From positions 1 to 25,832 of IMG/VR virus record IMGVR_UViG_3300022856_000032: a DNA stretch of 25,832 nt. One strand, given 5' to 3'. This DNA comes from a virus. The position numbers and the translations under genes were made by a program. The notes beneath the pieces were generated by a model that was not told where the DNA came from, did not search any database, and saw only the letters and a program-made list of their open reading frames with translations. Shown in pieces: positions 1 through 25,832 of this stretch; the first letter of the stretch is position 1, and every line of letters begins with the position of its first letter.

Positions 1-236
1 ATAAATGATGAAGCATCATCTCTACCACCAACTGCTGCTGGATTTGACCCACTGTTTGCAGAACCACGCAATTTATTCAATAACGAAGTATTTTGACTAC
101 CAGAACCTTGAAATTGAGATGCGTTTTGTACCAATCCATGTTTCACTGCAAGATTGGCACGTGATGAAAATGAGCTATCACCCCCTGTACTCTTGATGAA
201 GTCTACGACTGATGTATTTGTATTTAGTTTAGGCAT
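1..236 (-). CDS. Start of a probable virion-associated murein hydrolase or tail protein (3' end off window)
   Basis: The frame opens with ATG at 236, two bases after the TAA of the preceding gene, and stays open to base 1, so about 78 residues are visible and the C-terminus is missing. The visible part begins MPKLNTNTSVVDFIKSTG and continues with DSSFSSRANLAVKHGL and a QNTSLLNKLRG segment. From memory, this pattern (SVVDFLKS, DSSF..R..LA...GI, QN..LL..L) occurs at the N-terminus of phage proteins carrying cell-wall hydrolase domains and sits among tail genes. The catalytic part would lie outside the window, so the function is an inference. The reading frame itself is well supported by its tight fit to its neighbour. 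Confidence 0.6.
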   Translation of the reverse strand, partial: MPKLNTNTSVVDFIKSTGGDSSFSSRANLAVKHGLVQNASQFQGSGSQNTSLLNKLRGSANSGSNPAAVGGRDDASSF

Positions 237-237
237 A

Positions 238-495
238 TTATCGTTTAGTTAAGTCACCATATTGTGTATCTAACACTGCTCTCGACCATGTGAGCAATGT
301 TTGTCCTATCTTTCCAAAGAAAGGGATTTTATCCCCACTATGTGGAAACGATATAACAAGACGCTTTGCGAGACCGTGCTTTGCAAGCAATTTCTGCTCT
401 GCCTGCATATACACCTGCACTCTTTCGTGCAGCTTTTTAGACGAAAGATTTGTGGTTCGTTTCCCCTTTCTTGTTTTTGTAATTGTCTTTTTCAT
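238..495 (-). CDS. Small basic hypothetical protein (85 aa)
   Basis: I do not recognise this protein. It starts with a Lys/Arg/Thr-rich stretch (MKKTITKTRKGKRTTNL) followed by a probable helix (KLHERVQVYMQAEQKLLAKHG) and a mixed C-terminus containing SFPHSGDKIPFFGKIG. I chose ATG at 495 because the only longer in-frame start is a TTG at 543, which would overlap the preceding gene by 23 bp. Its TAA lies directly before the ATG of the hydrolase-like gene. The late tail position suggests a virion or lysis accessory, but nothing in the sequence shows it. No membrane segment or signal peptide is evident. Confidence 0.6.
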   Translation of the reverse strand: MKKTITKTRKGKRTTNLSSKKLHERVQVYMQAEQKLLAKHGLAKRLVISFPHSGDKIPFFGKIGQTLLTWSRAVLDTQYGDLTKR

Positions 496-520
496 GTTAT
501 GATGTGAGTTTAATATACTA

Positions 521-721
521 TTAAATTGACCTTTTGACTCCAAGTTTTCCAGTAGACTTTTTCTTTCTATGTTCCTTTGTCATATCTCTAGCCTCGACCT
601 TATTTGCAGCGATTTCGTCGTTCACCTGTTTATAGAACTTCTCTCTTGCAGGGGTTTTTTTGAGCTTCAATTTATTTAAAGCTCGCATTTCCTTTTGTTG
701 TTTTGATAGTTTTTTAATCAT
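521..721 (-). CDS. Small Lys-rich hypothetical protein (66 aa)
   Basis: A short, strongly basic protein beginning MIKKLSKQQKEMRALNKLKL, predicted helical over most of its length, ending in a Lys-rich tail (KEHRKKKSTGKLGVKRSI). ATG at 721 sits five bases after the stop of the fibre-like gene. I do not recognise a family. Charge and size would fit a nucleic-acid-binding or virion-internal protein, but this is only a guess. It lies in an unbroken late-gene series, which is the main reason to accept it. Confidence 0.55.
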   Translation of the reverse strand: MIKKLSKQQKEMRALNKLKLKKTPAREKFYKQVNDEIAANKVEARDMTKEHRKKKSTGKLGVKRSI

Positions 722-726
722 GATGT

Positions 727-1782
727 TTATGGTTTCTCGTATGCAACGTAGAAAAAGTCGTTATCCTCCAGTGCGTCAGAAAGGTTAGAAATACGCACTC
801 GAAAGTCGTTCGAGTTCTGTGCATCGATGGTTATATTTTTCACCACCGATGCATCTGGTGTTACTTGTACCGTATAGTTCGTATGTCCAAAACTGTGAGT
901 CACAGTATACCGACCAGTTGATGGATTTGAGATACTGAATGTGTTGTTATTATCAAGGTTTGATGTTCCCGATACACGCCCATGGTATACGATGGGTTGT
1001 GTAATTGTGTGGTACTCAAAGTCTCCATTCACCCACAAGTCCCTCCACTTCTTTAGGATGTTTCCTAGGTCTACTGCATTTGATGTCCACGGAGATATTC
1101 CGTTGCTATCAATTTGGCAAACGCTAGTACTGTTATCTTGAAACAAGACAGCACCAGAAGAGCCACAATTGAAAACGATGGAACTGCTAGAAGTCTGCCC
1201 ATCAATAATGTATGAGTTACTACCTGCATAAGTATCCACAATGTTTGTCCCACTCAAGTTGTAGAAAGCTGCCAGCGTCGAGGTTAGTATTACTCGTTGC
1301 CCAGATGATGCGGTTGTGAGTGTACTACCAGTGATGGTGGTACCTGTTATGGTTACAGCATCAAGGGAGCCAGCTGTTATATCTCCAAGGTCAGCGGAAA
1401 TAGCCTCAAGGTCATTTACGCTTATTTTGCCGGCTGTGATGGCATTTGAACCAATATAGGTCTCTGTGATGTTTCCTGCTCCTATGTCTGCGAGAGAGCC
1501 TCCTGTGGCTACGTAGCCACTAATGGTGATTGAACTAGCTGTCATGTTGCCATCCCAGTCTACTTTCCACGGTGCTGATGCAAAATCCTCTGCTCCAGCC
1601 CACATACCATCACGGTCTACTCTGAATACTTTTGAACCAAAACCAACACTCAACTGTTTAACATTACTGAAAAATTGAGCACCATGTCTAGTGGTCTGCT
1701 CTCTATTTTCCAATGGCAAAAACGGTACCTCATGATACGGATTGTTCGGTGTATTTGTTGTTGTTGGGTTTATTGTAGGCAT
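727..1782 (-). CDS. Tail fibre / receptor-binding-like protein
   Basis: A protein of about 351 residues. ATG at 1782 (MPTINPTTTNTPNN) follows the upstream TAA by four bases; a longer non-ATG start at 1818 would overlap the upstream gene and is less likely. The N-terminal part is Pro/Asn-rich and includes KVFRVDRDGMWAGAEDF. The middle holds a Gly/Thr/Ile-rich stretch resembling short beta repeats (LGDITAGSLDAVTITGTTI), as seen in beta-helical tail fibres and in C-terminal parts of host-specificity proteins. The C-terminus has the segment SNAVDLGNILKKWRDLWVNG, which in my experience recurs near the end of phage fibre or tailspike-like proteins, followed by a beta-rich domain. It lies downstream of the propeller-like tail gene, as fibres often do. 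Role inferred: virion surface, host attachment. Confidence 0.6.
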   Translation of the reverse strand: MPTINPTTTNTPNNPYHEVPFLPLENREQTTRHGAQFFSNVKQLSVGFGSKVFRVDRDGMWAGAEDFASAPWKVDWDGNMTASSITISGYVATGGSLADIGAGNITETYIGSNAITAGKISVNDLEAISADLGDITAGSLDAVTITGTTITGSTLTTASSGQRVILTSTLAAFYNLSGTNIVDTYAGSNSYIIDGQTSSSSIVFNCGSSGAVLFQDNSTSVCQIDSNGISPWTSNAVDLGNILKKWRDLWVNGDFEYHTITQPIVYHGRVSGTSNLDNNNTFSISNPSTGRYTVTHSFGHTNYTVQVTPDASVVKNITIDAQNSNDFRVRISNLSDALEDNDFFYVAYEKP

Positions 1783-1786
1783 AGTT

Positions 1787-3217
1787 TTAATCGTTAGCGT
1801 CTTCCTCTTGGAAACCAATAACAGACATCTCGACCTCTGGTGCGTCGTTATTGTTTGGGTTAAGCACTGTTTTAGTTTTCACAACTGTGGCTGTGGCAAT
1901 CTTATCGTCACTCACCACAATCAGTCTCTCGGTATCTACCTTACTTGCCATAGCTGCACCAAAGGCAGCATGTTGAGTAGCAGCATGAATATCGATTGAT
2001 GTACTTGCTGGCAAAGTTCTGTAAGGCACATAAACACGCCCGTAATTGCTTTGCTGTGTACGGTCAATCAGATAGTTACGAGTAACAAAGTGAGCAGTGG
2101 CTTTTGTTGTGAGGTTTAGAATGTCACAACCGTAGACTGTGCCAGAGTTTGTATCTACCCAAGTGACTAGGAACTGGTCAGCCCCAATACCTGCGATAGA
2201 ACCAACTTGAATGTTGGCAAGGTTCCCAGTTGAGATGGTGAACTCTAGGTTTAATACGTATGGATAGTTTCTGTTTGTGCGATTGATTGAATAAATACCA
2301 AGGTTTACGCCAGTACCTGTGACCTGTGAGAGCCCAAAGAGTGGCATACCGTTGAAATTGAATACGGCATTTGGGTTTATTTTAGCCTTGTTTGTAGAAC
2401 TCCAAGTACCTTTGATTTGTTTATAGTGCTCAAGTTGTGCACCATCATAGATATAAATGTTTCCTTTCGTTCCAGCGTTGACCAGTACGATGTTATCTGC
2501 CTCAAGAAAAGCGTTGATACCAACCTCGGGGATGTCGTCAGAGACACTGTATGAGACACTCCACGTGTTCCATCTGATGATTTCTGTACTGTTTACGTTG
2601 TCTGATACGTATGTACCAAGTAAAAGGTCTGTATCGAGCTTTCCTAGTGAGCTGATACGTAGTGGTGTTTTAATATCCAAAGCGTTTGCTGAAAATGTAG
2701 TCTCATCAACTTGAGCTATTTGGTTACCATCTCCAATATATAAAACTAGGTTCACCTTTTTCATAGGGTGGAAAGTATCATCTGTCACTCCAAAGGTTGC
2801 CCAACTATCTGCTTGAGTAGGGGCTACTCCAGCTGTAGGGATTGCAAAGCGTCCCAATCGTGACTCCATAGCGTAGTACACGTACCCTTGATATTCTTCT
2901 GCTGAAAGCACCTTTGCACTTCCTGCTGCTGGTGAAACTGTAGCGTGGTCAGTCCAAGTACCATCACTTTCTCTCTCAAAGACTCCTCCTGCGTCTCCAA
3001 AGAAATACGTTGAGCCGTTTGAACATGGCACTTTTGCTAGACACAATTCATCCACAGTAGAGCCACTGTCTTTTGTCAGTGCTTGGTTCGCTTTGATGAC
3101 ACCAGCCTCACTGTGAATATCACAGTTGATTGCCTCTGCCACACTATTCTCACCTCCAAGATAATCGCTGTCTGCGATTCCTCCGATGTTGATGTTTTTT
3201 GTTTCTAGGTTTGCCAT
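1787..3217 (-). CDS. Beta-propeller-like tail protein, similar in style to packaged-DNA stabilisation protein gp10
   Basis: 476 residues starting MANLETKNINIGGIADSDYLG. The N-terminus has the style of P22 gp10-like and related tail hub proteins: an early GG, then a patch saying that values are assigned to N-terminal residues (AINCDIHSEAGVIKANQAL). The rest is built of beta-rich blades with recurring aromatic and Gly-Asp motifs (GYVYYAMESRLGRFA, LVLYIGDGNQIAQVD, GNIYIYDGAQLEHY, GTVYGCDIL). No signal peptide or membrane segment is present. Together with the P22-type portal and N4-gp56-type capsid genes upstream it would fit a protein that closes the portal channel after packaging, but a generic tail-hub propeller is equally possible. 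The start at 3217 is one base from the upstream stop. Confidence 0.55.
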   Translation of the reverse strand: MANLETKNINIGGIADSDYLGGENSVAEAINCDIHSEAGVIKANQALTKDSGSTVDELCLAKVPCSNGSTYFFGDAGGVFERESDGTWTDHATVSPAAGSAKVLSAEEYQGYVYYAMESRLGRFAIPTAGVAPTQADSWATFGVTDDTFHPMKKVNLVLYIGDGNQIAQVDETTFSANALDIKTPLRISSLGKLDTDLLLGTYVSDNVNSTEIIRWNTWSVSYSVSDDIPEVGINAFLEADNIVLVNAGTKGNIYIYDGAQLEHYKQIKGTWSSTNKAKINPNAVFNFNGMPLFGLSQVTGTGVNLGIYSINRTNRNYPYVLNLEFTISTGNLANIQVGSIAGIGADQFLVTWVDTNSGTVYGCDILNLTTKATAHFVTRNYLIDRTQQSNYGRVYVPYRTLPASTSIDIHAATQHAAFGAAMASKVDTERLIVVSDDKIATATVVKTKTVLNPNNNDAPEVEMSVIGFQEEDAND

Positions 3218-3218
3218 A

Positions 3219-3500
3219 TTATTTTATTATATTAAACTTCTCCGTCACAAAGGTCGTCGATACTCTGCGTATAGGATTGACCTGCATGAAAGAGGTTATC
3301 TCTAGGTGATACTCACCTGCTGGTAAATTGTCTGGTAGCTCGAGTGATGCGTTGTCGTATTGTGTACACTCGATTTTATCTTGAAAGAATGTGTAGTTTG
3401 TGAAACTGATGAGCACGTCATTATTCAAAGAACGGTGTACTTCCACCTCACCAACCCTGTGGCGGCATACATCTGATTGAAATATCAGAGTGTCACCTGC
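3219..3500 (-). CDS. C-terminal part of a membrane-anchored phage protein, cut from its anchor by TAG
   Basis: The frame runs from AGDTLIFQSDVCRHRVGEVE to KFNIIK*. The first possible start is GTG at 3446, giving a 75-residue product (MEVHRSLNND...). The frame is continuous and in register with the preceding 58-residue ORF (3501-3677). The only thing separating them is one TAG at 3501-3503, so the full unit would be about 152 codons. The content is beta-rich (VLISFTNYTFFQDKIECTQY, LPAGEYHLEITSF), like a small extracytoplasmic sandwich. Phages often encode such an N-anchored protein with a PF(V)V...AGDTL motif spanning exactly the point where the TAG lies. I infer one gene interrupted by a nonsense codon, either through programmed readthrough, real inactivation or a base error. 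Function unknown. Confidence 0.6.
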   Translation of the reverse strand, partial: AGDTLIFQSDVCRHRVGEVEVHRSLNNDVLISFTNYTFFQDKIECTQYDNASLELPDNLPAGEYHLEITSFMQVNPIRRVSTTFVTEKFNIIK

Positions 3501-3677
3501 CTATAGTTCTTTCTCTATTACAACAAAAGGCTGAACATTTGCAGTGAAAGTCTTGTATGGGTAGAGGCTCCAAAAAGCGTATGTACCTATCGCAATAAAG
3601 CCAAGTAACAAAATATGTATAGCAATAGAGTAGACGATTTTGTTATTCTGCTTATCTATAATGTCTTTCATATCCAT
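3501..3677 (-). CDS. N-terminal membrane anchor of the TAG-interrupted protein (58 aa)
   Basis: Reads MDMKDIIDKQNNKIVYS, then one hydrophobic helix (IAIHILLLGFIAIGTYAFW, about residues 18-36), then SLYPYKTFTANVQPFVVIEKEL and TAG. ATG at 3677 follows the upstream TAA by two bases. A short charged N-terminus followed by a single helix suggests a type II anchor with the rest outside the cytoplasm. The same frame continues beyond the TAG into 3219-3500 without another stop, which is why I treat both as one gene. It lies beside a coiled-coil/membrane protein and near the lysis/tail end of the genome, so a role at the envelope (spanin-, holin- or exclusion-like) is possible but unproven. Confidence 0.6.
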   Translation of the reverse strand: MDMKDIIDKQNNKIVYSIAIHILLLGFIAIGTYAFWSLYPYKTFTANVQPFVVIEKEL

Positions 3678-3679
3678 GA

Positions 3680-3940
3680 TTATTTGATTACTAAAGACAC
3701 CACCGCCACGACCACTGCGGTCAGTATGAGTCCGACTAGCCCAAAAACTATCTTTTTGATTGGCTCAAACTCTGCCTTCGTTACATAATGGTCACCTACT
3801 AAAGCCTTGATTTCTCCGACTTCTTTTTTAATATATTCGATGTCCTTTGAAATCCCGATGTCATTGTTACTGCTTTTACGCATGAACTCATCGAGCTTTG
3901 TTTGGATATCGTTTATTTTTTTTCCTGTTTTGTGTTCCAT
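3680..3940 (-). CDS. XhlA-like coiled-coil protein with C-terminal membrane helix
   Basis: 86 residues. Residues 1-60 are charged and heptad-like (INDIQTKLDEFMRKSS, DIEYIKKEVGEIKALV), and residues 64-85 form a strongly hydrophobic helix (IVFGLVGLILTAVVVAVVSL) ending in IK. This architecture, an N-terminal cytoplasmic coiled coil with one C-terminal membrane segment, matches XhlA/hemolysin-type phage proteins that assist holins in lysis. The position among late genes next to another membrane protein supports an envelope role. I cannot separate XhlA-like from other small tail-anchored phage proteins by sequence alone. ATG at 3940 follows the upstream TAA (3944-3946) closely. Confidence 0.6.
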   Translation of the reverse strand: MEHKTGKKINDIQTKLDEFMRKSSNNDIGISKDIEYIKKEVGEIKALVGDHYVTKAEFEPIKKIVFGLVGLILTAVVVAVVSLVIK

Positions 3941-3943
3941 ATA

Positions 3944-5734
3944 TTAAGTGCTGTTACGTGTTGCTCGACCCCACGTACTATCCGTTGGGCGTGCCGTTTT
4001 TTCCCACACCGCACCAAAGTGCAGTAGTGATGGCAGGCTGAACGTCAAAACCTGCGTATCTGGGCTCACTACGATACCAAAGGCAATCGCATAAGCTGGG
4101 ATTGTAAATGTGGCTACTACAGCTGATGGTGTTACCAGAGTCTGTGCTGTGAGTGAATAGGCTGGAATACTGAATGTTGCCACCTGTGCAGCAACTGATA
4201 CCGTGTGGTCAAAGAGCACTGAATAAGCTGGCACCGTAAAGGTCGCCACCTGTGTAGCAGGATTCTGTGTTTGACCAAACTTTAGAGTGTATGTAGGGAT
4301 ACTAAACGTCGCCACTGGTGGCACACCTTGAGCAATAACCCATCCACGTTTAACGCTATAGGTAGGTACCGTGAATGTCGCCACCAATGCTGATGGCAAA
4401 AATGTAACGTCTGGTAAATCAACAGTGTACGTAGGCACAGTGAACGTCGCCACCTGTGCTGCTGGTGAGACCGAGAGCCCAGTGGCGACTGAATATGTAG
4501 GCAATGAGAAAGTTGCAATTTGAGCTGCTGCAGCAACTGAAAGTCCTGTTTTTGCTGCGTATGTAGGAACTGAAAACGTAGCAACTTGTGCTGCTGGGCT
4601 TACTGATATGTTGACCACTGATGAGTGCTCCACAACCAATTTAGGGTCTTGTGTCGTACCACTTACATCAGCAGAAGACGCTTGGACTTGTGTGTTATCA
4701 CGACTTCCATGTGTATTGGGGTCAATGTCATCTAAGTCAAGGTCGCACCGAGTACCTAACTTCGTGATGCCAGTTTTGCTGATGCTTGCCTCCCCTGTAG
4801 AGTTTAGTGTGATGTCGTTGTATTCAGATGCTGTGATGTCTCCATAGGCAGTATCTGATGCTTGGCGTGTTGTGCCTACCTGCCCGTAGTCGGCTGCTAC
4901 TAACGCTGTGTTGCTTGCTGGGGTAGAGTCTACTATAGCGAGTGCTGGCGTGTCAGAGAATGGGTCAGCTTTTGATGTAACATAGAAAGAAAGCGTGGCA
5001 CCAGTTATCGTGTCCGAGTCTCCGAGAGCAGAGGTATCAAACAATACAATAGAACGAGCTATTAAGTCCCATTCAGTTGATGAGTTGTTTGACCCCTCAA
5101 ACCTAAAAAGGTTTATAGCTGAACCAGCATCACTTGAACCATTACCTGCACCATTACGGATCGTTGTCCAATCGTCCCCACCAGAAGCCCCCAAGTCCCT
5201 TCTTACAATACCGTCAACAGAGGTACTCTCTGTGTGAGCATCGGGATAGAATGTGCTCGTGGTGTTTCCAATCTTTCCTTTCACAATCCGCTCATCAGAG
5301 TGGATATTTTTCATTACAGATAGGTTGTGTTCAATCACTTGCAGCAACGCCTCTTTGGGGTCTTCCCTAAAACGCTGCTCACGTTTTGTGTCTCTCCCCT
5401 CTATCCATTCACGCACAATATCTCCCTGTGGATCTGCTACGAGAATTGGTGGATTAAATATACGAAAACGCTCAACATCAACGCTACCATCAACACCAAA
5501 ACCAATCTGCTTGCCTTTTTTATCCCAACAACGAGCAAAGACCTCAATACCACCCTCAATCTTCTTGGTGTCAACAATCTGAATGTGGTTTTTTGCACGC
5601 TTTGTTTTACGAACTTTTCTTATTTTAGCAATTTCACGCCCCTTTAAGTTGGCACGTTGCTTTGAGTTCTTATTTTTTAAGGTATTGCGTATCATAGATT
5701 TGTATTGGGCTTTCGTACCCATCTCTGCCGTCAT
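3944..5734 (-). CDS. Large modular virion protein with nine ~22-residue repeats
   Basis: 596 residues in three parts. Residues 1-155 are basic, with a Lys/Arg-rich start (KGREIAKIRKVRKTKRAKNH). Residues about 156-372 resemble a DNRLRE-type beta-sandwich, with a start like TSTFYPDAHT and the core LIARSIVLFDTSALGDSDTI followed by GATLSFYVTS. Residues 378-575 consist of nine tandem repeats of 22-23 residues with the core [VI]ATF[ST][VIL]P[TA]Y; the last copy is diverged (VLTFSLPSL). The protein ends in a short Trp-containing tail. Such modules are typical of surface-exposed virion proteins (fibres, head or tail decorations). The start at 5734 (MTAEMGTK) is the first in-frame ATG; the second at residue 5 is also possible. 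No signal peptide or membrane segment. Confidence 0.6.
   Translation of the reverse strand: MTAEMGTKAQYKSMIRNTLKNKNSKQRANLKGREIAKIRKVRKTKRAKNHIQIVDTKKIEGGIEVFARCWDKKGKQIGFGVDGSVDVERFRIFNPPILVADPQGDIVREWIEGRDTKREQRFREDPKEALLQVIEHNLSVMKNIHSDERIVKGKIGNTTSTFYPDAHTESTSVDGIVRRDLGASGGDDWTTIRNGAGNGSSDAGSAINLFRFEGSNNSSTEWDLIARSIVLFDTSALGDSDTITGATLSFYVTSKADPFSDTPALAIVDSTPASNTALVAADYGQVGTTRQASDTAYGDITASEYNDITLNSTGEASISKTGITKLGTRCDLDLDDIDPNTHGSRDNTQVQASSADVSGTTQDPKLVVEHSSVVNISVSPAAQVATFSVPTYAAKTGLSVAAAAQIATFSLPTYSVATGLSVSPAAQVATFTVPTYTVDLPDVTFLPSALVATFTVPTYSVKRGWVIAQGVPPVATFSIPTYTLKFGQTQNPATQVATFTVPAYSVLFDHTVSVAAQVATFSIPAYSLTAQTLVTPSAVVATFTIPAYAIAFGIVVSPDTQVLTFSLPSLLHFGAVWEKTARPTDSTWGRATRNST
4010..4603 (-). 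repeat. Coding tandem repeats, nine units of about 66 bp
   Basis: These are the DNA units behind the nine amino-acid repeats in the virion protein. The conserved VATF core recurs at residues 384, 406, 428, 451, 474, 496, 518, 540 and 562, so the period is 22 codons with two 23-codon units. Protein conservation is much better than nucleotide conservation, which suggests an old expansion kept by selection rather than a recent slippage product. Confidence 0.8.
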
Positions 5735-5769
5735 CCAATCGGTTGACGACAGAGTGGAAACACAAGCTG

Positions 5770-6192
5770 TTAAGCTAGGTTGAGGATTCCCTCAGTGTTC
5801 CAAGCGATTGTGAAATCGCCAGCACTTGAGCTTTGGTCTGTAGTAAAGTCCAAGTAGCAAATCAATAGAGATGTTGCTGCTGTTCCAGTGTCGTAATACA
5901 CAACTGCACCTCGAGCGGTGATAGTTGATGTACTCCAAGTCACGTCGTCAGCGTCATACACTCCCTCATTGTCAGTATCGTCGATAGATACTGCATCGTT
6001 TGCTAGCGATGCTCCATCTGCGGTATACCCAGTACCAGTAACCTCATTTGTCACGTCCGCAAAATCCTCCTCGGTATCTTGGTTTGGTGAAAATGAAGAA
6101 GTAACAAGAGCAACCTTGATGTCATCAGTGTCGAGGTCGATACCTCCGTTCATGATGTTCGCCTTAAAGGCGTTCCATATAATGTCAGCCAT
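5770..6192 (-). CDS. Phage structural protein, unknown role (140 aa)
   Basis: Begins MADIIWNAFKANIMNGGIDL and continues with DTDDIKVALVTSSFSPNQDT, a segment with VTGTGYTADGASLANDAVSI, and DVTWSTSTITARGAVVYYDT. I recognise this pattern (DIKVAL, GTGYTAGGA.L, W..ATITAR.AV.Y.DTG, LL.Y.DF...) from widespread uncharacterised phage proteins found next to head/tail genes. It is beta-rich and soluble. It may be a head or tail decoration protein, but no function can be read from the sequence. Its ATG at 6192 follows the upstream TAA by two bases. Confidence 0.6.
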   Translation of the reverse strand: MADIIWNAFKANIMNGGIDLDTDDIKVALVTSSFSPNQDTEEDFADVTNEVTGTGYTADGASLANDAVSIDDTDNEGVYDADDVTWSTSTITARGAVVYYDTGTAATSLLICYLDFTTDQSSSAGDFTIAWNTEGILNLA

Positions 6193-6194
6193 GA

Positions 6195-6569
6195 TTATTT
6201 CTTGTTAGCTTCGGCTACAGCTTCTGCCTGCTCCTCGAGTAGATTTTCTACTTCTGAAACAGCCTCGTCGCCATAGTTTTCTGATAATTGAGCCTTGAGT
6301 TCGACGACTCGAGCCTTAGATGCTTCGATACGCTTTGGTAGCACTACCTCTGCTTTGTTTTGGCTAGCCAAAATATCTTTGATGTATCGCTCCTTAGTTA
6401 GCACCATAACTCCACCATCCGCACGGTAGGCAATTCCTCGCCTTGCTTCGATGATTTTACGTGCTCGTAATTGCACTGGCTTTGCAAGTGTGGGGTATTT
6501 CTCCCTACGCTCTGCTCGTGGCAGTGCTACAAACGCATCAACTTCTTTTCTGATTTCTGTATCATTCAT
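6195..6569 (-). CDS. Helical hypothetical protein with C-terminal coiled coil (124 aa)
   Basis: Begins MNDTEIRKEVDAFVALPRAE, contains a predicted small beta segment (GIAYRADGGVMVLTKERYIK) and ends with long charged helices (ASKARVVELKAQLSENYGDE and LLEEQAEAVAEANKK). Heptad-like spacing suggests a coiled coil from about residue 80 on. I do not recognise a family. It lies between the connector-like gene and the structural gene, so a small tail assembly or connector accessory role is conceivable. The A/T-rich leader before ATG at 6569 has no Shine-Dalgarno sequence. Confidence 0.55.
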   Translation of the reverse strand: MNDTEIRKEVDAFVALPRAERREKYPTLAKPVQLRARKIIEARRGIAYRADGGVMVLTKERYIKDILASQNKAEVVLPKRIEASKARVVELKAQLSENYGDEAVSEVENLLEEQAEAVAEANKK

Positions 6570-6591
6570 AATATATGTTGATGTTTAATGA

Positions 6592-7314
6592 TTAGTAATC
6601 TTGCCCATCGTCCCTTGGGACAGATGCGACAAAAGACCTATTGATGTTTCGAGGGGTCAATTTCTTGTACACCTCGTCCAATTCTAGGTCTACTTTCTGC
6701 TCTTTTTTTGTGAGAGGCAGAGGTTTATCTCGTGACTCTTTGTACGCAATAACGACTTTCGTTGCCCAGTGCTTATGAGTCTGTCTCGGCAACGAGTGTG
6801 TAGTATCAGTTGTTGGTACTGAAAGCTCATCAGAGGCTGCTAGCATCGCTGTGGTGATGTCTTCGGGATAGATTTGAGCTATCATCTGCAGACCATCAGT
6901 TACGGCAATGATGTCGTCTCCACTCAAGATAACTAGCTCACGTCCTCGGATGAGGAATTGTGGCTTTTTACCTGTGTACAGTTCTTTGATACTGGCATTT
7001 TGCAATATCGCAGTCTCATCAAACTGTGAGTTGTCAGCCTCAATAAGAGGTGACCAGAGTGTGCCATCTAGCTGTGCGTATACACCACTTGAGTGTTTCA
7101 ATAGATCATCTGCAAAAGTGTAATTGCGGATGCCTACCTCCAAGTCACGTGACAGTTCCATGTCAAAGTAGTGTTCGTCAACATTGCTCACAATATCTGC
7201 GGAAATGTCGTCTTTCTCTACGTTTGCATAGGTAACAATATCGGCATCGGGCAGCGTAGTGCTGTTCGTACCTGTTTGCTTCCTTATATATTCGGCAAAT
7301 GTTGTTCCTTTCAT
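6592..7314 (-). CDS. Probable head-tail connector / adaptor-like protein (240 aa)
   Basis: Begins MKGTTFAEYIRKQTGTNSTT and has an early acidic helical part (DISADIVSNVDEHYFDMELS), then alternating beta/helix segments (GVYAQLDGTLWSPLIEAD, KPQFLIRGRELVILSGDDII). The size, the acidic helical N-terminus and the position downstream of the capsid gene are reminiscent of head completion or tail-completion adaptors in podovirus/siphovirus genomes. I cannot match a definite family, so the role is an inference from position and style. ATG at 7314 comes after an unusually structured 97-bp gap. Confidence 0.5.
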   Translation of the reverse strand: MKGTTFAEYIRKQTGTNSTTLPDADIVTYANVEKDDISADIVSNVDEHYFDMELSRDLEVGIRNYTFADDLLKHSSGVYAQLDGTLWSPLIEADNSQFDETAILQNASIKELYTGKKPQFLIRGRELVILSGDDIIAVTDGLQMIAQIYPEDITTAMLAASDELSVPTTDTTHSLPRQTHKHWATKVVIAYKESRDKPLPLTKKEQKVDLELDEVYKKLTPRNINRSFVASVPRDDGQDY

Positions 7315-7354
7315 GATACTTACGTGTCGTTAGTGAGTAATGTGATGCTCCTCT

Positions 7355-7395
7355 CCCTGTCGCTACCCACCACCGAGGTGATGAGTAGAGCAGGG
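7355..7395 (-). promoter_or_regulatory. Strong RNA hairpin between two late genes
   Basis: In the mRNA sense, CTACTCATCACC and GGTGGTGGGTAG (7363-7374 and 7377-7388) pair along all 12 positions (10 Watson-Crick, two G-U). In reality the top pair opens to give a four-base loop. A second helix of five pairs (CCCTG with CAGGG, 7355-7359 and 7391-7395) encloses it after a small internal loop. There is no U-run after it, so it is not a standard intrinsic terminator. It could be an RNase processing site, an mRNA stabiliser or a translational control element for the gene starting at 7314. Confidence 0.45.
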
Positions 7396-7411
7396 TTAGG
7401 AACCCCAGAGA

Positions 7412-7747
7412 CTACGCAGCTGGCTGCGGTAGAACTCTCACTCGTACCGTTCCCGATGCGAGGTTTACAGCTCCACCAGTGTTGTTTAACAACTGGTATG
7501 TAACTGTATCTGCTGCTGTTACAGCTGCAGTGATAGCAAGGTCTGCTACGTCTAGGCTAAATGATGCTAGAACAAAGTCGCCAAGGGCAGCACCTGTTAC
7601 GGTAACTTCCCCAACTTCTTCATCTCCATCAGCGATTTCGCCTGCATCGTAGGTTTCACTTCCGTCAAGTCCACGTAATGCGGTTAGCATTGCGATGAGC
7701 TCGGCTTTGTTTTCACCTGTGCTATTTGTCATTGCTGGTGCACTCAT
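7412..7747 (-). CDS. Small beta-rich head protein, decoration-like (111 aa)
   Basis: Begins MSAPAMTNSTGENKAELIAM and has a second half of repeated beta strands (GAALGDFVLASFSLDVADLA, TVTYQLLNNTGGAVNLASGT) ending RVRVLPQPAA. The second half follows a pattern common in small phage capsid-associated proteins: GDFV.AS...D...L.I.A.V.A.DTV...L.N.TGG.V.L..G...V. Position two genes downstream of the major capsid protein supports a head decoration or fibre role. No exact family can be named. It stops with TAG, showing that TAG is used as a normal stop in this genome. Confidence 0.6.
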   Translation of the reverse strand: MSAPAMTNSTGENKAELIAMLTALRGLDGSETYDAGEIADGDEEVGEVTVTGAALGDFVLASFSLDVADLAITAAVTAADTVTYQLLNNTGGAVNLASGTVRVRVLPQPAA

Positions 7748-7814
7748 GATTTTTTAGAGTTAAAGGTTTGTAATAAGCCTTAAAGAGCTCTCAAAAAGAG
7801 TTTTACTATGGTGA

Positions 7815-8402
7815 CTACCCTAGTGCGACTCCTTTCGCTGGGTCTCTATCGATTCGCCACTGCGAACCAATTTTGCCCTCACTCTCCAATCGCTCTTTGA
7901 TGAGGTCGGCTATCTGTTGAGGCACTTCGATGTACTGCCCACGTGGGTAGTCTTTCATGTAGCCGTTAAGGTTTACATGGAAAGGTACCTTTTTACCGCT
8001 CTCTGGGTTTTCCCCAGCTTCAAACGGTATCATGATGCTTACTTTCGGCTGTGCTTCAAGATGGTCTTTCATCTTTTGAGCGTCCTTGTGAAGTGCTACC
8101 GTAGCAGACTTCTCAAGGGCTTTTTCCTGTAAAGGAGTAGTGATAGTTTTCACTTCTTCCTCCTCCGCAGGTTCTGCATCAGCAGCTGGTGCTGCTTCTG
8201 CTGGAGCTTTCGCCCCCTCTGCAGCTGGTGCAGGTGGCGTAGGAGCTTCGGGTGCAGGTGGTGTGGCTGGTGCCCCACCCTCTGCTCCGTCTGCTGCTAC
8301 AAGACGTTCTATAAGAACCTCTTTTGTACCCGACGGATCAAGTTTTCGCTCTTTGCAGAGTTTCTTGAGGTCGTTGTACTTCACTTCATCGTAGTTAGAC
8401 AT
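7815..8402 (-). CDS. SAP-domain head protein with Pro/Ala linker (195 aa)
   Basis: Residues about 7-37 (VKYNDLKKLCKERKLDPSGT, then KEVLIERLVAAD) match a SAP/HeH-type helix-extended-loop-helix, a known DNA-binding module. Residues 38-80 are a flexible Ala/Pro/Glu linker. The C-terminal domain (from about residue 90) contains AQKMKDHLEAQPKVSIMIPF, a pattern I recall from small phage proteins encoded directly after major capsid genes. The gene is the first downstream of the capsid gene, so the protein is probably virion-associated, with the SAP part able to touch DNA inside the head. Start ATG at 8402 has an A-rich leader (GCTAACAAAATCACAATATG). Confidence 0.6.
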   Translation of the reverse strand: MSNYDEVKYNDLKKLCKERKLDPSGTKEVLIERLVAADGAEGGAPATPPAPEAPTPPAPAAEGAKAPAEAAPAADAEPAEEEEVKTITTPLQEKALEKSATVALHKDAQKMKDHLEAQPKVSIMIPFEAGENPESGKKVPFHVNLNGYMKDYPRGQYIEVPQQIADLIKERLESEGKIGSQWRIDRDPAKGVALG

Positions 8403-8472
8403 ATTGTGATTTTGTTAGCTTTAATAATGGGATTGGCGAGTCGTTAGACTAATCAACCAATGTGCTATCTAC

Positions 8473-9432
8473 TTAGGCAGATACTGCGTGCTCGATTCGA
8501 CCCATAAATGCGTCGTTCAAAATCTTTGCAACAAAAGTAATCTTCCAACCAGACGTTGCACGTTGGTCAAGTGGGTCATCACCAGAGCCTAGAGGCTTAA
8601 CGATGTTTTTAACTGCCTCACCTGAAATCCGTGTCAATCCGTAAGCATCCATTCCTAGGAATAGAGTACCGTACACGTCGATTGCTCCTGCTCCTGCTCC
8701 AGAGAAGATTTTACAGTTAGTTGACTCAATGAAACGTACGTCATTAAGTTTTCCAACTTCATTCTCCATCACATTCATGCTAGAGCTGTACTTCTCAACT
8801 GGTACCCATCCTGTCTCGTCTTGCAGGTCGTAGGTAGTATCTGGGTGACAGAAAGCTATGTAAGCTGCACTCACTGGCTCTGTAGCCACTCCTGTTGAGG
8901 AGTTAATCATACGTGTGATTCGACGAGCCTTTGCGTTCTTCAATGTACGTACCATCTTTCTTACCTCTGTAGCAGTGATAAGGTCGGATGTACTAATTGA
9001 AACACGGTCAGACTGTCCAACGTATGTAACCACGGTACCTGCTGCAAGCACGTCTCGAGTCAACTGGTCGATTGTATCTCCCATTTGATCTCCAAGAACT
9101 TCTGCTGCTTCAACAAGCACTGGGTCTTTAGATTCGTAATCGATAACATCAGTAATGGTGATGTAATCACCGTACTGTGCTACGGCAGCTGTGATGTCTG
9201 TGACAGACAATGAGCTACCACTTGGTGTAACCCCCTCACTTAGTGCAGTAGTCGCTGCAGAGAGGTTACCGTATCGACGGAACTTAACTGTGTTAGTTCC
9301 ACCGTTCTTGGGGATGTCTTTCACTTGTCCATACTTTGTGTGAACAAAATATGCAACAGCACGAAAGAGCAACGCACGAGAGTAAAACTCTGTGTTTTCC
9401 CTAGAAATGACTGTCCTATCTGTATTTGCCAT
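8473..9432 (-). CDS. Major capsid protein, N4-gp56 family type
   Basis: 319 residues, length normal for this family. The N-terminus (SRALLFRAVAYFVHTKYGQV, then KDIPKNGGTNTVKFRRYGNL) and the segment LSEGVTPSGSSLSVTDITAA then VAQYGDYITITDVIDYESKD are hallmark patterns of N4-gp56-type HK97-fold capsid proteins. Later segments are DQMGDTIDQLTRDVLAAGT, AYIAFCHPDTTYDLQDETGW and FGRIEH-like ending (MGRIEHAVSA). It follows the scaffold-like gene and precedes the SAP-domain gene, the standard order. It assembles into the icosahedral shell. The leader before ATG at 9432 (CTATCAAAAACATG) lacks a Shine-Dalgarno sequence despite the high expression expected for a capsid protein. Confidence 0.9.
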   Translation of the reverse strand: MANTDRTVISRENTEFYSRALLFRAVAYFVHTKYGQVKDIPKNGGTNTVKFRRYGNLSAATTALSEGVTPSGSSLSVTDITAAVAQYGDYITITDVIDYESKDPVLVEAAEVLGDQMGDTIDQLTRDVLAAGTVVTYVGQSDRVSISTSDLITATEVRKMVRTLKNAKARRITRMINSSTGVATEPVSAAYIAFCHPDTTYDLQDETGWVPVEKYSSSMNVMENEVGKLNDVRFIESTNCKIFSGAGAGAIDVYGTLFLGMDAYGLTRISGEAVKNIVKPLGSGDDPLDQRATSGWKITFVAKILNDAFMGRIEHAVSA

Positions 9433-9480
9433 GTTTTTGATAGGTTAATAAGATTTGTAATGTTTGAGGATAGTGTTTGT

Positions 9481-10284
9481 TTACGCTCTTGAACCTCCGA
9501 TTTTTATATCTTCGAGTTCTTTTCCAAAGTCGTCCAATGGCATATTTGCATAGTCCTTTGAACCCTTACCATCTCCGTCAGCATTGCTGCCACCAGTTTT
9601 GGTTTTCTTTGCTTTAGCATCAGCAGCTTTCGCTCTGGTTGCCCCAATCTTCATGAGCTTGTCTCCTGCTACCTCGTAAAAGATAGCCTTAACTGGAGTA
9701 TTTGCTCGGTTCGGATGGTTAGCAAATCGTTTGACCTTGGTTGCGTAAGGTGCAAAGTCGGGGTTGTCCTTTAGGAAAGTGGCGATATCCACATCGACTT
9801 CCTGCTCTGCCTGTTGCTTCTGAAAAGGTGAGAGAGCTTTCGCAATCCTCTTATCAATAGCACTGGCATCCTCTGGTGATAGTTCAGAGTCGGTATCCTC
9901 ACCGTCTCCATCCTCGTCGTCAGAGTCTTCGTCCTTGCCCGACTTCTTTGCTGATTTTTTGGCGATACGCCTCGCAGCATTTTTGGCGTTTTTAGAACTT
10001 CGAGTATCTGGCTCCTCGCCATCATCATCGTCCTCGTCATCGGTGTCGTCTCCGTCGGCTGCGTCGGAACTCTTTTTGGAGTCGCCCTCGCCATCTTCGT
10101 CTTCACCGTCATCGGATGAGTCGTCATCGTCCGGATCATCTGCAGAGTCATCGTCCTCACCGTCTTCGCCATCAGTATTTTTAGAGGTATCTGGCTCGTC
10201 CTCTGTCGCATCCACATCAGTGTCAACATCTGCGTCGTCTACTGCAGCGTCTTCATCTTCGTGGTCATGGTTATTATCTCCCAT
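9481..10284 (-). CDS. Acidic scaffold-like head assembly protein (267 aa)
   Basis: Residues 1-90 are extremely rich in Asp/Glu. A short basic patch follows (NAARRIAKKSAKKSGK), then a second acidic stretch to about residue 135. From about residue 145 a helical domain follows (AIDKRIAKALSPFQKQQAEQ) with DIATFLKDNPDFAPYATKVK, and the end holds NMPLDDFGKELEDI. Location directly upstream of the major capsid gene and a helical, charged C-terminal half are typical of scaffolding proteins. I recognise the DFAPY-type segment from putative scaffold/minor head proteins of this capsid type. The highly acidic N-terminus is longer than usual. ATG at 10284 follows the structured leader element. Confidence 0.65.
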   Translation of the reverse strand: MGDNNHDHEDEDAAVDDADVDTDVDATEDEPDTSKNTDGEDGEDDDSADDPDDDDSSDDGEDEDGEGDSKKSSDAADGDDTDDEDDDDGEEPDTRSSKNAKNAARRIAKKSAKKSGKDEDSDDEDGDGEDTDSELSPEDASAIDKRIAKALSPFQKQQAEQEVDVDIATFLKDNPDFAPYATKVKRFANHPNRANTPVKAIFYEVAGDKLMKIGATRAKAADAKAKKTKTGGSNADGDGKGSKDYANMPLDDFGKELEDIKIGGSRA

Positions 10285-10363
10285 AATGATTTTTTGTTAG
10301 CACACTCACACTTGGAACATGGGGTGAAAACCAAATGTAGTGGTATGTTTTCTCTCAAAGTGA

Positions 10364-10470
10364 CTAGCCTTGAGGTAAGCCCGACACGGGCTCAAGTGGT
10401 GAGGCTAGTAGAGCTAAGAGATTATCGCCAATCCCACAAACACTATCCCCACCAGTTGAGCCAATCTCTT
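10364..10470 (-). ncRNA. Candidate structured RNA element upstream of the scaffold gene
   Basis: This lies in a 204-bp gap without a gene. In the mRNA sense three long pairings are visible. A: AAGAGATT with AATCTCTT (10463-10470 and 10416-10423). B: GGCTCAACTGGTGGGG with CCTCACCACTTGAGCC (10447-10462 and 10389-10404), which has 14 Watson-Crick pairs, one G-U and one mismatch. C: nested CTAGC/GCTAG (10404-10408 and 10364-10368) plus CTTGAG/CTCAAG (10391-10396 and 10369-10374) around the small hairpin AGCCCG-TGT-CGGGCT (10378-10392). B and C share bases and exclude each other; A and B form a pseudoknot topology. No U-run follows, so it is not a simple terminator. Cis-regulatory leader, small RNA or packaging signal are all possible. 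Confidence 0.45.
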
Positions 10471-10488
10471 GGCTACGCTGGTAATGTA

Positions 10489-10977
10489 TTAAGTTTTCAA
10501 TGTACTTGCCCTCGGCTGCCCAAAACGACTAGTTTTGTTGAATTGTCGAACGTCAACCGCATAAGGGTCATACGTCGGCACATCCTCCGAGCCGTCTTGT
10601 GTTTGGTTGAACTGTTTAATCAGCTTCTCTGGCATTTCAGTCATCTGCTTCATAACACTGCGAGTTCTTCGTGCATCCTCTACCTCCTCATTGTTGAGGT
10701 CTTCACCACTCACAGCATCTTTCTTGTCGAGTATTGCGTCCTCCAAAGCAGAGATGTTGCCATTCATGATTTGTTTGAGTAGTAACCAGCCAGATGTCGC
10801 AGTCATGATTGATAGGTGCCCCACCAATTCATTCGCTTGCTCTCGGTTTTCAATGTTCAAATCAAACTTTTGGCTCTTTGAGTGCTCACCATGCTTGAAA
10901 CGCCCATGAGTTTTAAGCCCAGCAGCTGTCTTGCCTTTGAAATCACATTTTGTGCAGTTGTGGGTTTTTTTACTCAT
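10489..10977 (-). CDS. C2H2 zinc-finger protein between portal and scaffold genes (162 aa)
   Basis: Residues 8-29 form a C2H2 finger: C-x2-C-x12-H-x4-H (HNCTKCDFKGKTAAGLKTHG then RFKH), the eukaryote-like TFIIIA spacing rather than the Ros/MucR spacing of most bacterial fingers. The rest is helical (REQANELVGHLSIMTATSGW and LKQIMNGNISALEDAILDKK), then a charged helix with EMPEKLIKQFNQTQ, and it ends SRFGQPRASTLKT. The gene starts one base after the portal stop and lies before the scaffold-like gene, so it is probably co-expressed with head genes. It may help portal incorporation or DNA contact, but this is inferred from position and the finger. Confidence 0.65.
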   Translation of the reverse strand: MSKKTHNCTKCDFKGKTAAGLKTHGRFKHGEHSKSQKFDLNIENREQANELVGHLSIMTATSGWLLLKQIMNGNISALEDAILDKKDAVSGEDLNNEEVEDARRTRSVMKQMTEMPEKLIKQFNQTQDGSEDVPTYDPYAVDVRQFNKTSRFGQPRASTLKT

Positions 10978-10978
10978 A

Positions 10979-13012
10979 TTATTGGGTGTTTACTGGTAGA
11001 GCTCTTGCTCCGTTACCTGCCACTGGTCTCGTGTCTGCAGAGGCAGCTGGTGAAATGTTCTCGTCCTTTACGCCACTGTTATCTGTTTGCCCTTGGTCTG
11101 GTGGGAATAGGTCGGGTCGTGCCTGTCGTAGCATCATGGCTCGCTTGTGAGCGTTGATGTGAGCAGACTTGGCTGGTACATCCTCCATCTTGTTATGGAT
11201 TTCCAAGTGAGCTTGGTGGTCATCTGTAGGCAATACTTCCACTGGTTCATCTGGGTTTTCACGCATAGTGATGTTTTCATCTTCTGCACGCATCTCCTCA
11301 ATCGTCGGTGGCAAGATACGGTCAATGAGGTCTTTCTTTAATCCGCTTAGATGTCCCATGTGACGTAGAGCAAATCGTAGGTTAGCGTTAGGATCAGCTG
11401 CTAGGAACTGTACGTACCCTTGGAACTGTCTCAAATCGTTCACTCGTTTAGCCTCACTCAAGATACGTGACTCAATCTTTACGTCTGGGTCACTCTTGGC
11501 GATAAGGTTCTCACGTGTGAATGGTCGCCACTTGGCACCTAGTGCACCTGTGATACGTACTGTCTTCTCATCAATGCCATCGGTAAAGTGTACTTTGTAG
11601 AGTGAGTACCACTGTTTCCAAAATCGTTTCTCACTCCATCCAAAGACTTTTGCTGATAGTGAGTATCGAGCATCAGAACCTTGATCAATAAGAGCATCAC
11701 GAGTGGCTGTAGCTCCCTCTTCTGGTCTCGCTCCCTGTCTAGTGTCTGGTGACGCTGTGCTCCTCTCTGCACCGCTTGAGAGTGTCTCTAGGATAAACGC
11801 TACATCCTGCTTGATAGTCTCTTTAGGCATCACTTGAACAGCTCCTGTAGGGTTTCCTTGAACTCCAACGAACTTATTAAATCCAAAGTTGAGGTCATTT
11901 CGGTTTTTAATACGAGTCTCATCAAATAGGTACATAGGATGCAGTGAGCTTTTCACTCCCTTGAGTGAGAGGTTTGTTGCCACTGCTCGAGCTCGTTGCT
12001 TGTCTTCTACAAGGTCTGGCACTGTAACTCCATCCCATGAGTTAGGGATTGGGTAGATAACACGGTCAACGATTGGAATATCCATTGAGTCCAACTCGTG
12101 GAAACGTACAACCTTTTTCATGTTGTCAGCCAGTGTTACAAATACTCGCTTGCCTTTATAAACAGTGAACCACTCGAGTAGTCGGTGTGTTTCGTTCTCA
12201 CCCTTGAGGCTTTGGAACTTAGACATATCTGAAAGACCTGCTGCATCAGCTGTGATACGCATGTTTTCATCGATGAGTGACTCTGTAGAGATACCATCAG
12301 TTTTTATAGTCTTAAAGCCAAAGTAGACCTCCATTTCTTTCATCTCATTTTTGGTCATCCGCACCTCTCGTCCTAGGAACTTGGCACGTCCACGTCCTTT
12401 AAGGTCACCGTTCACACTCTTTGCGTGAGGGTCACGTAGCACTGTCATGACGTTCCAAATCTCTGGCACTGGCACCATCTTCTCTCGGTCAAACTCCATA
12501 AGAGCCATGAGTCCACGTCCAAAAAACATAGACTCCCAGTCCCACTCGTAATCGAGCATATCCTTTTCCATTTCTGAATGGTCGTACTCTGCAGTGATTG
12601 AAAGGTTCTCTGCAGTTTCCTCGTCTCCACTTTCACGTGCACCAAAGGCAGCAGTTAGTGTGTCGCTGTATAGAGCAGCCAACACAGTCTGAAATATAGT
12701 AAATAGGGTATTGTCTCCCACTGCTTCCTTGTCACGCTTCTGGTTGTTGTAGAGCTTGATACGTAGTGCCCACTCATCCCACTTAGGTTTGATGTACCAC
12801 CACGCTTGCTTTTGCTCTGTCTGTATCTGTTTAATAAGGTCAGAAAAGTCACGCTCCTCGAGCTCTTTCATTTCGCTTTTAGAAAGTGAGGCGTTCATGT
12901 CCTCTGCATTTGTTGCAGCACCTTTAGACACCTTTTTCTTAGGTGCTTTCTTTGGTGACTTTTTTGCAGCCACTCTCTTTTGTTTTTTCTTTGTGTCTGT
13001 AGTATCTGCCAT
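10979..13012 (-). CDS. Portal protein
   Basis: 677 residues, typical size for a large P22-like portal. The N-terminal 40 residues are a Lys-rich extension (KKKQKRVAAKKSPKKAPKKK). The core begins with helices (IKPKWDEWALRIKLYNNQKR) and a segment KEAVGDNTLFTIFQTVLAAL then YSDTLTAAFGAR, followed by WESMFFGRGLMALMEFDREK and PEIWNVMTVLRDPHA, a layout that I associate with portal proteins of N4-gp56-capsid phages. Late segments include VIYPIPNSWDGVTVPDLVED and a Thr/Gln-rich loop near ATRDALIDQGSDARYSLSAK. It forms the dodecameric ring through which the terminase pumps DNA. It lies in the standard position between terminase and capsid genes. Confidence 0.8.
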   Translation of the reverse strand: MADTTDTKKKQKRVAAKKSPKKAPKKKVSKGAATNAEDMNASLSKSEMKELEERDFSDLIKQIQTEQKQAWWYIKPKWDEWALRIKLYNNQKRDKEAVGDNTLFTIFQTVLAALYSDTLTAAFGARESGDEETAENLSITAEYDHSEMEKDMLDYEWDWESMFFGRGLMALMEFDREKMVPVPEIWNVMTVLRDPHAKSVNGDLKGRGRAKFLGREVRMTKNEMKEMEVYFGFKTIKTDGISTESLIDENMRITADAAGLSDMSKFQSLKGENETHRLLEWFTVYKGKRVFVTLADNMKKVVRFHELDSMDIPIVDRVIYPIPNSWDGVTVPDLVEDKQRARAVATNLSLKGVKSSLHPMYLFDETRIKNRNDLNFGFNKFVGVQGNPTGAVQVMPKETIKQDVAFILETLSSGAERSTASPDTRQGARPEEGATATRDALIDQGSDARYSLSAKVFGWSEKRFWKQWYSLYKVHFTDGIDEKTVRITGALGAKWRPFTRENLIAKSDPDVKIESRILSEAKRVNDLRQFQGYVQFLAADPNANLRFALRHMGHLSGLKKDLIDRILPPTIEEMRAEDENITMRENPDEPVEVLPTDDHQAHLEIHNKMEDVPAKSAHINAHKRAMMLRQARPDLFPPDQGQTDNSGVKDENISPAASADTRPVAGNGARALPVNTQ

Positions 13013-13020
13013 GGTGTTAT

Positions 13021-13305
13021 TTATTTAGCCCTCTTTCGTAGAGCATCTGCACGCCCTCGGAAATCTGGGTTGAACTCCACATACTTTTCTACCGTTCCAA
13101 ACCCACGCTCAATATCTCGTATTTCCTTACGAGCTTTTTCTCTCCGTATGTTTGCAGACTTTGCTTTTTGCTTCTTAACTACTTTCTTGCCAACACTCTT
13201 AACTTTTTGTAGTGCTGAACCAAACTTAAAAGACAGCTTATCAAAACCAGTCCGCTTAGTGGTTTTCATACTGCCGTCTTTTTGTCTTTTTATTGTTATC
13301 GCCAT
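13021..13305 (-). CDS. Very basic hypothetical protein (94 aa)
   Basis: Dominated by Lys and Arg: MAITIKRQKDGSMKTTKRTG, then a helical part with SVGKKVVKKQKAKSANIRRE and KARKEIRDIERGFGTVEKYV, ending in RGRADALRKRAK. No family recognised. The strong positive charge would suit DNA or RNA binding, possibly a virion-internal protein next to the portal. Its ATG at 13305 has an A/T-rich leader; its stop is followed after eight bases by the portal start. Confidence 0.55.
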   Translation of the reverse strand: MAITIKRQKDGSMKTTKRTGFDKLSFKFGSALQKVKSVGKKVVKKQKAKSANIRREKARKEIRDIERGFGTVEKYVEFNPDFRGRADALRKRAK

Positions 13306-13362
13306 AATATGCTCAAGTTAAAGTGAGTAAAATGTTTGGCGATATTTGGTTGTAGCTCTGTT

Positions 13363-13629
13363 CTACTTTTTCTTGGTTGGCTCCGCTCCGTCCAAGACTG
13401 CATCAACTGTTGCCTCTGCAGTATTCATCAAGAACTTCGTGGTGTCTGTCAGTTGCTTGTCGGTGTATGGTTTACCGAGTAGCGACTGCAACAGTCTCTT
13501 GGTGACTATCATGTGAGTCGTATACAACTCACCTTTGATGATGACAAGGTATTCAAACAAGTTATTAAAATTGCGGATGTATACCTTACATCCTCTGTAC
13601 TCTACTGCTTTTAGTGTTTTTATATCCAT
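13363..13629 (-). CDS. Hypothetical protein upstream of portal genes (88 aa)
   Basis: Begins MDIKTLKAVEYRGCKVYIRN, continues with LFEYLVIIKGELYTTHMIVT (beta-rich) and a helical part (RLLQSLLGKPYTDKQLTDTT), ending with a Lys-rich tail (AEPTKKK). I do not recognise a family. It is the first gene after the regulatory gap at 13630-13712, so it may be the first cistron of the head operon. No membrane segment or signal peptide. Confidence 0.55.
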   Translation of the reverse strand: MDIKTLKAVEYRGCKVYIRNFNNLFEYLVIIKGELYTTHMIVTKRLLQSLLGKPYTDKQLTDTTKFLMNTAEATVDAVLDGAEPTKKK

Positions 13630-13661
13630 AGATAAAAGATTGACGATAGCTAAATAATAAC

Positions 13662-13678
13662 AAAAAGCAACTGGTTGC
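13662..13678 (-). terminator. Weak intrinsic terminator candidate after the methyltransferase-like gene
   Basis: In the mRNA sense GCAAC-CA-GTTGC (13678 down to 13667) is followed by TTTTTGTTATTATTT. The stem is only five pairs with a tight loop, so it is a weak terminator at best, but it is the only hairpin plus U-run I found after a gene. It would separate the terminase/methyltransferase unit from the head unit. Confidence 0.3.
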
Positions 13679-13691
13679 AGTAACTGTAGCC

Positions 13692-13718
13692 TGTGGATAA
13701 GTTATCTATAGGCTATCG
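13692..13718. promoter_or_regulatory. DnaA-box-like site beside a lone 11-mer
   Basis: TGTGGATAA at 13692-13700 is an exact TTATCCACA on the minus strand, the consensus DnaA box. Next to it lies ATAGGCTATCG at 13708-13718, one copy of the 11-bp unit found in tandem elsewhere. This copy overlaps the TAG stop of the methyltransferase-like gene. The 83-bp gap before the head genes otherwise holds the weak terminator candidate. A regulatory role is inferred from the repeated unit; the single DnaA box could be chance. Confidence 0.35.
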
Positions 13719-14327
13719 GTTTGATTCAAAAAATGCTTGGGCAAACTTTTGACTGCACAAAGAGCGGAACTCCATATCGTTCTCTGGCACTGGCAATTCT
13801 TGAAACTCTGGGATGACGTGATAGTGGCTCTTGTGCATAAATGCCAGTGACGGCTTGGGTCTATTTGGTCGTGTGTAGAGCTCTGCAATCTTTGGTACAT
13901 CCTCCCAGTCGTTATACTCACGCTCTGGTATGTTGAACTCCCCCCACAATGCAGTTTGCTTAGTCCAAGGACTCCCATACCACCATGGCTCGTATTTGTA
14001 TCGTGGCTCTCCAAGGTAGTTTTTAAGCACTCCTCTTGCTGGATTTTCAATCACCCAAAAAGTAGGGTTTGCTTCCTTAATGATACGTTGGCACTCTTTC
14101 ACAAGAAACATTCCTTTGTCTGGGTCACGAGCCTTTCCATCACTGCGTGCAGTAGAGAACTCTGTACATACAGGATTTGCGAACACTCCATAAACATTAG
14201 GTGGTGCTGTGAAGTTCTCCACTCCAATCTCTCTCCCCACTAGAATGACCTCATAGTTTGGGTCATCTTGATAGGGTTTAGTATCAGAGCCAGTATCAGC
14301 ACACAGTTGGAGTATTATTTTACGCAT
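13713..14327 (-). CDS. C5-cytosine-methyltransferase-like protein (204 aa)
   Basis: Start ATG at 14327 overlaps the terminase stop by 8 bp (ATGCGTAA), a junction style used repeatedly here; the longer non-ATG start at 14360 is less likely. Recognisable motifs are PVCTEFS at about residues 52-58 with the candidate catalytic Cys54 (motif IV PC), ENP at 94-96 (motif VI-like EN), KQTALWG at 123-129 and a C-terminal SQKFAQAFFESN resembling motif X. The AdoMet-binding motif I near DTGSDTKPYQ is altered from the usual FxGxG, and there is no room for a normal target recognition domain. Phages encode short proteins of this type as DNA cytosine methylases. It may protect phage DNA from restriction. Activity is uncertain because of the altered motif I. 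Confidence 0.65.
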   Translation of the reverse strand: MRKIILQLCADTGSDTKPYQDDPNYEVILVGREIGVENFTAPPNVYGVFANPVCTEFSTARSDGKARDPDKGMFLVKECQRIIKEANPTFWVIENPARGVLKNYLGEPRYKYEPWWYGSPWTKQTALWGEFNIPEREYNDWEDVPKIAELYTRPNRPKPSLAFMHKSHYHVIPEFQELPVPENDMEFRSLCSQKFAQAFFESNR

Positions 14328-15840
14328 AGGGGTCGAGGTCACTACTCTGAATAGTGCCACTCGTGTTGCTTAGTGGCTTCTCGTAGAAACTGTGCTCACT
14401 GATGAGTGCACGTCCAAGGTTCTCAATCATGTGGTCATCTTTGTCGACTGGCTTTTCTTTTCGGTTGCGGTTGTCGCCAGTCTTGCCACGCCACTCATCC
14501 CAACGGTAGTGCTCAAACTCAAATATAGTTCTCTGGCAAGTATTGAAAATATAGAGCTCTGGTGGTCTCTGCATGTGCCCATTGATGATGTGGTGGTTCA
14601 ATGCCGTCTCAATCCTCTTATCACTGGCAGTACGTTGTTTTGGAGCAGGTAGGTAGGTAATACCCTCCGCACTCAACTGCTCGTCGAGGTTCTTATCATT
14701 GGAGCTGTGGTGTTGGTCTTTATTGAAAATCCAAGGATCAGCCCATCTACCACCAATACGATACTGGGTTGCCTTACTCTTGATTTTGGCTGCTAGGTCG
14801 GGTACATCGTCTGGTTGGTACCAAAGCTCATCTATGACGAACTTGTTGCCCTTACGGTCTACAGCGAGCCACAGTGCTGCATCTGGGTTACGTGGGTGAG
14901 GGTCGAGATACTCGTACACTACAAAATCCCTGTCGTTGATATTGAAAGGTGGGATGACGTGTATTTTTCTATCAAACTTTTTATACACAAGACCAATTAA
15001 GTGAGCAAACTTTCCATAGGCTCGTGCCTGCATTTCATCCTCTGGGTACTCCGCCACCATTCGGGCGATGTCCTCATGAGCGAGATGACCACGTACTCCG
15101 TGTTCTTTACAGGCACTCTCCACGTCTGCAGTTACATGATAAACACTACGTATTATTTTAACAGGCTCCTCGCCCTCACGTAGTACAACCTCGACCTCAA
15201 CCTCCCCCTTTGCAAACATGTCATACAAGTGAGCAGAGCCAGAAATTGGTGTGGCTGTAATGATTATTACACCACCTCGTCGCATACGAGCGATGGTAGC
15301 CTTGAGGATTGCATCTGGTGGCGGTTCATCAAACCATGCCCAGCCCAGTGTCACACCCTCAAACTCTGATGCGTCCTGCTGATATGTCATGATGTCGAAC
15401 TCCCAGCCAGTCTTGGTTTGCCACTTGCTCTCGTAGTGCTTGCCACCCTTTGAGGTTTTGTATTCACCTCTAGGAAACCAGAACTTGAGCTCATTCACCA
15501 CGTTCTTATCTACCAGAGCAGAGTCAGTGGTGATACGTCCACGCTTGAGGTATGGGAAGTCATTGAAAATACCACTGTCAAACCACTTGTTGGTACTTGG
15601 AAACATCATATTTGCCAGCATGTTTACTGCAGCAGCAGTCTTGCCTACACCGTTGGCAGCACTCAAAAACAAAATGAAATAGTCGTTACTCGCAAAGGCA
15701 TTGATATAATCCTCCACTACACCATTTGGCTCATAGTAGAGATACTTTTTATCACGCATGCGTATGAACTCCTCCTGCTCCATAGCCTTGAGACGTTGTG
15801 CTTTCAGTGCTTTTTCTTCTTCTTGAGTGAGTTCATCCAT
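14320..15840 (-). CDS. terL: Terminase large subunit (ATPase plus nuclease)
   Basis: 506 residues, normal for TerL. The ATPase part shows Walker A SAANGVGKT (60-68), Walker B WAWFDE (168-172 region) and the coupling motif TATP (195-198). The RNase H-like nuclease part shows a first Asp in EYLDPHP (D313), an Asp in FVIDELW, ADP near 367-369 and the late DKDDHMIENLGR (467-477). It translocates DNA into the prohead through the portal and cuts the concatemer. It is preceded by a small membrane protein gene and followed, with an 8-bp overlap, by the methyltransferase-like gene. The small subunit is encoded about 2.6 kb upstream, separated by several unrelated genes, which is an uncommon spacing. 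Confidence 0.9.
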   Translation of the reverse strand: MDELTQEEEKALKAQRLKAMEQEEFIRMRDKKYLYYEPNGVVEDYINAFASNDYFILFLSAANGVGKTAAAVNMLANMMFPSTNKWFDSGIFNDFPYLKRGRITTDSALVDKNVVNELKFWFPRGEYKTSKGGKHYESKWQTKTGWEFDIMTYQQDASEFEGVTLGWAWFDEPPPDAILKATIARMRRGGVIIITATPISGSAHLYDMFAKGEVEVEVVLREGEEPVKIIRSVYHVTADVESACKEHGVRGHLAHEDIARMVAEYPEDEMQARAYGKFAHLIGLVYKKFDRKIHVIPPFNINDRDFVVYEYLDPHPRNPDAALWLAVDRKGNKFVIDELWYQPDDVPDLAAKIKSKATQYRIGGRWADPWIFNKDQHHSSNDKNLDEQLSAEGITYLPAPKQRTASDKRIETALNHHIINGHMQRPPELYIFNTCQRTIFEFEHYRWDEWRGKTGDNRNRKEKPVDKDDHMIENLGRALISEHSFYEKPLSNTSGTIQSSDLDPYA

Positions 15841-15846
15841 AGTGTT

Positions 15847-16014
15847 TTAGTTACCACTCATGTCATTGCCCCAGTCTGGGTACACGAGTGGCAGTGGCTG
15901 GTTAGCCTCCTGTATCACTTCTATTGCTTCGTGTCCTAGAGAAACGAGCTTGGCACCCAATATAAAGATTGCCAGTATCAATATCAGTAGAACTACTTTT
16001 GTATTTCTATTCAT
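15847..16014 (-). CDS. Small single-span membrane or secreted protein (55 aa)
   Basis: Reads MNRNTKVVLLILILAIFILG, then AKLVSLGHEAIEVIQEANQP and LPLVYPDWGNDMSGN. Residues about 6-20 form a hydrophobic helix preceded by positive charges, so it is either a type II anchor or a signal peptide; there is no lipobox Cys. ATG at 16014 overlaps the YopX-family stop by 8 bp (ATGAATAG), the same junction type as elsewhere. Without this gene there would be an unexplained gap of 166 bp. Function unknown; envelope association is inferred from the hydrophobic segment. Confidence 0.65.
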   Translation of the reverse strand: MNRNTKVVLLILILAIFILGAKLVSLGHEAIEVIQEANQPLPLVYPDWGNDMSGN

Positions 16015-16417
16015 CTTTCAATAAATGTTTATGCTGGTAAACGTCACCAATCACGACTGAATTGGTAACTTGGAACTGCCCGAGTCCCATTGGGTTGTTC
16101 TTCAAGTTGATGAACCACTTGCCACCCTTGGTATCCCAGTTCATCACTCCACGCTTTTTAACGTACGACACCATACCTCCAAAGTCTAGTGGTAGGTCAC
16201 ACTCAATGATGTCGCCCTCCCATATCATGAGACCATCTCGTGACCTCATGCCAGTGTCGTACATTGGGATGCACTGGTCGAGCTTAAAGAATTGCTTGCC
16301 GTCAAACTGTATGGGGTAGCCATCCATCGCAACGAAAACACCTTTATCATTTCCTTGCTTGGGATATATCATCTGCTTTGCGTTCCTATCGTATATGCGG
16401 ATGGCTCTAGGTATCAT
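16007..16417 (-). CDS. YopX family protein (136 aa)
   Basis: The family signature is visible in order: an N-terminal IRIYDRNAKQMIYP (like FRAWDK..K.M), a central CIPMYDTGMRSRDGLMIWEG then DIIECD (like LMQ.TGL.D.NG..IYEGDI), and the C-terminal SVVIGDVYQHKHLL (like .VIGNIYENPELL). YopX-domain proteins are common in temperate and virulent phage genomes; their role is not established. Length is normal. It sits between the deformylase-like gene and the small membrane protein. Confidence 0.8.
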   Translation of the reverse strand: MIPRAIRIYDRNAKQMIYPKQGNDKGVFVAMDGYPIQFDGKQFFKLDQCIPMYDTGMRSRDGLMIWEGDIIECDLPLDFGGMVSYVKKRGVMNWDTKGGKWFINLKNNPMGLGQFQVTNSVVIGDVYQHKHLLKDE

Positions 16418-16449
16418 GATAATGTTTTTATTATTCCAAACTTTTTACT

Positions 16450-17112
16450 TTACTTGATTTCATGAAATATGTTTTTACCCTCAAAATGTAGTGCCTCGTG
16501 CTGTAAGACGTGTGCTTTCAGTCCCTCGACCCAACCCTCGAAAGTTGCCACTCTCTCGCCTAGGAGCCCCTTTTTGAGATACTGATAGCGTACTCTGATG
16601 CCATAGCATCGCTTCACATTCTTAGCTTTCCTGTGACTGAAACTCATGCACCCCTCTGGTACATCAATCATGTTGCTGATTTTCTTATCGACCTGCACGA
16701 TGTCTACCTCCACCTTGGTCTTATTCTTGGGGTCTCTGGTGACCTTACGCTCTGGCACTGCTCTCACGATAGTGGCTGGTGCCTCGAGTATCTCTGCATT
16801 AAAGATTGTTTGAGCCTCAAAGAACGTGTTGTGTAGAGTCTGTTTACCTTTGGGGTCTATTATCTTGGGTGCCACCAACTCTTTCACCACTGTGAACAGC
16901 TTGATTGGGTGGTCGTGATTGACCATCTGGCAGTGAGCCACAGCAAAAGCCTTGTTGTGCTCACCCTCAAAGTGACCATTTTCTTTATCGAGCCACTCAA
17001 TCATTTCACGTGAAACCTCTTTGGCTCCTTTCCACTCGTCCCTTGTTTTGATAGGTAGACTCTTGGCATAAATACCCAGTCCGCTATCGTGTCTGTTTTT
17101 AGTGATTTCCAT
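16450..17112 (-). CDS. Peptide deformylase-like protein
   Basis: 220 residues. The three deformylase motifs appear in order: KAFAVAHCQ (54-62, motif GxGxAAxQ with Gly replaced by Ala but Gln62 kept), EGCMS (153-157, exact EGCxS with the metal ligand Cys155) and QHEALH (204-209, HExxH with metal ligands His205 and His209 and catalytic Glu206). The enzyme class removes the formyl group from N-terminal methionine of new proteins, which implies a host that starts translation with formyl-methionine, so a bacterium. Spacing between motifs 1 and 2 is longer than in typical enzymes because of an insert at about 100-145 with Lys-rich parts. Phage deformylases are known from marine phages. Activity is likely but motif 1 is degenerate. 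Confidence 0.75.
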   Translation of the reverse strand: MEITKNRHDSGLGIYAKSLPIKTRDEWKGAKEVSREMIEWLDKENGHFEGEHNKAFAVAHCQMVNHDHPIKLFTVVKELVAPKIIDPKGKQTLHNTFFEAQTIFNAEILEAPATIVRAVPERKVTRDPKNKTKVEVDIVQVDKKISNMIDVPEGCMSFSHRKAKNVKRCYGIRVRYQYLKKGLLGERVATFEGWVEGLKAHVLQHEALHFEGKNIFHEIK

Positions 17113-17118
17113 ATTGTT

Positions 17119-17140
17119 TATAGGCTATCGATAGCCTATA
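17119..17140. repeat. Perfect 22-bp palindrome made of two 11-mers
   Basis: TATAGGCTATCGATAGCCTATA is its own reverse complement. It consists of ATAGGCTATCG (17120-17130) and ATAGCCTATAC (17131-17141), and lies in the short gap between the gene ending at 17136 and the deformylase-like gene. The TAG stop of the upstream gene lies within it. It is one of five loci carrying this unit. Symmetry and 11-bp period suggest a dimeric DNA-binding protein site on the DNA; it would also form an RNA hairpin. Confidence 0.6.
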
Positions 17141-17357
17141 CGTTGTTTTTATAATTGCGATTGATTCGACTGGCTACTTTCATACGACGAGCTCTCACTC
17201 TGTCCATGAGCGACCAGAGGAAACCCTCAATGACCATTAAGAACCTCATGTGAAAGTAAGCCATACGCCACTTGAGAGAGCCCTTGATGTGCATAGCCAT
17301 CTCTTTGGCATCCTGCATATCCTTTTCCTCCTGTGCCTGTGCTAGTGGGTCTCTCAT
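17136..17357 (-). CDS. Helical hypothetical protein (73 aa)
   Basis: Begins MRDPLAQAQEEKDMQDAKEM and is predicted helical throughout, with an amphipathic, Met/Arg/Phe-rich middle (WRMAYFHMRFLMVIEGFLWS) followed by a basic end (RVRARRMKVASRINRNYKNN). The middle may associate with membranes but is too short and too charged for a clear span. Its ATG at 17357 overlaps the previous gene by 4 bp. No family recognised. Confidence 0.55.
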   Translation of the reverse strand: MRDPLAQAQEEKDMQDAKEMAMHIKGSLKWRMAYFHMRFLMVIEGFLWSLMDRVRARRMKVASRINRNYKNNV

Positions 17358-17923
17358 AGTGTTGTGACTCTTACTGCTCCACTCTTGAGCTCGTGTTCGA
17401 CAATCACAAACTCATCCCTTGGTGCCTCACAACCCTTAACGCCAGTCTGTTTAACCAGAGAGTCGTTGTGGCTCTTTTCAACCGCCTCTGCGAACTTCCT
17501 CACGTTGGCAGCCTTAACGATACGCTCTACGTGGTTATTGGTAGGTTTATGTATGACCACCACTAGCACCATGCGTTCTGCCAGTGCAGGAAATACAACA
17601 TCCTCGATATGAGCCTTGGCTTTACTATCCCCCTCATCTTTTGGGTTCACGTCGAGTCGCTTCACATTGATTTTCACATCCCTACGACCACTGGCGTGCT
17701 GTTTTGTTTCGATAACCTTTTCATCAGCAGTGGTCTCTCTGGTCTCCATGTCGTGCTCACGTGGGTCATAGACAATAAAGCCCTCACCCCTGTAATCCTT
17801 GCCCTCATTGTCACTAGGAAAAGAGATACCGTAGTTGTGGTTTCCAAAATAGTCATCGTACCAAGTGGCGTTCTCCCACTTGCCTGTGACTGGGTGTTTC
17901 GTTTGTTCGTTGTATGTACTCAT
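17354..17923 (-). CDS. Hypothetical protein (189 aa)
   Basis: Begins MSTYNEQTKHPVTGKWENAT, with aromatic and charged segments (YFGNHNYGISFPSDNEGKDY, RGEGFIVYDPREHDMETRET), a beta/helical centre (FPALAERMVLVVVIHKPTNN) and a charged C-terminus (EFVIVEHELKSGAVRVTTL). No family recognised, no membrane segment. ATG at 17923 overlaps the previous stop (ATGA) inside the recurring junction AAAGAAAACCAATCATGA, almost identical to the junction at 21600. This suggests translational coupling. Confidence 0.6.
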   Translation of the reverse strand: MSTYNEQTKHPVTGKWENATWYDDYFGNHNYGISFPSDNEGKDYRGEGFIVYDPREHDMETRETTADEKVIETKQHASGRRDVKINVKRLDVNPKDEGDSKAKAHIEDVVFPALAERMVLVVVIHKPTNNHVERIVKAANVRKFAEAVEKSHNDSLVKQTGVKGCEAPRDEFVIVEHELKSGAVRVTTL

Positions 17924-18153
17924 GATTGGTTTTCTTTAATGATAGTGCGTGCCCACTTGTCGAGTGGCTTGATAGCACTCATCATCTCCTCTTTTGTTGC
18001 CATAATAGGCAACTCTGCAGCGTTGTTGTAGCCACTTCCATTAAGATCAAACGACAGAGTGAGCTTGATGGTCTTATTCTTCTGGTGCTCCTTGATTGAG
18101 TATGTGAGCTCAACTCCCTGCACCAGCTTTGGTTTTATTTCAAATGTTTCCAT
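17920..18153 (-). CDS. Hypothetical protein (77 aa)
   Basis: Begins METFEIKPKLVQGVELTYSI and reads as a small beta-rich domain (KTIKLTLSFDLNGSGYNNA), ending in a helix (MMSAIKPLDKWARTIIKENQ). No family recognised. Its C-terminal Lys-Glu-Asn-Gln-Ser is encoded by the coupling junction that leads into the next gene. Short spacing to the preceding gene indicates the same transcript. Confidence 0.55.
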   Translation of the reverse strand: METFEIKPKLVQGVELTYSIKEHQKNKTIKLTLSFDLNGSGYNNAAELPIMATKEEMMSAIKPLDKWARTIIKENQS

Positions 18154-18158
18154 GGTGA

Positions 18159-18404
18159 TTATTTCTTTACGTAATAGCTTTTAAGTCTCTTGAGTCCATC
18201 AATAACCAACAGAAAATCTGTCTGTGTGACCTTTGAGCCACTCATGGATGCAACCATAGTAGCCAGTCCCTTGAGAGTCAGCCCACTATCGAGCAACTCC
18301 TGCAGGTTCTCATCAATACGAATAATGGATGCTGCCAAGAGCTCTGGTGTCTCTGGGTCTACTGCATCCTTAATAACTTTTATATTGTTCTGACGATTTT
18401 TCAT
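18159..18404 (-). CDS. Helical hypothetical protein (81 aa)
   Basis: Begins MKNRQNNIKVIKDAVDPETP and is mostly helical (LLAASIIRIDENLQELLDSG, MVASMSGSKVTQTDFLLVID), ending KRLKSYYVKK. No family recognised. It lies directly downstream of the small terminase gene in the same orientation and may belong to the packaging block. The leader GCTAAAACAATTATCGCCATG has no Shine-Dalgarno sequence. Confidence 0.55.
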   Translation of the reverse strand: MKNRQNNIKVIKDAVDPETPELLAASIIRIDENLQELLDSGLTLKGLATMVASMSGSKVTQTDFLLVIDGLKRLKSYYVKK

Positions 18405-18433
18405 GGCGATAATTGTTTTAGCTTTTAATATAT

Positions 18434-19075
18434 CTACTTCTTTTGAAAGAAGTCTTGCAGCTTTTTCTTCTCTGCTGCGAGCTCCTCGTCACTCATACCC
18501 TTGATGTCAGAGAACGCATGGACGTGCTCCACAGTGTCACCGGTACGCTTCTTGAGCTTGTTGTACTCCACCACTCCACCCAGTGAGGTACGTAACTCGG
18601 CTTTTTGGGTGATGATGAACTCAAGCTGTTTGTCGACAAAAACATCATTAAGCCCACGACCCTCAAAGATTTGATTGATACGTTCCAACACGTGAGTGTT
18701 TTGCAGCAACTGATGTGCTGCTACCCTACAGGCGTTGTACGTCTTTTGTTTGTGAGCATTGGGGCTCTTTGGGTTTACTTTAGCAACCACCTCAACCTCG
18801 TATGCCTTGATGTAGCTCTGCACACCGTTGCCAAACATCTCATGGTCGCTTACGTAGAGCATACAAAAAGATTCCTGTTGAGGTTTCAGTTTGTTTTTAC
18901 CCTTGGGTGCATCTTTGGGTGTAGTGCCAATAGCAGTTTTATTGTTGTTGTGTTTAGCCTTGATGTGTTTGGTGAGTCCAGCTTTAGTCTTCGCTATAAA
19001 AACGCAATGCAAACACTTAAATGCTTGAGCAGCTTTGGTCTTACTTTTCTTTTGTGGTTTTGGCGATGTTGACAT
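18434..19075 (-). CDS. Terminase small subunit with an N-terminal C2H2 zinc finger
   Basis: 213 residues. Residues 20-41 form a C2H2 finger (FKCLHCVFIAKTKAGLTKHI, then KAKH) with C-x2-C-x12-H-x4-H spacing. From about residue 62 a terminase small-subunit-type domain follows: LKPQQESFCMLYVSDHEMFG (like L..KQ..F...Y), VQSYIKAYEVEVVA (like ..A.I.AGYS), CRVAAHQLLQNTHVLERINQ (like A...A..LL.NP.V...I). This domain recognises the packaging start and loads TerL. The finger shares the string KTKAGLTKH with the C2H2 protein at the right end of the window. A finger fused to TerS may add DNA specificity. The gene overlaps the upstream stop by 35 bp; no later start would keep the finger. Confidence 0.75.
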   Translation of the reverse strand: MSTSPKPQKKSKTKAAQAFKCLHCVFIAKTKAGLTKHIKAKHNNNKTAIGTTPKDAPKGKNKLKPQQESFCMLYVSDHEMFGNGVQSYIKAYEVEVVAKVNPKSPNAHKQKTYNACRVAAHQLLQNTHVLERINQIFEGRGLNDVFVDKQLEFIITQKAELRTSLGGVVEYNKLKKRTGDTVEHVHAFSDIKGMSDEELAAEKKKLQDFFQKK

Positions 19076-19481
19076 AGTTCTTTATATAAGTATACCACTT
19101 TTGTGCGAGCGGTTGCATAAGTTGCATGTGGATAAAACGGATGAATGGTGGCAATGACTCAATGTGCCTCTCATCAGCCATCTCCTGTTTCCTTTTTTTG
19201 TTCTGGTGTCGCTTTGAGAGTTTGAGTGACTGGTGAGCAGCTTTTCTAGCAGTGGCATCTTTCTCTTTCTGTAAGTGGGTAAAATCCATACGCTCATCTT
19301 TACGGTGGTAGTTGTATTTCCAACGTCCTCTGATGTGTTTTTGAAACTCCACTCTGCCACTCGTGTGGAACTTCACGAAAAAACTGCCACGACTGGTGAC
19401 ATCGCAGTGCTCAAGCATGTAATCCCAGACTGCATCCTTGTAGCTTTCTAGTTCTGTGTTCAATTTGGTGTGGTGAGACAT
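19041..19481 (-). CDS. Basic hypothetical protein upstream of the small terminase (146 aa)
   Basis: Begins MSHHTKLNTELESYKDAVWD and has His/Arg/Lys-rich sections (GRWKYNYHRKDERMDFTHLQ, KRHQNKKRKQEMADERHIES), then a helical end (FIRFIHMQLMQPLAQKWYTY). No family recognised. It is the first gene after the tandem 11-mer array, so it may be the first cistron of the packaging block. Its end overlaps the TerS start by 35 bp. Confidence 0.55.
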   Translation of the reverse strand: MSHHTKLNTELESYKDAVWDYMLEHCDVTSRGSFFVKFHTSGRVEFQKHIRGRWKYNYHRKDERMDFTHLQKEKDATARKAAHQSLKLSKRHQNKKRKQEMADERHIESLPPFIRFIHMQLMQPLAQKWYTYIKNYVNIAKTTKEK

Positions 19482-19499
19482 ACGTTAGTGCGAGTTAGC

Positions 19500-19532
19500 A
19501 TAGCCTATCGATACCCTATGGATAGGGTATAC
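19500..19532. promoter_or_regulatory. Three tandem 11-bp units with nested palindromes
   Basis: ATAGCCTATCG, ATACCCTATGG and ATAGGGTATAC follow each other without a gap. They form nested palindromes: ATACCCTAT-GG-ATAGGGTAT (19511-19530) and AGGGTATACCCT overlapping the right end. A further ATAGGGCTAT lies at 19541-19550. The array fills the gap between the ParB-like gene and the gene at 19041-19481. A protein-binding array (operator, iteron or parS-like) is the best reading. Confidence 0.55.
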
Positions 19533-19546
19533 CCTTTGTTATAGGG

Positions 19547-19803
19547 CTATAAATGGTCTTTTGTGGTCTCTGCAGTATGATAGAGTGGTTTGTCGACAAA
19601 CTCCACTAAGAAATCCACGTGGCGATTGGAACACTTGATGTAGTCAAACTCCTCTTTGGTGATCCTAACCACTGGTGCAAAACGCTCTCCCAGTCTCTTG
19701 AGTGCCTCTACCCTGTGGTTCCCATCTGTGATGATGAACTTCTTACCAGTATAGAACGCTGGCAGTGCCAGTCCAAGCTCTCGTGCCCATCCTTAACAGT
19801 CAT
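19547..19803 (-). pseudogene. ParB-like (DGNHR) gene with a one-base frame disruption
   Basis: A frame directly downstream of the exonuclease gene encodes ARELGLALPAFYTGKKFIIT, then DGNHRVEALKRLGERFAPVV and RITKEEFDYIKCSNRHVDFL to TAG at 19547. DGNHR..AL..LG is the hallmark of the ParB/sulfiredoxin-like fold. The frame has no usable start of its own: upstream it runs into the exonuclease TAA. A natural start is ATG at 19803, overlapping the exonuclease by 11 bp (ATGACTGTTAA) and giving MTVKDG; it joins the ParB frame if one base is missing in the GGG at about 19786-19788 or if ribosomes slip by -1 there. Readthrough of the TAA is another possibility. The fold is short (about 85 residues) compared with plasmid ParB proteins. 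Role could be DNA binding or nuclease regulation. Confidence 0.6.
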
Positions 19804-20443
19804 CGTGATTGCACTCGCCATCGCAACAAACGTGGTGGATATACTTATAAAGTGCGTGGGTCAGCTCGACATCTGCCATCGCCCTGTGCTGTACCAAATC
19901 AATTTTGATACCGCACTCCTCAATACAGAGCCCTAGGTTAAACTTCACGCCATAGGCTCTCACGCTCATCACACGCTCTGCAAAGTTCAAAAAGTGCTCT
20001 TTATCCATCTGCACCATATCCAATTTTTTAGCCTTGAAATGCACAGCTGTGTCAAAGGCAGTGAGGTTTAGTAGCCTCCGCACTGTCTCCTTTTGCTCTG
20101 TATCCCACTCAAGTACGTCTGCTGCGTAGTTTACCAAAAAATTGATGTCAAACTTGATACCGTTGTGGGTGATGTTCTTTTCACAACCTTTGAATAGTGG
20201 TAAAAACTCATCGAGACACTCCTTGGGGTCTCTACCCTCTGCATCAATGATGGCTTGGTCGATACCAGTAATCTCTGTGATACGCTCTGGGATTTCAATA
20301 TGGTTATTGATGACCCAGTGTTTCTTTTCAATTTCTCCGTCTTCATAGACTATGTAGCACCCTATCTCGAGTATCTTAGCAGCAGGAGCTACAAAGCCAG
20401 TTGTTTCTAGGTCAAAGACTATATTATATTTTTCCTTACTCAT
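19793..20443 (-). CDS. DnaQ-like DEDDh 3'-5' exonuclease (216 aa)
   Basis: All four catalytic acidic residues and the general-base His are visible: D11 and E13 in FDLETTG (Exo I), D99 in NGIKFD (Exo II), and H186 and D191 in HRAMAD (Exo III, DEDDh type). This class removes nucleotides from 3' ends and serves as proofreading or nucleic-acid trimming enzyme. The C-terminal tail (HHVCCDGECNHDDC) is unusually rich in Cys and His and could bind a metal. It lies in the replication block. ATG at 20443 overlaps the previous gene by 8 bp (ATGAGTAA). Confidence 0.85.
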   Translation of the reverse strand: MSKEKYNIVFDLETTGFVAPAAKILEIGCYIVYEDGEIEKKHWVINNHIEIPERITEITGIDQAIIDAEGRDPKECLDEFLPLFKGCEKNITHNGIKFDINFLVNYAADVLEWDTEQKETVRRLLNLTAFDTAVHFKAKKLDMVQMDKEHFLNFAERVMSVRAYGVKFNLGLCIEECGIKIDLVQHRAMADVELTHALYKYIHHVCCDGECNHDDC

Positions 20444-20660
20444 CAGACTTTTTGATTAAGTCTTGGGTTTGGTCAATGATTTCGTTACATTGTTCGTCTG
20501 TATATCCATCAAGTCTTAGAGCTGCTATAAAACCAAGGTGCAACCACGCCCAGTATTGTCTATCTAGGCTTTGCTCTTTGGTAGACTTAAAGTAAAGGTT
20601 GCTAACATTCATTGTCTCTTGATAAAGTATTTCTGCTAGCTCTTTTGTTGTTTTTTTCAT
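20436..20660 (-). CDS. Helical hypothetical protein (74 aa)
   Basis: Begins MKKTTKELAEILYQETMNVS and is entirely helical (YWAWLHLGFIAALRLDGYTD; EIIDQTQDLIKKSDE). No family recognised. Tight overlaps on both sides (ATGA upstream, 8 bp downstream) place it in the replication operon. It may be a small partner of its neighbours, but nothing specific can be said. Confidence 0.55.
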   Translation of the reverse strand: MKKTTKELAEILYQETMNVSNLYFKSTKEQSLDRQYWAWLHLGFIAALRLDGYTDEQCNEIIDQTQDLIKKSDE

Positions 20661-20980
20661 AATTGTTTTCTTCTGTAAGTTATCTTGATTGGTAATATTG
20701 CCACGTGCTCCCCAGTCTCCTCTCGACCATAGAATATCTCGATGTCTCTCTCACACGAGAGGATGACCTCTTTGATTTCGTGAGTATCTCCATATCTGCC
20801 AGCAGTAGCGATAATGCGTGGCATTTCAAATCTAACCTTGGTCTCACCGTTCTTTTGGTACTCCATTTCTTTAGCGACCAAAGACTCTGTAAACTTCTCA
20901 ATCGTCATATCGTGACCTTTTGCCAGTATCTTGATTGCTGTGTGAGTATCTGGTGATATTGCTATTGTTTTTTTACTCAT
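20657..20980 (-). CDS. Ribbon-helix-helix-like DNA-binding protein (107 aa)
   Basis: Residues 1-45 (MSKKTIAISPDTHTAIKILA, then KGHDMTIEKFTESLVAKEM) have the strand-helix-helix pattern of CopG/Arc-type regulators: a short strand, DTH..IK.LA, a turn and a second helix. The C-terminal half is beta-rich with RIIATAGRYGDTHEIKEVIL and a basic end. Proteins of this type bind palindromic operators as dimers, so this is one candidate reader of the palindromic 11-mer arrays nearby; that link is only inference. The ATG at 20980 overlaps the preceding stop (ATGA). Confidence 0.55.
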   Translation of the reverse strand: MSKKTIAISPDTHTAIKILAKGHDMTIEKFTESLVAKEMEYQKNGETKVRFEMPRIIATAGRYGDTHEIKEVILSCERDIEIFYGREETGEHVAILPIKITYRRKQL

Positions 20981-21603
20981 AACATTTTTCCATTATGTAC
21001 ACCTCCAAAGTTTACCCATTCGTGTGGGTCTCGCTCCCCGACCAGTGAGCGATTTTCTCCTTTGTAGTTAGTAAATACCTCATCAATGGTGGTAGTGAGT
21101 CCAGTCCGCTCCTCAATGTTGTTACGGAATACCGTCACCTCTGATGGTACTCGATACCCCTTGAGAGCTTTGAAACCTCGAGTAGTAATCAGCCACCCTT
21201 TCTCTCTGTCGTGTTTTCCGTCCTCATTCTTAACCTTTGCAATGAGCCCAAGAGTCCTGCATTGAGTGGTTCGATGCCGTTCACAGTCGTGGAAATCTTG
21301 AGACACCACGTGTACTTGGTTTGCATCTTGGAATGTTTTACCCTCTCTCATTCCCTTTGCCACTGCATCACCCATGTGCTTGAGTAGTAATGCGTTGAAA
21401 AAGTCGAGTTTATGAACGTACTCTGTCATGTTTTCATTACAGTTTGGGCACTTGGTTTGATCATTGAGAGCTTTCCATGACTGTGCTACGCATGCTCGCA
21501 AGTACCCTGCACTCTCAAATGCCTTTGGATTGCTCTCATGCAGCTTCACAAGGAACTCCCAGAGCTTTGGCAATTTGCCTCTGTTGTGTTGTTTTTTACT
21601 CAT
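20977..21603 (-). CDS. Zinc-motif plus winged-helix-like hypothetical protein (208 aa)
   Basis: Begins MSKKQHNRGKLPKLWEFLVK. Around residue 52 there is a CPNC pair, followed later by DFHDCERHRTTQC, which may supply further metal ligands. From about residue 115 a winged-helix pattern follows (CRTLGLIAKVKNEDG; GWLITTRGFKALKGYRVPSE). I recognise this as a recurring uncharacterised phage protein type encoded near replication genes, but cannot name a family. The gene starts in the coupling junction AAAGAAAACAAATCATGA after the DnaC-like gene. A DNA-binding role in replication is inferred. Confidence 0.55.
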   Translation of the reverse strand: MSKKQHNRGKLPKLWEFLVKLHESNPKAFESAGYLRACVAQSWKALNDQTKCPNCNENMTEYVHKLDFFNALLLKHMGDAVAKGMREGKTFQDANQVHVVSQDFHDCERHRTTQCRTLGLIAKVKNEDGKHDREKGWLITTRGFKALKGYRVPSEVTVFRNNIEERTGLTTTIDEVFTNYKGENRSLVGERDPHEWVNFGGVHNGKML

Positions 21604-22139
21604 GATTTGTTTTCTTTAGCTTTTAAGAGTCTCCTGTCCTCACCTTTGAGATGAACCACATCACAGAGCTCGACTATTCGTGATGCTGTACGGTCTCCAA
21701 CTCTGTCAGCAAGTTCAGCCACTGAAAGATTAGAGGTGAAAATCACAGGCATCATTTTGGTATAGCGGTCATTGATGATGAGATAGAACACCTCCGCCAC
21801 GTAGTCAGTAATCCTTTCAGCTCCAATATCATCGAGAATGAGCACCCCTTTGTATTCAGTCAGCCTTTCGTCCCATCGTCTTTTGTCGTATACAGAGCGG
21901 TCAAAGTCTCTTTTGATGTCAAAGATGAGCTCTGTGGTGTTGTGAATTGTGTTCTGTATATTGAGCTCATCCAACTTTTTCTGTATGCCATAGGCAATGT
22001 GAGTCTTTCCAGTACCTACGTCACCATGGATGTAGAGACCTTTGCGACTCTCTTTGATTTTCTCAATAAACTTTTGAACATTTGCAGGTACGTCAGCCCA
22101 TTCTGCGTGTTCGTACCGTTTTGGTGTTGATCTGTTCAT
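21600..22139 (-). CDS. DnaC/IstB-like AAA+ helicase loader (179 aa)
   Basis: Walker A GDVGTGKT (39-46), Walker B VLILDD (99-104), sensor 1 FTSN (134-137) and an arginine-finger region GDRTASRI (148-155) are all present in the expected order and spacing. The protein lacks the N-terminal helicase-interaction domain of E. coli DnaC and is close in size to short phage loaders. Its role would be to place the host or phage replicative helicase at the origin opened by the initiator encoded directly upstream; the two genes overlap by 4 bp (ATGA). Confidence 0.8.
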   Translation of the reverse strand: MNRSTPKRYEHAEWADVPANVQKFIEKIKESRKGLYIHGDVGTGKTHIAYGIQKKLDELNIQNTIHNTTELIFDIKRDFDRSVYDKRRWDERLTEYKGVLILDDIGAERITDYVAEVFYLIINDRYTKMMPVIFTSNLSVAELADRVGDRTASRIVELCDVVHLKGEDRRLLKAKENKS

Positions 22140-22795
22140 ACTCCGCTGTACTTACCTGCTTTGCTAGTGTCGACCCCTTTTCTTCTAGCCCATGAGAGGA
22201 TTGTTGCGTAGTGGCTCTTATACTTGTAGCCCTTGCTCTCGATGCCAGTATCGAGCTCCTCAATCATCACCTCTCTGTTTGTCCCCAGTTTATCCCCAAG
22301 TTTCTCATACTCATCAGATGTCAGTTTCACTTTCTGAAACTCACCATAATTGACCTTGTTTGTAGCCGTTTTTTCCTCTTTTTTAGGCTTTTCTTTATAG
22401 CCTATCGATAGGCTATCTATAGCCTCTGATTTATGATTTATGATTTCTGATTTAATCTTTAATATATGAGGCGGTACTTTTTTCAAGTATTTTTCGATTG
22501 AAAGCTGCACCTTTACGTTGTTGGCTACGTTCTGATGCTCTGGGTAGTTTGGAATGATGACCCAGCCATCAACGTACGCCACTTTTGGTACCAACTCTTT
22601 GAACAACTTATTTACCAAGTCCTCTTTATATTTTAGATACATCACCATCTCAACCATTGGCAGTCGATACATACCGGAGATCTCGGTGTTTTTGTTGGTG
22701 ATGAGGTACATATACAGCCTCTGTGCTTTGTCAGATAGTTCAATGAACCACTCATCCTCCCATATCACTGTCTTCACCATTCTAGTGTGAGCCAA
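22136..22795 (-). CDS. Phage replication initiator (DnaD/replisome-organiser-like) carrying a probable origin
   Basis: 219 residues. The N-terminal 95 residues read as a winged-helix domain (MAHTRMVKTVIWEDEWFIEL; LYMYLITNKNTEISGMYRLP; WVIIPNYPEHQN), like phage replisome organisers. A Lys/Glu-rich linker follows, and residues 152-212 (FQKVKLTSDEYEKLGDKLGT; HYATILSWARRKG) match the C-terminal helical region common in such initiators. The gene for a helicase loader follows with a 4-bp overlap, the classic initiator-loader pair. The linker is encoded by AT-rich tandem 7-mers and three 11-mers, probably the origin, as in other phages whose origin lies within the initiator gene. Confidence 0.75.
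   Translation of the reverse strand: MAHTRMVKTVIWEDEWFIELSDKAQRLYMYLITNKNTEISGMYRLPMVEMVMYLKYKEDLVNKLFKELVPKVAYVDGWVIIPNYPEHQNVANNVKVQLSIEKYLKKVPPHILKIKSEIINHKSEAIDSLSIGYKEKPKKEEKTATNKVNYGEFQKVKLTSDEYEKLGDKLGTNREVMIEELDTGIESKGYKYKSHYATILSWARRKGVDTSKAGKYSGV
22397..22454. other. Probable replication origin inside the initiator gene
   Basis: Three 11-mers lie in a row: ATAGCCTATCG (22397-22407), ATAGGCTATCT (22408-22418) and ATAGCCTCTGA (22419-22429). They are followed by four perfect tandem 7-mers on the plus strand: TGATTTA, TGATTTA, TGATTTC, TGATTTA (22427-22454), then more A/T-rich DNA up to about 22475. Iterons beside an AT-rich unwinding region within an initiator gene is a known phage origin layout. 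The constraint on the coding frame (a low-complexity linker) supports a second function for this DNA. Confidence 0.5.
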
Positions 22796-22856
22796 GTTAT
22801 TTTTTGTTATTTTCTGATAAAACTCTGCCTATACATTCCGTGAGTTTTCATAATGT

Positions 22857-24842
22857 TTATGCTTTATACCCTTGGAGTCTTTGTAGACCTCTCCTGCTTG
22901 GGTCTTGAAATAACATGTCACCCTTTCCGACCAACTCCTCTGCACCTGCAACATCCAAAACAATTTGGCTGTCGGTACGTGATGAAGTCATAAAGGCAAT
23001 TCGTGTTGGTAGGTTTGCTTTGATAAGCCCAGTCACTACGTCCACTGATGGTCTCTGTGTAGCAATGATTAGGTGAATACCTGCTGCTCTACCCTCTTGA
23101 GCCAGTCTCACAATCATGAGCTCTGCCTCACTTGGTTCACCAATACTCTTTGTGAGTATCAAACTGGCAAACTCATCAATGACCACCACCAATTTCGGCA
23201 TTTGCTCCACTTGGTCTGCATTGTAGTCATCGATGTTACGATATTTTGCTTTCTGCAATTTTTCGTACCGCACATCCATTTCCTCAACCAACCACTTGAG
23301 AGCTTTGATAGACTCTGCATGTTTGTGCAAGATTCGAGACTGCACATGTGGTTCGTCTGCGAAAGGCATGAGCTCAACTCTCTTGGGGTCTATGAGCACC
23401 AGATTTAGCTCCTCTGGCGTGTTCTGTGCAATAAGGCTGTGGAGTATCACATTGAGCATTACGCTCTTACCAGAGCCTGTAGAGCCTGCTATGAGCAAGT
23501 GTGGCATCTCTCTCAAGTCCTTTGTGACTGTCTTACCATAAACATCAACTCCGATTGGAATGTTGAGTGTGCTCGGTTCGAGTCCTGTACTCCCTGCAGG
23601 AATACCATCAGCAAAGAAATCAATACGCTTTCTGTCCTCATTTGGAACTTCGATACCAACCTTGTCGGTACCCATAATTGGAGCCTGCACACGTATACTC
23701 TTTGCCTCAAGAGCAATAGCAATATCCTTTGCGTGAGTTTCGATAGATTTCATCCTCACTCCTCGAGATGGCTTGAGTGTATACATCACTACTGATGAGT
23801 TGCGATGTGTCTCCTCCATCTTTACTGGGATGCCAAACTCTTGGAGCTTGAGTCGTATCTTTTCCTCTGGGTCAAGATTTCTGTTTGCCAACTTGTCTGG
23901 TGCACTCTCTTGGTAGCTTTTCTCTACCACCACAGTGTCAGCCTTTGTTTTGTGTATCACCTTTGGTGCTGCAGCAGTGATGAGGTTGTCTCGATACGCA
24001 AGCCATGAGTCCTTTCCATCAAACATATCTGATGGATTGGGCAAAAAGATAGCGTTCGGGTTCGTCAAAAACTCCACAGCATCGATGTAGAGTTGGTACA
24101 TAGCAGCAAACTCACCTCTGATGTCACTGTAATCAATGACATAGTATTGGCTTTGTGCACTGCCGTCTTTATTCTTTGAGATTTTTGTTTCTCTGTAGAG
24201 GATTGCCACTGGCTCCTCTTTCAACTCCTCACGTGTGATAGTGAAGTTGAAAAATGATTGACTCAATTTTGTTGGGTCAGTTATTTCCTCCGAGTCAGTG
24301 AATGAACGAATAAACTTGTGATCCTCAATGAATAGAGAACCCTTTGGGTATTCTCTCCCTGCAAAAGTTTCCTTTCTTGTTGAACGCCAAATCACGTCTG
24401 AATAACACTTGGCTGGTATAGGCATCTCTGCCCCCTCGTCAGTGTGTATCACCTGTGTGAAGCTCTCCTCAACGTGCAGTATTTCTCTCTTGTCCCAGTC
24501 TGGTGTCTCCTCAAAGTAGAAGTTCATCGCTGCGGTGTATTCTTTCACCATCTTTTCTCTGCTTCCTGTTTTGCCAAAATCAATGGCAACGTCAGAGTAG
24601 CTGTCAATGGCTTTCATCCCCTCATCAATCGCACCGTTCACATCTGAACACTCACCCTTGAGATACACCTCAAGAGCTTTGTGACATGCTTGACCCACGA
24701 CTCCCGATGGTGACATCGTGCTCTCGTAGATTTTCAGCATGTACTTCTTTTTCCATGCTAGTGGATTCCTACACAACAAGCCCAATGAGCTGTGACTCAT
24801 GTGGTCGATTGGTGGTTCCGTGGCGATATTTTTCTCTGTCAT
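22857..24842 (-). CDS. Fusion of a PD-(D/E)XK nuclease (RecB/Cas4-like) with an FtsK/SpoIIIE DNA translocase
   Basis: 661 residues in one uninterrupted frame. Residues about 15-290 show nuclease motifs: SHSSLGLLC start, G..H (GVVGQACHKALE, His54), D149 in YSDVIW, the D-x-K motif IEDHK (D174, K176) and Q195 (LSQSFF, QxxxY-like with Phe). Cys clusters for an Fe-S site are absent. Residues about 325-405 match the FtsK alpha domain (YTLKPSRGVRMKSIETHAKD; SIRVQAPIMGTDKVGIEVPN). Residues 425-661 are the RecA-like beta domain: Walker A GSTGSGKS (453-460), IDPKRVEL, Walker B LVVVIDE (551-557), ATQRPSVDVVTG and GKGDMLF. No gamma domain (KOPS/SRS reading) and no membrane segments. It would be a soluble motor that pumps double-stranded DNA while cutting. 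Located next to the origin region. I know no described phage protein with this fusion. Confidence 0.85.
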   Translation of the reverse strand: MTEKNIATEPPIDHMSHSSLGLLCRNPLAWKKKYMLKIYESTMSPSGVVGQACHKALEVYLKGECSDVNGAIDEGMKAIDSYSDVAIDFGKTGSREKMVKEYTAAMNFYFEETPDWDKREILHVEESFTQVIHTDEGAEMPIPAKCYSDVIWRSTRKETFAGREYPKGSLFIEDHKFIRSFTDSEEITDPTKLSQSFFNFTITREELKEEPVAILYRETKISKNKDGSAQSQYYVIDYSDIRGEFAAMYQLYIDAVEFLTNPNAIFLPNPSDMFDGKDSWLAYRDNLITAAAPKVIHKTKADTVVVEKSYQESAPDKLANRNLDPEEKIRLKLQEFGIPVKMEETHRNSSVVMYTLKPSRGVRMKSIETHAKDIAIALEAKSIRVQAPIMGTDKVGIEVPNEDRKRIDFFADGIPAGSTGLEPSTLNIPIGVDVYGKTVTKDLREMPHLLIAGSTGSGKSVMLNVILHSLIAQNTPEELNLVLIDPKRVELMPFADEPHVQSRILHKHAESIKALKWLVEEMDVRYEKLQKAKYRNIDDYNADQVEQMPKLVVVIDEFASLILTKSIGEPSEAELMIVRLAQEGRAAGIHLIIATQRPSVDVVTGLIKANLPTRIAFMTSSRTDSQIVLDVAGAEELVGKGDMLFQDPSRRGLQRLQGYKA

Positions 24843-25017
24843 ATAGTTGAATGATTAAATAAACGAATAATATACCCTATCGATAGTCTATCCCGACCTA
24901 TGCAACTGTGCAACCAGTCGCATGTGCATAACCTGTGTTTTACTTTTGTTTTTTATATCTTTTAGTTCTTAATCTTTTTCATCAGGCAGGTGCTCTCTTG
25001 GTCGGATTACGCATTCA
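24843..25017 (-). promoter_or_regulatory. Gene-free leader with a tandem 11-mer pair upstream of the fusion gene
   Basis: No gene is visible. ATACCCTATCG and ATAGTCTATCC (24872-24893) form a near-palindrome. In the mRNA sense a TATATT box follows directly after it, so the palindrome could be an operator overlapping a promoter; the matching -35 box is poor. A DnaA-box-like TTATGCACA lies at 24923-24931, and repeated GTTGCA words flank it (ACTGGTTGCACAGTTGCAT, minus strand). Start of the replication transcript is likely here. Confidence 0.4.
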
Positions 25018-25181
25018 TTACTTCGAGGACTTCAATTTTCTGTGATTTTTTTTCTTTTTCTTGTTGTACTTCTTAACAGGTACTGGTTTTCTAACCTCCC
25101 CCTTTTTAAGACAACCGCAAGGTGTGTAGCGTTTGTGCCCACAATTCTCGCAAGCGTCTCTTAGTTGTTTTTTCTACTCAT
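25018..25181 (-). pseudogene. Cys-rich small protein gene with a -1 frame break at A AAA AAC
   Basis: The ATG at 25181 overlaps the preceding stop by 8 bp (ATGAGTAG), but its frame stops after MSRKNN. In the -1 frame an intact reading follows: KKQLRDACENCGHKRYTPCG, then CLKKGEVRKPVPVKKYN and a Lys-rich tail (KKKKKNHRKLKSSK), ending TAA at 25018. The four Cys (CENC...CGC) look like a small zinc site. The switch point is AGA-AAA-AAC, a slippery heptamer A AAA AAC in the correct zero frame, so -1 frameshifting would give one 54-residue protein. A missing A in the six-A run (seven would restore the frame) is the simple alternative. Confidence 0.55.
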
Positions 25182-25356
25182 GGTCATTGTTTTTGTTACC
25201 CATCTCCTCGTACTGTTTCCAGTATCGAGCCCAAGTAATCTTCACTAAGTCGAGGTTGAATGGGTCGGCATGTCGGCAAAGTGTTGCCAGTGCTTTCACA
25301 AAGCTACCTCCGTGTTTTTCCATCGCATCAACAGTGTTACAATCTTGCTCATTCAT
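25174..25356 (-). CDS. Small hypothetical protein (60 aa)
   Basis: Begins MNEQDCNTVDAMEKHGGSFV, has a helical middle with ALATLCRHADPFNLDLVKIT and aromatic WARYWKQYEEMG, and ends in a charged tail. No family recognised; residues such as ALA.LC..ADP.N...I...W..YW..Y are typical of small phage early proteins of unknown role. ATG at 25356 overlaps the previous gene by 4 bp (ATGA) in an A-rich junction. Confidence 0.6.
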   Translation of the reverse strand: MNEQDCNTVDAMEKHGGSFVKALATLCRHADPFNLDLVKITWARYWKQYEEMGNKNNDHE

Positions 25357-25544
25357 GATTTTTTTGGTTTAGGGTTGTACTCATACAGCCAGTGCATACG
25401 AATAAAACCCACGATGATGCGTGTCTGCATGTTCTGCATAAACGCAGCAGGGATAGGGCGACTCCACTGTGTGTGGTAGATGCTCTTACCCTGCTTGGCG
25501 AGCTCGCATACTCGCCTCACTTTTGTAATTGACTTACCCCTCAT
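25353..25544 (-). CDS. Small basic hypothetical protein (63 aa)
   Basis: Begins MRGKSITKVRRVCELAKQGK and ends NPKPKKS; the middle (TQWSRPIPAAFMQNMQTRII, then VGFIRMHWLYEY) is aromatic with no clear membrane span. No family recognised. ATG at 25544 overlaps the C2H2 gene by 11 bp (ATGAGGGGTAA), the same overlap type as the one proposed for the ParB-like gene. Confidence 0.6.
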   Translation of the reverse strand: MRGKSITKVRRVCELAKQGKSIYHTQWSRPIPAAFMQNMQTRIIVGFIRMHWLYEYNPKPKKS

Positions 25545-25832
25545 GAGTCTTGAGGTGCTTAGTAAGTCCAGCTTTAGTTTTCACCACTTTGTCACACCCA
25601 TCGTGTGTGCAGGGAAAAGTAGCAGCTGGTGCTGGTGTTTCAATCTGCACATCATCCTCACTGTCGGTAGCATCAACAGCCTCTGCTAAAGGTTTCCGTT
25701 TGCTGTATGAGCCATCTTTCACCTCACCCTCTACCCTCTTTGCGTCTTTTTTGTTGGCAAACTTTGAACCGTTCTCAACAACCTCAACCTGCATATCTTC
25801 TTTGATACCAATACCTCTCAACGCATCTGGTG
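25534..25832 (-). CDS. C-terminal C2H2 zinc-finger protein (5' end off window)
   Basis: The frame is open to the right edge (PDA before LRGIGIKEDMQVEVV), so a start at the in-frame TTG at 25821 is not needed and the gene probably continues beyond the window. The visible part has an acidic/Ser-rich middle (AVDATDSEDDVQIETPAPAA) and a C-terminal finger CTHDGCDKVVKTKAGLTKHL then KTH with C-x4-C-x12-H-x3-H spacing. KTKAGLTKH is identical to the string in the finger of the small terminase. One finger alone binds DNA weakly, so a partner or dimer is expected. Role unknown; it could regulate early genes. Confidence 0.6.
   Translation of the reverse strand, partial: PDALRGIGIKEDMQVEVVENGSKFANKKDAKRVEGEVKDGSYSKRKPLAEAVDATDSEDDVQIETPAPAATFPCTHDGCDKVVKTKAGLTKHLKTHEG

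Follow-up and report, generated by a model that had tools for sequence, protein, structure and literature searches.

The locus analyzed here raises the question of what a phage does with a protein that joins a nuclease to an FtsK-type DNA pump. The window is the whole of an IMG/VR virus record (25,832 bases), and its minus strand carries an unbroken ORF of 661 aa at 22857-24842. The first-pass annotation, which gave no strand, described the product as a RecB/Cas4-like nuclease fused to a soluble FtsK motor. The joining of a soluble FtsK alpha-beta motor to a nuclease was borne out by Pfam (FtsK_alpha, FtsK_SpoIIIE and PDDEXK_1) and by the predicted fold, and the motifs that had been named were all found, including Q195. 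The AlphaFold2 model of the whole protein, made with the family alignment, had a pLDDT of 85.8. The features of the gene are as follows.

22857-24842, minus strand: fusion gene, PD-(D/E)XK nuclease plus FtsK alpha-beta motor, 661 aa (ORF; Pfam and PHROGs; the same fusion on 40 further contigs)
23967-24842, minus strand: nuclease half, residues 1-292 (Pfam PDDEXK_1, 23.3 bits; phrog_1218/69 exonuclease; pLDDT 90.3; AdnA/RecE/AddB fold)
24681-24683, minus strand: nuclease motif His54 (invariant, 41/41)
24396-24398, minus strand: nuclease metal ligand Asp149 (invariant, 41/41)
24315-24323, minus strand: nuclease D174-x-K176 motif (D and K invariant, 41/41)
23874-23966, minus strand: flexible linker, residues 293-323 (pLDDT below 50 at 294-313, about 20 residues, in the full model)
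23640-23873, minus strand: FtsK alpha domain, residues 324-401 (Pfam PF17854, E 8e-19)
22869-23582, minus strand: FtsK beta (RecA-like ATPase) domain, residues 421-658 (PF01580, E 7e-48; PaFtsK Z 41.8 for 321-661)
23463-23486, minus strand: Walker A, residues 453-460, GSTGSGKS (K459 and S460 invariant, 41/41)
23172-23192, minus strand: Walker B, residues 551-557 (D556 and E557 invariant, 41/41)

In their modeled fold and their H...D...(D/E)xK...Q motifs, residues 1-292 are a RecB/RecE-type PD-(D/E)XK nuclease. In the full-length Pfam search, PDDEXK_1 matched only the start of the domain (residues 14-109); the N half alone passed the cut-off of 22 bits, 26 of 26 relatives matched the profile, the best at 1.2e-17, and PHROGs named the N half 'exonuclease'. 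The AlphaFold2 model of this half (pTM 0.87) was most similar to the nuclease domain of AdnA from AdnAB (Z 15.8), followed by RecE (14.6) and AddB (13.6), with weaker matches to Dna2 (13.2), Cas4 (about 11) and lambda exonuclease (8.7); the listed matches did not include NurA. The PD-(D/E)XK fold claimed for the N half was thus upheld by structure prediction and by the Pfam profile. E125 was also invariant in the 41 fusions, and Q195 and K220 were each kept in 40; chance motif matches were ruled out by the fold together with this conservation. No alignment column had Cys in more than 8 of 28 members, so the protein lacks a conserved cysteine set and with it an Fe-S cluster of the Cas4/AddB kind. 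The earlier label was supported as regards a RecB/RecE-type nuclease. One relative (L026, 7902-9899) is short of about 50 nuclease-half residues after the Q motif and retains H, D and D-x-K, and it is possibly a nuclease-altered variant.

Residues 324-661 constitute, as modeled, a complete FtsK alpha-beta motor. The FtsK_SpoIIIE match spans residues 421-600, PHROGs described the C half as 'FtsK/SpoIIIE-like', and model residues 321-661 superimposed on the Pseudomonas FtsK motor with an rmsd of 2.1 over 334 residues. HerA matched the motor half with a Z of about 20 versus 42 for FtsK. The arginine finger R585 and the sensor Q596 were invariant in 41/41. The DNA contacts of loop II (PaFtsK R632 and K643) were kept in 38-40 of the 41 fusions, whereas those of loop I (PaFtsK K657 and R661) were not conserved, so the details of translocation may differ from those of FtsK. 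As had been claimed, the gamma domain and the membrane anchor are both absent: Pfam gave no FtsK_gamma match in the fusion protein, whose C-terminus falls just past the beta domain, and no transmembrane-like stretch was present (highest 19-residue hydropathy 1.3). Charged, variable inserts of about 20-60 residues follow Walker B in L001, L011-L017, L020-L022, L028, L042 and other members.

Both halves were encoded in one ORF on 41 distinct contigs (window included). Scans of viral contigs gave about 30 full-length fusions, and more were added by a query with the nuclease half alone. An assembly chimera or frameshift, which the first-pass annotation had named among the findings that would refute its claim, was ruled out because 41 contigs carry the fusion. 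In the nuclease-only scan of viral contigs, all ORFs uncut by a contig end continued into the motor, and no unfused relative of the nuclease half was seen. INPHARED phages and PLSDB plasmids gave matches to the motor half only, and no record there reached 80% query coverage. Distances in the N half and the C half were correlated (Mantel r 0.80; none of 2000 permutations reached this value), and within each clade as well, indicating at the sequence level that the nuclease and motor halves co-evolve. In an unrooted tree of the motor half containing the 41 fused motors and cellular FtsK from three phyla, with no root inferred, all of the fused motors lay on one side of one branch (94/98 support; 95% of bootstrap trees), which fits a single old fusion event. 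Between the window and its relative L010, dN/dS in the motor half was 0.08; in the nuclease half, synonymous change was saturated and pN was 0.18.

In one member (L002, IMGVR_UViG_3300028534_000005) the fusion lies in one ORF only if TGA is read as sense. TGA is sense in many genes of this contig; TGG occurs at 4.1 per 1000, or about 12 with TGA added, and this tryptophan frequency favors Trp over Gly as the meaning of TGA. In BFVD, virus sp. ctkyY8 has both modules as two proteins (A0A8S5RDL0 and A0A8S5RET9), and by analogy with L002 the split is likely a recoded stop.

The surroundings of the gene bear on its function, and the relevant neighbors in the window are the following.

25534-25832, minus strand: 3' part of the upstream RecT-like annealase gene, truncated at the contig end (56% identity to the L010 homologue)
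22136-22795, minus strand: DnaD-like/replisome-organizer gene, downstream of the fusion (phrog_13246, 3e-10; phrog_1701, 7.5e-8)
21600-22139, minus strand: DnaC-like helicase loader, downstream of the fusion (phrog_50, 1.4e-39)
14320-15840, minus strand: terminase large subunit, the phage's own packaging motor (phrog_10250 and phrog_5653, 2e-8)

Wherever a fusion locus had upstream sequence (40/40), searches with local HMMs from three annealase clusters placed a same-strand RecT/Bet-type annealase ORF immediately upstream of the fusion. The fusion therefore occupies the position of the exonuclease in a phage exonuclease-annealase module, and adds a dsDNA pump to it. The annealases in this slot belong to several PHROG families, represented by phrog_148 (up to 2e-68), phrog_4171/561 and phrog_2780/252/2449. 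The gap between annealase and fusion ranges from -140 to +1410 nt, and the annealase 3' end overlaps the fusion start in most loci; in the second clade this overlap makes the exact start codon of the fusion uncertain. The fragment in the window comprises the last 98 residues and aligns with residues 262-364 of the full-length L010 annealase (4116-5276), which matches the RecT-like annealases of phrog_4171 at 1e-17. A C2H2-type zinc-finger motif (CTHDGCDKVVKTKAGLTKHLKTH), unusual in a phage annealase, ends the protein in both the window (25534-25600, minus strand) and L010. The position just ahead of replication-initiation genes, noted in the first reading of the locus, agrees with the DnaD-like and DnaC-like genes downstream, and a DnaD-like initiator comes after the fusion in many relatives. 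Elsewhere in the window, 16450-17112 (minus strand) codes for a protein of 220 aa, which in its C-terminal part is similar to phage peptide deformylase (phrog_2890, 4e-7).

Exonuclease-annealase pairs are textbook components of phages. Like RecE-RecT and lambda Exo-Bet, the fusion locus places a PD-(D/E)XK exonuclease gene beside that of a RecT/Bet-type annealase, and RecE is among the close folds. However, the exonucleases of these two systems have no motor, whereas the fusion has an FtsK alpha-beta motor, and the order here is annealase and then exonuclease. As a control, the RecT homologue also adjoins a RecE-like exonuclease in the isolated phages Bhagsy (gp46-47) and APunk (gp51-52), and the Bhagsy exonuclease contains PDDEXK_1.

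RecBCD or AddAB had been offered as the functional likeness. RecBCD, AddAB and AdnAB do fuse an ATP motor to a RecB-type nuclease for end processing, as here, but those motors belong to the SF1 helicases, which are unrelated to FtsK. HerA-NurA, a HerA/FtsK-superfamily ring motor with a nuclease at the DNA exit, is the closer working analogue, although it consists of two cellular proteins and its motor is of another branch, whereas the fusion is one phage protein with an FtsK alpha domain. Cellular FtsK/SpoIIIE shares the complete alpha-beta motor (about 40% identity to PaFtsK) and differs in having the anchor and gamma domain. Nuclease and FtsK-type motor are also found in one polypeptide in the 'HerA/FtsK capture' proteins DndH/SspH, some of which captured a cellular FtsK alpha-beta motor; in DndH the captured HerA/FtsK domain belongs to the same protein as a restriction nuclease (PMC10853773). 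In contrast to the 661-aa fusion, these are defense proteins of 1500+ aa with several more domains and DndF/G or Ssp partners. The PADLOC SspH models matched the fusion protein over the motor region only, and no Dnd/Ssp partner gene was recognised. In line with the earlier claim of novelty, no phage counterpart was found in the collections and papers searched, and none of the papers described a nuclease-FtsK fusion next to an annealase in a phage, with most subscription papers and all bioRxiv preprints outside that search. Nuclease-FtsK fusions and phage exonuclease-annealase pairs are each known, and their combination appears to be undescribed.

Our results indicate that, with good probability, the fusion acts as the exonuclease in an exonuclease-annealase module for phage recombination, with a captured FtsK motor to power it. 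We infer that the protein would form hexamers, translocate DNA, cut it and hand it over to the annealase. Six copies would probably assemble as an FtsK ring encircling double-stranded DNA, and, driven by ATP hydrolysis, the DNA would enter on the beta side and leave on the alpha side, where nuclease domains tethered at the exit would receive it. The tethered nucleases would chew the DNA from an end, baring single strands, and the adjoining RecT/Bet-type annealase would coat and pair these strands in recombination-dependent replication or phage DNA repair. The FtsK motor takes in dsDNA on the beta side and pushes it out on the alpha side, where the alpha ring makes the exit contacts (PMC7321959). 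The point at which the nuclease joins the motor, the alpha-domain N terminus, is on the exit side. Since DNA would leave where the nuclease is attached, the fusion probably pumps DNA ends into its own cutter, by analogy with HerA-NurA, in which HerA drives DNA into the nuclease (PMC12977600). However, HerA-NurA of T. kodakarensis digests both strands, so that its products lack overhangs (PMC12977600). An annealase would be an ill-suited partner if the products of the fusion were of this kind. FtsK is a dsDNA translocase with no known unwinding activity, which also counts against the baring of strands. The varying loop I contacts and the shortened nuclease half of L026 weigh against this reading as well.

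The motor might instead track host or rival DNA for the nuclease to break, making the protein a host-DNA destroyer or an anti-competitor restriction enzyme, a mode of action that has been proposed for HerA-nuclease and DndH/SspH defense systems. Motor-nuclease pairing does also occur in defense, as in HerA-DUF4297 (PMC11291478) and DndH (PMC10853773), and SspH models match the motor half at up to 194 bits. However, this match is limited to the motor region, the nuclease belongs with the recombination nucleases RecE and AdnA, the annealase is a universal neighbor and replication genes lie downstream, so that this role seems unlikely. Even less probable is the processing of concatemers or genome ends for packaging, in which the pump would move replicated DNA and the nuclease would trim or resolve it before the terminase acts. 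Although a single protein holding a dsDNA pump and a nuclease would suit such a task, and terminase large subunits are likewise nuclease-motor proteins, the window phage already has a portal, a terminase large subunit and what is probably the small one, which makes a packaging-motor role for the fusion unlikely; moreover, the fusion gene lies in the replication/recombination cluster and not in the packaging cluster. The first-pass annotation had listed both of these roles besides the processing of replication intermediates, and the annealase upstream in 40/40 loci points to the exonuclease role in a recombination module rather than to either of the two.

The motor could also be vestigial, or a mere oligomerisation ring for the nuclease resembling the lambda exonuclease toroid, with no ATP-driven translocation. 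Lambda exonuclease is a processive ring that works without ATP, and the variable loop I contacts would agree with a motor that no longer moves DNA. Against this, Walker A, Walker B, the arginine finger and the sensor Q are invariant in 41/41 despite deep divergence, and the motor half is under purifying selection (the low dN/dS versus L010); we rate this as marginally the least probable of the readings. Our preferred reading remains a recombination exonuclease driven by its FtsK motor.

For these phages of 35-40 kb, Patescibacteria are a tentative suggestion as hosts. A search of genome contigs found four MAG contigs with the fusion, two of Patescibacteria and the others of Fermentibacteria and Bacteroidia, and one of the four is of equal length (35,898 b) to a virus record. 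Compared with FtsK of Bacteroidota or Fermentibacteria, that of Patescibacteria was closer to the window motor (up to 52% identity, E 4e-95). This assignment is only a suggestion because the MAG taxa are mixed, the binning of phage contigs is unreliable, and just 1 of 380 Patescibacteria genomes had the fusion at E 1e-60.

Taken together, this fusion family of uncultivated phages probably represents, in a motor-driven form, the enzyme that initiates recombination of phage DNA. Known phage recombination exonucleases are ATP-independent, and a conserved exonuclease family equipped with a dsDNA pump would couple a motor to end resection in a further way. Phage recombination would join conjugation, secretion and defense among the reported roles of captured FtsK motors, and the protein might serve as a single-protein processive exonuclease for recombineering. 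It also poses the mechanistic question of how single strands could come from a motor not known to unwind DNA. A broader proposal, to which we give even chances, is that the fusion is a phage machine for resecting DNA ends that arose independently of RecBCD, AddAB and HerA-NurA. It would be a homohexamer whose FtsK pump feeds the attached RecE-type nucleases and which passes single strands to an annealase, and its phages might infect hosts, perhaps Patescibacteria, without such machinery.

Bhagsy was considered as a split (Rosetta-stone) version of the fusion, with RecE, RecT and an 'FtsK-like DNA translocase' in one cluster. This candidate was rejected since the 'translocase' has the FtsK gamma domain only and no motor. 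The protein, gp50 of this Mycobacterium phage (L139, 3959-5023), has about 100 relatives, carries the gamma domain at its C-terminus, lies a few genes past RecE-RecT and has two distant matches named sliding clamp. Its name is likely an annotation error, and it is possible that gp50 is a KOPS-reading recombination factor. In addition, two Omegavirus mycobacteriophages (L004 and L005) each have a lone FtsK motor gene near a gene for a Ku-like DNA-end-binding protein.
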